Shown here in pieces: positions 1-58,163 of a DNA stretch of 58,163 nucleotides. Within the stretch, counting starts at the first letter, position 1. Each line of letters begins with the position of its first letter. The notes beneath the pieces are model-generated. The model saw only the letters and a list, made by a program, of their open reading frames with translations. It searched no databases and was not told the origin of the DNA. The position numbers and the translations under genes are program-made. The stretch comes from Bacteroidales bacterium (lineage in GTDB: Bacteria > Bacteroidota > Bacteroidia > Bacteroidales > DTU049), in contig JAOAAK010000030.1 in NCBI GenBank assembly GCA_026418905.1, positions 1-58,163 of the forward strand, written 5' to 3'.

Positions 1-262
1 AGTCAGCATGACCAGGACAGTCAATGTGTGCATAGTGTCTATTGGCTGTTTCATACTCAACATGTGCAGTGTTAATTGTTATACCTCTTTCTTTTTCTTC
101 TGGTGCATTGTCAATAGAATCAAATGAACGATACTGTGCTAATCCCTTCTCGGATAATATAAGGGTTATAGCTGATGTTAATGTGGTTTTACCATGATCG
201 ATATGACCAATGGTACCAATGTTCACATGCGGTTTTGTGCGTTCGAATTTTTCTTTTGCCAT
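1..262 (-). CDS. tuf: Elongation factor Tu, N-terminal part (cut by window edge)
   Basis: EF-Tu delivers aminoacyl-tRNA to the ribosome as a GTP complex. The reverse strand from the ATG at 260-262 reads [20 protein letters not shown] and continues through the P-loop GHIDHGKT and the DCPGHAD G3 motif before running off the window. About 87 residues are present, so domains 2 and 3 lie outside. It follows tRNA-Thr(GGT) by about 40 bases, so it is the protein-coding end of a tRNA-tuf transcript. The identification is secure from the G motifs. The start is the only sensible one and has just a weak GGA upstream. Confidence 0.97.
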
Positions 263-301
263 GTTATTCCACTTTTAACTGTTACTTACTTTGAATTTTG
301 T

Positions 302-376
302 TGGAGCCTTTGGCGAGAGTTGAACTCGCGACCCCTTCCTTACCAAGGAAGTGCTCTACCCCTGAGCTACAAAGGC
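302..376 (-). tRNA. tRNA-Thr (anticodon GGT)
   Basis: The 75-base cloverleaf on the minus strand has acceptor GCCTTTG/CAAAGGC, anticodon stem CTTCC/GGAAG with loop TTGGTAA, and a T arm with TTCAACT. Discriminator T is followed by an encoded CCA. It is the last tRNA before tuf, in the position of thrT in the E. coli tufB operon. Confidence 0.96.
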
Positions 377-381
377 ACTTG

Positions 382-454
382 AGCGGATGACGGGATTCGA
401 ACCCGCTACCTAAAGCTTGGAAGGCTTTCGCTCTGCCAAATGAGCTACATCCGC
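382..454 (-). tRNA. tRNA-Gly (anticodon TCC)
   Basis: The minus-strand cloverleaf has acceptor GCGGATG/CATCCGC, anticodon stem AAAGC/GCTTT around loop CTTCCAA, and T loop TTCGAAT. CCA is not encoded, unlike in its tRNA-Thr(GGT) neighbour. It corresponds to glyT in the E. coli tRNA-tufB operon. Confidence 0.96.
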
Positions 455-459
455 ATCCG

Positions 460-542
460 TGGGGGGAGAAGGATTCGAACCTCCGAAGGCATAAGCCAGC
501 AGATTTACAGTCTGCCCCATTTGACCGCTCTGGAATCCCCCC
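460..542 (-). tRNA. tRNA-Tyr (anticodon GTA)
   Basis: This 83-base tRNA has a long variable arm, as expected for bacterial tRNA-Tyr. Acceptor GGGGGGA pairs with TCCCCCC, the anticodon arm is CAGACTGTAAATCTG with anticodon GTA, and the T loop is TTCGAAT. Discriminator A; no encoded CCA. It corresponds to tyrU in the E. coli arrangement. Confidence 0.96.
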
Positions 543-560
543 TGCTATACTAAACATAAG

Positions 561-633
561 AGCCGATGGAGGGATTCGAACCCCCGACTCGCTGATTACA
601 AATCAGCTGCTCTACCAACTGAGCTACACCGGC
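561..633 (-). tRNA. tRNA-Thr (anticodon TGT)
   Basis: The minus-strand cloverleaf has acceptor GCCGGTG/CATCGGC, anticodon arm CTGATTTGTAATCAG with anticodon TGT, and T loop TTCGAAT. It is the first tRNA of the cluster, closest to the promoter at 684-714, and corresponds to thrU in E. coli. Confidence 0.96.
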
Positions 634-683
634 AACTTTCTCATTCTTTCAAGCTTTCATTAAGAAACTTGCGAATGGGCTTG

Positions 684-714
684 CAAAGTTATAAACTTTT
701 TTTAAAAAACAAAA
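684..714 (-). promoter_or_regulatory. Predicted promoter of the tRNA-tuf transcript
   Basis: On the minus strand TTTTG (710-714) lies 18 bases upstream of TAACTTTG (684-691). This matches the Bacteroidota housekeeping pattern of TTTG and TAnnTTTG near -33 and -7. It sits between hpf and the first tRNA, so the stable-RNA/tuf block probably has its own strong promoter. Prediction from pattern only. Confidence 0.6.
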
Positions 715-727
715 CGGTTTAAAAAAA

Positions 728-1021
728 TTATTTTTTTCTTTCCTTGTGCCTTTCTAGTTGCTTTTTTAAAGCATCCACAGCAAGATCGGTCGCTTCTTGA
801 AACGTTTTGCACTGTTTTTTGACAAATAAATCATTGCCAGGAACGAGAAGTTTTATTTCAATAATTTTGTCTTGCTGATCTCCAGATTTTGATTCTTTTA
901 AAATCACCTCTGATTCAAGTATTTTTTCATAGTAAGAACTTAGTTTTTTAATTTTTTCAGTTACATAATTTTCGATTTCTTGACCTGCTTTGAAATGGAG
1001 AGAACTGATTTTAACTTTCAT
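728..1021 (-). CDS. hpf: Ribosome hibernation-promoting factor, short form
   Basis: Short HPF/RaiA proteins bind the decoding centre of idle 30S subunits and promote 70S or 100S inactivation. The 97-residue protein begins MKVKISSLHFKAGQEIENYV and continues with a beta-alpha-beta-beta-beta-alpha pattern and a lysine/arginine-rich end (ERHKERKK). It lacks the C-terminal dimerisation domain of long HPF. Unusually for this phylum the ATG is preceded by AGGAG with an 8-base spacer. It lies 11 bases downstream of the Xer recombinase gene and upstream of the tRNA-tuf block, which fits a translation-related operon. Confidence 0.9.
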   Translation of the reverse strand: MKVKISSLHFKAGQEIENYVTEKIKKLSSYYEKILESEVILKESKSGDQQDKIIEIKLLVPGNDLFVKKQCKTFQEATDLAVDALKKQLERHKERKK

Positions 1022-1029
1022 ATCTGTAT

Positions 1030-1034
1030 CTCCT
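1030..1034 (-). promoter_or_regulatory. Shine-Dalgarno-like site of hpf
   Basis: The minus strand reads TAGGAGA with eight bases between GGAG and the ATG of hpf. Most other starts in this window have no purine-rich SD, so this one stands out. Together with the SD of rpsU it may mark mRNAs read preferentially by ribosomes whose anti-SD is free. Confidence 0.5.
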
Positions 1035-1923
1035 ATGATTTTGGATGAAATTTTTCGTACATTTGCTTTAAATATGTAATGTTCGTGTGAGTATAAATCT
1101 GGGTTGCGCTAAGATTAGCATGTCCCAAAAGTTCTTTTATAGAGTTTAAATCTGCTCCTTCCTGTAGAAGATGAGTAGCAAAAGTGTGCCTTAAAACGTG
1201 TGGATTCTTTTTAGTTGATTTGGTATAAGTACTTAGGAAGTCGGATACAATTCTGTAAACCATTCGAGGATAGACTTTTTGCCCTTTGTCTGTTAAAAAA
1301 AACCAATCTGGAATTTGTTTTTCCCCAAAAAAGTCTTTTTTTCTTTGCTTGTAAATTTTAATTTCTTCGATAAGACTATCATGAATGGGTATAAATCTTT
1401 CCTTGTTTCTTTTACCTTTGACTCGAACAATACGTCTTGCTTCATCTAAGTCGTCAGTTCTTAAGTTTGTAATCTCAGAAACACGCATTCCTGTAGCGTA
1501 AAGGGTTTTGATAATCATCATGTCGCGAATTGTAGGGAATGAAGAAATGTCTTTAAAAGGGAATGAAGCAATGAAAGACATCTGATCTTTTTGAATAAAA
1601 TGAGGAAGATTTTTTGATAGCTTAAAGTTTTGTACGTTAAACAAAGGATTTTTTTCAGCAATATTAGATTTTATTAAATATTTATAAAAACTTTGCAAGA
1701 CAGTTTTTTTTCTTTTCAGCGTTCTAGTAGAGATTCCACTCATGGCTAGTTCACTAAACCATGATCGGATAATGGTCGGATGTATATGAGATAAATTTAT
1801 GTGGGGGTAATTTTTATTAACATATTCTTGGAATTGAATAAGATCATTTCTATACGCTTTAATAGTATGAGCAGAATATCGCTTTTGTTTTTCAAGATAT
1901 GCAATAAATAATTCAATATACAT
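1033..1923 (-). CDS. xerC: Tyrosine recombinase XerC/XerD family
   Basis: Xer recombinases resolve chromosome dimers at dif by a tyrosine-linked strand exchange. The 296-residue protein has an N-terminal SAM-like core-binding domain (about 1-90) and a C-terminal catalytic domain. The catalytic set is visible: R147 (TGMRVSE), H242 and R245 (HVLRHTF), H268 (LLGHAN) and Y277 (TQIYTH). It lies between rpsU and hpf among housekeeping genes, which argues for the chromosomal Xer protein rather than a phage or integron integrase. XerC versus XerD cannot be decided here, so the symbol is tentative. No good SD precedes the ATG. Confidence 0.9.
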   Translation of the reverse strand: MYIELFIAYLEKQKRYSAHTIKAYRNDLIQFQEYVNKNYPHINLSHIHPTIIRSWFSELAMSGISTRTLKRKKTVLQSFYKYLIKSNIAEKNPLFNVQNFKLSKNLPHFIQKDQMSFIASFPFKDISSFPTIRDMMIIKTLYATGMRVSEITNLRTDDLDEARRIVRVKGKRNKERFIPIHDSLIEEIKIYKQRKKDFFGEKQIPDWFFLTDKGQKVYPRMVYRIVSDFLSTYTKSTKKNPHVLRHTFATHLLQEGADLNSIKELLGHANLSATQIYTHTNITYLKQMYEKFHPKS

Positions 1924-1987
1924 AAAAAAACTAATTCCCTAAAAAACGGAATAAATATACAATAATTTTTTTAAAAAAGCAAATTTT

Positions 1988-2185
1988 TTAATTATGGGTT
2001 TGAGAAGACATTAGTCTTTGAATAAAAAGCGCACGTGCTCTTGCTTCCCTTCTTCTTTCTGAAGGTTTAATATAATGTTGCCTTTTACGTAATTCTCTGG
2101 ATAGACCTGTTTTTTCAAATCTTCTTTTGAGCTTTTTTAGGGCCTTATCAATGGTGTCACCTTCTTTTAACTGAACGATTATCAT
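1988..2185 (-). CDS. rpsU: Ribosomal protein bS21
   Basis: bS21 is a basic protein of the 30S platform. In Bacteroidia it helps sequester the anti-Shine-Dalgarno tail of 16S rRNA. The 65 residues start MIIVQLKEGDTIDKALKKLK, and the RRR/RARA stretch in the middle is typical of the family. The gene carries a strong SD (AAAGGAG, 6-base spacer) and its own -7 element, whereas neighbouring genes lack an SD. This is the arrangement reported for autogenous control of rpsU in Flavobacterium and relatives. Confidence 0.97.
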   Translation of the reverse strand: MIIVQLKEGDTIDKALKKLKRRFEKTGLSRELRKRQHYIKPSERRREARARALFIQRLMSSQTHN

Positions 2186-2191
2186 GTTATT

Positions 2192-2198
2192 CTCCTTT
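2192..2198 (-). promoter_or_regulatory. Strong Shine-Dalgarno of rpsU
   Basis: AAAGGAG on the minus strand, within AAAAAAGGAGA, lies six bases upstream of the rpsU ATG. It can form at least seven continuous pairs with the CUCCUUU tail of 16S rRNA. In Bacteroidia such sites are normally ignored because bS21 helps hide the anti-SD. Here it probably allows ribosomes lacking bS21 to translate rpsU. Confidence 0.8.
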
Positions 2199-2207
2199 TT
2201 TAGTCTG

Positions 2208-2215
2208 CAAAGGTA
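2208..2215 (-). promoter_or_regulatory. Predicted -7 element upstream of rpsU
   Basis: TACCTTTG on the minus strand fits TAnnTTTG. A start about four bases downstream gives a leader of roughly 18 bases that contains the SD. No convincing -33 element is seen. Confidence 0.5.
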
Positions 2216-2227
2216 TAAAATTTTAAA

Positions 2228-3427
2228 TTAATTTTTCATCGAATCCCTAATTTGTTTCATCTTTGATGCTTTGTCAACCATATTGAGCTTAGAATAAAGT
2301 CTGTAAAGGGTGTCGACGAGCTGGAAATCGTTTGGATTAATTTGATAAGCTTTTTCCAGGTAAGGTATTGCTTTTTCCCAGTAATTGATATATTTTTTTC
2401 TTGCGTTCTCAAATTCTTCTTCTGAAGCATTAACAGGAAGATTGTTGGCAAGCTCATATGCTTCAGCTCCTAAGTTGTGGTAAAGAGCTCCCAAATTGTA
2501 AAGAACATCGTAATAGTCTGGTTTCAATTCAAGAGCCTTTTCGTAGGCTTTGATGGCTTCTTCAATAAATTTGTTTTTATCTTGCTCATTTTGGATATTG
2601 GATAATAATTTGCCATAATTTGCACCAATGGCAAAATATAATGTGGGATTTTTGGGATCTTTTTCAATAGCTTTCTGAAGGATATCTTGAGCTTTAGCTA
2701 TATTGTTGGATTTAAGGTAATAGTTAATTTCTGTGATTAACATAGGAAGTGAATCTGGAAAAAGATTTCGACCCAAGTTGATAATTTTTTTTGCATTGAT
2801 CGTATCGTTTTTTTCCAAGTATATACTGGATAAGATAAGATAAGGTTGTAAGTTTTTAAATTTCATTTTCAAAGTTAATTCATTGAGATTCTTAATGGCC
2901 AAGGCTGTGTCTTTCAAATTTAAAGCACATAAACTTATTAAGTAAGTTGAAAGGGTATCACGCTGGTTTTGAATGATAGCATTGGTTTTTTTTGATTTTT
3001 CAAAAAATTTCATGGCTTCTGTGTAATTTCTTCCATTGTATAATTCTACACCTTTGTTATAATATTCTTCCGCTATGTATTGCAAACCCATCTTTGGAGA
3101 TGGAGGATTTACAGTTGGGAAAGCAAATTCAGGATCAAGTTGAATACATTTGCTGTAACTAATAAAGGCTGAATCTAACGGATTAACAACAAGCTTATTA
3201 TACTTTTCTTCTTTGGATAATGCTATAGCAAGATAAATGTTTCCTCGGTAGAGCCATGTTTTGGGTTGATTCATTGTCTGAGGATGACTGATAGTAGGTT
3301 CGATACTTTCAAGAGCCTTATCAAGTCTACCCTGTTTAAGATAATTATATGCACTAACCACCAAGGGATTCTGGGCATATAAAAAATAGGCCCCTAATAA
3401 ATAAAATATCAAAAAAACTGTTTTCAT
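2228..3427 (-). CDS. Secreted tetratricopeptide-repeat protein
   Basis: A 399-residue protein with a signal peptide (MKTVFLIFYLLGAYFLYAQN; cut probably after YAQ) followed by TPR-like helical pairs along its whole length, including NKGVELYNGRNYTEAMKFFE, AYEKALELKPDYYDVLYNLG and AIPYLEKAYQINPNDFQL. TPRs are protein-interaction scaffolds; a periplasmic or outer-membrane location is inferred from the signal. It sits 38 bases after gyrA and 42 bases before rpsU on the same strand, with its own TATTTTTG promoter element. No enzymatic domain is visible and no specific partner can be named. Confidence 0.8.
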   Translation of the reverse strand: MKTVFLIFYLLGAYFLYAQNPLVVSAYNYLKQGRLDKALESIEPTISHPQTMNQPKTWLYRGNIYLAIALSKEEKYNKLVVNPLDSAFISYSKCIQLDPEFAFPTVNPPSPKMGLQYIAEEYYNKGVELYNGRNYTEAMKFFEKSKKTNAIIQNQRDTLSTYLISLCALNLKDTALAIKNLNELTLKMKFKNLQPYLILSSIYLEKNDTINAKKIINLGRNLFPDSLPMLITEINYYLKSNNIAKAQDILQKAIEKDPKNPTLYFAIGANYGKLLSNIQNEQDKNKFIEEAIKAYEKALELKPDYYDVLYNLGALYHNLGAEAYELANNLPVNASEEEFENARKKYINYWEKAIPYLEKAYQINPNDFQLVDTLYRLYSKLNMVDKASKMKQIRDSMKN

Positions 3428-3449
3428 GATAGTGTTTTTATTTTTCTTG

Positions 3450-3457
3450 CAAAAATA
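3450..3457 (-). promoter_or_regulatory. Predicted -7 element of the TPR gene
   Basis: TATTTTTG on the minus strand, about 22 bases before the ATG at 3427, lies in the short gap after gyrA. It fits TAnnTTTG; no clear -33 partner was identified. Confidence 0.4.
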
Positions 3458-3465
3458 TTGCCATT

Positions 3466-5934
3466 TTAATCGTTGTTATTAAAATGATCAGAAATTATTT
3501 TTGCCACAGATGCAATGGAATCATTTTCAGAAAGTTGAAGAAGTTTAACACCTTGTGTTGCTCTCCCCTGAAGTGGAAGATCTTTAACTTTAAGGCGTAT
3601 AGCAACACCACTGGTGTTAATAATCATTAGTTCGTCCTCATCGGTTACTGCATGAATAGAGACAAGATAACCTGTTTTATCTGTAACTTGAATTGTTTTG
3701 ACACCTTTACCTCCACGATTGGTAATTCTATAATCTTCGATGGGGGATCGTTTTCCAAAACCTTTCTCAGAAACTACTAATATATGTTTTTGGGGATTAT
3801 CAATGCATACCATACCAATGACTTTGTCGATCTCGCCTTGCAAGGTGATGGCTTTAACACCTGTAGCATTTCTTCCCATAGGACGAACAGTAGACTCATT
3901 GAAACGAATAGCTTGGCCGAATCTTGTAGCAATGATAACTTCGTTTTTTCCATCTGTAAGTTCAGCCTGGACAAGATTGTCTTCAGGACGTATGTTAATA
4001 GCCACTATTCCTGTTTGGCGAGGTCTGCTATATGCTTCCAAGCTTGTTTTTTTGATAATACCTTGTTCTGTACAGAGTACTATGAAATTGTTGCGAATGT
4101 ATTCTTGATCTGAAAGGTTGCGAGTATTGATAATGGCCTGAATTTTATCGTCTGGTTCGATAGCTATAAGATTCTGAATAGGTCTTCCTTTGGAATTTCT
4201 ACTGCCTTCAGGTATTTCAAAAACCCTAAGCCAATATACTTTACCTTTCCGAGTGAAAAAAAGTAAATAATCATGATTAGAAGCAACATATAAATGTTCA
4301 AGGACATCTTCTTCTTTAACATCGCTTGCTTTAAGCCCTTTTCCTCCCCTGTTTTGGGTACGGTATTCTGAAAGTAAAGTTCTTTTAATGTACCCTTTTT
4401 GTGAAATAGTGATCACTACACTTTCGTTGGCTATAATATCTTCAATTCTAAATTCATCAGCTTGATACACAATATCCGTCAGTGGCTCATCAGCGTATTC
4501 TTTTTTGATTTCCAATAGTTCTTCCTTGATAATTTGCATTTGGAGAGATTCATCGGTAAGTACTTGTTTGTACCAATCGATTTTTTGCAAAAGTTCTTGG
4601 TATTCGTTTTGCAATTTTTCTCGCTCAAGTCCAATAAGTGAACGTAAGCGCATATCGACGATAGCACGTGCTTGAATGTCGGTTAGATTGAATTCTTGCA
4701 TAAGTCTTTCACGAGCTGTTTCAACGGTGTCACTGGACCGAAGTATTTCGATGACACGATCAATATTATCAAGAGCGATTAGGAGGCCTTCTAGAATATG
4801 GGCTCTTTTTTCAGCTTCTCTGAGCTCATATTTTGTTCTTCGTAAGACTACTTGGTGACGATGTTCAACAAAGTATTTAATAAGATCCTTTAGATTTAAA
4901 AGCATGGGTCTTCCGTGAACTAAAGCTATATTGTTCACATTGAAAGCTGATTGAAGAGGAGAATGAAGGTAAAGCTGATTAATGATAACACTAGGTATTG
5001 CATCTTTTTTCAATTCTAATACTATTCTTATACCTTCTCGATCACTTTCATCTCGTATATCAGTGATTCCATCTATTTTATCCTCGTTGACTAGATCTGC
5101 AATTTTTTTGATGAGTTCAGATTTGTTTACCTGGTAAGGTATGGATTTAATGATAAGTTGGCTTTTACCGTGGCTTTCTTCTATGTCTACTTGACCTCTT
5201 ATGATTATCTTACCTCGACCAGTACGATATGCTTCACGAACACCTTCGTAGCCAAAGATGATTCCACCAGTTGGGAAATCAGGAGCTTTAATGTATTTCA
5301 TGAGTTCGTCGATCGTAATATCGGGATTGTCGATATAAGCAACAATTCCATCAACAACTTCTCCAAGGTTATGAGGGGGCATATTAGTTGCCATGCCAAC
5401 GGCTATGCCACTGGCTCCGTTGACAAGAATATTAGGTATTTTAGCAGGGAGGACGGTAGGCTCTTGTAATGTATCGTCGAAATTGAGCTGGAAATCAACA
5501 GTCTCCTTTTCAATGTCTGCGAGCATTTCTTCAGCAATTTTATGAAGTCTTGCTTCAGTGTATCGCATTGCAGCAGGACTATCTCCATCTATGGATCCAA
5601 AGTTTCCTTGTCCTTCAATCAAAGGATATCTCAAAGACCATTCCTGTGCCATGCGTACCATGGCATCGTACACAGAACTATCGCCATGGGGATGATATTT
5701 TCCTAACACTTCTCCGACAATACGTGCGGACTTTTTTGTTGGCTTTGATGAAAGAACACCCAATTCATACATTCCAAAGAGAACACGGCGTTGGACTGGT
5801 TTTAGTCCATCACGAACATCTGGAAGAGCGCGAGAGACAATAACGGACATACTGTAATCGATGTACGCCGTTTTCATTTGCTCTTCTATGTTGATTTTGA
5901 TAATTTTCTCATTCTTAATTTCTTGTTCGTTCAT
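3466..5934 (-). CDS. gyrA: DNA gyrase subunit A
   Basis: GyrA is the breakage-reunion subunit of gyrase, which introduces negative supercoils with GyrB. The 822-residue protein has the topoisomerase IIA catalytic domain (about 20-490) with active-site Y125 in [10 protein letters not shown], and a C-terminal beta-pinwheel with a GyrA-box-like QNRGGKG stretch and further NRGGKG repeats. The quinolone-resistance region reads [10 protein letters not shown], keeping Ser86 and Asp90 at the positions of E. coli S83 and D87, so no classic resistance change is present. It is divergent from clpC across 117 bases. A near-consensus -7 (TAACTTCG at 5964-5971) precedes it. Confidence 0.98.
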
Positions 5935-6023
5935 TTTTAGTTCTTTACCTGAGAAATTTGCAGCGAAGTTAAAAAAACTCCTAAAATGACAACAAGTGAA
6001 TCATATGTTTTTTTAAAAACGTA

Positions 6024-6031
6024 TAACTTTG
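6024..6031 (+). promoter_or_regulatory. Predicted -7 element of clpC
   Basis: TAACTTTG lies 20 bases before the clpC ATG in the gyrA-clpC divergent gap. A T-rich tract lies just upstream of it, but no clear TTTG -33 element. No CIRCE or CtsR-like direct repeat was recognised. Confidence 0.5.
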
Positions 6032-6051
6032 TACTAAATCAATAGTTATTC

Positions 6052-8652
6052 ATGGAAGCTAAGTTTTCACAACAATTAATAGAAATCATTTACTATAGCA
6101 ACGAGGAAGCTCAACGTCTGGGAAGTCGTTTGCTTACGACAGAGCATTTATTTTTAGGTTTGCTTAGAGAAGGGAAGGGAATGGCAGTAGATATTCTAAA
6201 AAATAGTTACCAAATTGACTTACAACAATTAAAAAAAGAAATTGAAAAAAAAATTCAACAAACTGATATAGCTTCTACTCCTCGAAAAAATAATACGTCG
6301 ATTCCCATATCTCGTGAAGCTGACCAAATTATGCGATTGTCTTTATTGCTAGCTCGCGAATTCCGATCCACGTATGTAGAAACAGAACATTTTCTGCTCG
6401 CCATTTTGAAAGAAAGAACCAATAATGTAGCTATTCTTCTTCAGGAAAAAGGCGTAGAATTTGCACACGTCTATTCTTTGATAAGAAAGCATTATGAGCA
6501 TTTTAAGGATCCTGATTTTACTCAACATGACGAGGATAAATATCAGATTGAAGATGCTTTTTCGATGGATGATGACGACGAAGATGCTAATTTGTTTTCT
6601 TCTTCGAAAAAGAGTACTGAAAGCAAAAGCAAAACCCCTGTTTTGGATAACTTTGGACGAGACCTAACTAAACTTGCTTCTGAAAACAAGTTGGATCCTA
6701 TTGTGGGACGAGAGAAGGAACTTGAGCGTATTGCTCAAATTTTGAGTCGTCGTAAAAAAAACAATCCCGTATTAATTGGTGAACCTGGTGTTGGTAAATC
6801 TGCAATAGCTGAAGGGCTTGCCATTCGTATTGCTGAACGAAAAGTACCACGTACACTTCAAAATAAACGTCTTGTAATGCTAGACTTAGCAGCCCTTGTA
6901 GCTGGGACTAAATACCGAGGTCAATTCGAAGAAAGAGTAAAAGCCTTACTAAATGAATTGGAGAAGAATCCTGATGTGATATTATTTATTGATGAAATTC
7001 ATACCATTGTCGGGGCGGGTGGTGCTAGTGGTTCGTTGGATGCATCAAATATGTTCAAGCCTGCTTTGGCGCGTGGTGAAATTCAGTGTATCGGCGCAAC
7101 TACACTTGATGAATACCGAAACTACATTGAAAAAGATGGAGCTCTTGAAAGGCGTTTCCAAAAAGTGATGGTGGAACCAACTACCATCGAAGAAACTATT
7201 ACCATCTTGAAAAGCATTAAAAGTCGATACGAAGACCATCATCTTGTTTTTTATACCGACGAAGCGATCGAAGCATGTGTTTTGCTAAGTGAACGATATA
7301 TAAGCGATAGAGCACTTCCTGACAAAGCTATAGATGTCATGGATGAAGCGGGATCACGAGTTCACCTCAAGCACATCCATGTACCTCAAGAAATTCTTGA
7401 CCTCGAACAACAAATCCTAGAAGTAAGGGAAAAGAAATCTCAAGCTATTAAAGCTCAACGTTACGAAGAAGCTGCTCGTTTCAGAGACCGTGAAAGAAAT
7501 CTTTTAATAAGTCTCGATAAAGCCAATGAAAAATGGAATGAGTTAGCTTCTCAGCATCGAGAGCTGGTTACAGAAGAAGATGTTGCTGAGGTGGTTGCTA
7601 TGATGACTGGCATACCAGTGACCCGTATCGCTCAAAATGAAAGTGAACGGTTACTGAAAATTGAAGAAGAATTAAAGTCAAAGGTAGTAGGACAAGATGA
7701 AGCTATAACCAAGATTGCACGTGCCATTAGACGAAACCGTGTAGGTTTGAAAGATCCTAATCGACCTATTGCAAGCTTCATATTCCTTGGTCCCACAGGT
7801 GTCGGAAAAACGTACTTAGCTAAGGTACTTGCTCGATATTTATTTGATACTGATGATGCTTTGATTAGAGTTGACATGAGTGAATATATGGAAAAATTTG
7901 CTGTTTCGCGCCTTATAGGTGCTCCTCCTGGTTACGTAGGTTATGAAGAAGGAGGTCAGCTAACAGAAAAAGTAAGAAGAAAACCTTTCAGTGTTATTTT
8001 GTTGGATGAAATAGAAAAAGCTCACCCCGATGTTTTTCATCTACTCTTACAGGTACTTGACGAAGGACATCTAACGGATAGTCTAGGAAGAAAGGTTGAT
8101 TTCAAAAATACCATCATTATCATGACAAGCAATATTGGTACTCGACAACTCAGAGAATTTGGTCAAGGGGTTGGTTTTTCTACCCAGGCTAAAGAGCAAT
8201 CTAAGGCAAATTATACTCGGGGGGTTCTCGAAGCAGCCTTGAAGAAAGCTTTTTCTCCTGAATTTTTGAATCGAATTGATGATGTGATTATCTTCAATAA
8301 TTTGAATAAAGATCAGATTCAGCAGATAGTTAATCTTGAACTTTCTGGCATATACGAACGTTTGCGTGAGAAACGCATCCAACTTGAATTAAGTCAGGAA
8401 GCCATGGATTTTATCATTGAAAAAGGTTGGGATCCTACATTTGGAGCACGCCCTCTCAAAAGAGCTATTCAAAAGTATATCGAAGATCCCATTGCTGAAG
8501 AAATTATCAAACGCAATATACATCACGATGCTTACATTAAAGTTGACTATTTCGAAGGTCAAGATGAGCTTGCCATTACTATAACTCAAGAAAAAGCAGA
8601 GGACGAGGAAAAGAAAAACATGGGCCAAGATTCAGGTATTTTAACATCCTGA
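6052..8652 (+). CDS. clpC: ATP-dependent Clp protease ATPase subunit ClpC
   Basis: ClpC unfolds substrates and feeds them to ClpP. The 866 residues contain an N-terminal double Clp-N domain (about 1-150), a first AAA+ module with Walker A GEPGVGKS at 243-250, a UVR-type linker (about 469-500, [12 protein letters not shown]), a second AAA+ module with GPTGVGKT at 580-587, and a C-terminal D2-small domain. The UVR linker and the short middle domain separate it from ClpB. It heads a plus-strand run; the next gene starts eight bases later. The window contains no clpP. Confidence 0.96.
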
Positions 8653-8659
8653 ATTTTTC

Positions 8660-10138
8660 TTGATGAGACGAATCTTGATTTTTTTTAATATTATTGTTGT
8701 TCTTTTGTTTGTGACTATATGGATATTACTTTTTACATTCAAAAATAATTTTTATGGTAGTGGACTCGATCAGGTTCGAGGTAAATTGAAAGAATATCAA
8801 TATTTTTCTGAATCTTTCCCATACTTTTTCTATTATCCTTCAAATATAGTTGGCTTTTTAACTTCTGAAAAAGATACAGCTTTAGTTTGTGGTTTGTGGT
8901 ATTTTAATGTCAGAAAAAAAGAGTTAAAACATCATTTTTTGGAAACTCAGGAGAGAATTAGCAAAATTTTTTCCATTCTTCCCATTTCCGACACAGGTTT
9001 TTATTTAATTGGGAAAACAATCGATAGTATGTCGTATGTTTTGTTTAAAATTGAGCCTCATAATATATGGAAAAAACGTTTTTATTTATCGTCACCTTTA
9101 GTTTCAATTTCATTTCATCAAAATAAAATATGGTTATTTGTGCGAGGAAGCAAAGGCTATGTTGTAGAAGGATTATATCTTGAGAAAGATAGCTTGCAGT
9201 CAAAAAAGTATCGATTGCCTAATTTTTTTAATCGTATTTCTTATCCTGTGGGTGTCTTATCTGACGGAAAAAGATTTGAATTTCTATTTTATACAACACA
9301 TTATCCCTACAAAGGTGTTTGGATTTGGTATGATACAACTCGATTCTCTTACTTTATGTTATACGATGAAAAGTTGACTTATCCTTTGTATTCGGTTCAT
9401 ATTAGAAAACCTCTGCATCAAATTTTAAAAAAAATCAACAAACTTCGGTTTGGCCTTGTTCCGGACAACTTTGAAAAAGAATGGTGGGATGTAGAATTCG
9501 ACTCTCTTTTTCTTAAAAAAATTCCATATGTAGCAGGTTTTTATCGAACCATATTCAAGCATAAAAATTTACTTGTAAATGTTCTTGAGGAGGAATCTAA
9601 AAAAAACTGGATTTTACATGCTTGCGAAACTGATAAACCTCGATATAATTTTCTTTTTTTTAAAAAAAAGAAAGGAAGTTTTGTTTTGCATGATATTAAA
9701 AAAGATAGAGATGTAGCATTTCTTAATGACGAAAAACCAGCTTTGTTGCTTCCTATGTCAGAAGATACATTGCTTTTTCTTACATCAAAATTTAATATGG
9801 CATATGTATCTCCCAAAAAGGGACTTTTGGGATATCGATCTTTTTTTAAACTCGTTAATTATCGGATTTTAATAAATAATCCGAAGAATATGTTTTTATT
9901 TGAAGCCGTATTGCCAACATGGGATACTCTTGCTATGTTTTTTATTCTTTATGGACTTCCCATATTGATTTTAATTTCTTTGTTTGTTTTTTATCTTGTT
10001 GATTTGCTTAGAAAACCTTCCTTTTTTTATGAAGAAAAAATTCCGCTTCATTTTCGTTTGTTGCCAGCTACGTTGTTGTATTGTGTGGTTTTTTTCATAA
10101 AAGCTTTTGATTTTATTCATTTGTTTTCATTGTTCTAA
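8660..10138 (+). CDS. Unknown membrane-anchored protein
   Basis: A 492-residue protein I do not recognise. There is one hydrophobic helix at residues 5-27, then about 390 residues rich in aromatic residues and beta-like strands, and two further membrane helices near 422-450 and 467-490. The long middle part, probably extracytoplasmic, recalls a propeller-like or sensor fold, but no motif supports a name. It sits between clpC (7-base gap) and mqnB (5-base gap), so it is probably co-transcribed. No catalytic signature was seen. Confidence 0.75.
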   Translation: MMRRILIFFNIIVVLLFVTIWILLFTFKNNFYGSGLDQVRGKLKEYQYFSESFPYFFYYPSNIVGFLTSEKDTALVCGLWYFNVRKKELKHHFLETQERISKIFSILPISDTGFYLIGKTIDSMSYVLFKIEPHNIWKKRFYLSSPLVSISFHQNKIWLFVRGSKGYVVEGLYLEKDSLQSKKYRLPNFFNRISYPVGVLSDGKRFEFLFYTTHYPYKGVWIWYDTTRFSYFMLYDEKLTYPLYSVHIRKPLHQILKKINKLRFGLVPDNFEKEWWDVEFDSLFLKKIPYVAGFYRTIFKHKNLLVNVLEEESKKNWILHACETDKPRYNFLFFKKKKGSFVLHDIKKDRDVAFLNDEKPALLLPMSEDTLLFLTSKFNMAYVSPKKGLLGYRSFFKLVNYRILINNPKNMFLFEAVLPTWDTLAMFFILYGLPILILISLFVFYLVDLLRKPSFFYEEKIPLHFRLLPATLLYCVVFFIKAFDFIHLFSLF

Positions 10139-10143
10139 AAATC

Positions 10144-10755
10144 ATGAAAATTCTTATTACTTCGGCTACTGACCTAGAAATAAATGCAGTGAAAAACCTA
10201 CCTGTAACGGAAATTCATTATTTGGTGACGGGAGTTGGGGTACCATTAACACTGTCATCATTACTCGATTTTCTTTATTGGCACCCGGTAGACATAGCAT
10301 TTCAAATAGGTATAGCTGGTTCATACCGTGAAAGCATTGCTGTAGGATCGGTTGTGTTAATAGACATGGATGCGTTTGCTGATATTGCTTGGCATCGTGG
10401 TAATGAAATGATTCCTATTTATGCTTCTCTTCAAAATCCTTATTTCGAACTTGATGGCTTTATTTTATCTTCCATGTATCCTTTCAAAGAAAAAGGTTTG
10501 AGAGCTGTTACGGTTAGTTCTCCTACTGTGGATCCAACTTCAAAAAGATGGATCCAGAAGTACTGGAATCCAGATGTTGAATCCATGGAAGGAGCTGCTT
10601 TTTACCTTGCTTGCCGTATGCGAAACGTTCCGGCTGTTCAGATCCGAGCTATTTCCAACTATGTGGGAGACCAACGTTCTTCATGGCAAATCCCGCGTGC
10701 TCTTAGTTCTTTACGAGATTTTGCAGTTGATTTTATTCAAAAATTTCTAAAATGA
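10144..10755 (+). CDS. mqnB: Futalosine hydrolase
   Basis: MqnB removes the base from futalosine-type intermediates in the alternative menaquinone pathway; it belongs to the MTA/SAH nucleosidase fold. The 203 residues show the family features GIAGSY near 58-63, a TVSSPT stretch, and the ribose-binding VESMEGAAFYLA motif, which contains the conserved Met-Glu. The stop overlaps the mqnD start (ATGA), indicating translational coupling. A plain MTA/SAH nucleosidase is the alternative, but the mqnD neighbour settles it. Confidence 0.92.
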   Translation: MKILITSATDLEINAVKNLPVTEIHYLVTGVGVPLTLSSLLDFLYWHPVDIAFQIGIAGSYRESIAVGSVVLIDMDAFADIAWHRGNEMIPIYASLQNPYFELDGFILSSMYPFKEKGLRAVTVSSPTVDPTSKRWIQKYWNPDVESMEGAAFYLACRMRNVPAVQIRAISNYVGDQRSSWQIPRALSSLRDFAVDFIQKFLK

Positions 10756-11555
10756 ACTTTCATTTTGGTATTTCCCCTTGTCCTAATGATACGTTTATGT
10801 TTTATCGATTTTTACTTGATTACCCCAATGTACAAACCTCCTTTTTAGATATTGAGCAATTAAATCGAGGTTTGCTTGAAAAAAAATTTGATCTTGCAAA
10901 ATGCAGCATTTCGTTATATCCACAAATATCATCCGATTATGCTATATTGCCAACAGGGATGGCAGTAGGTTTCGGGAACGGACCTCTTTTAATTTCAAAA
11001 ATTAAAGATTTGGAATTAAACGATTCTACTTTGGTTGCTATTCCTGGAAGAAATACCACAGCATTTGCCCTCTTGCGAAAGTATTTTCCTCAATTACAAA
11101 ATTTTAAGGAGGTCGTTTTTTCATCCATTCCATCGTTGGTTGCCAAGGATTTGGTTGATGCTGGGCTCATTATTCACGAGAGTCGTTTTACTTACGATAA
11201 ATTAAGTCTGAAGAAATTGTTCGATCTTGGAGATCTTTGGGAGAAAGAAACAAATTTACCTTTACCTTTAGGAATTGTTGTTATGAAAAGAAAATGGATT
11301 GCTGATTTTGCTGTTAGGTGGACGGAAAAAATTCGCACGTCTATCCTTTATGCGTGGGAACATTTTGATGAAGTACTCCTCTTTTGTCGACAGCATGCTT
11401 CGGAAATAGAAGACGAGGTGATGAAAAAACACATTCAACTTTACGTTAACGAATATTCATTGGATCCTGGAATTGAAGGTCGACTAGCAGTTGAACATTT
11501 TTTGGCAATGTTTCACAAAGAGAACGTATTTTTGTCGGATATCTGGGCGATATGA
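10752..11555 (+). CDS. mqnD: 1,4-dihydroxy-6-naphthoate synthase
   Basis: MqnD converts cyclic dehypoxanthine futalosine to 1,4-dihydroxy-6-naphthoate in menaquinone biosynthesis. The 267-residue protein begins MNFHFGISPCPNDTFMFYRF, the SPCPNDTF motif being diagnostic of MqnD. It then follows the periplasmic-binding-protein-like fold, with ILPTGMAVGFGNGPLL in the middle. It overlaps mqnB upstream and hldD downstream by four bases each. The partner enzyme mqnC is at 20548; mqnA and mqnE are not in the window. Confidence 0.96.
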   Translation: MNFHFGISPCPNDTFMFYRFLLDYPNVQTSFLDIEQLNRGLLEKKFDLAKCSISLYPQISSDYAILPTGMAVGFGNGPLLISKIKDLELNDSTLVAIPGRNTTAFALLRKYFPQLQNFKEVVFSSIPSLVAKDLVDAGLIIHESRFTYDKLSLKKLFDLGDLWEKETNLPLPLGIVVMKRKWIADFAVRWTEKIRTSILYAWEHFDEVLLFCRQHASEIEDEVMKKHIQLYVNEYSLDPGIEGRLAVEHFLAMFHKENVFLSDIWAI

Positions 11556-12529
11556 AAAGAAAATTGGCCATTGTTACTGGAGCAGCAGGATTTATCGGGT
11601 CTGTACTTGTTCAAAAACTCCATGAAGCAGGATGGGAAAAGATTATTGGAATTGATGATTTTACGAATCGTGCAAAAGAAAAAAACTTTATTTCTAAACC
11701 TTTGACCGACATTGTGCCTCGAGAAAAGGTAGATGATTTTTTAAGCCAATACAGTAAAGACGTGGCAGTAGTTTTCCACATGGGTGCCCGAACAGATACG
11801 ATGGAAAAAAACACTGCCGTGTTTGATCATCTGAACGTTCTTTCTTCAAAAAAGTGGTGGAACTTTTGTACCGATGAAAGTATTCCATTGATTTATGCAT
11901 CTTCTGCAGCTACATACGGCAATGGTGAACATGGATTTGACGATGCTCATGAAAAGGTTCCCCTTCTCAAGCCGTTAAATCCGTATGGGCAAAGTAAGCA
12001 AAAATTTGATCTGTGGGCCTTAGACCAATGGCGTAAACCACCATTCTGGTATGGACTTAAGTTTTTCAACGTCTTTGGACCAAATGAATATCATAAAAAT
12101 AAAATGGCATCGGTGATATTTCATGCCTTTCATCAGGTCAATAGCACGGGAAGAATTAAACTTTTTCGTTCTCATCGGGCTGATTTTGGTGATGGAATGC
12201 AAGCAAGAGATTTTATTTATGTGAAGGATGTAGTAGATGTGATGAGATTTCTTTTTGAGAAATTACCAGAAAATGGTATTTATAATGTTGGAACCGGCAA
12301 AGCAAGAACGTTTTTAGATCTAGCCCATGCTATTTTCAAAGCTTTAAACAAAAAAATTCAGATTGATTTTATAGATACACCAGAAGAAATTAGGTCAACC
12401 TATCAATATTTTACAGAAGCCAAAGTTGACAAGTTAAGGAAAGCTGGCTACTGCAAGGAATTTTATACGCTGGAAGATGCTGTTCATGAATATGTTACTC
12501 AGTACTTAATCCCAGAGCGTTATGTTTAG
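11552..12529 (+). CDS. hldD: ADP-L-glycero-D-manno-heptose 6-epimerase
   Basis: HldD epimerises ADP-D-glycero-manno-heptose to the L form used in the LPS inner core. The 325-residue extended SDR protein has the NAD-binding TGAAGFIG near its N terminus, catalytic YGQSK (Tyr/Lys), and HldD-type segments such as FNVFGPNEYHK and DFGDGMQARDFIYV. The start overlaps the mqnD stop (ATGA). waaA (13276) and gmhA (25106), both also inner-core genes, lie in the window, which supports this name over a generic UDP-sugar epimerase. Confidence 0.93.
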   Translation: MKRKLAIVTGAAGFIGSVLVQKLHEAGWEKIIGIDDFTNRAKEKNFISKPLTDIVPREKVDDFLSQYSKDVAVVFHMGARTDTMEKNTAVFDHLNVLSSKKWWNFCTDESIPLIYASSAATYGNGEHGFDDAHEKVPLLKPLNPYGQSKQKFDLWALDQWRKPPFWYGLKFFNVFGPNEYHKNKMASVIFHAFHQVNSTGRIKLFRSHRADFGDGMQARDFIYVKDVVDVMRFLFEKLPENGIYNVGTGKARTFLDLAHAIFKALNKKIQIDFIDTPEEIRSTYQYFTEAKVDKLRKAGYCKEFYTLEDAVHEYVTQYLIPERYV

Positions 12530-13274
12530 GAAATTTTTTTTCCTTTTACTGATTCTTCCATTGATTGCCATACCCCAAAAGAAAGATTCTATTTCGTGGT
12601 TGGCTTTTCATGCCAGTATGGGTTTTCACCTGCCAGGTGCCGATCTATCGGAACGTTTTGGTCCTAATCAGACAGTTGGTGCTGGAGTTCAGTGGAAATC
12701 ACCAACAAATTTTTTTCTTAGGGTTCACGGAAATTATATCTTTGGTGGGATAGTCAAAATCAAAGACAGTTTGTTTCGTGAAATCTCTACCAGTGATGGA
12801 TATGTCATCGATGGGAATGGTCAATACGCTGAAATTTACACGTATGAACGAGGTTATTATATCATACTTGATGGTGGGAAAATCTTACCAGTTGGTTTTT
12901 TACCTCATATAGCTTCAGGGTTGATGGTATCTGGAGGAGTGGGTTTTTTGCAGCACAAGATCAGAATTTATAATCCTGAAAACACGGCTCCTCAGGTGAT
13001 AGGGGAATATGCAAAGGGTTATGATTTTCTTAGTAATGGTATAGCATTTAGACAGGGTCTAGGTTTGTCATGTTATAAGCTTAAAAAAATTTTTAATGTT
13101 AGAATTGAACTCGAAATTATTGAAGCTATTACACGTTGTCGGCGTGATTATCTTTTTCCGCTACATGGACCAGACAAAAAAACTCGTCTCGATTTGCTTT
13201 TCGGAATTATGATTCAATATTACTTCCCAATCGATATTACCCCCAAGAAAAAAAGTCATACATACTATTTCTAA
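12522..13274 (+). CDS. Predicted outer-membrane beta-barrel protein
   Basis: A 250-residue protein with an N-terminal signal sequence (MFRKFFFLLLILPLIAIPQ) followed by alternating hydrophobic and polar strands with many Gly and aromatic residues. The strand ending FGIMIQYYFPI near the C terminus is typical of outer-membrane barrels. I do not recognise the family. It overlaps the hldD stop by eight bases and is followed one base later by waaA, so a role tied to LPS or the cell envelope is inferred from position only. Confidence 0.72.
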   Translation: MFRKFFFLLLILPLIAIPQKKDSISWLAFHASMGFHLPGADLSERFGPNQTVGAGVQWKSPTNFFLRVHGNYIFGGIVKIKDSLFREISTSDGYVIDGNGQYAEIYTYERGYYIILDGGKILPVGFLPHIASGLMVSGGVGFLQHKIRIYNPENTAPQVIGEYAKGYDFLSNGIAFRQGLGLSCYKLKKIFNVRIELEIIEAITRCRRDYLFPLHGPDKKTRLDLLFGIMIQYYFPIDITPKKKSHTYYF

Positions 13275-13275
13275 A

Positions 13276-14499
13276 ATGAGATGCTTGTATACTTTTTTTG
13301 TTCGGTTTTATGCTTTATTAATCTGCATGGCTGCAATGTTGGGCCATGACAAAGCTCGAAAGTGGTATAAAGGGAGAAAGCAGCCATGGCATGGATTTGA
13401 TCCTCATGAAAAAATTATTTGGATGCACGTATCTTCCCTTGGTGAATTTGAACAAGGAAGGCCACTGCTGGAAAGATTGAAACAAGATTTTCCTCGATAC
13501 AAGATTTTGCTGACTTTTTTTAGTCCGTCTGGATATGAAGTGCGTCGAAATTTCTCTCTTGCTGATAGAATCATGTATCTTCCTGTCGATACACCTGGAA
13601 ATGCTAAAAAGTTCTTAGATTTTTTTCGTCCGACCGTATGTATTTTTGTTAAATATGATTTTTGGTTTAATTTTCTGAGAGAGATTTTCAGACGGAATTT
13701 ACCGATTTTTTTTATTTCTGTTCATTTCAGATCCCGGCAATATTTTTTTAAATGGTATGGACGATGGGCTCTAGGACATTTGCGAAAAGTAACTCTTTTT
13801 TTTGCTCAGAGAGAAGAAACTTGTTTGTTACTCAAAAAGCATGGTATAACTCAATGCATCGTTGCTGGAGATACGCGATTTGACAGAGTAATTTCAGTAG
13901 CTATTCAGGATAAACGCTTTCCAGTTTTGGAAAAATTTGCAAGTGAACATTTGGTCTATGTAGCTGGTTCAACATGGTTTGAGGATGAAAAATATATAGC
14001 CCGTGCGGTTTCATGGTTTCCTCATATGAAATTTATTGTTGTTCCTCATGAAGTTAGTGAAGACCGTTTACGTCAGATAGAAAAATTGATGCCTATAAAA
14101 TCAATCAGATTTTCATCCATCGATCAGGATGTAGTCGTTGATCATTATCGTATTCTGATCATTGATCAGATTGGCATTTTGAGTGCGTTATATAGATATG
14201 CAAATATAGCTCATGTAGGAAATGGTTTTGGTAGTGGCATTCATAACATTTTGGAGGCTGCTGTTTATGGCGTTCCTGTAATATTTGGTCCCAATTATAG
14301 AAAATTTTCGGAAGCCATTGAGCTCATTGAAAGAGGAGGTGCTTTTTCTTTTTCGAATCCAGAAGAGTATAAAAAAATAATCAAATTTTTACTCGACGAA
14401 AAAGTTCGACAACAAATTAAGAATATTTGCAGTACTTACGTATATTCAATGGCTGGTGCTACTGAACGAATCATGAGAATAATTTCTTCTTATCTTTGA
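13276..14499 (+). CDS. waaA: 3-deoxy-D-manno-octulosonic acid transferase
   Basis: WaaA adds Kdo from CMP-Kdo to lipid A precursors at the inner membrane. The 407-residue protein has an N-terminal membrane anchor (about 5-25). The glycosyltransferase N lobe starts with HVSSLGEFEQG, where the conserved catalytic Glu lies. The C lobe has VAGSTWFEDE and GNGFGSGIHNILEAAVYGVP, the family's nucleotide-sugar-binding region. It ends in a 29-base convergent overlap with the next gene. The number of Kdo units transferred cannot be predicted. Confidence 0.94.
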   Translation: MRCLYTFFVRFYALLICMAAMLGHDKARKWYKGRKQPWHGFDPHEKIIWMHVSSLGEFEQGRPLLERLKQDFPRYKILLTFFSPSGYEVRRNFSLADRIMYLPVDTPGNAKKFLDFFRPTVCIFVKYDFWFNFLREIFRRNLPIFFISVHFRSRQYFFKWYGRWALGHLRKVTLFFAQREETCLLLKKHGITQCIVAGDTRFDRVISVAIQDKRFPVLEKFASEHLVYVAGSTWFEDEKYIARAVSWFPHMKFIVVPHEVSEDRLRQIEKLMPIKSIRFSSIDQDVVVDHYRILIIDQIGILSALYRYANIAHVGNGFGSGIHNILEAAVYGVPVIFGPNYRKFSEAIELIERGGAFSFSNPEEYKKIIKFLLDEKVRQQIKNICSTYVYSMAGATERIMRIISSYL

Positions 14500-15484
14500 G
14501 ATGTATGAGCCATCTTTGCAAGACTGAACTTAGCATGATCCACGTCATGAAATGAATAAAAAGAGCAGCACGAGGGGGTTCGGCATCTTTCATCACAAAA
14601 GTAATGAACAAAAGATAAATAAGCCAATAGATCAGGAGAGATTGAAAAATTCCTTTGTTTCTTTTCTCTGTTAAAGGCAAATCGAATATGTATTTAATAA
14701 TCCCCCATAACGCGGAAATCAAAAGTGTTTGAGGTAGCAACATGATGTTCTGCCAACTTGTAGCTAAAAAAGCATGAAAGTAGTCGATATGAGATTGTTC
14801 GTGAAGCAGTTGAAGTCTCGACAACGAAGCTGGAATAAAAAAATGAACAATCCAACCTATAACAAAAAATAAGATAGGTATGAAATATTGCGGTTTCTTA
14901 TGATTGAGAAACCAGCTTAATAGGAGCATGAAAAATATAAGTCCAGCAGTTTCTCCTATGCCTGCTATGAAAAATGAAAAGACAGATGTTAATCCCACGT
15001 GATATTGTTTGTTTTCCATATGGTAAAGAATGGGTAACATCATAGCAAGGCCTATGCTATGGCTTAAGATTCCACTTGGCCAAAAAAGCGTGTCTGCTTT
15101 AGCAGGCAAACTTAAAATTATCATTTCAAAAAATAAGCATGATAAGAGAATTCTGACAGAAAAAACGGAAGTTAATTTGGGTAGAACTAGGTAAGAGATG
15201 AAAAACAATAGAAGGAGAAATCCTCCAACGATTGTTGGGTAAATCCATGAAGTAGGTAGATAGAATAAAATTGTTTGTAAAACTGCAGTGGTAAATCTTC
15301 CATTAGAATGGTGAAACCATGTATTGAGGTCTTGAAATAAATTACCACTTCGCGTAAAAGTCAAGTACCAAAAATCGTCGCGCGAAAGATCGTAACGAAA
15401 GCTTTCAAATACGATCCATCCAATGAAAAAGAACCATTGAATGACAAAGATGGATATTAGCGTTTTTGAGATCCTTTTTTCCAT
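14471..15484 (-). CDS. Polytopic membrane protein, GT-C/DUF6056-like
   Basis: A 337-residue protein with about nine hydrophobic helices. Its first extracytoplasmic loop holds SRDDFWYLTF followed by HHSNGRFTTA. An acidic pair and an NGRF motif after the first helix resemble DUF6056 proteins and GT-C-type glycosyltransferases, in which loop acidic residues bind the lipid-linked donor. The match is by pattern only and the protein is short for that class. It starts 28 bases inside the end of the preceding gene and ends 29 bases inside waaA on the opposite strand. Confidence 0.6.
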   Translation of the reverse strand: MEKRISKTLISIFVIQWFFFIGWIVFESFRYDLSRDDFWYLTFTRSGNLFQDLNTWFHHSNGRFTTAVLQTILFYLPTSWIYPTIVGGFLLLLFFISYLVLPKLTSVFSVRILLSCLFFEMIILSLPAKADTLFWPSGILSHSIGLAMMLPILYHMENKQYHVGLTSVFSFFIAGIGETAGLIFFMLLLSWFLNHKKPQYFIPILFFVIGWIVHFFIPASLSRLQLLHEQSHIDYFHAFLATSWQNIMLLPQTLLISALWGIIKYIFDLPLTEKRNKGIFQSLLIYWLIYLLFITFVMKDAEPPRAALFIHFMTWIMLSSVLQRWLIHLKDKKKLFS

Positions 15485-17712
15485 TTTTCTTTGTCAATAA
15501 CTTCACCGAGTTCTGTGTAATATTTCCATTTACCTTCTTTTTCCCCATTTTTGTAATATCCCTCAATTTTTATGTTACCAGATTCATAAAAATAAATAGC
15601 TTCTCCATTCAACTGGTCGTCTACGTAATTTAATTTAGCTTTTGTCTTCCCACTGAGATAATACTCAATGTATTGCCCTTCTCGTTTATCCTTTTTGTAT
15701 TCACAGATAATTTTAGTTTTAGGTTCCTTTTGGTCGTAATAAACGATCACTCTCCCATCTATTTTCCCTTTCTGATAGGGAACAGTTGCCCATAAGTTAC
15801 CTGATTCGTAGTAATATTTCCATAGACCTTCTTTTTTGTTATCTACCAATCTACCTACTAGCATTACAGGTTTTTCTTCTAATTTGTCAGTTTTATGTAG
15901 ATTTTCGTCTTTTTGATTTTCGTAATACTTGACTATGGTGCCATCATCAAAAATATCATAAGAGTCAAAAACTACATCGATATCTATCATCATTATTGAA
16001 TCCAGCTCATTTGTAAAAATATCTTCGGCATCTCGTTCCAGGTCTAACAATTCTGTCTCATACCAAGCATTTTCGTCGTAATTGATGGCAATGCTGCTTT
16101 GATAAATTCCTTTTTCTGAACCATTAAGAGTTAGGTCAAGATATTTAAATGAAGTAAAAATACCCTTGTTTTCTAGAAGGTCATCTTTATTTTTAGGTAA
16201 GGTATAGCGATAAAGATGTTGAAAAATACGTGGACCTTGAACGACGACTCGAATGTGGTTATCGTCGGAAAAATCATTAAAAAACAAACGTGCATTTTCG
16301 TTGTTAGCTAAAGTCAGGTTTTTTTCATATTTATCTATGAAATACATAAGTAGGGTGGGAGAATTACTGAAAACGACAAAATCTTCAAGAAAAATGTAGT
16401 AAGGCTTTTCGAAGCTGGCAAAAAGTTTTCCAAAAAAAAGCTTAAAAAAACCTTTTAAACCAAAATAATGTATAGTATAGTTTTTATATGTTTCTTCTTT
16501 TTCTTTAATGGGGATCCACCGTGATATCTTTTTGCTAATTGTCTGAAGATTTTCATATGCTTTTTTTATATCATTAGTATGAAAGATAAAAAGATAATCG
16601 TTTTCTTTGACGTTAGGAAATGGAGGCAATTTGACGATCGAAATTTCTTGACCAATCCAAGAAAAAAAGTGTTTTTCTACGTCAATTCCAAACAACTTCA
16701 TAGCTTTTTGTATTCGTTTTTCGTAAGGTTCAAAGGATTTCAAAGAAGTGTCTTTCGATTGATATTCTTTCAGCTGACGAAGGAAGTCGGGAAAATTTTC
16801 AAAAGTCAAGGATACCATGTAGGCCAGGTTATCGGGTATAATTTGATGGGAATATATTTTACCTTGACTTGTATTATGAAGTGAGTGGAGCAAACTAAAT
16901 GAAGTATCGTTTAAATACAAAGCTCCTTTAAGCTTAATCTGATTTTCATCGATTTGAATGGTGTATGCTCCTAATGTAAAAGTTTTTTTGAATTCGTCAA
17001 GGATGTCTTTTTCAGATGTGAAAAAGGAAAGATATGAATTGAAATAGGGTTGAAAGAAATATATATTGCATAAACCACCGGAAAGGTATGTGCTAATCCT
17101 CTTTAAAGCTTGATTTTTTTCAAATGTATTTGCTTTTTGTCCCTGTAAAATGGCTTGTTGAACAAGGCTTTTGGTGTAAGAAATGAGGACAATATTTTCT
17201 ACCAATGAAAAATAAAGTAGAGGCTTGGATTGAACAATATAAATTTTTTCGTTTTCAAATTTTTCTTTTTCAATATCGTACGTAAATTGGCTGGCTAACT
17301 GAAAGATGAAATCTTTAAGCAATGAAATAAAACGAGCCTTCTTGAGGTCGATAATGAATAAAAAATCATAGTTGTTGTTCGAAGTCAAGTGGCATGAAAT
17401 AAGCATCGGACGGTTTTTCATGATGGAATATAGCTTCGAGTTATTTGCTAGTTGTTCATCAAGGTAGTTTGCGTCTTCGTTGATGCTCTTCATGAGGGGG
17501 TCCTGCAAAAGATGTTGCCATATTTTGTTTTCTTTAAGTTGATCCCATGCATCAAGGACATCATTGGTTTCTATAATAAAAGCAGCATCAGGTGGAACAA
17601 AATTCCAACATGAATAATTACTTGATTTTGAAAAGAACAAAAAATATGTAGCAAGTCCTCCTGTCAAGAGGATGGAAATTCCGCCGATCCATAACAATAA
17701 CTTTTTTCTCAT
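15457..17712 (-). CDS. Anchored DUF3352-like protein with C-terminal MORN_2 repeats
   Basis: A 751-residue protein with an N-terminal membrane helix (about 4-28). A long region (about 35-570) opens with a VPPDAAFIIETNDVLDAW pattern typical of DUF3352-like proteins. From about 590 to the end there are five or six MORN_2/YwqK-type repeats, for example EGLWKYYYESGNL, EGQYIEYYLSGKTKAK and NGEAIYFYESGNIKIEGYYK. MORN_2 repeats form extended beta sheets of unknown partner. It overlaps the macrodomain gene by four bases and the downstream membrane-protein gene by 28, so the three are one operon. Confidence 0.7.
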   Translation of the reverse strand: MRKKLLLWIGGISILLTGGLATYFLFFSKSSNYSCWNFVPPDAAFIIETNDVLDAWDQLKENKIWQHLLQDPLMKSINEDANYLDEQLANNSKLYSIMKNRPMLISCHLTSNNNYDFLFIIDLKKARFISLLKDFIFQLASQFTYDIEKEKFENEKIYIVQSKPLLYFSLVENIVLISYTKSLVQQAILQGQKANTFEKNQALKRISTYLSGGLCNIYFFQPYFNSYLSFFTSEKDILDEFKKTFTLGAYTIQIDENQIKLKGALYLNDTSFSLLHSLHNTSQGKIYSHQIIPDNLAYMVSLTFENFPDFLRQLKEYQSKDTSLKSFEPYEKRIQKAMKLFGIDVEKHFFSWIGQEISIVKLPPFPNVKENDYLFIFHTNDIKKAYENLQTISKKISRWIPIKEKEETYKNYTIHYFGLKGFFKLFFGKLFASFEKPYYIFLEDFVVFSNSPTLLMYFIDKYEKNLTLANNENARLFFNDFSDDNHIRVVVQGPRIFQHLYRYTLPKNKDDLLENKGIFTSFKYLDLTLNGSEKGIYQSSIAINYDENAWYETELLDLERDAEDIFTNELDSIMMIDIDVVFDSYDIFDDGTIVKYYENQKDENLHKTDKLEEKPVMLVGRLVDNKKEGLWKYYYESGNLWATVPYQKGKIDGRVIVYYDQKEPKTKIICEYKKDKREGQYIEYYLSGKTKAKLNYVDDQLNGEAIYFYESGNIKIEGYYKNGEKEGKWKYYTELGEVIDKEKWKKGSQKR

Positions 17713-18254
17713 ATGATCTGAAAATTAAGTTCCCTATCCATCAATTTATTTTGGTAAACTTCAAATGCATTTTGATTAAAAGCAACAAAAATGACATGCA
17801 TATCAGGATATTGAAGTGATTGCAAGGTTTCTAAAACTGCTTGGATGGCTATATCCGTAGCTTCTTCAATGGGGTAACTATAAATTCCGGTGCTAATTCC
17901 AGGAAAGGCTATTTCTTTGATTTTATGAGCGTGAGCAAGTAAAAGAGAATTTTTATAACACTGGTAAAGAAGCTTGTCTTCTCCATGCTTGCCATCTTTA
18001 TAAATGGGGCCAACAGTATGTATTATATACTTAGCAGAAAGATTAAAACCAGGAGTAATTTTAGCTTCACCCGTCGGACAACCCCCTAACGTAGCGCAGT
18101 ATTCACGCAAAGCAGGCCCAGCAGCACGATGAATAGCACCGTCAACCCCTCCACCCCCTAGGAGGGTCGAATTGGCTGCGTTTACAATGCATTCTACGTT
18201 CATTTTTGTAATATCGCCCAAGTGCACAGATAATTTGATGTGATGCTTTTCCAT
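17709..18254 (-). CDS. Macrodomain ADP-ribose hydrolase, MacroD/YmdB type
   Basis: MacroD-type macrodomains hydrolyse O-acetyl-ADP-ribose and remove ADP-ribose from acidic residues. The 181 residues cover one complete domain: GDIT near 13, VNAANSTLLGGGGVDGAIHRAAG at 24-46 holding the catalytic Asn and Asp, the acceptor stretch CPTGEAKIT, HTVGPIY, and the diphosphate loop FPGISTGIYSYP. The start at 18254 gives exactly one domain without tags. It heads a three-gene minus-strand operon and is divergent from the NYN-domain gene. The native substrate is unknown. Confidence 0.92.
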   Translation of the reverse strand: MEKHHIKLSVHLGDITKMNVECIVNAANSTLLGGGGVDGAIHRAAGPALREYCATLGGCPTGEAKITPGFNLSAKYIIHTVGPIYKDGKHGEDKLLYQCYKNSLLLAHAHKIKEIAFPGISTGIYSYPIEEATDIAIQAVLETLQSLQYPDMHVIFVAFNQNAFEVYQNKLMDRELNFQII

Positions 18255-18322
18255 ATTGATAGATTAAAAATATTTTAAAATAATGTTAAGTTTTTACGTA
18301 CATATAAACAAATAGAGTATTA

Positions 18323-18342
18323 TATTTTTGTCTACAAAGTTA
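18323..18342. promoter_or_regulatory. Closely packed divergent promoter elements
   Basis: Plus-strand TATTTTTG (18323-18330), 25 bases before the NYN gene start, lies five bases from minus-strand TAACTTTG (18335-18342), which faces the macrodomain gene about 80 bases away. Both fit TAnnTTTG. If both are real, RNA polymerase could not occupy both at once. Confidence 0.45.
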
Positions 18343-18355
18343 TAAATTAATCTAT

Positions 18356-19075
18356 ATGAAAAAAACAGATCTTCTACGAATCGCCATGTTTTACGATGGC
18401 AATTATTTTTTGCATGTTAGCAATTTTTATAATCATGTCCATCCTAAGCAAGCAAGAATTAGTATTAACGGTTTGCATCAATTTATACGCCATTTTCTTG
18501 CCAATGAAGAGGAAATTGACGTAAATTATTGCCAGATTGTTGAAGCTCGTTATTACAGGACAAGATTCAGTGCTAAGGAAATTGGACCAAAAGGAAATCA
18601 ACTATTTTTTGATCGTTTGTTTGATGATATTCTAGTCTCGGAAGGAGTTATTCCATTTCATTTCCCAATCCGGACAGTTCAGGGTGTAAAAATGGAGAAA
18701 AGTATTGCTGTGTGGCTTTCTCTTGATGCTTTCGATATTGCCATTCAGAAAAGATTTGATGTTTTTGCTCTTGTTGCTTCTGATGGAGATTACCTACCTT
18801 TGGTAAGAAAACTTAATTCCCTTGGTATTAAAGTTCTTTTAGCTAGCTGGGAATTTGAATATATTGATGACTTTGGTCAACAAAAGATGACTAAAACTTC
18901 TCAAGATTTGATCAAAGAAGTCACTTATCCTGTGTTTTTGAATGAATTGATTGATGATGAAAACAACAAAGATAACGTGCTGATCAACAATATTTTTGTA
19001 GCAAAAACTGATAAAAAAGAATACGATAATTACGAAGAGAATTTAAATTCTTTTGAGAAGAATATGATCTATTGA
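18356..19075 (+). CDS. NYN (PIN-like) domain protein, putative ribonuclease
   Basis: NYN/LabA-type proteins share the PIN nuclease fold and coordinate metal through acidic residues. The 239-residue protein has the first acidic site in FYDGNYF (D14), a KSIAVWLSLDAFDIAIQ helix carrying the middle acids, and VASDGDYLPLVRKL with the last acidic cluster. These are the hallmarks of the DUF88/NYN family. The last about 45 residues form a polar, acidic tail outside the domain. No RNA-binding module is fused. The nuclease function is inferred from the family, not shown. Confidence 0.82.
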   Translation: MKKTDLLRIAMFYDGNYFLHVSNFYNHVHPKQARISINGLHQFIRHFLANEEEIDVNYCQIVEARYYRTRFSAKEIGPKGNQLFFDRLFDDILVSEGVIPFHFPIRTVQGVKMEKSIAVWLSLDAFDIAIQKRFDVFALVASDGDYLPLVRKLNSLGIKVLLASWEFEYIDDFGQQKMTKTSQDLIKEVTYPVFLNELIDDENNKDNVLINNIFVAKTDKKEYDNYEENLNSFEKNMIY

Positions 19076-19090
19076 TGTAAAGCAGGTTGC

Positions 19091-19120
19091 TTGAACTTAC
19101 TGGGAGATTTGCTATTTTTG
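19091..19120 (+). promoter_or_regulatory. Predicted promoter of the membrane protein-rhomboid-mqnC run
   Basis: TTG (19091-19093), a 19-base spacer and TATTTTTG (19113-19120) precede the ATG at 19132. This decides the start: the longer reading frame from a TTG at 19087 would begin inside the promoter. Confidence 0.5.
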
Positions 19121-19131
19121 CTCAAAATTTT

Positions 19132-19935
19132 ATGCTAAAAAAAACTTGGTTTTTGTGGTTGTTGGCAATTTTGATTGGGCTAGGTATCATGTTTTTCCAA
19201 CGATTAACAGGACCTACTTATCCATTATCTCTTAAACTATCCATTGAGGGTCAACGTTTAAAAATTAAATTTCCAAGAAGCTGGACAAGTGGTCAAAATG
19301 CTAAAATATCGATTTCTTCAAAAAAATTATCAGGTCAGTTTTTCATTTTTTATCGCCGCTACAAAAGTCATGATGTTTGGCAACGTGATACTTTTTCTTA
19401 CCAGAACGGTCAATATGTATACAATTTGCCCACCCTACCACCAGCTGGTAAGATGATGTATTCTGTTGTATATTCGGACGGATTCACTGAAAAGCAATTG
19501 CATCCTGAACCCGTAATTTTAAGATATAAAGGATATGTCCCAACTTGGATATTGATTTTGCACGTGTTGATGATGATTTTGTCTGTTTTCTATGGTATTA
19601 GAGCAGGATTAGAAGCTTTGATAATAAGAAAACATCTCGTAAGTCTATCAGCTTTTGCAACGTTATTCCTCTTTGTTGGTGGTCTAATATTGGGTCCTGT
19701 TGTTCAGTATTATGCTTTTGGTGCTTTTTGGACAGGTTGGCCTTTTGGACATGATTTAACAGATAATAAAACAGCTCTTAGTTTGTTAGTATGGTTATTT
19801 GCTCTATGGAGGCTTCGTAAGCATCCCAACAACTGGAAAGTGGTCTTGATCGCATCACTAGTACAAGTTGCCATGTATTTTATTCCTCATAGCTTGTTAG
19901 GTTCGGAGCTTGATTTTGTTAAAGAAAATATATGA
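19132..19935 (+). CDS. Unknown polytopic membrane protein next to rhomboid
   Basis: A 267-residue protein with one N-terminal membrane helix (about 5-22), a soluble beta-rich segment (about 25-140) and about four C-terminal helices. The motif GAFWTGWPFGHDLTDNKT after the third helix is striking, and I believe it recurs in Bacteroidota proteins of unknown function. The start was chosen at MLKKTWF because of the promoter just upstream. Its stop overlaps the rhomboid start (ATGA), so the two are translationally coupled. It could be a rhomboid partner or substrate, but that is only position-based. Confidence 0.72.
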   Translation: MLKKTWFLWLLAILIGLGIMFFQRLTGPTYPLSLKLSIEGQRLKIKFPRSWTSGQNAKISISSKKLSGQFFIFYRRYKSHDVWQRDTFSYQNGQYVYNLPTLPPAGKMMYSVVYSDGFTEKQLHPEPVILRYKGYVPTWILILHVLMMILSVFYGIRAGLEALIIRKHLVSLSAFATLFLFVGGLILGPVVQYYAFGAFWTGWPFGHDLTDNKTALSLLVWLFALWRLRKHPNNWKVVLIASLVQVAMYFIPHSLLGSELDFVKENI

Positions 19936-20540
19936 ATTTCTATTTGTGGATTTTGATACTAACCACCTTGATATCTGTTCTTGCATTTTCGAGTTCCAAT
20001 TTGATGAGCAAAATGATGTTTAGACCTTATCAGATTTATGAACATGGAGAATGGTACCGTTTTTTCACATATGGATTGGTTCATGCCGATTTGATTCACT
20101 TACTAGTGAACATGTGGGTTTTATATATTTTTGGCTCCGTAGTGGAAACTTCGTTGGTTCAACTCAAGGGATTTCGTGGAGAAATGTTTTTTTTGATGTT
20201 ATATGTAGGTGGCTTGGTTTTTAGTCCTCTTTTGTCGTTTCAGAAACATAAAAAAGATATTTTTTATTCTGCTGTTGGTGCTTCTGGTGCTATATCTGCC
20301 GTGGTTTTCGCCTTTATTATAATGTATCCACTTGCCCCTTTAATGATTTTTCCAATCCCCATACAAATTCCAGCCGTATTCTTTGGAATCGCTTATGTTA
20401 TCTATTCATGGTATATGTCTCGAAAAGCTAATGATCAAATAGGTCATGATGCTCATTTGCTTGGGGCAATATACGGAATTGTTTTTATGTTTATCATTGA
20501 GCCCAGATTGATTCTTCACTTTTTTAGCAAAATTTTCTAG
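19932..20540 (+). CDS. Rhomboid family intramembrane serine protease
   Basis: Rhomboids cut transmembrane segments within the bilayer using a Ser-His dyad. The 202-residue protein has six predicted helices. The HADLIHLLVNMW segment matches the conserved helix-2 region, the catalytic serine is S118 in GASGAISAV, and the histidine is H175 in GHDAHLLGAIYG. No cytoplasmic or C-terminal extra domain is present. It overlaps the preceding membrane-protein gene by four bases and is seven bases upstream of mqnC. Substrates are unknown. Confidence 0.9.
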   Translation: MNFYLWILILTTLISVLAFSSSNLMSKMMFRPYQIYEHGEWYRFFTYGLVHADLIHLLVNMWVLYIFGSVVETSLVQLKGFRGEMFFLMLYVGGLVFSPLLSFQKHKKDIFYSAVGASGAISAVVFAFIIMYPLAPLMIFPIPIQIPAVFFGIAYVIYSWYMSRKANDQIGHDAHLLGAIYGIVFMFIIEPRLILHFFSKIF

Positions 20541-20547
20541 TGATTTC

Positions 20548-21615
20548 ATGGTAAACCTTGAAAAGTTTGTTCGAAAATGGTACGAAGATGAAAGTTTAGA
20601 TCTCAATTCCTTCTCTCAGGCATTATGGTTATATCCGTTGGAAGAGTTGATTGGTCTGGCTCATGATATCCGTTTGAGACTAGATGCTAATGGTCGTGTT
20701 GGCTATGTGGTAGAAAGAAACATTAATTATACCAATGTTTGTGTCATTGGTTGCAAGTTTTGTACATATCATTGTTCTATACAAAGTAAAAAGGGGTTTG
20801 TTCTGAGTCAGCAGGAATTGTTTTCCAAGATATCTGAACTCGTAGATAGAGGAGGAAGACAAGTTTTTCTACAAGGTGGCATTCATCCATTTCTGCCGCT
20901 TTCGTGGTATGTAGATATGCTTCAGTTCATTAAAACTCATTTTCCACATCTTCGAATACATGCTTTTAGTCCAGTAGAGATATACCACATAGCAAAACGG
21001 AGTCAGATGTCGATTGAGAATGTGCTTAAGGTCTTACAAGAAGCTGGTCTTGATTACTTGCCGGGGGCTGGAGCTGAAATTCTCGTTGAGCGCGTACGAA
21101 AAATCGTTTCTCCTAAAAAAATAAGTGATCAAGAATGGTTGAACATTATGCATATTGCTCATGAAATGGGTTTGCCAACTTCTGCAACCATGATGTACGG
21201 ACATGTGGAAACACTTGAAGAACGCATTGAGCATTTAAGGAAAATCTATTTGCTTCAAAAAAATAAGCCTGCAAATACTCCTGGTTTTGTGGCATTCATT
21301 CCTTGGCCCTATGTAGGAAACAAAAATTCTATTGGATCCCATAAATTTGTATCTCCTCATACAGCGGTTTCTTACCTGAGATTGATTGCTATTTCTCGAA
21401 TTTTGCTTAACAATATCCCTATTCTGCAAGCTTCATGGCTTACGGTAGGTATAGAAGTTGCTCAGATGGCACTTCATGCTGGTGCTAATGATATGGGCAG
21501 TATTTTGATCGAAGAGAAAGTCATCACCGGGGGGAAACATCAACCATTCCCAAATGAGACTGAAATACAACAAATAATTCGGGATGCTGGCTTTATTCCT
21601 TTTAGACGTAATTAA
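20548..21615 (+). CDS. mqnC: Cyclic dehypoxanthine futalosine synthase
   Basis: MqnC is the radical-SAM enzyme that cyclises dehypoxanthine futalosine in the alternative menaquinone pathway. The 355-residue protein has the CxxxCxxC cluster motif at C65, C69 and C72 (NVCVIGCKFC), preceded by NINYTN. It also shows QGGIHPFLPL, PGAGAEILVERVR, TSATMMYGHVET and FIPWPYVGNKN, all matching MqnC rather than MqnE. It acts just before MqnD, which is encoded about 9 kb upstream. Its stop overlaps the stop of the convergent gene by four bases. Confidence 0.95.
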   Translation: MVNLEKFVRKWYEDESLDLNSFSQALWLYPLEELIGLAHDIRLRLDANGRVGYVVERNINYTNVCVIGCKFCTYHCSIQSKKGFVLSQQELFSKISELVDRGGRQVFLQGGIHPFLPLSWYVDMLQFIKTHFPHLRIHAFSPVEIYHIAKRSQMSIENVLKVLQEAGLDYLPGAGAEILVERVRKIVSPKKISDQEWLNIMHIAHEMGLPTSATMMYGHVETLEERIEHLRKIYLLQKNKPANTPGFVAFIPWPYVGNKNSIGSHKFVSPHTAVSYLRLIAISRILLNNIPILQASWLTVGIEVAQMALHAGANDMGSILIEEKVITGGKHQPFPNETEIQQIIRDAGFIPFRRN

Positions 21616-22328
21616 ATTTTCGGTTTTATTTGAACTTTAATGTATTTAACGATTTGAAGGGCAGTAGTTATTGTACTCAAATTGGTGAAAAGCCTACCGC
21701 TACCTCCCGTGGGATCACCATGCCCAATGGGTTGAAGAAAGTATTCTTCATCGGTTTGTTCAAAATCTATCATGGCAAAATAAACTATGCTGGGTTGTCC
21801 AGAAACTTCATAAGCCCTATTACCAGGAAAACGATTGTTATGCCAGTATTCATTGAAATCGAAAGGTTGATTAATCTCAAAAAACAAAAAACCCTTTCCT
21901 TGATAGTTTTCATCTAGCCGGGTAATGATTCGGAAGTTTTTGGGAGGAGTTGGCCCAGTATAAGCATCGGGAATAGAATTTTCGGTAGTTGGGATGTATA
22001 GTCCGTCTCTTTCTTTAATTCCTCTTTGATGCGACCAAAGAGGTAGGGTAGAAGGATGACGTTTTTCACCTGGTACCCATCGATTATCCTCTACTTTACC
22101 ACGTTCATATACTCCTTTTCCAACAGATTGCGAAACGTAAAGTGTTTGAATAAATTTTCCGTCGGTGTTTGTGAGCCAAATTGCAATCACTGGATGATTG
22201 TATTTTTTACCTCCTGCAACTTCGATGATGATTTCTTGACCTTTCCCGTTTGGGTTTTTGGTCATTTCTACCCACTGTGCTGTATTTATCAGAGGGATTG
22301 CGAAAAATATCAGGTATAAATTTTTCAT
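21612..22328 (-). CDS. Secreted DUF2271-like protein
   Basis: A 238-residue protein with a signal peptide (MKNLYLIFFAIPLINTAQ). Segments HPVIAIWLTNTDGKFIQTLYVS, LPLWSHQRG and the later FFEINQPFDFNEYW match the pattern of DUF2271 proteins, which often accompany ApbE-type flavin transfer and iron uptake genes. PDAYTGPTPP (D121-T127) resembles the Dxx(S/T)GxT flavinylation motif but has Pro in place of Ala. It follows the TonB receptor gene by 11 bases on the same strand, so the two form an operon. No ApbE gene is in the window. Confidence 0.65.
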   Translation of the reverse strand: MKNLYLIFFAIPLINTAQWVEMTKNPNGKGQEIIIEVAGGKKYNHPVIAIWLTNTDGKFIQTLYVSQSVGKGVYERGKVEDNRWVPGEKRHPSTLPLWSHQRGIKERDGLYIPTTENSIPDAYTGPTPPKNFRIITRLDENYQGKGFLFFEINQPFDFNEYWHNNRFPGNRAYEVSGQPSIVYFAMIDFEQTDEEYFLQPIGHGDPTGGSGRLFTNLSTITTALQIVKYIKVQIKPKI

Positions 22329-22339
22329 TTGGTAATTGA

Positions 22340-24724
22340 TTATAATTGAATTATAACTCCTATAGTTGGTAGGATGGTACCTGTTCCATCTGAGGGAATT
22401 TCACGCAATATATATTTCTGAGGGTCATTAGGATCAATGAGAGGTTGTCCTTGAGGATCGAGATTGGTTAGCCGAGGGAGCTCCTGCGCTTTAAAATTGT
22501 AAAGATTTTGTATGTCTAGGTATAGGCGAAAATCAACTTTTTTAAACTGTATAAATTTTTTTTCAATGCGAATATCAAGCTGATGAAAGGGTTTAAATCT
22601 TTCTCCATTAAGCTTAGAATAGTCGAAATAAGGTCTGTTTTGGATGTCCCAGAAAGCGCGTATTGAGGATGTTTCGTAATCGTAGGGGGTGTATGGCAAG
22701 CCTCCAGCGTATCGCCAGCGAAAAGCGAAAGTCCAAAATTTTTTGAACCTTTTGTAAGCAGACACCACAAAAATGTGACGATTATCCCATGAAGTTGGAC
22801 GATAGTTGCCGAGAGCATCCTTAAATTCACTTATCGCAAACGTGTAGGAAATTGAAGCGTAGGCTGTTTGATCATAACTAAAGATCTGAGCAAAAAGCTC
22901 ACTTCCATAAGCCCTGCCTTTTGAAATGGATGTTGCTGGTTCATTTCCAATTGCACCATAATCAAGAGGTTTGAAAGCAAATGAAAGTCCATCCGTTAAA
23001 GAAGTCGGATATTTCGAGTAATGTTTGTAGAATCCTTCAAGAGTAATTTTAATGTTGGAATCATACAAATATGTAAACCCTGATACCACATGTGTTGACT
23101 GAATATATGAAAGTCTTTTTTTATTAACGAATATCCCATTTTCAAGATAGCCCATGGTCGTATAAGGTGGCAACTGAAAATATCTCCCTATTCCAGATTC
23201 CCACGATATTTTGGGAGCAAGTTTAAGTGAAGTGGCTATTCGAGGAGATATTTGTTTAAAAGGATTGTTCATTGTAGCACTATAGGTTGTTGCATCTGTT
23301 CTCACACCAGCTGTAATGGAGAGATTTGAATTAAAAAATTCTCGACTGGTTTGAAGGAAAACACCATATTTCCAAAAATACAAGTTGGATTCGAATTCTA
23401 ACGTATCAATTGAATTACTCTTTAATAGTTTTTGAAAAGTCTTATTTTCATAGGTAGCGTATTCAATGTTTAAACCATACTGGATTTTACTCAAAGGCCA
23501 TCGGTAAGTTCTTTCGATTCGAAACTTATTTTCTTGTTCGTTGCTGGAATAATCAAGTAATTTTTTGCTTGGATCTTCGATATTATCAAGGTACTTGATT
23601 TGAGAATTATTAAGCATACTGCGGCTTAACACCAGAAGTAGGGATCCATTCTGATAAAAGTGTCGGTATGAAATACCAGTAACATAGTTCCACTGAGAAT
23701 AAATGGGTAAATATTTAAGAATGTAAAGCTGAAATTCAGTAGGATCCTGAATATTTAAATCAAGTTTCATAACATCAAGAGCCCCAAGACTTAGAAAACC
23801 GATTTCATTTCGATTATCTGGTTTGTATCGAATTTTAATTGTGTAATCATTAAAAGTTGGAAGAAAGGGGAGTTGTAATGCTTTAAAAAGCAAAGCCAAA
23901 TACGAACGGCGTATACTAAAAAGATATCCTGTTTTTTCCCCGATAGGACCATCGGAGGAAAAAGCAGCTTCAGAAGCTCCAATAGAAAAACGGAAAGATG
24001 GTTTTGTTTCACGAGGTGTTTTAGTCTTAAACTCAAAAACAGAACTCAAGGCATTGTAACGGGATGCGGGAAAGGAACTAGCAAGAAAATCCAAATTTTT
24101 AATGATATCTGTATTTAGAATGCTATTGGTTCCTCCGGAGGCTCCTTGTGTGGCAAAATGGTTTATATAAGGTATTTCAATATCGTCGACGAAAAATCTA
24201 TTTTCACTGGTAGAACCGCCACGGACAATGATATCATTACGGTTAGCTATAGGAAAAGCAGCAACGCCAGGAAAATTCTGAATAACTCGAGCTATGTCGC
24301 GGTTACCGCCAGCGGAATTTTCAATTTCACTTGCACTGATCTTGATGTTAGAAATTGGACTTTCAAGTTTTTTTTCAAATTTTTCAGCTGTAACTTGAAC
24401 TTCTTTCAATGCAAAACTTTGTTCCTCAAGACTAAATTCAAGTGTTACGGTTTTGTTATTTAACACTTCTATTTCTTGTGTAATGATGGGCTTAAAACCT
24501 ACCGCTGAAATTCGCAGGACATAAAAACCTGGCGGGATGGAGGCTATGATAAATTTACCATCAAAGTCGGAATAGGAACCCGTTGTTGTATTTAAGACTT
24601 GAATGGTTGCAAAAGGAATAGGTTCGTTGTTTTTTGAACTTTTGACATAACCTTCAATGTTTCCTGTTTGAGCGTGTGTAAGAAGTTGAAAATAAAGGAT
24701 CATACATAGGAAAGAAAACCTCAT
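22340..24724 (-). CDS. TonB-dependent receptor with carboxypeptidase-regulatory-like N-terminal domain
   Basis: The protein is an outer-membrane, TonB-energised import barrel. The 794 residues begin with a signal peptide, then a carboxypeptidase-regulatory-like beta-sandwich (about 20-105, GNIEGYVKSSKNNEPIPFAT), a plug domain (about 120-240, with NRDIARVIQNFPGVAAFP and DDIEIPYINHFATQG), and a 22-strand-type barrel. Strand FRLYLDIQNLYNF lies near the end and the last strand is TGTILPTIGVIIQL. No SusD partner follows; a DUF2271-like gene does. The substrate is unknown; the pairing hints at a metal or redox-linked ligand rather than a glycan. Confidence 0.9.
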   Translation of the reverse strand: MRFSFLCMILYFQLLTHAQTGNIEGYVKSSKNNEPIPFATIQVLNTTTGSYSDFDGKFIIASIPPGFYVLRISAVGFKPIITQEIEVLNNKTVTLEFSLEEQSFALKEVQVTAEKFEKKLESPISNIKISASEIENSAGGNRDIARVIQNFPGVAAFPIANRNDIIVRGGSTSENRFFVDDIEIPYINHFATQGASGGTNSILNTDIIKNLDFLASSFPASRYNALSSVFEFKTKTPRETKPSFRFSIGASEAAFSSDGPIGEKTGYLFSIRRSYLALLFKALQLPFLPTFNDYTIKIRYKPDNRNEIGFLSLGALDVMKLDLNIQDPTEFQLYILKYLPIYSQWNYVTGISYRHFYQNGSLLLVLSRSMLNNSQIKYLDNIEDPSKKLLDYSSNEQENKFRIERTYRWPLSKIQYGLNIEYATYENKTFQKLLKSNSIDTLEFESNLYFWKYGVFLQTSREFFNSNLSITAGVRTDATTYSATMNNPFKQISPRIATSLKLAPKISWESGIGRYFQLPPYTTMGYLENGIFVNKKRLSYIQSTHVVSGFTYLYDSNIKITLEGFYKHYSKYPTSLTDGLSFAFKPLDYGAIGNEPATSISKGRAYGSELFAQIFSYDQTAYASISYTFAISEFKDALGNYRPTSWDNRHIFVVSAYKRFKKFWTFAFRWRYAGGLPYTPYDYETSSIRAFWDIQNRPYFDYSKLNGERFKPFHQLDIRIEKKFIQFKKVDFRLYLDIQNLYNFKAQELPRLTNLDPQGQPLIDPNDPQKYILREIPSDGTGTILPTIGVIIQL

Positions 24725-24796
24725 TTTTTTAGCAAAAGAACAAAAAAGGCTTTTAAAATAGAAAAAAAAATGATGAAAATCAATAAAGAACGTTTA

Positions 24797-25057
24797 TCAG
24801 TCGTTGAGCTTTAAAGTAATTAGTTGGGCAGTTACACCATTTAATAAATTCAGCTTTCGAGTAAGTTCTTCATGTTGAGACGTATCACCTACAAGCTCGA
24901 GAAAAATTAACCCGTTTTCGCTGCAATTTTCCAACACTCCTTCATGAATACCCAGACGTGTTTTAATAAGACATCCCCATGCGGTTAAAATTTTTTGAAC
25001 TTGGTCGGCTGTTTCTTTTCTTTGACGCAAATAAATCAAAAGTACATTTTTTTCCAT
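24797..25057 (-). CDS. TM1266-like ACT-fold regulator
   Basis: An 86-residue protein with a ferredoxin-like/ACT pattern. KTRLGIHEG, NGLIFLELVGD and LTRKLNLLNGVTAQLITLKL align by eye with the TM1266 family, annotated as putative iron-only hydrogenase system regulators. The family is a small ligand-binding or dimerisation domain related to the NikR C terminus, and no DNA-binding part is present. No hydrogenase or maturase gene is in the window, so its role here is open. It has its own predicted promoter. Confidence 0.6.
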   Translation of the reverse strand: MEKNVLLIYLRQRKETADQVQKILTAWGCLIKTRLGIHEGVLENCSENGLIFLELVGDTSQHEELTRKLNLLNGVTAQLITLKLND

Positions 25058-25070
25058 AGAGGAATTTTTT

Positions 25071-25078
25071 CAAAAATA
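25071..25078 (-). promoter_or_regulatory. Predicted -7 element of the TM1266-like gene
   Basis: TATTTTTG on the minus strand lies 13 bases before the ATG at 25057. It predicts a leader of only about nine bases. Confidence 0.4.
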
Positions 25079-25105
25079 AAAAATTTTTTATAAATAAAAC
25101 AAACC

Positions 25106-25687
25106 TTATTTTGAATGAAATAATTTTTTTTCAACTTCTTCACATATAATATGACCGATCATAATATGGGCTTCTTGTATTCGAGGGGTATGATGAGATG
25201 GAACATCTATTAAGATATGAGCATATTGAGCTAATTGTCCTCCTCCAGCACCGGTCAAAGCAATTATTTGTAAACCCAAAGAACGTGCAGTTTCAGCTGC
25301 TTTCAGAACATTTACCGAATTGCCGGAAGTGGAAAGGGCAATCAGAATGTCGCCCGATCTCCCTTGGGCACGTATGAGTCGACTAAATATCTGAGAAAAA
25401 TCATAATCGTTAGCTACAGCTGTAATATACGACGTATTTGTTGTAAGGGATTCTGCGGGTAGAGGAGGTCTTTCCAGTTTGTATCGTCCCGAAAACTCGG
25501 CTGCTAGGTGTTGGGCATCAGCAGCACTACCTCCGTTGCCGCAGAGCCACAACCGATTTCCACTAAGAAAACATGAAGCAATAAGCTCAATAGACTTTTC
25601 TATTTTCTCGATAAGTTGAACATTTTCAATTATTTTCCTTTTAACCTCGATAGATTCTTCAATGCTGAGTTTTATCATTGTTTTCAA
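25106..25687 (-). CDS. gmhA: Sedoheptulose 7-phosphate isomerase (SIS domain)
   Basis: GmhA makes D-glycero-manno-heptose 7-phosphate, the first step to the heptose used by HldD. The 193-residue single SIS domain shows LCGNGGSAADAQHLAAEFSGRY, LSTSGNSVNVLKAA and a C-terminal EAHIMIGHIICEEVE helix with the metal or substrate His and Glu residues typical of GmhA. The second Met (MIKLS, 25678) is an alternative start. It overlaps the end of the glycosyltransferase gene by 29 bases, so the two are co-transcribed. The family also contains DiaA-like regulators, but the catalytic tail fits an enzyme. Confidence 0.88.
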   Translation of the reverse strand: MKTMIKLSIEESIEVKRKIIENVQLIEKIEKSIELIASCFLSGNRLWLCGNGGSAADAQHLAAEFSGRYKLERPPLPAESLTTNTSYITAVANDYDFSQIFSRLIRAQGRSGDILIALSTSGNSVNVLKAAETARSLGLQIIALTGAGGGQLAQYAHILIDVPSHHTPRIQEAHIMIGHIICEEVEKKLFHSK

Positions 25688-26612
25688 TCACTTCTTTAAT
25701 AATATACTTATTTCTATCGGGACTTACACGTCCGACCATTTCTGCAATAAAGCCACCAATGAAAAGTTGACTTCCTATTATCATACATAAAAGAGCTAGA
25801 TAAAAAATGGGTAATTCAGCCATTTTCTGAAGACCCATAAAAATCTTAGCATAGGCAAGGTAGCCAGCAATAACAAAGCCTATGAAAAAGAGAAGCATAC
25901 CCATAGAGCCAAAAAAATGCATAGGTCGTTTGCCAAATCGAGTTACAAACATGATAGTCAGTAAATCCAGAGGTCCACGTATGAAACGGGCCATCCCGAA
26001 TTTGGAATAGCCATATTTACGTGGTCTGTGAACAACCACTTTTTCACCTATTCGTTGATAACCAGCCCATTTTACTATGACTGGTATATAGCGATGCATT
26101 TCCCCGTATAGTTCAATATTTTTAACTACTTCTTTCCGATATGCTTTAAGACCACAATTAAAATCGTGAAGTGGTATACCGGAAAAAAGTCTTACTGTCC
26201 AATTGTAAAATTTGGTTGGAATAGTCTTAGATATGGGATCGTAACGTTTTTTCTTCCAGCCAGAGACAAGATCGTATTTTTGATCCTTGATCATTTCATA
26301 AAGAGCTGGTATTTCTTCAGGATTATCTTGAAGATCAGCATCCATGGTTATCACAACTTCTCCTCGTGCCCTCTCAAAGCCTACTTGTAGTGCAGCAGAC
26401 TTACCGTAATTCCTGTTAAAACGAATGGCTTTGATAAAAGGGTATTTAGTGGATAATGATTTGATTACATTCCATGATTGATCAGTACTTCCATCATCAA
26501 TAAAAATTATTTCGTAACTATATTGTTCTTGTAATACACGATAAATCCACTCTGTTAGCTCTTCTAAGCTTTCCTGTTCATTAAAGAGAGGGATAATAAT
26601 AGATATGTCCAT
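25659..26612 (-). CDS. Family 2 glycosyltransferase, GtrB/DPM1-like
   Basis: These enzymes transfer a sugar from a nucleotide donor to a polyprenyl phosphate at the inner membrane. The 317 residues contain an N-terminal GT-A domain with DISIIIPLFNEQESL, FIDDGSTDQSW, NRNYGKSAALQVGFE and the metal-binding MDADLQDNPEEIP. Two C-terminal membrane helices (about 235-258 and 270-295) follow. This layout is that of GtrB/ArnC/DPM1-type synthases. A DUF4199-like gene precedes it with a five-base gap and gmhA follows with overlap. The sugar cannot be told. Confidence 0.9.
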   Translation of the reverse strand: MDISIIIPLFNEQESLEELTEWIYRVLQEQYSYEIIFIDDGSTDQSWNVIKSLSTKYPFIKAIRFNRNYGKSAALQVGFERARGEVVITMDADLQDNPEEIPALYEMIKDQKYDLVSGWKKKRYDPISKTIPTKFYNWTVRLFSGIPLHDFNCGLKAYRKEVVKNIELYGEMHRYIPVIVKWAGYQRIGEKVVVHRPRKYGYSKFGMARFIRGPLDLLTIMFVTRFGKRPMHFFGSMGMLLFFIGFVIAGYLAYAKIFMGLQKMAELPIFYLALLCMIIGSQLFIGGFIAEMVGRVSPDRNKYIIKEVIENNDKTQH

Positions 26613-26617
26613 GAAAA

Positions 26618-27133
26618 TTATTTTTTTCGAGCGATCAGAGCTATAAGAGCTGATAGAACAAGAGATTTAATTGGATAATAAGCAAAATAAAAATAATGAG
26701 AAGAAATTTCCTTTAGTTTATCAAGATCTTTGGCAGCTTGTACGAGTCTTTCGTCTTTTTCTGCAAGTTGTAAAATCTCAATTCTTATTTTTTCTATGCA
26801 GTCATTTAAATACGCCGTATCGAGTATAAATAATAAGAGCATTTTAACTACCAAAAAAAGAATGAGAGGTAATGCTAAGATTAAAAAGGAACTCAGCCAT
26901 GCCGTTAGAAAATTGGTAGTTTGATTTTCACTTTTTAAACGAATATCATGAATGGCTTTAAAAGATAGATAACCCAATACGGATGCTTGAACAAGAAAAA
27001 AAACAAACTGAAATTTGAAAATATTACCATTAAAAAAATACACTAATAATAAAGGTAGTATTATGCCTATGGTAGCCCACACCAAATATTTACTGGTTAC
27101 ATCTTTTAGAAGAAAAAAATTAACGTTACTCAT
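26618..27133 (-). CDS. DUF4199-like membrane protein
   Basis: A 171-residue protein with three helices in its N-terminal half and one at the C-terminal end (YPIKSLVLSALIALIARKK), separated by a charged, helical segment. Size, topology and position just before a GtrB-like glycosyltransferase match DUF4199 proteins of Bacteroidota, whose function is unknown. The start has no SD. No active-site motif was seen. Confidence 0.6.
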   Translation of the reverse strand: MSNVNFFLLKDVTSKYLVWATIGIILPLLLVYFFNGNIFKFQFVFFLVQASVLGYLSFKAIHDIRLKSENQTTNFLTAWLSSFLILALPLILFLVVKMLLLFILDTAYLNDCIEKIRIEILQLAEKDERLVQAAKDLDKLKEISSHYFYFAYYPIKSLVLSALIALIARKK

Positions 27134-27163
27134 TTTGAAGGTAAAAATACAAAGAAAAATAAT

Positions 27164-29317
27164 TTAGGATCGAATATCCATTTCATTGATGATTCTTTGA
27201 GCGTTCATCATTTTGTCCATCACGAACAAAACATAACGAATGTCGACGACAATAGAACGTTGATAGTCAGGTAAGTATCTAAAATCACTGGTGGTAGCTT
27301 CCCAATTCTTATCGAAGGCTAATCCAATCAATTCTCCGTTGCCATTGAGAACAGGACTTCCTGAATTGCCTCCAGTAATGTCGTTGTTGGTTATGAAACA
27401 AACCACGAGAGTACCATTTTCTCCGTACCTACCAAAGTCTCTTTTTTCATAAAGTTTTTTAAGAAGTTCTGGAACCTTGAATTCTTCTGAAGTGGGATCT
27501 TCTTTCATCAAGAGCCCATCAATAGTGGTATAATACATATATTCGACAGCATCCTTAGGTTTATATCCTTTAATCGTACCAAAAGAAATTCGCATGGTCT
27601 TATTTCCATCGGGGTAAAAATTTTTGTTTTGTTGCTTTTCTCGAAGTCCTTTAACATATAAGCGCATCCCTTGGTTTAACTGATCTTGGAGAGGAGTAAG
27701 ACTTTCAGAAACACTTTTGTTGATTTGTTGTATTTCTTTTCCAAGTATATATAGAGGATCGTTAACAAGAACGGTACGGGTTGGATTTTTTAAAAAATGA
27801 TTCATTTTTAACGAGTCCCCAAATATGGAAGAAGAAAAAGCAGCATTTGCAAAAAGATAATAATTACCATTGAATTTATTTTTGATCTCTTTAAAAACGT
27901 TGAGTGAGTAAAAAGGAGGACAATGTTGGGCATATGCTTGAAGCATAGCAGCTAATAATTTCTTTTCTGTATCAAAATCAAATAAATGAAAATATGTAGT
28001 TAATGATTGCATAAGCTTTTGAGTAATTTGATTTAAATCAGTTAAGTTAACCTTCTCACTGGAGAGGATATTATCCAATTCAAAAAAGTCAGGGATGTAG
28101 CGAAAGAAAGAATTTCCCGTTGTGAAACATTCGTAAATAAGTCGTTGTGTTTTTTGTAATTCCGCCATTTTCGAGATGGAATTGTAAACTTTAATTAAAG
28201 CTGATTTATAATAATCAGATTTTAAGATTTCATCGTTGTCTGCCCAACTTTCAAAATCTTCTTCTTGACTTATTCGTTGATTTATTAAATTTTGTTGCAT
28301 TATGCTTTGATTTTGTCCTTTGTAGTATTTGTAATAATTTGATAAATACTGATAGTTGGCCACATATTTGAGTCGTACTTTTTGACTCTCTTCCATAGAT
28401 TCCTTTAATATTTTAAGCTTAATTGCACGAATATCGATGACCAATGGATTAATGACATGATAAAGCATTTTTATTTCATAAGATGTTATGTAACGTTTTG
28501 TTGAACCTGGATATCCTAAAATCATGGTAAAGTCGCCCTCTTTCCTTGAAGCTATCGAAATGGGCAGGAAATGTTTTGGCTTGAGAGGAACGTTGGACTT
28601 GCTAAAATGAGCGGGTTTTCCGTCGGGTGAGGCATAAACTCGGAAAACTGAAAAATCACCTGTATGTCTTGGCCACATCCAATTATCTGTGTCACCACCA
28701 AAATTACCAATGGACAAAGGAGGGGTTAAAACAAGCCTTACATCTGGATATACTTCGTATACGAAGAGATAATATTCATTGCCGTAATAAAATTCTCTCA
28801 CTGTAGCTTCGTAGAATTCGTTTATAGTAGCTTCTTTTTCCAATCTTCTAGCGATGCGTTGAACAATTTCTTTTCTTTCCTTTTCTGTAGCTTCGAAAGG
28901 TATAGAATCAATAATTTTTCTTGTTACATCTTCAACGCGTAACAGAAACTTTACTTTCAGATTGGTATTTGGATACAGTTCCTCTTCGTATGTTTGGGCG
29001 TAAAAACCATTGGTGAGAATGTCATTGCTTACTGAGCTTAGAGCTGCAATTGCAGGGTAGCCACAGTGATGATTAGTGAAAATTAAACCTTGTGAACTTA
29101 CTACATGGCCCGTACATCCAGTTCCAAATACAACTATGGCATCTTTAAGAGAACCTCGGTTAATGGAATAAATATCTTCTGGAGTAAGTTTAAGTCCCAA
29201 GGCTCTCATCTGCTCGTAGGTCTCAGGATTCAGCAGAAAAGGCAGCCACATGCCTTCGTCCGCTTTTACAAGTAATAGATTTAGATGTATGGCGATGAAA
29301 AGGAAAAGTTTTTTCAT
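27164..29317 (-). CDS. S46 family dipeptidyl-peptidase (DPP7/DPP11 type)
   Basis: S46 enzymes are periplasmic or surface exopeptidases that release dipeptides for amino-acid-fermenting or peptide-using Bacteroidota. The 717-residue protein has a signal peptide (about 1-19), then the chymotrypsin-like halves with H84 (TNHHCG), D221 (RHTGDFS) and S652 (GGNSGSP), and a long helical lid between them. The residue 18 positions after the catalytic serine sets P1 preference: Gly in DPP7, Arg or Ser in DPP11. Here it is Lys670 (AFDKNWE), which suggests acidic P1. The gene stands alone with 151 bases of featureless DNA upstream. Confidence 0.93.
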   Translation of the reverse strand: MKKLFLFIAIHLNLLLVKADEGMWLPFLLNPETYEQMRALGLKLTPEDIYSINRGSLKDAIVVFGTGCTGHVVSSQGLIFTNHHCGYPAIAALSSVSNDILTNGFYAQTYEEELYPNTNLKVKFLLRVEDVTRKIIDSIPFEATEKERKEIVQRIARRLEKEATINEFYEATVREFYYGNEYYLFVYEVYPDVRLVLTPPLSIGNFGGDTDNWMWPRHTGDFSVFRVYASPDGKPAHFSKSNVPLKPKHFLPISIASRKEGDFTMILGYPGSTKRYITSYEIKMLYHVINPLVIDIRAIKLKILKESMEESQKVRLKYVANYQYLSNYYKYYKGQNQSIMQQNLINQRISQEEDFESWADNDEILKSDYYKSALIKVYNSISKMAELQKTQRLIYECFTTGNSFFRYIPDFFELDNILSSEKVNLTDLNQITQKLMQSLTTYFHLFDFDTEKKLLAAMLQAYAQHCPPFYSLNVFKEIKNKFNGNYYLFANAAFSSSIFGDSLKMNHFLKNPTRTVLVNDPLYILGKEIQQINKSVSESLTPLQDQLNQGMRLYVKGLREKQQNKNFYPDGNKTMRISFGTIKGYKPKDAVEYMYYTTIDGLLMKEDPTSEEFKVPELLKKLYEKRDFGRYGENGTLVVCFITNNDITGGNSGSPVLNGNGELIGLAFDKNWEATTSDFRYLPDYQRSIVVDIRYVLFVMDKMMNAQRIINEMDIRS

Positions 29318-29468
29318 AACGTTGAAATTCTTCGTGCAATTTTAAAATAAATTCCAAATAAAAAAAGGAAATGAAATATGACGAATTATCTGTTTTAGAT
29401 AAAGGATATTAATTTTTACACAAAAAGTTAAAAAAACAAGACATAAAAAGGTTTACAAATGGTTAACT

Positions 29469-30806
29469 TTATTTAAAAGTAACCTCATATATATCCATGT
29501 CTTCAATACATGCATCTTGAGCGGCATTTTTCCACGTTGAATAATAACCAATATTAAGGGGTTCAATAAATTTAAAGCCTATATCATCACAAGTTGTATT
29601 GATGGGATATCCTAAGTTTTCCGGAACACTCCAAACCCCTTCGTCGGAAAGAGTTGAAACAAAAATATCGTAACCTCCCATACTGTTATGACCTTTGGAA
29701 CTGAAGAACAACGTTATTCCATCTTGAAGAACAAAAGGATAATCTTCGTCGTATGGGGTATTAATGATAGGTCCAAGATTATAAGCTGGTCCCCAATCTC
29801 CGCTTTCTAATTTTTCAGAAATATACAAATCTTTACCACCATAGCCACCAGCTCGATCGCTAGAAAAAATTAGAAATTTCTCGTTCATAAAAATAAAGCC
29901 AGAAGTTTCGTTGTGTTTAGTATTGATATTGGGATTGAAAAGTTCAGGTTCATAAAACTTTTTTCCTTTTGCTTCACAGAAGTATAGATCGTAGTTTTTT
30001 TCTTTTTTTTCATCTCGTGAAAAAATTAAACCCTTTTGATTAAAGAGTAGGGATGCAGCGTATTCGCTGAGGGAGGTGTTGAGTTTTTGTCCCATTTTTT
30101 TTGGCTTTGACCACTTACCATGTTTTTTAGTACTCAAATACAAGTCAGATTTGTAAACGTCTTGATACACCATACCTCCCGTCGAACCTTTTCGATCTGA
30201 GGAAAAGACCATGATTTCATCATCCATACTCACAGCAGGAAGATAGTCATTGTAAGGAGTGTTAATTTCAGTGACAGGTTTAACTGACACATTTTTGTTA
30301 GGATTTTCGTAAAATTTTTTTGCATTTTCTAGATATGTTAGCCATTGATTGATTTCATACAAGTACATGGCATCGCGGTTTTTATCGGTGAGGTATGATG
30401 AAAATTGTTTAAAAGCTTTCTCAGCCAGATCAAACTGATAGGTATACATGTACATTTGCCCAAGATATAACCAGGTAAAAGCTGGCGAGGCTTTTTCTCT
30501 CCAACTATAACTGTAATTTGGATTGACATTTTTTGATGCTTTCACAAGAAAAGGTATGATTTCGGAAGCAGGATAATGAAGATAATAATACGACATGGCT
30601 ACAAAAAAATTGACGTTCGCATGATTTCTGTCTTGTACGAGCAGTCTTTTAAAACCTCTTAAAGCATTTTTGTAAAATCCGTAGTCAAACCAATCTCTAG
30701 ATTCTAAAAACAAGTTCTTCCATTCTTTTTCAATTTCTTTTAGTTTTTCTTGCCCGTGAAGAGATAAAAAAATCGTGATAAAAAAGAAAACAAAAGATTT
30801 TTGCAT
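29469..30806 (-). CDS. Exported TPR plus PD40 propeller protein
   Basis: A 445-residue protein with a signal peptide (MQKSFVFFFITIFLSLHGQ). TPR-like helices (about 30-165) are followed by a WD40-like PD40 beta-propeller (about 175-445) with repeated FSSDRxG/LYxS units such as VFSSDRKGSTGG, IFSSDRAGGYGGKDLYIS and FFSSKGHNSMGGYDIFVS. The order TPR then PD40 is that of PorE-like and OmpA-associated proteins of Bacteroidota, but the usual OmpA C-terminal domain is missing. A peptidoglycan or T9SS-linked role is therefore uncertain. Confidence 0.78.
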   Translation of the reverse strand: MQKSFVFFFITIFLSLHGQEKLKEIEKEWKNLFLESRDWFDYGFYKNALRGFKRLLVQDRNHANVNFFVAMSYYYLHYPASEIIPFLVKASKNVNPNYSYSWREKASPAFTWLYLGQMYMYTYQFDLAEKAFKQFSSYLTDKNRDAMYLYEINQWLTYLENAKKFYENPNKNVSVKPVTEINTPYNDYLPAVSMDDEIMVFSSDRKGSTGGMVYQDVYKSDLYLSTKKHGKWSKPKKMGQKLNTSLSEYAASLLFNQKGLIFSRDEKKEKNYDLYFCEAKGKKFYEPELFNPNINTKHNETSGFIFMNEKFLIFSSDRAGGYGGKDLYISEKLESGDWGPAYNLGPIINTPYDEDYPFVLQDGITLFFSSKGHNSMGGYDIFVSTLSDEGVWSVPENLGYPINTTCDDIGFKFIEPLNIGYYSTWKNAAQDACIEDMDIYEVTFK

Positions 30807-30853
30807 CTTTTTTATGCTAAGATAGAAAATTGAAAAAAAACTAATATGACAAT

Positions 30854-31393
30854 TTAAATTTTGGTAACAAATTCATCTAGAGGCTTACGAGGTCTACGAT
30901 TAGTAGCACGTTCGTGATATTCTTTAGGAAGTGAGTATGGGTCGCCTAGATATCCCAGTGCAAGAATTGTGATGATATCAATATCTTCGTTTATTTGAAA
31001 ATCTTTTCTAACTTGATCAGGGTTGAATCCTGCCATCATATGACTGTAAATGTCATTTTCCATAGCCTGGATGATCAGAAAACCTATTGCAGTTCCGGTG
31101 TCAAACCTAGCGTAAGAATTGGGGTTGTTGTTGTGAGTAAATGTTTTCTTAGCACCTACGACGACTAAAACAGGGGCAGTGGATGCCCACACCTGATTGT
31201 AAGGATCCATACTTTTAATAAGTTTTTCGTAGCTATCTTGACCTTTGAAGCTATAATAAAAACGCCATGGTTGTTCATTAAAAGAAGACGGAGCTCTCGA
31301 AGCTGCATTAAAAAGTTGCTTCAAAGTAATTTCATCAATGGGGCGAGAATCAAAAGATAACGGACTGAATCTTTTTTCGATTTGAATCAACAT
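30854..31393 (-). CDS. Nitroreductase family FMN protein
   Basis: Nitroreductase-fold enzymes use FMN and NAD(P)H to reduce nitro compounds, quinones or enones. The 179-residue protein begins MLIQIEKRFSPLSFDSRPID, with FMN-contacting RFSPLSFDSRPI and AASRAPSSFNEQPWRFYY. ILALGYLGDP stands near the C terminus. The ATG at 31393 is chosen over an in-frame TTG at 31405, which lies within the predicted -7 element. The substrate cannot be assigned. It is divergent from the secreted-protein block starting at 31539. Confidence 0.88.
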   Translation of the reverse strand: MLIQIEKRFSPLSFDSRPIDEITLKQLFNAASRAPSSFNEQPWRFYYSFKGQDSYEKLIKSMDPYNQVWASTAPVLVVVGAKKTFTHNNNPNSYARFDTGTAIGFLIIQAMENDIYSHMMAGFNPDQVRKDFQINEDIDIITILALGYLGDPYSLPKEYHERATNRRPRKPLDEFVTKI

Positions 31394-31402
31394 ATTTTTT
31401 AA

Positions 31403-31410
31403 CAAAATTA
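31403..31410 (-). promoter_or_regulatory. Predicted -7 element of the nitroreductase gene
   Basis: TAATTTTG on the minus strand, nine bases upstream of the ATG at 31393, predicts a leader of about five bases. It excludes the upstream TTG start. Confidence 0.4.
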
Positions 31411-31538
31411 AAAGATCTGTTTGTTCGAATAGTAATCCCTGTTGGATATCATATTTTAAAGTTGATATAAGTCATTTAAATCAGTCACGTAATAATGTTT
31501 TAGGATATTTGTAAAAATTTATTTAAAAGCAACGTACC

Positions 31539-32402
31539 ATGAAACACTTTATTTTTTTCATTTTTTTTATCACAATAACTGCTTCATGGAGTCAGATACC
31601 CAATGCGAGTTTTGAAACCTGGCAATCATTTGGTAGTTATGAAAATCCAACTTTTTGGGATACACCGAACGATCTAACTTCCTCGTTTGGAAAAATCGTA
31701 GTAAGTAAGGAATCCAATCTTGTTTACGATGGTATGCATTCCATTAAAATAACAGTGGTTAGTTCCTTATTTGGCAATTTGCCTGGTATAGCTGTGTTAG
31801 GAGACTTTAGTTTTAACATGAGTACGATGTCGCCGAGCATAACTGGTGGAATTCCATTTACGCAACGTCCGTTGAAATTAAAGGGGTATTATCAATATGA
31901 ACCTAACTCACCTGATAATGCTTTGATTGGAATTTTTTTGTTAAAAGAGAATGGTTCGTCGTTCGACACCATTTCAGCAGATGGTTTTGAGCCAACAACT
32001 ACCGCAACACAGTGGACTTATTTTGAAATACCCATCAATTATCGAAACAGTGAAGCCCCAACCCATATGAATATTTTACTAATGCCTACCAACCGATCAA
32101 TCCCAAGAAATGGAAGTACTTTATATGTTGATAAACTCGAACTTGACTTCCCCACATCAATCACTTTCGATGAAAATGAGATAGATTTTAAAATTTATTT
32201 TAACAATTCATCTTTGCTCTTTGAACATGATGAAAAAGAATTATTACATGTTGAGATATACGATGTTCTTGGGCATCTTGTACTTCAAAAGTTAGTGGAT
32301 AAAAAAGTAGAAACATTTGATTTACCAGCGACCAAAAACATTTTCATAGTAAAAGTTAATTCATCCCGTGCAAGTAAAACTTGTAAAATTGTCTTACCAT
32401 GA
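31539..32402 (+). CDS. T9SS-exported PCMD-like protein
   Basis: A 287-residue protein with a signal peptide (MKHFIFFIFFITITASWSQ). The following domain begins IPNASFETWQSF and holds a YQYEP segment, LKENGSS and STLYVDKLELDFP; this is the pattern of the putative carbohydrate metabolism domain (PCMD), a lectin-like sandwich. The last 70 residues (EIYDVLGHLVLQKLVDKK through IFIVKVNSSRASKTCKIVLP) form a type A T9SS sorting domain, so surface export is predicted. It overlaps the next gene by four bases. Ligand unknown. Confidence 0.72.
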   Translation: MKHFIFFIFFITITASWSQIPNASFETWQSFGSYENPTFWDTPNDLTSSFGKIVVSKESNLVYDGMHSIKITVVSSLFGNLPGIAVLGDFSFNMSTMSPSITGGIPFTQRPLKLKGYYQYEPNSPDNALIGIFLLKENGSSFDTISADGFEPTTTATQWTYFEIPINYRNSEAPTHMNILLMPTNRSIPRNGSTLYVDKLELDFPTSITFDENEIDFKIYFNNSSLLFEHDEKELLHVEIYDVLGHLVLQKLVDKKVETFDLPATKNIFIVKVNSSRASKTCKIVLP

Positions 32403-33082
32403 ATAGGTTCTCAATTGCTTTTGCTTACCTTGTGGCTACAGTATTTTCCATATTTTCTCAGGAAGAGAAAAAAACCTCTCGATTTGTTGTATTCACTTCT
32501 CCATTTGGAGTTTTTACAAACACCATACCATTAGGGGTTGAATATACACTACTACCTTTTTTTTCCCTTAATATTAAAGGAAGTTATACCTACTCAGAAA
32601 GTGGAAAAAACGAACTTAACTATTTTAAGTTATATGGGACATCTGTCGGAGGTGATATTAAGTTGTTTATTCAATACAAATACGGTCATTATAAGTTCTC
32701 TACTATGTTTAAAAGCTTTAACAAGCTAAATGCAGAAATGTCAGAGTATAGTTTGCAACGTACAGGTTCTGTTCTTGTCTCCAAGTCATACGTAAAATTG
32801 GATTATAAGTATGAGGACTTACGTAATCGTTCCTATTTTAGAGGTGAACCCATTGATGGATTTGATTTTGTTCATGGTGCTGGACTAGCCTTCGGTGTAG
32901 AATGGCTTTTTTCTAACATGATTTTTATAAATTTTTACTTAGGGCCTTATTATTATTTCCACCATACGTCTGATCAATATTTAAACAATCTTCAGAAAGG
33001 CTCTTTTTTTCAATCGATGATGCTTAAAGGCTCAACTGGGACTAAAATTAATTTAGGTTTTGAGGTAGGCTTTCATTTTTAA
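32399..33082 (+). CDS. Predicted outer-membrane beta-barrel protein
   Basis: A 227-residue protein with a signal peptide (MNRFSIAFAYLVATVFSIFSQ), then short alternating strands rich in Tyr, Phe and Gly. It ends in KINLGFEVGFHF, with a terminal Phe as used by the BAM machinery. An eight- to ten-strand barrel is likely. The family is not recognised. It is translationally coupled (ATGA) to the PCMD-like gene. Confidence 0.68.
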   Translation: MNRFSIAFAYLVATVFSIFSQEEKKTSRFVVFTSPFGVFTNTIPLGVEYTLLPFFSLNIKGSYTYSESGKNELNYFKLYGTSVGGDIKLFIQYKYGHYKFSTMFKSFNKLNAEMSEYSLQRTGSVLVSKSYVKLDYKYEDLRNRSYFRGEPIDGFDFVHGAGLAFGVEWLFSNMIFINFYLGPYYYFHHTSDQYLNNLQKGSFFQSMMLKGSTGTKINLGFEVGFHF

Positions 33083-33236
33083 CTTGAATCTTCGGATGCA
33101 GTGAGTATTTTTAGCTTCTTATCATAGATCCTTATTGCTTTTAATTGGGGTTTAATTTTAAAATAACAAAAAGTTAAAGTTGTTTTCTCAATGAATTCAT
33201 TTATACTCTTTAAACTTGCGATTGGTAATACCTTTT

Positions 33237-34730
33237 ATGAAAGTCATCTTTACAGTGTTTTTTAAAATAGTCTTTCTAGCATTAGTTTTTGCTGATGACC
33301 CTCCTGCATCAAAATTCGAGATCAAAGGGTATGTTCAGGTTCAGTATCAGAAATTTTTCGTACCTGACACCATTGGTGGAGTTACTCCTTACTTTGCTCA
33401 TTTTGCTGGTGGTCCATTTGTTGGGTTTTCCACCAGTGATCGGTTTCAGATAAGACGAGGACGTCTCAAGGCCGTCCATCATTCTTCTTTTTCTGAAGCT
33501 GTTTTGTCCCTTGACCTGACGGAGAGAAACGTTAGATTAAGAGACGTGTACGTGGGGGTGAGCGAAAAAAAGTGGCAAATTTTTGGGATAGTCGCTGGAA
33601 TCTTCCCAAAGCCATTTGGAAAAGAAGTACCCATGTCATCTTCCCAACGACCTTTTCCAGAGCGAGCAAGAATAATTCAAACTCTTTTCCCTGATGAAAG
33701 AGATCTGGGCTTTATGCTAAACGCTGAAAAGAAATGGAAGGAAAAGCTGCCCACTTTAAATTTTAAAACTGCATTGGTCAATGGCAATGGTGCAACGCTT
33801 GAGACTGATAAATGGAAAGATTGGATAGCTTCTTTGCATGTGGATCAGAAAGATGTGGGTGGGTTTTTTTCTTTCAGTGTGGGTTTCTCACTGTATCGAG
33901 GAGGAATGAATCATATCTTTGAACCTGTTGATACGGTTGCATCTAATACCAATACAAAGTTTTATGTATACCGTTTTAATAACCATATAAATGATTCAAC
34001 TGGTCGAACAACTAAGGGCTTTGTGGTTGACACAGCTTTTACTCGATCTTGTGGTAGAACCGGAGGGAAAGTAAATAAAATTTATAATAGCGTTGATTTG
34101 AACATAGAATTTAAATCTGTTCTTGGCAAAACATGGATTTATGGTGAATATATTTGGGGGGTTCAACCTACACCAGTTTATTATAAAGATGTGGAACAAG
34201 CTTATATCGTCTACAATGGCATGAATAGTTTTAGTTATACTGGCCCCATGATTGGTGTAAGTTGGCCTATGTACGATCAACCTCAGCCTTATAACCCTTC
34301 AAGTGTAGGCCCGAGGATCAAACATTACCATACTTTTATCAGAAAAATGAACGGAGGATATATTGGTTTAAGTCAATCGGTTTTTCAGACTCCTTTCAAT
34401 ATACTTTTCAGATTTGATTGGTACGATCCTAATTTGTATGTAAAGGGAAAGGAAATAACTTATAATGAAGATTTGTACTTTAATGATCCAACATATATTA
34501 AACCTTATCTTTCACCAGCTGATATAGCTTTTCATACCTTTGGCTGGGGCTTTTCTTGGGCAATTAGAGAAAATGTCACTTTTACAGTTTTCTACGACCA
34601 TGTTAAAAATGAAAAAGTAGAGATTGGTCCTTATCCAGGAGATTTGAGGCTGGGCAGAATTCCATCGCCTGGATATACAAGAGATTTGGACGATGATGTT
34701 TTAACCGTTAGGTTGCAGTATCAATTTTGA
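33237..34730 (+). CDS. Phosphate-selective porin O/P-like outer-membrane porin
   Basis: OprP/OprO-type porins form 16-stranded trimers favouring phosphate or polyphosphate. The 497-residue protein starts with a signal peptide (MKVIFTVFFKIVFLALVFAD) and shows SDRFQIRRGRLKAVHHSSFSEA, LRDVYVGVSEKKWQIFGIVAGIFPKPFG and a final strand LTVRLQYQF, matching the porin O/P pattern. The ATG at 33237 is preferred to an upstream TTG at 33216 because it places the signal peptide at the N terminus. Two phosphatase genes follow directly, supporting phosphate as the solute. No Pho box was recognised upstream. Confidence 0.8.
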   Translation: MKVIFTVFFKIVFLALVFADDPPASKFEIKGYVQVQYQKFFVPDTIGGVTPYFAHFAGGPFVGFSTSDRFQIRRGRLKAVHHSSFSEAVLSLDLTERNVRLRDVYVGVSEKKWQIFGIVAGIFPKPFGKEVPMSSSQRPFPERARIIQTLFPDERDLGFMLNAEKKWKEKLPTLNFKTALVNGNGATLETDKWKDWIASLHVDQKDVGGFFSFSVGFSLYRGGMNHIFEPVDTVASNTNTKFYVYRFNNHINDSTGRTTKGFVVDTAFTRSCGRTGGKVNKIYNSVDLNIEFKSVLGKTWIYGEYIWGVQPTPVYYKDVEQAYIVYNGMNSFSYTGPMIGVSWPMYDQPQPYNPSSVGPRIKHYHTFIRKMNGGYIGLSQSVFQTPFNILFRFDWYDPNLYVKGKEITYNEDLYFNDPTYIKPYLSPADIAFHTFGWGFSWAIRENVTFTVFYDHVKNEKVEIGPYPGDLRLGRIPSPGYTRDLDDDVLTVRLQYQF

Positions 34731-34735
34731 ATTTT

Positions 34736-37387
34736 ATGAAGAGATTCAACTATGTGTTGTTTTTGACGTTAATAGTTAATCAAGTTTTTGCGGGTACACG
34801 ATTTTATCGTGCTTCATTTAGAGACGATCCTACGACTACCATCGTGATTGGTTGGTGTGAAGACGGAACATCGACAAATCCAAAGTTATTTTATGGGCCA
34901 CAGGATCATGGTCAGAATTATCAGAATTATCCTTATCAAGCAACAGTAAGCCGCACGGTCTCACATCGCGGACTTGTGAACCATTTTGTGCGGTTAACAA
35001 ATCTACAACCTGGGACAAAATATTTTTTTGTCATTAAAGATGATCAGAGTATTAGTCCAAGAATGTCTTTCAAAACATTGAGTGACAATCCAAATGTACC
35101 TATTTTGTTTGTTTCTGGTGGTGATACGAGAACAGGAGTTCCGCTCGTAGAATATGAGGTGGATCAGTGTGTTCCCAGAAGAAAAAGAGGGTTTGAACTG
35201 GTTGCTAAAATTCGTCCCGATTTTGTTGCATTTAGCGGAGATTTTGTGCTGACAAATACTTCGACTCAACAGTGGATCGATTGGTTTACGGATTTTCAAT
35301 TAACCATTGGACCTGAAGGAAGACTTACACCTATCATCCCCGTATTTGGAAACCATGAAGACGCTGTGGATGTATATAATTTTTTTGACATTCCTAATAG
35401 CAATGCTTTCTATGCTTTAACTTTTGGAGGTAATTTACTGAGATTATATACACTCAATTCAGACATTGGTTGCGGTTCTTCTCAACTTAATTGGTTTCAA
35501 AACGATCTTCAGCTTCATACGAATACGGTGAATGAACCATACTGGAAAGCAGTTCAATATCATATTCCTTTGGTCCCTCACGGTGAATATTCACCTATGA
35601 CGTCGCTTATCAGTTGTTGGGCACCATTGTTCACACAATATCAGGTGAGACTAGCTATGGAAGGACACACACATGTTGTGAAGATTACTTGGCCTATAGT
35701 CCCTTCAAATGCAACGGGTAGTGATAACGGTTTTATTAGAAATGACCAAAACGGAACAGTCTATTTAGGCGAAGGGAGTTGGGGAGCGCCTTTGCGGAAT
35801 TTGTATACATACTACAGTTCAAGTGCAGCTTATAATTGGACAAGAAACCAGGGAAAGTTCGCTTCGTTCTTCGTTGTGACTGTTACTAAACAAAAAATTC
35901 AGATCCGAACAGTTATGTTCAATGATGCCTCTCAAGTAGCTAACGTTAGTCAAGTTCAACCTAACGACCCGCCAGGTACGTTGCCTTCTGGTTTGACTTT
36001 TTGGAATCCGAGCAATGGTGGATTGGTAGAAATCCCGACAAATCGCATATTGAGCAACGATGCTACTTTAAGTCAATTACAAGTGAGCTATGGTAATCTC
36101 TCTCCCAATTTTAATTCATCAGTTACTACATACGAAGTTCTGGTACCTGATACTTTGTCATTCGTTCCAATTGTTACAGCTACACCTAGTCATCCTGGAG
36201 CGTACGTATCTATTCAACAAGCAACGTCTATTCAAGGTACTCAAAGCAACCGAACAGCAACCATTACCGTTACAGCTGAAGATGGTGTGACGACAAAAAT
36301 TTATCAGGTAGTTTTTCAGGCTATGCCAATTGCCAATGCTTATCTTCAGTCGCTCGTGCCAAGTCATGGATCATTAACTCCTTCATTTAGTCCAACAACT
36401 TATAATTATATCGTGTATCTACCTTATGGTTTTGTCGACACACCTTACGTAACAGCTACACCACAGGATCCCATGGCCACGATGACAATTACACAACCAA
36501 CTTCGCCAGATGGTATCGCTACGGTAGTCGTAACATCCTCGAATCAACAGGTAACTAAAACATATACAGTTGATTTTATCGTTTCTTCTAGCACCGATAA
36601 TTATATTATTTCTTTTGTTGTCCCTAATCAAATTGGACAAAGTATCATTGATAATCAGAACAATACTATCCAATTTACCATGCCGTACAACTACGATGTG
36701 ACCGCAATTGTTCCATACATAGTGCATACTGGCGTGAGTATTCACCCGCCCGCTGGAACACCGCGTAATTTTACCACTCCTGTGCAATATACCGTTTACT
36801 CAGCTAATAATACTCCACGTACTTATACAGTTTATTGTTCTTTTGCTCAACCAAGTAGTGACGCTTATTTGAGCTATCTTGAGGTGAAAGACAAGATACT
36901 AGATCCATCTTTTACCCCTGAAAATTCCTTATATTTTGTTTATGATACAGCAAGTAAGCCAGTGATCATAGCTATCCCGAGAGATTTAAATGCGACCGTA
37001 AAAATTTTTCCACCCGAAAGTGCTACAGGCTCATCTGCTCAACGAACGGCGCAAATTTTAGTCATTGCTCCCGACCTGATCACAACACGTCTTTATTCTA
37101 TCATTTTCGGAACACAAACCAGCATACCCTCTCAATTTTTACCAACAATAAGAGTTTTTCCAAATCCTTGCACTTCTGCTTTTTATATTCAATTACCAGA
37201 TCAACAACAAACCTATCAAATCCAGATTTTTTCAGGTTTAGGTCATCTCATGTACGATAATATCGTTACGAGTAAGGAAATTAGAGTTGATTGTGCAAAT
37301 TGGCCTGCAGGAACTTATTTCGTGATAGTAAAATATTATCATGCAAATGTTCATTTCAAAAAAGTGAAAGTAATCATACAAAAATGA
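34736..37387 (+). CDS. Purple-acid-phosphatase-like metallophosphoesterase with cadherin-like repeats and T9SS signal
   Basis: A large exported phosphoesterase of 883 residues. A signal peptide (1-19) is followed by an Ig/FN3-like domain (about 20-115) and a metallophosphoesterase domain (about 120-390) with metal ligands in GGDTR (D130), SGDFV (D169), GNHED (N206, H207), YHIPLVPH (H276) and EGHTH (H311, H313). Cadherin-like beta-sandwich repeats follow (about 440-800), for example DATLSQLQVSYGNLSPNF and NAYLQSLVPSHGSLTPSF. A type A T9SS sorting domain (VFPNPCTSAFYIQL onward) ends the protein. The ATG at 34736 replaces a TTG at 34727. It overlaps phoD by four bases. Confidence 0.88.
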   Translation: MKRFNYVLFLTLIVNQVFAGTRFYRASFRDDPTTTIVIGWCEDGTSTNPKLFYGPQDHGQNYQNYPYQATVSRTVSHRGLVNHFVRLTNLQPGTKYFFVIKDDQSISPRMSFKTLSDNPNVPILFVSGGDTRTGVPLVEYEVDQCVPRRKRGFELVAKIRPDFVAFSGDFVLTNTSTQQWIDWFTDFQLTIGPEGRLTPIIPVFGNHEDAVDVYNFFDIPNSNAFYALTFGGNLLRLYTLNSDIGCGSSQLNWFQNDLQLHTNTVNEPYWKAVQYHIPLVPHGEYSPMTSLISCWAPLFTQYQVRLAMEGHTHVVKITWPIVPSNATGSDNGFIRNDQNGTVYLGEGSWGAPLRNLYTYYSSSAAYNWTRNQGKFASFFVVTVTKQKIQIRTVMFNDASQVANVSQVQPNDPPGTLPSGLTFWNPSNGGLVEIPTNRILSNDATLSQLQVSYGNLSPNFNSSVTTYEVLVPDTLSFVPIVTATPSHPGAYVSIQQATSIQGTQSNRTATITVTAEDGVTTKIYQVVFQAMPIANAYLQSLVPSHGSLTPSFSPTTYNYIVYLPYGFVDTPYVTATPQDPMATMTITQPTSPDGIATVVVTSSNQQVTKTYTVDFIVSSSTDNYIISFVVPNQIGQSIIDNQNNTIQFTMPYNYDVTAIVPYIVHTGVSIHPPAGTPRNFTTPVQYTVYSANNTPRTYTVYCSFAQPSSDAYLSYLEVKDKILDPSFTPENSLYFVYDTASKPVIIAIPRDLNATVKIFPPESATGSSAQRTAQILVIAPDLITTRLYSIIFGTQTSIPSQFLPTIRVFPNPCTSAFYIQLPDQQQTYQIQIFSGLGHLMYDNIVTSKEIRVDCANWPAGTYFVIVKYYHANVHFKKVKVIIQK

Positions 37388-39291
37388 AAATATATTTTTT
37401 AACGTCGGTATTTTTGATTGCACTCTATTCGTTGTTAGGTCAGTCGAAGAATTATAGTAAACGGCTTGATAAGTCTTTTGATCCAATTTATGCTCCATTT
37501 TATCATGGGGTTGCTTCAGGAGATCCTTTATCTGATCGGGTAATAATATGGACGAGAGTGACCGATTTCAGCTTTGGATCAGATAGTATCCCTGTTCAGT
37601 GGTTTGTGTGTTTGGATACGTGTTGTCAACAAGTTATTAAGAGTGGTTATGCCTATGCAAGTGCTTCTCGTGATTTTTGTGTTAAGGTAGATGTTACAGG
37701 ATTGCAGCCAGATACATGGTATTATTATTATTTTCGTGCTCTTGGTCGGAATTCTGTTTTAGGCAGGACACGGACTTTACCTGTAGGAAATAATCTAAAT
37801 AATTTGCGTTTTGGTTTTTTTCATGGAAGTAATTATAACAGTGGTTATTATAATGCCTTACGAGACTTAGCCAACAGGAATGATGTTGATTTCATGATTC
37901 ATCTCGGAGATTATATCTACGAGTACGGTACGGGTGGATATGGCAATCATCCGGATCGTTGGGTTGTGCCTGATTGGGATATTGTAACTCTCAGTGATTA
38001 TCGTGCTCGTTATAGTCATTATCGCCTTGATCCAGATCTTAGGTGGGCTCATCAGCAGTACCCATGGTTTGTGATCTGGGATGACCATGAAGTAGCTAAT
38101 AATGCATGGCGACATGGTGCAGAAAATCATGATTCAACTACGCAGGGTAGTTATGAAGTTCGTCGTGCATGTGCTATTCAAGCTTTTATGGAATGGATGC
38201 CTCTGAGACCTGTGAACAACCCACAATGTCCCGATAATCACATTCGTAAGTACTTTGATTTTGGCGATTTGGCAAGGCTTATTCTAATCGATTCTAGGCA
38301 TGAAGCACGAATGGCACAAGATGCTTTGCCCAATAATGATCCTAACAAAACCATGCTGGGAGAAGTGCAATATCAGTGGATAACACAAGCTCTATACGAA
38401 TCATACCATAATGAACATCAAAAATGGAGAATCATTGGTAATCAAGTGATGTTTGTCCCCCTTAAAATATTAGGTCAAGTTGTTAACAACGACCAGTGGG
38501 ATGGATATATGCAGGACAGACAAAGGATTATGAATTTTATACGTTACACCAATATTAAAAACAATGTGATTATAACGGGCGATATTCATACTTCTTGGGC
38601 TTGTGACGTGCCAGATCCTTACATAGGTCAATATGGACCTAACGGGCAAGGATGTTCTAATCTTGTTGAATTTGTCTCACCAAGTATAACATCTCCTTCT
38701 TTCCCATTCGGAAATGGAGTAGGGGTACCACTCATTATTTCCAATAATCCTCACATTAAATGGGCAGATTTAATTTACAAAGGATACTCCATTCTTGACA
38801 TTAAGCCTATGAGAGTGCATTCGGACTGGTTTTTTGTTAGTACCATCGATAATCCTGATAGCTTTCAAACAAACTGGGCTCAAGGTTGGTACGTTAATAA
38901 GGATGAAAATTTTCTGCGAATGGCTTATGCTCCTGCTTTGCCTTTAAATACTTATCCCTCATTGAGTGGAGAAAAGCCATTTTCATGCCAGCAAGATTCT
39001 ACCATCACACAACTCAATGAAAATGGTCATTTTACTTTATTGAGTCTTTTTCCGAACCCTAACAACGGAAGAATGACTATACAGTATCATCTCAAAGAAC
39101 CACAAACTCTGACATTTCATGTATTGGACATGCATCAAAAATTAGTTTATCAGGAGAGTATTACACCAGCGAAATTTGATATTCAATACCATGGATTTAA
39201 CTTGCATTTACCTGCAGGTCAATACTATTTGTTGATTTATTCAAATCAGAAATTGCTAGGGAAAATACCATTTGTAATTGTTAATCGATAA
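37384..39291 (+). CDS. phoD: PhoD-like alkaline phosphatase/phosphodiesterase with T9SS signal
   Basis: PhoD enzymes release phosphate from mono- and diesters using calcium and iron. The 635-residue protein has a signal peptide (about 1-20), the PhoD N-terminal domain (HGVASGDPLSDRVIIWTRV, 41-59) and the catalytic domain with HLGDYIYEYG (173-182), WDDHEVANNAW (232-242) and GDIHTSW. A type A T9SS sorting domain (LFPNPNNGRMTIQY onward) follows. The usual S-C-Q-N-Y stretch near the first acidic motif, whose Cys binds iron in Bacillus PhoD, reads H-G-S-N-Y here. The ATG at 37384 overlaps the preceding stop. Confidence 0.9.
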   Translation: MKIYFLTSVFLIALYSLLGQSKNYSKRLDKSFDPIYAPFYHGVASGDPLSDRVIIWTRVTDFSFGSDSIPVQWFVCLDTCCQQVIKSGYAYASASRDFCVKVDVTGLQPDTWYYYYFRALGRNSVLGRTRTLPVGNNLNNLRFGFFHGSNYNSGYYNALRDLANRNDVDFMIHLGDYIYEYGTGGYGNHPDRWVVPDWDIVTLSDYRARYSHYRLDPDLRWAHQQYPWFVIWDDHEVANNAWRHGAENHDSTTQGSYEVRRACAIQAFMEWMPLRPVNNPQCPDNHIRKYFDFGDLARLILIDSRHEARMAQDALPNNDPNKTMLGEVQYQWITQALYESYHNEHQKWRIIGNQVMFVPLKILGQVVNNDQWDGYMQDRQRIMNFIRYTNIKNNVIITGDIHTSWACDVPDPYIGQYGPNGQGCSNLVEFVSPSITSPSFPFGNGVGVPLIISNNPHIKWADLIYKGYSILDIKPMRVHSDWFFVSTIDNPDSFQTNWAQGWYVNKDENFLRMAYAPALPLNTYPSLSGEKPFSCQQDSTITQLNENGHFTLLSLFPNPNNGRMTIQYHLKEPQTLTFHVLDMHQKLVYQESITPAKFDIQYHGFNLHLPAGQYYLLIYSNQKLLGKIPFVIVNR

Positions 39292-39296
39292 AATAA

Positions 39297-40547
39297 ATGA
39301 GTATGAAAAAGTTTTTATTGTTTTGTTTCATGTTTATTGCCGGAAAATTGGCACTATTTTCACAATCGCATTTTGATATTCAAGTTTATCATCAATGCGA
39401 TTCTGGTAAGATCAAACTGATCAATCATCATCCATCCAATGGTTATCAACCTCATTTTATGACTACTACAGGATTTAGGTATTCGTGGAATTTCGGAAAT
39501 GGTCAAACATCCACTGCAGAAAATCCTCCTTTAGTAAAATATTCACAACCTGGAACATACAATATTTCTTATTCAGTCACTATCGACACGGTTGGATTTT
39601 ATTTAAATCGTATGACTGTTACAAGAGTTGGATGTACGGATCCTTTTGGAGGAAAACCTGATGTATACGTAATAATACGAGATAATGATGGTATTGAAGT
39701 TTACAATACATTTAATAATCAATTTGTTAACACTTCTCCACCATACACGTGGGAGCCACAAATCTTATTGAAAAATCCCCCTTATTTTGTATGGGTTTGG
39801 GATGATGATCCAGTAGATGGTGATGATAATTGTGTTGATGATTCTGAAAATCAACCCGGAGCGTCAACCCTCATATTATTACCTCCAAACAATCCTCAGC
39901 ATTTTGGAACGACAACTTATGTTGATACCAACAACATGGTCATCGTCGAATTTGAATTTTATAAGCCTGTACTTCAATTTTCCCAACAAAAAACATTTAC
40001 TGTATATTCTTCTCCAGCTGTTCCAACTCTTAACTATACTTACGGAAATTATCATATTAATGACCCAATTCCTCCTGTCATCGCATCAATTCAAAATGCA
40101 AATGTTGCGTATTGGTATGATGATTCATCTTTTGTTCAACCCATTGATACGGGTGAAGTATTTTATTTTCATCCTACCGGAAACGGGACATTTACTTTTT
40201 GGGTCAGGCAATACAATCCTACCTCTACATGTTATAGTCCAGCTGCAAGTGTAACATTCGAAATATACGGTGCAGCTTCTGTTTGGGAAGGTCATGAACG
40301 AAAACCTAGTTTTTCTTACGATAATATTGAAAATAGTTTGAACCTTTCTTTTTTTAGTCCAACCGAAAAAATAGTTGATATTCAAGTATTTAATTCACTT
40401 GGTCAGGTCTTATTCAAAGAAAAACTTCGTAACTATAACAACAGTGATATATCGATTAATTTGCCGAATCTAACAGATGGGATTTATTTTGTAAAAATAG
40501 AAACCTCTAAACATCAGGTGACTGGCAAGTTCGTAGTAAAGCATTAA
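39297..40547 (+). CDS. Surface protein: PKD-like plus C2-like domains, type A T9SS signal
   Basis: A 416-residue exported protein. Signal peptide about 1-22; PKD-like motif YSWNFGNGQTST at 62-73; then a module (about 113-190) with CTDPFGGKPDVYVII, PYTWEPQILL and VWVWDDDPVDGDDNCVDD, whose spacing of acidic loops resembles a calcium-binding C2 domain. A linker (about 225-330) is followed by a type A sorting domain (DIQVFNSLGQVLFKEKL to GKFVVKH). It is a paralogue of the next gene over the first 220 residues. ATG at 39303 is an alternative start. An adhesin or calcium-dependent binding role is inferred. Confidence 0.75.
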   Translation: MSMKKFLLFCFMFIAGKLALFSQSHFDIQVYHQCDSGKIKLINHHPSNGYQPHFMTTTGFRYSWNFGNGQTSTAENPPLVKYSQPGTYNISYSVTIDTVGFYLNRMTVTRVGCTDPFGGKPDVYVIIRDNDGIEVYNTFNNQFVNTSPPYTWEPQILLKNPPYFVWVWDDDPVDGDDNCVDDSENQPGASTLILLPPNNPQHFGTTTYVDTNNMVIVEFEFYKPVLQFSQQKTFTVYSSPAVPTLNYTYGNYHINDPIPPVIASIQNANVAYWYDDSSFVQPIDTGEVFYFHPTGNGTFTFWVRQYNPTSTCYSPAASVTFEIYGAASVWEGHERKPSFSYDNIENSLNLSFFSPTEKIVDIQVFNSLGQVLFKEKLRNYNNSDISINLPNLTDGIYFVKIETSKHQVTGKFVVKH

Positions 40548-40554
40548 AACAAAC

Positions 40555-42489
40555 ATGAACTCCAAAAAGTATATTTTACTGTTTCTCTCTTTTGTAGTTG
40601 TCCAATGGTTGTTCGGACAAAATACTTTTCAAGTCACTCCTAATCCAGGTTGTGTAGGAGTTCCTGTAAGTTTCGCTACTCTATTTTCTTCCAATTATGT
40701 TCCTATTCCAAATTTTACTACAGGTTATTCTTATTACTGGAATTTCGGTAATGGTCAAACTTCTACGCAACCCAATGTAACTGGCTTTGTTTACAATTCG
40801 GCCAACGATTACCACATCAGACATGTGGTGTACATTGATACGGTTGGGTTTGTTTTGAAAAAAGTTGAAGTACTTGCAGGTGCGTGCAACGACCCATTTG
40901 GAGGTGCACCGGATCCATATCTTATAATAACCAACGGGAATAATCAAACTGTTTTTTCTACGGCTTCTTCCCCTTACAACGATACACATTTTCCGGTAAG
41001 CTGGAACTTGAACATATTGCTTACTCATCCCCCTTATAGGTTTTGGGTTTGGGATAAAGATTCTTACGATGGCGACGACAATTGTGTCAACGATCAAGAA
41101 ACTCAACCAGGTGTGTATTCCAACATAAATCTGCCTCCCAACGACACCACCACCTTTGGTGAAACAGTATATTCTTTCACGAATCAAGGACTTACTTATA
41201 GGCTATATTTTTCAAAAAATGTAACCAAGCATCAAGAAAGTTACACATATACTGTTCATTCTAGACCTTCTCTTCCGGTTCTCGTAGAGAATTTTACTCA
41301 CTTTTGTTTGGGACAGTCTCCTGAACCTTTGGTAGTTTTGAGTCAAAGCGGATATGAATATGCATGGTTTTCAGATACAACGCTTACACAACCATTGTTG
41401 GTCAATGATACTTTTTATCCCAATATTACTCAAGCAGGATCGTATCAATATTTTGTTACTCAGATCGATACGAACACTCAATGCAGGAGCGGTTTTATTG
41501 CGGCTTCTGTACAGGTGATCGCTTTACCTGGACCATTGGTTAAAGGTTATTTTCCCATTTTGTGTGAAGGAGAACAAATACAAGCGTGGATTGCCTTCGG
41601 AGATAGCATTGTATGGTATGGTGACTCCTTAGGACAAAGTGTATTACATATAGGTGATACCTTTTTGCTCAATCAAAATCAACCTGGTTCATATCAGGTT
41701 TGGGTAAGGGAAATTTCCGATGAGGGTTGTTTTTCACAATTTACTCATTTGCCTGTTTACATTTCGCCAAAATTGGAAGCCCATATTTTGACACATCCTC
41801 CCTCTTGTGTGAGCAAAAATGACGGAAAAGCAACAGCCATTCCTTTAAACGGGTATCCACCTTTTCGATATGTTTGGTCCAACGGAGATTCCACCCAGAC
41901 AGCCAACAATCTGCCACCAGGCGATGTAACCGTTGTGATTATTGATTCAGCTATGTGTTTGCGTACTTTTCAGGCATACGTGCCAGAAGCAGATTCAATC
42001 AAAGTTCGTTTTCAGATCGAGAGACCTTCTTGTCTTCCAGAGGGCCCCGAAGGAAAAATTACCATCCAACCAACAGGGGGAAACCCTCCTTATCAGATAA
42101 CTTGTAATGGAGAACTAGTAGATACTATTTTGTCTAATATTGAACCCTCAACATATCATTTTCAAATCATAGATTCAAACGCTTGTGTGAAAGATACCAC
42201 CATTCACGTGGAAAAGCTTGATGATTGCTTGGAAATCGCTACTATTCTTACTCCTAATGGTGATCATTTGAACGATACATGGCAAATCCGTTCTATTCAA
42301 TATTTTCCGAAAGCTCGAATAGAAGTGTTTGATAAATTTGGAAATCTTGTCTTTAGCTCTGATGGCGAATATGAACCTTGGGATGGCACTTATAAAGGAT
42401 CGATTTTGCCTGCTGGTTCTTATTATTACGTGATTAAATTTTCTCCTGATGGAGAACAAATTACAGGAATTGTCGATATTTTATATTAA
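40555..42489 (+). CDS. Surface protein: PKD-like plus C2-like domains, type B (CHU_C) T9SS signal
   Basis: A 644-residue exported protein paralogous to its upstream neighbour. Signal peptide 1-22; PKD-like YYWNFGNGQTST at 60-71; C2-like module at about 111-180 with CNDPFGGAPDPYLII and FWVWDKDSYDGDDNCVND. Ig-like segments and two SprB-type repeats follow (PSCVSKNDGKATAIPLNGYP with YVWSNGDSTQTANNLPPG, then PSCLPEGPEGKITIQPTGGNP). The C terminus (LTPNGDHLNDTWQIRSIQYF to GIVDILY) is a gliding-motility/type B sorting domain. A PorP/SprF-like gene follows after four bases, as usual for type B cargo. Confidence 0.82.
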   Translation: MNSKKYILLFLSFVVVQWLFGQNTFQVTPNPGCVGVPVSFATLFSSNYVPIPNFTTGYSYYWNFGNGQTSTQPNVTGFVYNSANDYHIRHVVYIDTVGFVLKKVEVLAGACNDPFGGAPDPYLIITNGNNQTVFSTASSPYNDTHFPVSWNLNILLTHPPYRFWVWDKDSYDGDDNCVNDQETQPGVYSNINLPPNDTTTFGETVYSFTNQGLTYRLYFSKNVTKHQESYTYTVHSRPSLPVLVENFTHFCLGQSPEPLVVLSQSGYEYAWFSDTTLTQPLLVNDTFYPNITQAGSYQYFVTQIDTNTQCRSGFIAASVQVIALPGPLVKGYFPILCEGEQIQAWIAFGDSIVWYGDSLGQSVLHIGDTFLLNQNQPGSYQVWVREISDEGCFSQFTHLPVYISPKLEAHILTHPPSCVSKNDGKATAIPLNGYPPFRYVWSNGDSTQTANNLPPGDVTVVIIDSAMCLRTFQAYVPEADSIKVRFQIERPSCLPEGPEGKITIQPTGGNPPYQITCNGELVDTILSNIEPSTYHFQIIDSNACVKDTTIHVEKLDDCLEIATILTPNGDHLNDTWQIRSIQYFPKARIEVFDKFGNLVFSSDGEYEPWDGTYKGSILPAGSYYYVIKFSPDGEQITGIVDILY

Positions 42490-42493
42490 ATCT

Positions 42494-43390
42494 ATGAAAA
42501 AAGTTCTTGTCAATTTAATGAGCTTTTTTATTTTGTTTGTTGATGGTAGTGGGCAGTATTTGTTAAGATTCGAAAGTTATCAGACAAATCCTTATTTTCA
42601 GGGGCCCTCAGCTATAGCTTTGTCAGATTCGACCACGTTAACTATGTGTTTGGAGCAGCCTTTAAATAAATTCGATGCTCGTTCTCCAAGAACTTATTCT
42701 GTATTAGCGACTACGTCAAGTATGAATTATTATTGGGGGGGTATGTTGACATTAGACGAATGGGGAAAGACCACAGTTGTCCAATCTCAAATAAGCCTAG
42801 CCAAGTCATTTAAATTTAATAATAAGAGTTTTTTTTCTATTGGAATCACTGCAGCTGCCAGACAATTTTGTTTTAAGGCGTCAGATCATGTCTATTTTGA
42901 TCCCCTTGATCCTGCCATCTCCAATCTTACTGAAAGAAGTTTTTCCTTTGACTTTGATGCTGGTACGAGTTTTTACGTTCCACACTTTTCATTCACTTTT
43001 ACCATGATGAATTTGATTAGATCAAAAGTAAGAACTGGCGACGAACAATCTCATGGATTTTATCCAGAGCGTGAAATTAAAATTGTTAATGTTGCAAAAT
43101 TTCCCATCAACCCTCATGTTCTATTCCATCCTTCGATTTCTTACCGGCAAATTGGAAAAAAAATTAAACTTTTCGATACTCAATTTTTATTCACGTATAA
43201 AAGTTTATACACTGCTGGTCTTGCAATTCAATTCCCATTATCTTTGGATCTACATGCGAAGCTAAATTATAAAAGAATGCAGTTCTCTTTCATTTTTTCG
43301 TATTTTGCCGGGAAATTCTCTTATTTGTATCCGTTAAACATGGAGTCTACCTTTACTTACTTTACTCCAAGGAATGTAATCAATCGTTAA
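42494..43390 (+). CDS. Diverged PorP/SprF-family outer-membrane protein
   Basis: PorP/SprF proteins are outer-membrane barrels that assist secretion or anchoring of type B T9SS cargo. The 298-residue protein has a signal peptide (about 1-20), then YLLRFESYQTNPYFQGPSAIALSD in the place of the family's N-terminal repeat region. Barrel strands follow to the end. The ATG at 42494 is chosen because the longer frame (42449) runs through the preceding gene and buries the signal peptide. Assignment rests on pattern and on its place directly after a CHU_C-tailed gene; similarity is modest. Confidence 0.68.
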   Translation: MKKVLVNLMSFFILFVDGSGQYLLRFESYQTNPYFQGPSAIALSDSTTLTMCLEQPLNKFDARSPRTYSVLATTSSMNYYWGGMLTLDEWGKTTVVQSQISLAKSFKFNNKSFFSIGITAAARQFCFKASDHVYFDPLDPAISNLTERSFSFDFDAGTSFYVPHFSFTFTMMNLIRSKVRTGDEQSHGFYPEREIKIVNVAKFPINPHVLFHPSISYRQIGKKIKLFDTQFLFTYKSLYTAGLAIQFPLSLDLHAKLNYKRMQFSFIFSYFAGKFSYLYPLNMESTFTYFTPRNVINR

Positions 43391-43396
43391 TTACAT

Positions 43397-45556
43397 ATGA
43401 AGTCAATTTTTTTTGTTTTTTTTCTTTATTTTTCAGTTGGTTTAATCATCTCACAAGAGATACAAGATGATTCTATTAAAGAAGTTATTATTGTAGATTC
43501 GATACATCCTGTTAATAACAGTGTTTTTACTTTTTTAAATCTGGAGGGAAAAAAATCTTTATCTATCAAGATTTCTGATCAGTTTACTATACTTTCAGCG
43601 AAACAGCCAAGACATGTTTTTGCTCAAATTCCAGGGGTTTTCGAATACGATATGGATGGAACAGGAAATCAGATTAATTTCTCGGTGCGTGGGTTGGATC
43701 CACATCGAAGCTGGGAATTTAACGTAAGAAAAGACCAGATTATTACCAATACTGATCTTTTCGCTTATCCTGCCAGTCATTATTCGGTTCCTCTTGAAGC
43801 TATTGAAAGAATTGAATACATAAGCGGAACAGCTGCCTTGCAGTATGGTTCCCAATTCGGGGGCCTTATCAATTACGTGAGCAAAAGGCCTGATCCTGAA
43901 AAATTTTTTTCATACGAAAATTATTTTACCTTCGGTAATTATAAGTTTCTGGCAACTTTTCATCGTTTTTCAGGTAGCAGAGGAAAATTTGCCTACAATA
44001 CCTGGCTTTATCTTAAATCCTATGATGGTTATAGAGAATACAACCATTCTACTGGAAATGCTCAAAATATAACATTGTTTTTTTATCCGTGGAAGGATTT
44101 TATGATGCGTTTAGAATGGACTCATTCAGGATATCTCATTCAGCTTCCTGGGCCCCTCAACGACAGTATGTTTAGAGTAAATCCTCGAATGGCAACCAGA
44201 CAGAGAAACTATTACAGCCCTTCCATTCATATACCATCGTTGAATATTTTCTGGAAGATTAATCAAAACATTCAATTATTTTTTTGGACAGCTTACCTTA
44301 CTGGGTCTCGGAACAGTGTTATGTTCGACAAACCTGCCAATATTCCTGATACGGTCTCACAAAACACTTTACAGTATGCTCCTCGTGAGGTCCATATAGA
44401 TAAATATGGAAGTTATTCGTCTGAATTGAAGATTAAGTATTCCTATAGCCTTTTTCAAAAAAATCATCAATTCTTTGCTGGAGTTCAAAGCTTAATCAAT
44501 CGCACACGTCGCTTTCAGCAAGGCTTAGGAACAGCTGGCACTGACTATGATCTCACTGTCGTGAATTCAACTTGGGGTAGGGAAGTGCAATACTATACAG
44601 ACCATGTTGCTTTTTTCCTGGAGAATAAGCTTAATGTTTTTAAAGAATTCTTTTGGCAGTTTGGATTAAGATACGAGAAAGGAACTTCGATATTTAAGGG
44701 TAAGATAAATTATTACGACAGCGAAAAACTCAAAAATACTATCCCGCATGATTTTCCTCTTCTTGGTTCGCAATTGTCTTACAAGCCTCTGAAATGGTTG
44801 TTAATGTATGTGGGTTATTCACAAGCGTATCGTCCTGTTTTAATGAAGGACATTGTGCCAGCATCATCTCAAGAAATGGTCGACAAAAATCTTAAGGATG
44901 TTCGTGGGCATGTAGCTGAAGCTGGTGTCAAAATCGTCCTACCTTATTTCAAGGGAGAAATAACTTATTTTGACATATTGTATAAAAACAGGATGGGGTC
45001 CATAGTTCAGGAAGACTCTATGAACAACGTATATATCTTTAAAACCAATGTTGGTGATTCTAGAAATAAAGGGATTGAATTATTTGGCCAAATTGACTAT
45101 CATTTTACTCAGAAGTTTAAAGCTTTGGCATTTACATCCATTTCATATTTAGATGCTCGTTACATTTCTGGTATTTTAAGGAAAGGTAATCAAAACGTCA
45201 ATATAGCAGGTAATCGAGTTGAATCTGCTCCGGAATGGACTGTACGTTCAGGCTTCCTATTTTCTTACAAAAAACTGTCTTTGCAATTGATTTATACGTA
45301 TGTGGACGAAACTTTTGCTGATCCTTTCAATACGGTTGAACCCAATGTCAGTGGTACGGTGGGGTTAGTTCCTCTTTATCGTTTGTGGGACGTATCCCTT
45401 TCAGCAGAGCTTAGCAAAAACGTCACTTTTCTTATGCAAATTAATAATTTGCTTGATGAAAAATATTTCACAAAACGTCCACAATTTTATCCTGGCCCTG
45501 GAATTTGGCCATCTGAAGGGCGTACGTTGAGATTTACTTTGCATGTTAAAACTTAA
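43397..45556 (+). CDS. FecA-like TonB-dependent receptor
   Basis: A 719-residue outer-membrane receptor: signal peptide (1-19), a short N-terminal stretch, and a plug domain (about 75-175) with AKQPRHVFAQIPGVFEYDMDG, NFSVRGLDPHRSWEFNVR and LEAIERIEYISGTAALQYGSQFGGLINYVSK. The barrel ends NNLLDEKYFTKRP and EGRTLRFTLHVKT. The plug and lack of a carboxypeptidase-like domain set it apart from the receptor at 22340 and resemble ferric-citrate-type receptors. It begins six bases after the PorP/SprF-like gene. A ferric chelate is the most likely ligand, but this is unproven. Confidence 0.9.
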   Translation: MKSIFFVFFLYFSVGLIISQEIQDDSIKEVIIVDSIHPVNNSVFTFLNLEGKKSLSIKISDQFTILSAKQPRHVFAQIPGVFEYDMDGTGNQINFSVRGLDPHRSWEFNVRKDQIITNTDLFAYPASHYSVPLEAIERIEYISGTAALQYGSQFGGLINYVSKRPDPEKFFSYENYFTFGNYKFLATFHRFSGSRGKFAYNTWLYLKSYDGYREYNHSTGNAQNITLFFYPWKDFMMRLEWTHSGYLIQLPGPLNDSMFRVNPRMATRQRNYYSPSIHIPSLNIFWKINQNIQLFFWTAYLTGSRNSVMFDKPANIPDTVSQNTLQYAPREVHIDKYGSYSSELKIKYSYSLFQKNHQFFAGVQSLINRTRRFQQGLGTAGTDYDLTVVNSTWGREVQYYTDHVAFFLENKLNVFKEFFWQFGLRYEKGTSIFKGKINYYDSEKLKNTIPHDFPLLGSQLSYKPLKWLLMYVGYSQAYRPVLMKDIVPASSQEMVDKNLKDVRGHVAEAGVKIVLPYFKGEITYFDILYKNRMGSIVQEDSMNNVYIFKTNVGDSRNKGIELFGQIDYHFTQKFKALAFTSISYLDARYISGILRKGNQNVNIAGNRVESAPEWTVRSGFLFSYKKLSLQLIYTYVDETFADPFNTVEPNVSGTVGLVPLYRLWDVSLSAELSKNVTFLMQINNLLDEKYFTKRPQFYPGPGIWPSEGRTLRFTLHVKT

Positions 45557-45557
45557 A

Positions 45558-46136
45558 ATGATGAACAGTGGGAAAAGGTTCAATCGTCCGTATATTACCA
45601 TAGTTGTAATATTTCTCTTAACATTTGCATACGCTTTTATTCGTTACGTGACATTTGGCAACATGACCCCGGAAAATATTCCTCTAGTTATCACGAATAA
45701 AGCCATTGCTTTTACTTTGCCGTTTATTTTTCTTATATTGTCGATAAAATATGCTAACAACCGTACAGTAGATCAAACAAATCATGATGCTTTACGACAA
45801 ATGTCGTTTTTTCATATTATTTTGTCCATTCTTATACTTTCAAAAGATCTTCTGCCGAAATTTATCTCCAATGATTCATATTCATTTGATGGAAGTTTTT
45901 CTCTTCTTGGTGGGATCATCACTTATTTTTTGGTGCGTGGACTGAAAAATTATCAAACAATGCTTATTTTTTCACTGTTTTTAAAACTTCATATTTTTTT
46001 CATCGGATATAAAAATTGGCTAAATCCCTCCGTCTGGTTTGGTTACTTGCCACCAATTACCATGATCTGTTTCATACTTTTGATTGTGGCTGATGTAATT
46101 TTGGTGAGGAGTTATGTACGAATAAGGCAAGAATAA
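45558..46136 (+). CDS. Small polytopic membrane protein after the FecA-like receptor
   Basis: A 192-residue protein with five or six membrane helices, beginning MMNSGKRFNRPYITIVVIF. It has few charged residues inside the helices and a single His-bearing helix pair (SFFHIILSILIL and LKLHIFFIGY). I do not recognise the family. An in-frame ATG at 45543 would overlap the receptor gene by 14 bases; the ATG pair at 45558-45563 just after the stop is preferred. Position suggests a role with the receptor, such as inner-membrane handling of its ligand, but nothing proves it. Confidence 0.62.
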   Translation: MMNSGKRFNRPYITIVVIFLLTFAYAFIRYVTFGNMTPENIPLVITNKAIAFTLPFIFLILSIKYANNRTVDQTNHDALRQMSFFHIILSILILSKDLLPKFISNDSYSFDGSFSLLGGIITYFLVRGLKNYQTMLIFSLFLKLHIFFIGYKNWLNPSVWFGYLPPITMICFILLIVADVILVRSYVRIRQE

Positions 46137-46238
46137 AATCTTTTTAATATTGATCTTATCGAGTTTAGTACGAACAAAGTTGATTGGGCTGTTGATGCAG
46201 GGTTATTGCATTTTATTCGTACAAATTAAGTGTAGAAT

Positions 46239-47903
46239 TTATACTAGTTCGAATTTTTTAAGGTCTTCTTCGACTGTGCTAGTGGTGTTAATTTGAAATT
46301 TTTCTTGGAGGATTTTGAGAACGTTTGGGCTCAAGAAAGCAGGTAAGGTGGGACCAAGGTGAATGTTTTTCACTCCTAAATACAGAAGTGCCAACAATAC
46401 GATAACAGCTTTTTGTTCGTACCATGCAATATTATAAACGATGGGGAGTTTGTTGATATCGTCGAGACCCAGGACTTCTTTTAGTTTTAGAGCAACAGCT
46501 GCAAGCGAATAGGAATCGTTGCATTGTCCGGCATCCAATACACGTGGAATTCCGTCAATGTTACCGAGAGGAAGTTTAATATAACGATATTTAGCACAAC
46601 CTGCGGTTAGAATCACGGTATCAGGGGGAAGTTTTTGTGCAAATTCTGTATAGTATTGTCGTTCTTTATGGCGTCCGTCACAACCAGCCATCACAACAAA
46701 TTTTTTAATTTTCCCTGAATTTACGGCTGCGAGAACTTTATCGGCTAACGATAAGACTTGATGGTGAGCAAAACCACCTACGATCTGACCTTCTTCGAGT
46801 TGTAATGGTGGTTGGCATTGTTGTGCATGCCTGATAATTTGACTAAAGTCTTTAGATTTACCATCTTTTCTGTTCGGGATGTATGTAGCGTTTGGTAATC
46901 CGGTTGCACCTGTAGTATATATGCGATCTTTGTAACTAGCATTTTCAAAAGGAGGAACAATGCAATTGGTAGTGAAAAGAATAGGTCCGTTGAATTTTTC
47001 AAATTCTTCACGTTGTTGCCACCATGAATTACCGTAATTTCCAGCAAAATGGGTATATTTTTTAAAAAAGGGATAATAATGAGCTGGTAACATTTCGCCA
47101 TGAGTGTATATATCAATACCAGCATCTTTGCTTTGCTCAAGTAGTTCTTCTAGATCGATCAGATCATGTCCGGAAACTAAAATTCCAGGACGATTTCTCA
47201 CACCTAATGAAACCGTAGTGACTTCAGGATGGCCATATCGGTTCGTGTGAGCCTCGTCAAGCAAAGCCATCGTGCGAACCCCTTTCTCACCACATTCTAA
47301 AATTAGAGTAAGTAGTTCATCGTTTGAAAGATTATTTTTTTCTAGCGATGTAAAAACGCGATGTATGAAATGAAAAATTTCCTTATCGCTTTTTCCTAAG
47401 TGTAAAGCATGATATGCATAAGCCGCCATTCCTTTGACTCCATACATGAGAGTTTCCCTTAATGATCGATGATCTTCATCATAATCTGTGTTAACACCAT
47501 GTAATTGTCCAATTTTCAAAATTTCTTCATCTGACGTGGCAATCCAAAACGAAGAAGCAGGTAGTTGTTCAAGTGAAAAAGAAGGATCGACATCTTGTAA
47601 TTTGTTCAAAGCTGTCTTTTTCAACTCAAATGAACGATAAATAGAATTTATAATTGACTGAGGATCAAAATTGACGTTAGTTACTGTTTTAAACAACGAC
47701 TCTAAAATGAATTCATCGTATATTTGAGTGGGAACATCAAGTTTGTTGAGATGGTAAAGGATATTGCTTAGCCCTTTAACAGAATAGATTAGAGCATCCA
47801 TAAGTATCGCCAATTCAGAGTCTTTTCCACATACTCCTTGGGTAGTACAACCAATCCCCTTGGCTGCTTCTTGACATTGATAACAAAACATATTTGTTTT
47901 CAT
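46239..47903 (-). CDS. hcp: Hybrid-cluster protein, class I
   Basis: Hcp reduces nitric oxide (and hydroxylamine in vitro) with a 4Fe-4S cluster and an Fe-S-O hybrid cluster in the cytoplasm. The 554-residue protein has the N-terminal CX2CX8CX5C pattern (C7, C10, C19, C25 in [14 protein letters not shown]...VC), as in strict anaerobes. Hybrid-cluster ligands appear in [29 protein letters not shown] and DAGQCND. No hcr reductase gene is adjacent. Its upstream region carries a CRP/FNR-like palindrome and a second inverted repeat next to the start codon, suggesting control by a nitrosative-stress regulator. Confidence 0.96.
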
Positions 47904-47906
47904 ATA

Positions 47907-47926
47907 TTTGGTATTTATATACCAAA
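47907..47926 (-). promoter_or_regulatory. Perfect inverted repeat next to the hcp start
   Basis: Arms TTTGGTAT (47907-47914) and ATACCAAA (47919-47926) around a four-base centre lie three bases upstream of the hcp ATG. The outer arm overlaps the predicted -7 element TAATTTTG (47923-47930, minus strand). A repressor bound here would block initiation; a hairpin in the leader is the alternative. Confidence 0.55.
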
Positions 47927-47941
47927 ATTATTATTATTTTA

Positions 47942-47959
47942 ATTTTGTAATCACAAAAT
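47942..47959 (-). promoter_or_regulatory. CRP/FNR-like palindrome upstream of hcp
   Basis: ATTTTGTAATCACAAAAT is an 18-base palindrome with one mismatched pair and the TTGT...ACAA layout of CRP/FNR-family sites. It is centred about 47 bases before the hcp ATG and about 33 bases before the likely transcription start. HcpR-type regulators of this family control hcp in many anaerobes. Confidence 0.5.
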
Positions 47960-48100
47960 GATAATTATCATATTTCTATGTTGTTAACGCTATTTACTTC
48001 TTTGTGGTCAACACCGATATTTTTAATTAGAGCATTTTTTTATTTTTTTAAAATTGTTTGATCGTAATCGTCAGAACTATTTCGATGTAGCTGGAATTTT

Positions 48101-48133
48101 TTTTGTTTTTTTTGGTAACAATAGTTACATTTG
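48101..48133 (+). promoter_or_regulatory. Predicted promoter of the tail-fibre-like gene
   Basis: TTTTG (48101-48105), a 20-base spacer and TACATTTG (48126-48133) precede the ATG at 48144 and give a leader of about seven bases. The longer reading frame from 48054 runs through this promoter and is therefore unlikely. Confidence 0.55.
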
Positions 48134-48143
48134 TAAAAAAATT

Positions 48144-49904
48144 ATGAAAAAAGGGGTTTGGGTCTTTCTTTTTTTTCAAGTGGTATTGCTTTATTCTCAA
48201 GGAATTTGCATATCAAATAATGTCTCCACTCCTGATGCTTCTGCTATGTTGGACGTGGTAGCTACAAATAAAGGGATTCTGATACCGCGCGTTGCACTCG
48301 TACAAACCACCAATTCAAGTCCTGTAACTTCACCAGCTACTAGTTTATTGGTGTATAACACGTCGAATGTAAACGATGTTACACCAGGATATTATTACTG
48401 GAATGGAGCGAGATGGGTTCGCTTGCTAGGTGATGATAAAGCATGGTTATTAAGTGGTAACAGTATTTCTTCATCGGATTTTATTGGAACCCTCAATAAC
48501 ATGGATTTCAGAATTTTTACGAATAATTCTGAAAAAATGCGTGTCACAGCAGGTGGAAACGTAGGTATTGGGACTACTAGTCCTGTTGAAAGGCTGCATG
48601 TTTTTTCAGATTTAAACGTAGACAAAAGTGTTGTGTATGGATACGCTACTCAAACATCTACTTCTACTGATTATAGAAACGTGGGAGCTCAAGGATTTGC
48701 TCGTGGTGCTAATTCTACATGGGGTAATGCCATTGGCATAGCTGGTATTGCAGATAAAGATAACAGCTGGAGAGCCATAGGAGTTTATGCTACATTGGCC
48801 AATTCTCTTCCTTCTACCTTTAGTTATAACACTGCTCTTTACGCAGATGGTGCGGGAAAGGGTAATTCAGCGTTGTTTATGGGTGGTAGAGTGGGTATTA
48901 ACAATACATCCCCATCGTATCATTTACATGTAACAGGTTCAGCAAGAATAGATACTTTTCTTGTCGTAGGTAACCCAACGGTATCTACCACTATTCGTCG
49001 AGCTAAAAAAGAATTTTATCTTACTAGCACCATAAATGTTCAAAATGGTTACCTTAATTCAGCTTCTTTAGGCACACTTGACATACCTCCTGGTGCAACC
49101 AGCATCACAGTGACACGTGTGGTATATGGCTTCAATGGTTATCATCAAGATGCTGATGAACAGCACGGTGTAATGGTAAGAATAGGATCTACAGATTTTG
49201 GATCCATATATGAGACCGGTGCCAATGGCTATGCAGGTGTGGATTGGATTAATACTTCCTATCATAATACTTCATTCACTACTAGTCAGAATGTTTATTT
49301 CCGAATCTATGATGCTAGTGATTTATTTGATGATAATTTTTATGTGCTGAATGCTTACATTTGCATCTACTATGAATATTCTGTTGCAGCTCAACGTGGA
49401 GATATTGTTGCATCAGGAAATATCTATGGACAGGGTATTTATTCCATAGGTCAATATGGCGACTTAGCTGAGCATTATCCCATCATACCAAAGGGAAATG
49501 AAATCATTGAGCCAGGACTTCTAGTGAGCTTTGTGCCAGAAAGTGAAGGAATTTTCACTCTAGCCACTCAAGATAATATTCAGCATTTAGCTGGTGTAAT
49601 TTCGGAAAACCCTACCATTTTACTAAATAATCCATCAGAGGGATATCCCATAGCTTTCACAGGACGTGTAAAGGTAAAACTCGCTCCGTCTGATCGCTTA
49701 ATCAAAAGTGGTGATTTTATTACTGTTTCTCCCATTCCGGGTAAGGGTCAGTTGGCAACTGAAGAAGGTTATGTTGTTGGTTATGCCATTTCGAATCAAA
49801 AACCCGGAGAAGATTTCGTACGTGTTCTTCTACAACCAGGAAGGTATTATAAACCTTCAGTTTCATCGAAAGACAACAAAAAAGGCAAATTTATCTCTCA
49901 GTAA
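48144..49904 (+). CDS. Secreted tail-fibre-like protein
   Basis: A 586-residue protein with a signal peptide (MKKGVWVFLFFQVVLLYSQG). A common Bacteroidota opening (STPDASAMLDVVATNKGILIPRVAL, then YYYWNGARWVRL) and a repeat NVGIGTTSP / RVGINNTSP typical of tail-fibre-like shafts follow. The last about 130 residues (GDLAEHYPIIPKGNEIIEPG, HLAGVISENP, IAFTGRVKVKL, KSGDFITVSPIPGKG) resemble the C-terminal domain of phage-type tail-fibre and peptidase-G2-like proteins. No T9SS sorting domain is seen. It lies next to tRNA-Val but no other phage genes are near. Function unknown; probably a surface fibre. Confidence 0.72.
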   Translation: MKKGVWVFLFFQVVLLYSQGICISNNVSTPDASAMLDVVATNKGILIPRVALVQTTNSSPVTSPATSLLVYNTSNVNDVTPGYYYWNGARWVRLLGDDKAWLLSGNSISSSDFIGTLNNMDFRIFTNNSEKMRVTAGGNVGIGTTSPVERLHVFSDLNVDKSVVYGYATQTSTSTDYRNVGAQGFARGANSTWGNAIGIAGIADKDNSWRAIGVYATLANSLPSTFSYNTALYADGAGKGNSALFMGGRVGINNTSPSYHLHVTGSARIDTFLVVGNPTVSTTIRRAKKEFYLTSTINVQNGYLNSASLGTLDIPPGATSITVTRVVYGFNGYHQDADEQHGVMVRIGSTDFGSIYETGANGYAGVDWINTSYHNTSFTTSQNVYFRIYDASDLFDDNFYVLNAYICIYYEYSVAAQRGDIVASGNIYGQGIYSIGQYGDLAEHYPIIPKGNEIIEPGLLVSFVPESEGIFTLATQDNIQHLAGVISENPTILLNNPSEGYPIAFTGRVKVKLAPSDRLIKSGDFITVSPIPGKGQLATEEGYVVGYAISNQKPGEDFVRVLLQPGRYYKPSVSSKDNKKGKFISQ

Positions 49905-49910
49905 GTCAAG

Positions 49911-49985
49911 TGGGTTGTACTGGACTCGAACCAGTGACCTCATGCGTGTGAAGCATGCGCTCTGAACCACCTGAGCTAACAACCC
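49911..49985 (-). tRNA. tRNA-Val (anticodon CAC)
   Basis: The minus-strand cloverleaf has acceptor GGGTTGT/ACAACCC, anticodon stem CATGC/GCATG with loop TTCACAC, and T loop TTCGAGT. Discriminator A; CCA is not encoded. Its 3' end is six bases from the end of the tail-fibre-like gene on the other strand. Confidence 0.94.
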
Positions 49986-50015
49986 TTACAGGCAAAAGTA
50001 ATAATTTTTTTAATT

Positions 50016-51278
50016 TTAATAAAATATACTTAACCCTATCCGTGGAGAAAGGCAACGACTTAAGTTGACTTCTTGAGGTAAAAATCCTTTTGTTTTGTAA
50101 AGCATTCCTAAATTTAAGGATATATAATTAAATGAAGAGATTTTTAGCGCCGGAAAATGATATTGTAATAATCCATCTACAGCAAAGCCAGTAAAAGGTG
50201 TCGAAGTGTTAAAAGACAAGTTTTGAGGTTGTTGCCAAATATGTATCTGAGCATCAAGAAAAAAGTGTTTAAAAAGTGGATATTGAGACATACTTATTCC
50301 AATAGCGGGAAACCACGTATGTTTGTTTTGGTAGCCGCGAAAATAGGTTGAAATATTCCATTTTTTCCAAGATGACCATATATGTAGTTCAATAAAATCG
50401 CCAAAAGGAGCAAGCATGTAACCTAAGCCTAAATTAATATGAGTTCTATTCAAAGTAAAGTATGGTATTCCCACAATTGATGGGTGCAATGCATTGAGGA
50501 AAGAACGAAAGCCTATTCTTCTGATAAATCTTTTTTCTTCATTGGTTAAATCATGATACTCAGTGTACCGGTAAAATGTCATATGTGGTCGATAGATATG
50601 GCGAGCAAAACTATAAACGTCGTGCCCGACGATATCACGATCAAGTTCATTGGGTTCTTCTTTGATGTTTACCTTTATTTTAAAAAGTCCTGAAGCAAGG
50701 TACTGAATCACTGAAATTTTTCTTAATAAGTATGTCCACTGCAAAATAGAATACCTTTCTTGTTGAAATGCCAGAAGGGTTTCGATTTGCTTGAGAAACA
50801 TGTAGTCAGACTCAAGCCCTGCGGAATGAAGACGAATGTAATCTGGAAGATGTGAATCTCTCAGTCGTTTTAGCGTGCTGTCAGCTACTCCTTTGACGTA
50901 GGCCGCGCCATATTTGTTGAAATAGGGTTGAGAAATCGAACCAATTTTATGGCGAGTTAAAATGGAACGATGGCCCTCCTCGTGAGTAAGTGGGATGAAA
51001 AAAAGTGCATCGAATAGGATTACGATTGTTGTATTTAAGTCCATTGGTAATTTTACTTTGTTGTATATATATCGACCAAACATGCGGTATAAGGATAAAG
51101 CATTTTCATTCATTTGACGCATAGTAAAAAGTAAAGCAGGACGATCCATGAATATGAAAGGATAATTGGCATGTAAGCTATCGTAATTATCCTGAGATGG
51201 AGAATTACTATTTGTTGATTCCTGAGGCCATAATATGAAACTCCAAGCAATGGAAAAGAATAAATGAAATAATTTCAT
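50016..51278 (-). CDS. HEEGH-containing exported protein with barrel-like C-terminal half
   Basis: A 420-residue protein with a signal peptide (about 1-18, MKLFHLFFSIAWSFILWPQ). The helical first half holds LTHEEGHRSIL (99-103 is HExxH) and, 53 residues later, HSAGLESDY with E156, a plausible third zinc ligand as in gluzincin-type proteases. From about 270 the sequence alternates in aromatic-rich strands and ends SPRIGLSIFY, with a terminal aromatic residue like an outer-membrane barrel. The ATG at 51278 lies just after a -7 element; an in-frame upstream start (51344) is less likely. I do not recognise the family. Confidence 0.65.
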   Translation of the reverse strand: MKLFHLFFSIAWSFILWPQESTNSNSPSQDNYDSLHANYPFIFMDRPALLFTMRQMNENALSLYRMFGRYIYNKVKLPMDLNTTIVILFDALFFIPLTHEEGHRSILTRHKIGSISQPYFNKYGAAYVKGVADSTLKRLRDSHLPDYIRLHSAGLESDYMFLKQIETLLAFQQERYSILQWTYLLRKISVIQYLASGLFKIKVNIKEEPNELDRDIVGHDVYSFARHIYRPHMTFYRYTEYHDLTNEEKRFIRRIGFRSFLNALHPSIVGIPYFTLNRTHINLGLGYMLAPFGDFIELHIWSSWKKWNISTYFRGYQNKHTWFPAIGISMSQYPLFKHFFLDAQIHIWQQPQNLSFNTSTPFTGFAVDGLLQYHFPALKISSFNYISLNLGMLYKTKGFLPQEVNLSRCLSPRIGLSIFY

Positions 51279-51286
51279 TTTTTTTA

Positions 51287-51294
51287 CAAAACTA
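51287..51294 (-). promoter_or_regulatory. Predicted -7 element of the HEEGH gene
   Basis: TAGTTTTG on the minus strand lies eight bases before the ATG at 51278, so a leader of about five bases is expected. It supports the shorter start. Confidence 0.4.
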
Positions 51295-51460
51295 ATTTCA
51301 TTCTTGCTTATTAAACGACACATTTTTGTTGTAAGTTGAAGCAATTTATGAAACTTTTTTCAATGGAATATGTGTGCAAATCGTAAGGAATTAATTCATT
51401 TTAAATTTTTTAATCCATTATTTTTTTCGGTCATACATTTTTAATGCATAGAAGTGGCAA

Positions 51461-51486
51461 TAAAAAAGCCCTCCAGAAGAGGGCTT
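51461..51486 (-). terminator. Rho-independent terminator of ppdK
   Basis: On the minus strand AAGCCCTC (479-486 side) and GAGGGCTT (466-473 side) form a perfect eight-base stem with a five-base loop, followed by TTTTTTA. It lies about 22 bases after the ppdK stop and is the clearest terminator in the window. Confidence 0.9.
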
Positions 51487-51508
51487 ACATCAACAAATAG
51501 GTGTATTC

Positions 51509-54232
51509 TTATTTTTCTTTTTTAATTGCAGCTTGAGCTGCTGCAAGACGAGCGATAGGAACTCTATAAGGGCTGCAACTTACGTAATCTAGACCAATGT
51601 TGAAACAGAATTCGACGGAATTAGGTTCACCACCGTGTTCTCCGCAAATACCGATCTTAAGGTTTGACCTGGTTTTCCTTCCGTTATCAACTGCCCACTT
51701 CATGAGTACACCAACGCTTTCCTGATCAATGATCTGGAATGGATCGAAAGGTAACACTTTCTTTTCGAGATATTCTGGCAAGAAAGACCCGATATCGTCA
51801 CGTGAGAAAGCAAAAGTCATCTGGGTAAGGTCGTTGGTTCCAAAACTAAAGAACTGAGCATATTGAGCTATTTTGCTAGCAACAAGAGCAGCACGAGGTG
51901 TTTCAATCATGGTGCCAACAAGGTGAGGAATTTCATTTAGACCAAACTTTTGAAGAACTTCTCCGTATACTTTTTCGATTAATTCAAATTGAAGTTTTAA
52001 TTCTTTTTCGTTCACTGTAACGGGAATCATAATTTCTGGAAAAGGCTTTTTGCCTTCTTTGATGAGCTCTGCTGCAGCTTCGAAAATAGCTCTAATTTGA
52101 ACGATAGTAATTTCTGGATAAGTGATACCGAGACGCACACCTCGATGTCCCATCATGGGATTGTTTTCGTGGAGTAATTCGGCACGTTTGTTAATTTCAT
52201 CTATGGAAACACCTAATTCTTTGGCTAGCTGAATGCGTCCTGCCTCACTTTGAGGAACAAATTCATGTAAAGGAGGATCAAGTGTTCGGATTGTAACAGG
52301 ATAACCATCCATAGCTTCAAGAGTAGCTTTTATGTCAGCTTTCATGTAAGGAAAGAGTTCGTCCAGTGCTTTCTTGCGCTCTTCTTCAGTGGTACTGATG
52401 ATCATTTTACGTAGGAGGAATAGAGGTTTTTCGCTTCCGGCTCCATAGAACATGTGTTCCGTACGGAAAAGACCTATACCTTCTGCACCGAATTCAAGGG
52501 CTTTCTTAGCATCTTCTGGTGTATCGGCATTGGTACGAACCTTCATTGTTCTGTATTTATCCACCAGTTGCATGAAACGTTTAAAGTTTTCGTTTTCACT
52601 ACCACTTACAAGTGGCAGAGCTCCTTCGTAAACAATGCCCTTGCTTCCATTAAGCGAAATGGTATCACCTTCTCTGTAAGTGCCAGCTGGAGTTGTCACG
52701 GTTTTCTTTTCGACATCGATGTGCAAGTCTCCAGCACCAACGACACAACATTTACCCCATCCTCGAGCAACTAAAGCGGCATGGCTTGTCATTCCTCCTC
52801 GGGCGGTTAATATGGCTACAGCGGCACGCATTCCATCGATATCTTCTGGGTTAGTTTCTTCTCGAAGGAGAACTACTTTTTCGCCACGCTTAGTCCATTC
52901 AACTGCATCTTGAGATGTGAAAACAATCTTTCCTACAGCACCACCAGGTCCTGCAGGTAATCCTTTTGCTATGATTTTTGCATTTTTTTGTGCTTTCTCA
53001 TCTAAGATAGGGTGTAACAATTCATCCAACTGAGATGGTTTTACCCTCAAAATGGCTTCTTTCTCATCTATAAGGCCTTCATCAAGCATGTCGAGAGCTA
53101 TCTTAACAGCAGCAAACCCGTTGCGTTTTCCAACTCGACATTGTAACATCCAAAGCTTGCCTTCCTGAATGGTAAATTCAATGTCAAGCATGTCACGGTA
53201 GTGGTTTTCAAGTATTTTTTGTATTTCATGAAGTTCTTTATAAACGTCAGGCATGGCAACTTCAAGACTGGGAAGGTGCTTATTATGTTCGCTTTTTCCA
53301 ATTTCATTGATGGGATTAGGCGTACGTATACCTGCCACAACATCTTCACCCTGTGCATTAGGTAACCATTCACCATAAAAATAATTTTCTCCTGTGGCAG
53401 GGTTGCGAGTGAAAGCTACGCCGGTTGCAGAAGTTTCTCCCATGTTTCCGAACACCATGGCTTGAACGTTGACTGCGGTTCCCCAATCGTCGGGTATGCC
53501 TTCAATTTTTCGATAACTTACTGCTCGTTTTCCGTTCCAGCTTTTGAAGACAGCAAATATGGCTCCCCAAAGCTGTTCCCATGGGTCTTCAGGAAAAGGT
53601 TTTCCCAGAACTTCAAGAACTTTTTGACGATAAATTTCAATAAGAGCTTTTAGATCCTCAGCTGTAAGTTCTGTGTCTTCTTTAACACCACGTTCACGCT
53701 TCATTTTTTCAAGTTCTTTTTCAAGAATTGTTCGGATTCCTTTGCCTTCTTCTGGTTCAATTCCTGCAGCTTTTTCCATTACAACATCAGAATACATTTG
53801 GATAAGTCGACGCTGGCTATCGTAAACAAAGCGAGGATTATTCGTCTTTTTAATCAACCCTTCGCGAGTCATATCATTTAAGCCAACATTTAAGATGGTT
53901 TCCATCATGCCTGGCATGGAGGTGCGAGCACCAGAACGTACTGATACAAGAAGAGGATTATCTGGATCGCCAAATTTGCAATTCATGATAGTTTCAATAT
54001 GGTGCATTCCTTTTATGACGTCTTCAAGCAAGATTTCTTTTATTTTTTCTTCTCCATATTTGAAATATTCATTACATACTTCGGTTGTAATGGTAAATCC
54101 TGCCGGTACAGGGAGACCGATTAAGTTCATTTCAGCTAAATTAGCACCCTTACCTCCAAGCAGGTCTTTCATATCTGCTTTTCCCTCTGCTTGTTTGTTT
54201 CCAAATGTATACACTCTTTTAACTGAATCCAT
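51509..54232 (-). CDS. ppdK: Pyruvate, phosphate dikinase
   Basis: PPDK interconverts pyruvate + ATP + Pi and PEP + AMP + PPi. It gives reversible, PPi-linked glycolysis in many anaerobes. The 907-residue protein has the N-terminal nucleotide-binding domain (VYTFGNKQAEGKADMKDLLGGKGANL, then SVRSGARTSMPGMMETILNVG), the swivelling phosphohistidine domain with LTARGGMTSHAALVARG (His484), and the C-terminal PEP-binding barrel with IGTMIETPRAAL, FGTNDLTQMT and IGICGEHGGEP (catalytic Cys). The length and SMPGMMET motif fit PPDK rather than PEP synthase. It ends in a strong terminator and is divergent from sufS. Confidence 0.98.
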   Translation of the reverse strand: MDSVKRVYTFGNKQAEGKADMKDLLGGKGANLAEMNLIGLPVPAGFTITTEVCNEYFKYGEEKIKEILLEDVIKGMHHIETIMNCKFGDPDNPLLVSVRSGARTSMPGMMETILNVGLNDMTREGLIKKTNNPRFVYDSQRRLIQMYSDVVMEKAAGIEPEEGKGIRTILEKELEKMKRERGVKEDTELTAEDLKALIEIYRQKVLEVLGKPFPEDPWEQLWGAIFAVFKSWNGKRAVSYRKIEGIPDDWGTAVNVQAMVFGNMGETSATGVAFTRNPATGENYFYGEWLPNAQGEDVVAGIRTPNPINEIGKSEHNKHLPSLEVAMPDVYKELHEIQKILENHYRDMLDIEFTIQEGKLWMLQCRVGKRNGFAAVKIALDMLDEGLIDEKEAILRVKPSQLDELLHPILDEKAQKNAKIIAKGLPAGPGGAVGKIVFTSQDAVEWTKRGEKVVLLREETNPEDIDGMRAAVAILTARGGMTSHAALVARGWGKCCVVGAGDLHIDVEKKTVTTPAGTYREGDTISLNGSKGIVYEGALPLVSGSENENFKRFMQLVDKYRTMKVRTNADTPEDAKKALEFGAEGIGLFRTEHMFYGAGSEKPLFLLRKMIISTTEEERKKALDELFPYMKADIKATLEAMDGYPVTIRTLDPPLHEFVPQSEAGRIQLAKELGVSIDEINKRAELLHENNPMMGHRGVRLGITYPEITIVQIRAIFEAAAELIKEGKKPFPEIMIPVTVNEKELKLQFELIEKVYGEVLQKFGLNEIPHLVGTMIETPRAALVASKIAQYAQFFSFGTNDLTQMTFAFSRDDIGSFLPEYLEKKVLPFDPFQIIDQESVGVLMKWAVDNGRKTRSNLKIGICGEHGGEPNSVEFCFNIGLDYVSCSPYRVPIARLAAAQAAIKKEK

Positions 54233-54248
54233 ATTTTTATATTTTATG

Positions 54249-54256
54249 CAAAGTTA
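54249..54256 (-). promoter_or_regulatory. Predicted -7 element of ppdK
   Basis: TAACTTTG on the minus strand lies 16 bases before the ppdK ATG. No -33 element at standard spacing was found. Confidence 0.45.
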
Positions 54257-54310
54257 CAAAATTCAGAACAAATTTTTATCATTCAAGCTCGAGAGAGGTG
54301 ATTTTTAAAT

Positions 54311-54318
54311 TAATTTTG
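54311..54318 (+). promoter_or_regulatory. Predicted -7 element of the suf operon
   Basis: TAATTTTG lies 12 bases before the sufS ATG, implying a leader of about nine bases. No IscR- or Fur-like palindrome was recognised beside it. Confidence 0.45.
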
Positions 54319-54330
54319 TAAAAACTTTGA

Positions 54331-55545
54331 ATGAACTGGAAGCAAAATTTTCCTATATTTGAATATGCAAAGAGAAAAGGCCAATCGTTGGTGTATTTTG
54401 ACAATGCAGCTACTACACACAAACCTTTTTCAGTGATTGAGGCAGAACGCGAATACTATTTCAAACTCAACAGTAACATTCACAGAGCTAACCATTATTT
54501 ATCGCAAAAAAGTACGGACTTATTCGAAGAAACTCGTGATGCAGTTAAGAATTTTATTCATGCTTCCAAGCGAGAGGAAATTATTTTTACACGGGGTACG
54601 ACCGAATCATTTAATCTATTGGCATCATCATTATTGGAACTTTTTAATCCCGGTGATAATATTATTTTGACTCATCTAGAACATCACAGCAACATTGTTC
54701 CATGGCAGTTAAATGCTTGGAGAAAAGGAATAGAAATAAGAGTTTTGCATCTTACCGACGAAGGCATCGTAGATTTAGACCATCTGACACATGTGGTAGA
54801 TTCGAAGACACGACTTATCTCTGTTGCCCACGTTAGCAACGTTTTAGGTACTATTCAGCCTATTAGTGAAATCGCAAAATACGCTCACGAGCGAAATATC
54901 TTGGTTGCTGTTGATGGAGCACAGGCTGTAGCTCATATTCCAGTTAATGTTCAAGAATTGGATTGTGATTTTTATGCTTTTTCAGCTCATAAAATGTATG
55001 GGCCTACAGGTGTTGGGGTTTTATATGGCAAGGAAGAATGGCTTCAAAAATTGCCTCCCGACCAGGGTGGGGGAGAAATGATCGAGGAAGTGAGTTGCGA
55101 AAAAACTACCCTCAACGCGCTTCCTTACAAATTCGAAGCAGGAACACCTAATATTGCTGGTGTCGTATCTTTCAAAAAAGCTTTGGATTTTACTCAGGAT
55201 TTGTTTTCTCAAGGTATCATGCAGTTTGAGGAAAAATTATTGAAATTAGCTTTGAATAAGTTGAACCTCATAGAAGGTATAATTCTTTATGGCACTCATG
55301 ATGTATCTAAAAGAACCAGTGTGATATCCTTCAATCATCATCGTATTCATCCTTATGATCTGGGAATACTTCTCGATCAAATGAATGTGGCTGTCAGAAC
55401 TGGCAACCATTGTGCCCAGCCTCTTATGAAATGGCTAGGTTTGTCAAGTGGAACTGTCAGAATTTCTTTTGCCTGTTACAACGACGAAGAAGATATCGAT
55501 AGGTTTATAGAAGGATTGAAAAAAGTTCTAAACATGTTGTTATGA
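54331..55545 (+). CDS. sufS: Cysteine desulfurase SufS
   Basis: SufS takes sulfur from cysteine for iron-sulfur cluster assembly and passes it to SufE. The 404-residue PLP enzyme has the PLP-lysine K221 in AFSAHKMYGPTGVG, HLEHHSN and VDGAQAVAH for cofactor binding, and the catalytic C361 in RTGNHCAQPLMKWLG. This class II layout with a short catalytic loop is typical of SufS. It overlaps sufE by four bases. The cluster scaffold genes sufBCD are not in the window. Confidence 0.95.
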   Translation: MNWKQNFPIFEYAKRKGQSLVYFDNAATTHKPFSVIEAEREYYFKLNSNIHRANHYLSQKSTDLFEETRDAVKNFIHASKREEIIFTRGTTESFNLLASSLLELFNPGDNIILTHLEHHSNIVPWQLNAWRKGIEIRVLHLTDEGIVDLDHLTHVVDSKTRLISVAHVSNVLGTIQPISEIAKYAHERNILVAVDGAQAVAHIPVNVQELDCDFYAFSAHKMYGPTGVGVLYGKEEWLQKLPPDQGGGEMIEEVSCEKTTLNALPYKFEAGTPNIAGVVSFKKALDFTQDLFSQGIMQFEEKLLKLALNKLNLIEGIILYGTHDVSKRTSVISFNHHRIHPYDLGILLDQMNVAVRTGNHCAQPLMKWLGLSSGTVRISFACYNDEEDIDRFIEGLKKVLNMLL

Positions 55546-55979
55546 AAACCTTGCAAGAAAGAATAGAAGCTATTGTAGAGCAATTCCTAGCATGGGAAGA
55601 TTGGATGGATAAATATAATTTGATCATTGAATATGCTAATCAGCTTCCAACTTTGGACGAAAAATATAAAACACCTGCTTACCTCATTCACGGGTGTCAG
55701 TCTCAAGTATGGCTTGCTGCTGAATACGATAATGGAAAAATTCATTTTTTTGCCGATAGCGATGCTATCATTACCAAAGGGATGGTGAGTATCCTGGTTC
55801 ATATTTTTTCGGGTTCGACACCAGATGAAATTCTTCATTGCGATATGTCTTTTATTGATCGGCTAGGATGGCGCGAACACCTTTCACCAACGCGTTCAAA
55901 TGGACTCAATGCCATGTTAAAGCAAATTCGCTTATATGCCCTAGCTTTTTCGACCATAGAAAATAAAAAACATGGATAA
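55542..55979 (+). CDS. sufE: SufE sulfur acceptor protein
   Basis: SufE receives persulfide sulfur from SufS and stimulates it. The 145-residue protein has the reactive C52 in YLIHGCQSQVWLAAEY, the family signature. The N-terminal helix LQERIEAIVEQFLAWEDWMDKYNLII also fits. It overlaps sufS upstream by four bases and the DUF59 gene downstream by eight, so the three are coupled. Confidence 0.95.
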   Translation: MKTLQERIEAIVEQFLAWEDWMDKYNLIIEYANQLPTLDEKYKTPAYLIHGCQSQVWLAAEYDNGKIHFFADSDAIITKGMVSILVHIFSGSTPDEILHCDMSFIDRLGWREHLSPTRSNGLNAMLKQIRLYALAFSTIENKKHG

Positions 55980-56280
55980 TTTAAAGGATAAAATCATTGA
56001 AGTTCTTAAAAACATTTACGACCCTGAAATTCCGGTCAACATTTATGATTTGGGTTTAATTTATGACATACAAATTGGTGATGAAGGAAATGTAAAGCTT
56101 TTGATGACTCTCACAGCTCCCAATTGTCCTATTGCTGAATCTCTTCCAAATCAGATCAGGAGAGCCGTTATGCAAATTGAAGGTGTTCAGGACGTCTGGG
56201 TTGAGTTAACTTTTGACCCTCCTTGGACACCTGAAAAAATGAGTGACGAGGCTCGAATGATCCTGAATTTAGATATATGA
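55972..56280 (+). CDS. DUF59/MIP18-family iron-sulfur assembly protein (SufT-like)
   Basis: DUF59 proteins help deliver or mature iron-sulfur clusters. The 102-residue single domain shows NIYDPEIPVNIYDLGLIYDI, LTAPNCPIAESLPNQI with the conserved Cys, and VWVELTFDPPWTPEKMS. The partners sufS and sufE immediately upstream make a SufT role more likely than the PaaD phenylacetate role of the same family. The next gene overlaps its stop by four bases. Confidence 0.9.
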   Translation: MDNLKDKIIEVLKNIYDPEIPVNIYDLGLIYDIQIGDEGNVKLLMTLTAPNCPIAESLPNQIRRAVMQIEGVQDVWVELTFDPPWTPEKMSDEARMILNLDI

Positions 56281-57662
56281 CAAAATTTTTTAAAAAAATT
56301 CTCATTTTTTTAGCCATAGTTTTTTTATACTTTTTCTTGTTTCTTCAACATGTAGAAAAGGAGATCTCTTACAACAATGTGGCTCACATTTTCATGTTAA
56401 ATACTCTTGAAATATGGAAAAGGTCTACACCTTTGGAATATCATTTTTCGCCTGTTCAGACTTTTCCAGAAGCTAAAAAACACAATCACTACTACAAACG
56501 CTTGGATGATATTGAGGGAAATAACTACTATATTTCACATCCACCAGGAGCCTTTTTATTCAATTATTTAATTTTTTCTTTTTTTTCTCTTCCTCTAAGT
56601 AATGAGAATTTGCAATGGGTTTTGTTTTCTTTGTGGACATTGATGCTTATCTTGATTTTCTTTTGGATCAATGAAACGTGGGGAAAAACAATTCATGTCT
56701 ATTTTTTTATCATTACCGGCCTTATACTTTGGGGAGCATCCGGTCCTGTTTTGTATCTTTTTTCTAGACATAATTTTTCCGAAGCTTGGGGATTTTTCTT
56801 TTTCACTGGATGGTTAATTTTTTATGATTTATATACTAAAACCAGAAAAAAGTTATTTTATGTTTTACTGATTACATTTACATTATTTACTGCGTACACA
56901 GATTGGCTAGGTATCGGTCTTTTATTTGTTGGAGGATGGTATATTATATTTAGCAAAGATCCATTCCTCAGAAAAAGCTGGTTTTCCCTTCTTATAGTAT
57001 TGGTTGTTACCTATGCCATGGTTTTTATTCAATATGCTTCCATAGGTGGTGTTTCTGCGTTTTTAAAAGCATTAGCTATAAGATTCGTTGAACGTTCCGG
57101 CTATTTTGGTGCATCGTATACTGATATGGGATATCATATCTTTAACCTAGAGACCTGGAAATTTTTGATTTTAAATATTTGGAATATGCTTAAAGGTGGT
57201 GGGTTGTTCTGTATTATACTGGTATTGGTTTATAAACTAATTTTTAAAAGAAATATTCTTTTTTTATTGCATGAAAAAATAGTGGTGATTTCATTTTTAT
57301 CTGTTTTGATTTATAGCTTGTTTTTATTCAGTGCTACAGCAACTCATTACGTTTATATAGCTAAATGGTACATTCCTATATTTTTCACTACCATGTTGAT
57401 TTTATCGGAAAATTTGAATCTTATTCGAGGGCCATGGTGGATATCTCTGGTTTCACTTTTTCTTATTATGTTAGCATATTATGAATTTAGATTACATGTT
57501 CCCAAAATGAATCTTGACAAGAAAAGATATTTGGACGAGCTTGCTGATGAGGTGAAAAATAATAAGCAAGACACTATTGTGATGCGATCCTTTTTGGAGG
57601 AAAGAGATATTATTTATCTCAGTTGGAAAAGCAAACGAAATTTGGTTTGGAAAAACAAATAG
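56277..57662 (+). CDS. Polytopic GT-C-like membrane protein
   Basis: A 461-residue protein with about ten membrane helices. The first large periplasmic loop (about 30-85) contains NHYYKRLDDIEGNNYYISHPPGA, a Tyr/His-rich stretch with HPPG before the second helix, as in PMT/ArnT-type lipid-dependent glycosyltransferases. The short C-terminal soluble end is about 60 residues. No donor or acceptor can be named, and a transporter-like role is not excluded. It overlaps the DUF59 gene by four bases, which is a curious partner for an envelope enzyme. Confidence 0.6.
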   Translation: MTKFFKKILIFLAIVFLYFFLFLQHVEKEISYNNVAHIFMLNTLEIWKRSTPLEYHFSPVQTFPEAKKHNHYYKRLDDIEGNNYYISHPPGAFLFNYLIFSFFSLPLSNENLQWVLFSLWTLMLILIFFWINETWGKTIHVYFFIITGLILWGASGPVLYLFSRHNFSEAWGFFFFTGWLIFYDLYTKTRKKLFYVLLITFTLFTAYTDWLGIGLLFVGGWYIIFSKDPFLRKSWFSLLIVLVVTYAMVFIQYASIGGVSAFLKALAIRFVERSGYFGASYTDMGYHIFNLETWKFLILNIWNMLKGGGLFCIILVLVYKLIFKRNILFLLHEKIVVISFLSVLIYSLFLFSATATHYVYIAKWYIPIFFTTMLILSENLNLIRGPWWISLVSLFLIMLAYYEFRLHVPKMNLDKKRYLDELADEVKNNKQDTIVMRSFLEERDIIYLSWKSKRNLVWKNK

Positions 57663-57665
57663 CTA

Positions 57666-58163
57666 TTACGCTTCTTTTTTAAGTAAAAACCTATAAGGCA
57701 AAAGTGCATCTTCCTCAGCATAATCTATCCCTATTCGTGTAGTGGTAATAATTTGATTTTCCTCGATTTGTATTCCAACATCGGCAATATAGAGGGGCGG
57801 CTTAAAAAGTGAAAGTCCATTGTGGATTAAGGAAATGCCCAATGCCACAGTTACTTTGCCAGGTCCTACTATAGGATAGGCTTTCATTTTCTTACTCTTT
57901 AATCGTTCTTCCATCATATATTTACCATGAAAAGGCTCAATACTTCTAATAAGTACTGCATCTGGAATGTTCTTCTCATTTGTTACAACATTAAACAAAT
58001 AATGTATGCCATAACATAGATAAACATAAGCATACCCACCTTCCTTATACATAACCTTATTTCTAGGAGTTAATTTTCCTCCATATGCATGGGAAGCTTT
58101 GTCTTTTATTCCTGCATAAGCTTCTGTTTCTGTGATAATACCAGAAGTTAATACGCCGTCGAT
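57666..58163 (-). CDS. 3-methyladenine DNA glycosylase (AAG/MPG family), N terminus cut by window edge
   Basis: AAG-type enzymes remove alkylated and deaminated purines in base-excision repair. The open frame runs without a stop to the window edge, giving 165 residues. It includes the catalytic-Glu region IITETEAYAG, DKASHAYGGKLTPRN, YVYLCYGIHYLFNVVT and VGPGKVTVALGI, all family hallmarks. An internal Met (58052) would remove the active-site Glu, so the true start lies beyond 58163. It converges on the membrane-protein gene with only three bases between the stops. Confidence 0.93.
   Translation of the reverse strand: MDGVLTSGIITETEAYAGIKDKASHAYGGKLTPRNKVMYKEGGYAYVYLCYGIHYLFNVVTNEKNIPDAVLIRSIEPFHGKYMMEERLKSKKMKAYPIVGPGKVTVALGISLIHNGLSLFKPPLYIADVGIQIEENQIITTTRIGIDYAEEDALLPYRFLLKKEA

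Follow-up and report, generated by a model that had tools for sequence, protein, structure and literature searches.

Two adjacent genes of a Bacteroidales bacterium, designated A and B, encode proteins that share an N-terminal module and are coupled to different T9SS sorting domains. We propose that both proteins are T9SS cargo bearing an extracellular C2-like domain with a predicted five-aspartate calcium site, that B acts as the surface tether of a conserved phosphate-acquisition operon, and that A is a copy carrying a type A signal. We assign a probability of about 0.55 to this explanation taken as a whole. The genes are located in a contig of 58,163 nucleotides (JAOAAK010000030.1), the entire stretch that was analyzed and that is referred to below as the window.

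Shared and divergent parts of proteins A and B

The reading frames of A and B are both intact and are separated by 7 bases. BLASTP aligned the two proteins over 321 residues (119 identical residues, 37%; 198 bits; E = 2e-61), and a chance origin of the similarity was therefore ruled out. The duplicated part, about 320 residues, comprises the signal peptide, a PKD domain, the C2-like block, and an Ig_7-like domain. An earlier sequence-only reading had correctly recognized the sharing and underestimated its length, which it put at about 220 residues, 100 short of the alignment. The four motifs on which it relied, WNFGNGQTST, IDTVGF, DPFGGxPDxY, and WDxDxxDGDDNCVxD, were all present in both proteins. 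Identity was highest in the C2 block (55/123 residues), compared with 29/75 in the N-terminal PKD part and 27/103 in the linker and Ig region.

The C-termini differ, as had been proposed. Protein A ends in a type A sorting domain (Por_Secre_tail, 44.1 bits for a Pfam cut-off of 27; TIGR04183, 43.8 for a cut-off of 23) and protein B in a type B domain (CHU_C, 73.8 for a cut-off of 27; TIGR04131, 72 for a cut-off of 35), which is preceded by SprB repeats and Ig_7 domains detected by the profile scan. The Ig_7 match in A was below the cut-off (17.2 versus 27.3). One module is thus coupled, side by side, to both T9SS classes.

Table 1. Positions in the window of the two genes, their domains, and the neighboring operon genes.
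Feature	Coordinates	Strand	Basis or content
OprO/P-like porin, first operon gene	33216..34730	+	Porin_O_P below cut-off; start TTG as listed
Purple-acid-type metallophosphoesterase with type A sorting domain	34727..37387	+	Profile scan; start TTG as listed
PhoD phosphatase with a weak, sub-threshold type A sorting domain	37384..39291	+	ATG 37384 preferred; ORF listed from 37291
Protein A, 416 aa	39297..40547	+	Signal peptide, PKD, C2-like block, weak Ig_7-like domain, T9SS type A sorting domain
A residues 23-98, PKD up to penultimate strand	39363..39590	+	Pfam PKD at residues 56-94, ending at profile position 65/80
A residues 99-222, C2-like domain	39591..39962	+	Profile and predicted fold
A loop 1, D115 to D122, putative calcium ligands	39639..39662	+	Alignment
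A loop 3, D169, D171, D177, putative calcium ligands	39801..39827	+	Alignment
A type A T9SS sorting domain	40332..40538	+	Pfam and TIGR models
Protein B, 644 aa	40555..42489	+	Signal peptide, PKD with C2-like block, two Ig_7, SprB repeats, CHU_C type B domain
B residues 97-219, C2-like domain	40843..41211	+	Profile and predicted fold
B loop 1, D113 to D120, putative calcium ligands	40891..40914	+	Alignment
B loop 3, D167, D169, D175, putative calcium ligands	41053..41079	+	Alignment
B type B (CHU_C) T9SS sorting domain	42232..42474	+	Pfam and TIGR models
PorP/SprF-family outer-membrane protein	42494..43390	+	Pfam 3.2e-21, above cut-off; ATG 42494 preferred, ORF listed from 42449
TonB-dependent receptor, downstream operon gene	43397..45556	+	Closest NCBIfam models are of siderophore type, none above cut-off
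197-aa membrane protein (termed DUF197 here), downstream operon gene	45543..46136	+	Homologues at the same locus in L009 and L146

A C2-like domain with a putative calcium site

The assignment of the shared block to the C2 fold is well supported by its relatives and by predicted structures. The AlphaFold model of A (pLDDT 87.5) was matched best by VIA-align to 9zk1_D (Z = 10.8, 112 aligned residues, 2.4 Å), and the 50 matches listed were mostly C2 domains. Foldseek returned 15 matches at E = 0.001 or better, all of which we take to be C2-containing entries from their titles or known identity; the TM-scores were modest (0.35 to 0.58, normalized to the query, among the 50 matches listed). A second model, that of B, was built from eight rows of the operon clade described below. 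Its C2 part matched C2 domains with Z up to 9.8 (5ixc_B, 108 aligned residues, 2.5 Å), and multi-Ig proteins and GhpA predominated among the 50 Foldseek matches listed for the whole model. A viral structure library yielded no match reaching E = 0.001. The predicted folds of both paralogues thus agree with the earlier suggestion of a C2 domain, which a fold unrelated to C2 would have contradicted.

Pfam searches could also have placed the block in a named non-calcium domain. No family was retrieved for the C2 block of A or of B at E up to 10, and PF00168 (C2) was the best match in 4 of 10 relatives, below the cut-off (21.0 bits at most for a cut-off of 22). Since this cut-off was missed, the domain was filed as remote C2-like by fold and not as a member of PF00168. 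Among the profiles run against PDB sequences, only profile A3, whose 20 rows include distant relatives, provided a sequence link to C2. This profile retrieved the C2 domains of perforin (9.2e-07), a Trichomonas protein (1.7e-06), synaptotagmin, and otoferlin, and the best 60 of its 88 matches comprised 58 C2 proteins, as judged by name, and two of sporulation kinase D. The profile of A and B retrieved only PKD-bearing chains, the operon-clade profile retrieved GhpA, PKD, and unrelated chains, and the operon-clade profile restricted to C2 retrieved one unrelated chain (E = 0.85); no C2 protein was found with these three profiles.

The PKD family (PF00801) was barely above its cut-off of 23.5 in A and B (24.3 and 24.6 bits, respectively), and the matches ended at profile position 64 to 65 of 80. 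In the model of B, four PKD chains aligned over 77 to 83 residues (1.4 to 2.1 Å), the first aligned residue being residue 1 and the last residue 215 or 216. The model thus suggests that C2 sits within the last hairpin of PKD rather than after this domain. Splicing out C2 gave no clear gain in the PKD sequence score (changes of -1.7 to +1.6 bits).

The last two motif blocks had been placed at the calcium-binding loops of a C2 domain. Alignment to the calcium ligands of synaptotagmin located them at loops 1 and 3, with Asp at all five ligand positions (D115, D122, D169, D171, and D177 in A; D113, D120, D167, D169, and D175 in B). The five Asp residues were present in 31 of the 46 distinct domains collected, including A and B, and were invariant across the eight operon-clade rows. 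Thus, the C2 domains of A and B carry a putative, intact-looking five-Asp calcium site. Two cysteines flanking this site (C113 and C179 in A) were both present in 20 of the 46 domains, A and B among them, and both absent from 25; L107 retained only one of the two. Joint retention or loss in 45 of 46 domains suggests that the pair forms a disulfide. At its tip, loop 3 bears V, Y, M, L, and M in A, B, L009, L146, and L147, and A, A, S, and G in L148, L149, L107, and L108, respectively. Conservation of a membrane-inserting tip is therefore not uniform. In comparison with the C2 superfamily (PF00168; perforin, synaptotagmin, and cytosolic phospholipase A2), A and B share the predicted fold, the Asp pattern of loops 1 and 3, and the aligned ligand positions, but their domain is below the Pfam cut-off, exported by the T9SS, apparently inserted in PKD, and furnished at the calcium site with two cysteines that covary.

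Phosphatase operon and ancestry of A

The gaps between operon genes in the window range from -14 to +7 bases with the preferred starts, and the PorP/SprF gene begins 4 bases past B. Promoter and terminator predictions between positions 32900 and 46400 were uninformative since the counts were close to those of shuffled sequences (54 sigma-70-like sites versus a mean of 48.1, sd 5.4; 4 terminator-like sites versus 8.4, sd 3.2). The genomic context adds something new to the earlier reading: an operon of OprO/P-like porin, purple-acid-type phosphatase (PAP), PhoD, PKD-C2 type B cargo, and PorP/SprF is conserved and was found in seven other genomes. PhoD was upstream of the C2 gene in all seven loci with upstream DNA, directly in six, A being interposed in the window, and PorP/SprF was directly downstream in all six loci with downstream DNA. 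In the sample used for gene order, a full-length PAP homologue occurred in six genomes, each of which carried the C2 gene, on the same contig in five; in the sixth, both genes were at contig ends. No PhoD gene was found beside the PKD-C2 genes of other clades within the DNA read. Of three homologues of the porin scanned, two were above the Porin_O_P cut-off, the 197-aa protein matched DUF6773 below the cut-off, and no TonB receptor was recognized at L146 or L147.

The presence of a T9SS translocon in the genome of the window, as judged from searches for SprA and PorP/SprF, is indicated by SprA (SprA_N, 5.1e-174) and by 10 PorP/SprF genes. According to two publications, type B cargo is anchored by PorP-like proteins (PMC9143113) and cognate shuttles are commonly encoded directly downstream of their cargo (PMC12618676), an arrangement that is usual, not universal, and that is found for B. 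The PorP/SprF protein of the window, which scored 84.7 bits with TIGR03519 (cut-off 90.55), is thus the probable shuttle and anchor of B. In comparison with the SprB-SprF and PG1035-PorP pairs described there, B shares the CHU_C domain, the SprB repeats, and the downstream porP/sprF-like gene, and adds a C2 domain and a location in a phosphatase operon. The phosphate utilization systems (PUS) of Flavobacterium (PMC8115612) likewise group phosphorus-related enzymes with TonB-linked outer-membrane transporters, and one of them includes T9SS-domain proteins. In contrast, the present locus contains a C2 protein paired with PorP/SprF, and no SusD match, hence no SusC-SusD pair, was found among the eight operon-region proteins scanned.

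Phylogenetic analysis assigned A and B to the operon clade with support of 99/99; the branches leading to them are long (0.98 and 1.12, respectively). Their grouping as sisters received support of 69/64, and the alternative topology, in which A stands apart from B and the other seven operon-clade rows, was not rejected (p-AU 0.099). CHU_C was above the cut-off in all six complete members of the clade besides A. Each of the four relatives' loci that are complete from PhoD to PorP contains a single C2 gene, indicating that A is probably an extra copy carrying a type A signal. Acquisition of A from other type A PKD-C2 clades is not favored because A belongs to the operon clade. Within the cluster, one copy seems to have switched from one export tag to another. 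A resembles T9SS type A cargo (TIGR04183, PorV route) in its C-terminal domain but differs in that its N-terminal part falls in a clade otherwise of type B in every complete member. The neighboring PhoD and PAP were considered as donors of the sorting domain of A and were not retained, since BLASTP revealed no match to the tails of the window's own PhoD and PAP, only weak matches to those of relatives (best E = 4e-05 in a small set).

Proposed function and alternatives

C2 domains are familiar chiefly from eukaryotes, where they serve inside the cell as sensors of calcium and membranes. A limited literature search, covering titles and the beginnings of abstracts, gave no relevant report joining a C2 domain with the T9SS, Bacteroidetes, or related terms among those listed. 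The most likely role of B is to tether anionic, phosphorus-rich material to the surface in a calcium-dependent manner, in the vicinity of secreted phosphatases. B, a conserved member of an operon whose gene order is observed and whose role in phosphate acquisition is deduced from the gene families, would exit the cell via the neighboring PorP/SprF protein and stay anchored to it, by analogy with the published pairs. The calcium-loaded C2 loops would then dock B on phosphorus-rich matter, for instance vesicles, debris of phospholipids, LPS, or calcium phosphate, close to the secreted PAP-like and PhoD phosphatases. By analogy with published T9SS work, A would carry the same binding module by the PorV/PorU route, leading to A-LPS anchoring or release. 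Such an exported C2 domain, in a conserved phosphatase operon, might offer a testable route by which Bacteroidota hold organic phosphorus at their surface. The pair formed by A and B also amounts to a natural experiment: a single module would reach the surface through both T9SS export classes, and, as the passenger is the same, signal and destination are separable.

A less probable alternative is that the C2 domain is a purely structural, calcium-stabilized spacer or part of an adhesin, comparable to calcium-bound PKD domains or cadherin repeats, that binds neither lipid nor phosphate, the operon link reflecting generic anchoring. The modeled part of B is indeed a chain of beta-sandwich domains, the third of which is similar to repeats in GhpA, the grappling-hook protein of Aureispira, the loop 3 tips are not uniformly hydrophobic, and extracellular calcium would be expected to keep the site filled. 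Against this alternative, the residues retained are the five Asp of a multi-ion site like that of synaptotagmin, not those of one structural site, and C2 is the part best conserved between A and B. A more specific form of the tether proposal is doubtful, namely that a family of Bacteroidota surface proteins uses a disulfide-braced, calcium-loaded C2 domain within PKD to capture phospholipid membranes or other anionic, phosphorus-rich matter and to feed the operon phosphatases, a duplicate having moved from the PorP/SprF to the PorV/A-LPS class by exchange of its C-terminal signal. It is unlikely that the C2 protein acts on its own cell, through calcium-mediated binding to the outer leaflet (LPS) or to the phosphatases, as the docking subunit of a surface phosphatase complex based on PorP/SprF: the constant neighborhood with PhoD and the PAP-like enzyme and the presence of the C2 gene in every genome of the gene-order sample with a full-length PAP homologue are in agreement with this role, but PKD-C2 proteins of other clades occur without an adjacent PhoD gene in the DNA read. 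Finally, the long branches and the occurrence of two copies only in the window could suggest a decaying duplication devoid of functional meaning, which is very improbable since both frames are intact, the five ligand Asp and both cysteines are kept in A and B, and the type A domain of A scores above its cut-off.

The tandem paralogues and the predicted fold of their shared block

The proteins encoded by genes A and B, which are separated by 7 bases, are 37% identical across 321 aligned residues (E 2e-61). Both contain a signal peptide, a PKD domain, a C2-like block, and an Ig_7-like domain. The block is the best-conserved part (55/123 identical residues, versus 29/75 for the PKD domain and 27/103 for the linker and Ig domain). 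The proteins differ in kind only at their C-termini. As proposed in the sequence-only reading, A carries a type A (Por_Secre_tail) and B a type B (CHU_C) T9SS sorting domain, each scoring above its curated cut-off. In B, the third domain is similar to the repeats of GhpA, the grappling-hook protein of Aureispira (whole-protein E 1.3e-40); of 20 stretches matched, the best falls on this domain.

Positions of genes and domains, and loci with members of the phosphatase operon
Feature	Locus or positions	Strand	Remark
A	39297-40547	+	frame intact
B	40555-42489	+	frame intact
B third domain	41236-41523		GhpA-like
PCMD-domain and 227-aa proteins	31539-33082		just upstream of the operon
Cytolysin-family protein	L102:298-1911		G429
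Operon member	window		
Operon member	L009		Bacteroidales bacterium SKW241
Operon member	L107		G006
Operon member	L146		G467
Operon member	L147		G660
Operon member	L148		G563
Operon member	L149		G654
Operon member	L189 + L108		G044, split over contigs

Searching Pfam with the block of A or B alone retrieved no family at E values up to 10, and no C2 chain was among the PDB sequences matched by profiles built from A and B or from the operon clade (A, B, and their operon relatives). The A and B profile of the block matched loci L009 (5e-53), L010 (5e-15), and L012 (1.6e-06); the match to L011 was weaker (0.002). A seven-row profile retrieved additional members in related genomes (E 7e-28 to 4e-16) and, in the phylum sample, two genomes at 3e-20 and 4e-18 with weaker matches beneath. 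The C2 family PF00168 was the top Pfam match in 4 of 10 relatives, in all cases under the cut-off (E 4e-4 to 0.039). A 20-row profile recovered the C2 domains of otoferlin, synaptotagmin, perforin, and a Trichomonas protein from the PDB; 58 of the best 60 of 88 matches were C2 proteins, as judged by name, the other two being sporulation kinase D. The structure model of A (pLDDT 87.5) retrieved mostly C2 domains with Foldseek and VIA-align (Z up to 10.8), with modest Foldseek TM-scores of 0.35-0.58 by query length among the matches listed. The model of B, built from the eight operon-clade rows only, without the distant relatives, gave C2 matches up to Z 9.8 for the block portion. Thus, a C2-like fold is predicted for each protein, and the C2 reading initially made from motifs is established at the level of prediction, on the basis of the relatives' profile and the structure models rather than of the A and B sequences alone.

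In the 20-row profile, residues D115, D122, D169, D171, and D177 of A (D113, D120, D167, D169, and D175 of B) align with aspartates of loops 1 and 3 of synaptotagmin-1, which we take to be the calcium ligands D172, D178, D230, D232, and D238 of its C2A domain. Two of the motifs noticed initially, DPFGGxPDxY and WDxDxxDGDDNCVxD, are located at these putative calcium-binding loops. These aspartates are invariant across the eight operon-clade rows. We surveyed 46 distinct domains (E 1e-4 or better) from the loci read, following removal of one duplicate gene and leaving out seven matches without a locus and the weak L104-L106. All five putative ligands were aspartates in 31 domains; the remaining 15 comprised seven with one Asp-to-Glu substitution, seven with other changes, and one incomplete domain. 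In A, C113 lies two residues ahead of the first putative ligand and C179 two residues past the last. Both cysteines were present in 20 of the 46 domains, neither in 25 (one of which is gapped at a single position), and a single one in 1 (Fisher p 4e-12, shared ancestry being ignored). The pair may form a disulfide linking loops 1 and 3.

Phosphatase operon and probable origin of gene A

Related loci, compared by using the genes of the window as queries, share the order OprO/P-like porin, purple-acid-type (PAP-like) metallophosphoesterase, PhoD phosphatase, type B PKD-C2 protein, and PorP/SprF, followed, where seen, by a 197-aa membrane protein and/or a TonB receptor. Assignment of the first gene as a porin is weak, since the window protein is under the cut-off and 2/3 scanned homologues are above it. 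With the starts used, successive gaps in the window operon are -4, -4, 5, 7, 4, 6, and -14 bases. PhoD was found upstream of the C2 gene in all seven loci with upstream DNA, with A separating it from B in the window. In all six loci with downstream DNA, the next gene was PorP/SprF. L148 and L149 are near-identical and count as one event. In G044, contig L189 carries the porin, PAP-like, and, at its end, PhoD genes, and the C2 gene is the first on contig L108, with PorP/SprF and part of a receptor gene after it.

When 393 genomes of the order were searched with the PAP-like protein, 22 had a match at E 1e-60 or lower, the window's own among them. Six matches were full-length, and all six genomes contained the C2 gene, on the PAP contig in five and on a second contig in G044. 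Of the other 16 genomes, the seven for which a neighborhood was read showed neither a PhoD nor a C2 gene; two of these contigs are shorter than 4 kb, one of which (L188) is uninformative since porin and PAP extend to the contig end. Homologues of the PCMD-domain protein or its 227-aa neighbor were not found in the 15 related loci compared.

The four relatives complete from PhoD to PorP/SprF (L009, L146, L147, and L148) have one C2 gene each. In L107 and L149, a B-kind gene following PhoD is interrupted by the contig end, and a second copy may therefore lie beyond. Apart from A, the clade has six complete members (B, L009, L146, L147, L148, and L108), each with a CHU_C score above the cut-off, and A was placed on a long branch within the operon clade (support 99/99). 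The simplest reading is thus that A is a copy of the type B cargo in which the C-terminus became type A. The duplication may have occurred in the window's lineage or earlier: grouping of A and B as sisters received a support of only 69/64, and the alternative was not rejected (p-AU 0.099). Outside the clade, Por_Secre_tail scored above the cut-off in 13 of 14 PKD-C2 proteins scanned, the exception being L010, and no PhoD gene adjoined the PKD-C2 genes in the DNA read. Weak PhoD matches in L152, L156, and L157 were the C2 gene itself.

Proposed export and function

The window genome encodes SprA, 10 PorP/SprF proteins, and many cargo proteins; at E 0.01, sorting-domain matches number 72 for type A and 32 for type B. 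Since 25 of the latter are above the cut-off in this 2.1-Mb genome, most type B cargoes cannot have their own shuttle. B would be exported by the T9SS together with its PorP/SprF partner and remain attached to it, as described for SprB-SprF and PG1035-PorP (PMC9143113) and for cognate cargo-PorP/SprF pairs of F. johnsoniae (PMC12618676). A would send the same C2 module down the PorV route. The fold, ligands, and gene order suggest that calcium-loaded C2 loops might bind anionic phosphorus-rich material near the secreted phosphatases.

In Flavobacterium, clusters of phosphorus-related genes are known that include TonB-linked transporters and, in one case, T9SS-domain proteins (PMC8115612); those clusters, however, are SusCD-type, and the term C2 domain does not occur in the main text of that paper. 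The individual parts of the A and B system are of known kinds. None of the papers listed by our literature searches showed the combination of a T9SS-exported C2 domain, apparently within a PKD domain, encoded in a phosphatase operon, with one signal-switched copy.

Probable insertion into host domains, and other C2 architectures

The Pfam PKD match in A and B ends at profile position 64-65 of 80, directly ahead of the C2 block. For the B model, the top PKD chains of the PDB (2c26, 4tn9, 1l0q, and 4aqo) aligned over 77-83 residues at 1.4-2.1 A, from residue 1 to 215-216, and the C2 matches cover residues about 72-205. In this arrangement, the C2 domain would precede the final PKD strand, and the long strands 63-87 and 192-214 would continue from one domain into the other. 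After in silico removal of the block, the PKD_4 match became longer for A, L009, and L109 among five proteins, with score shifts of just -1.7 to +1.6 bits. The B model suggests that the C2 domain is likely inserted into the PKD domain.

A C2-like domain of the same kind appears to lie within the catalytic N-domain of the M4 (thermolysin-type) peptidases of L114 (G023), L155 (G469), and L158 (G621), where it is located between the propeptide motif and the start of the best catalytic-domain match. In L114, C2 occupies residues 286-401 and the best M4 stretch starts at residue 381 (profile position 50 of 145). The type A sorting domain is above the cut-off in L114 and L155 and below it in L158. 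Together with the PKD arrangement, this placement suggests that insertion into other domains may be a habit of this C2 family.

C2 domains of this kind, counted with different profiles and with the window's own genome included each time, were detected in 8 of the 59 relatives at E 1e-3. The corresponding figures were 34 among 393 genomes of the order at E 1e-4 and 10 among 395 phylum-sample genomes at E 1e-3, several of these last being weak. C2-like frames, mostly of about 165-270 aa, were present in L100 (with a lipoprotein-like start), L101, L103, L131, L132, L135, L137, L138, and L140-L145, that of L143 being longer (540 aa); the matches in L131, L132, and L140 span one stop codon. In a protein of the thiol-activated-cytolysin family (PF01289, E 4e-25), the C-terminal part is a C2-like domain of this kind that keeps all five aspartates, an arrangement reminiscent of the perforin C2 domain.
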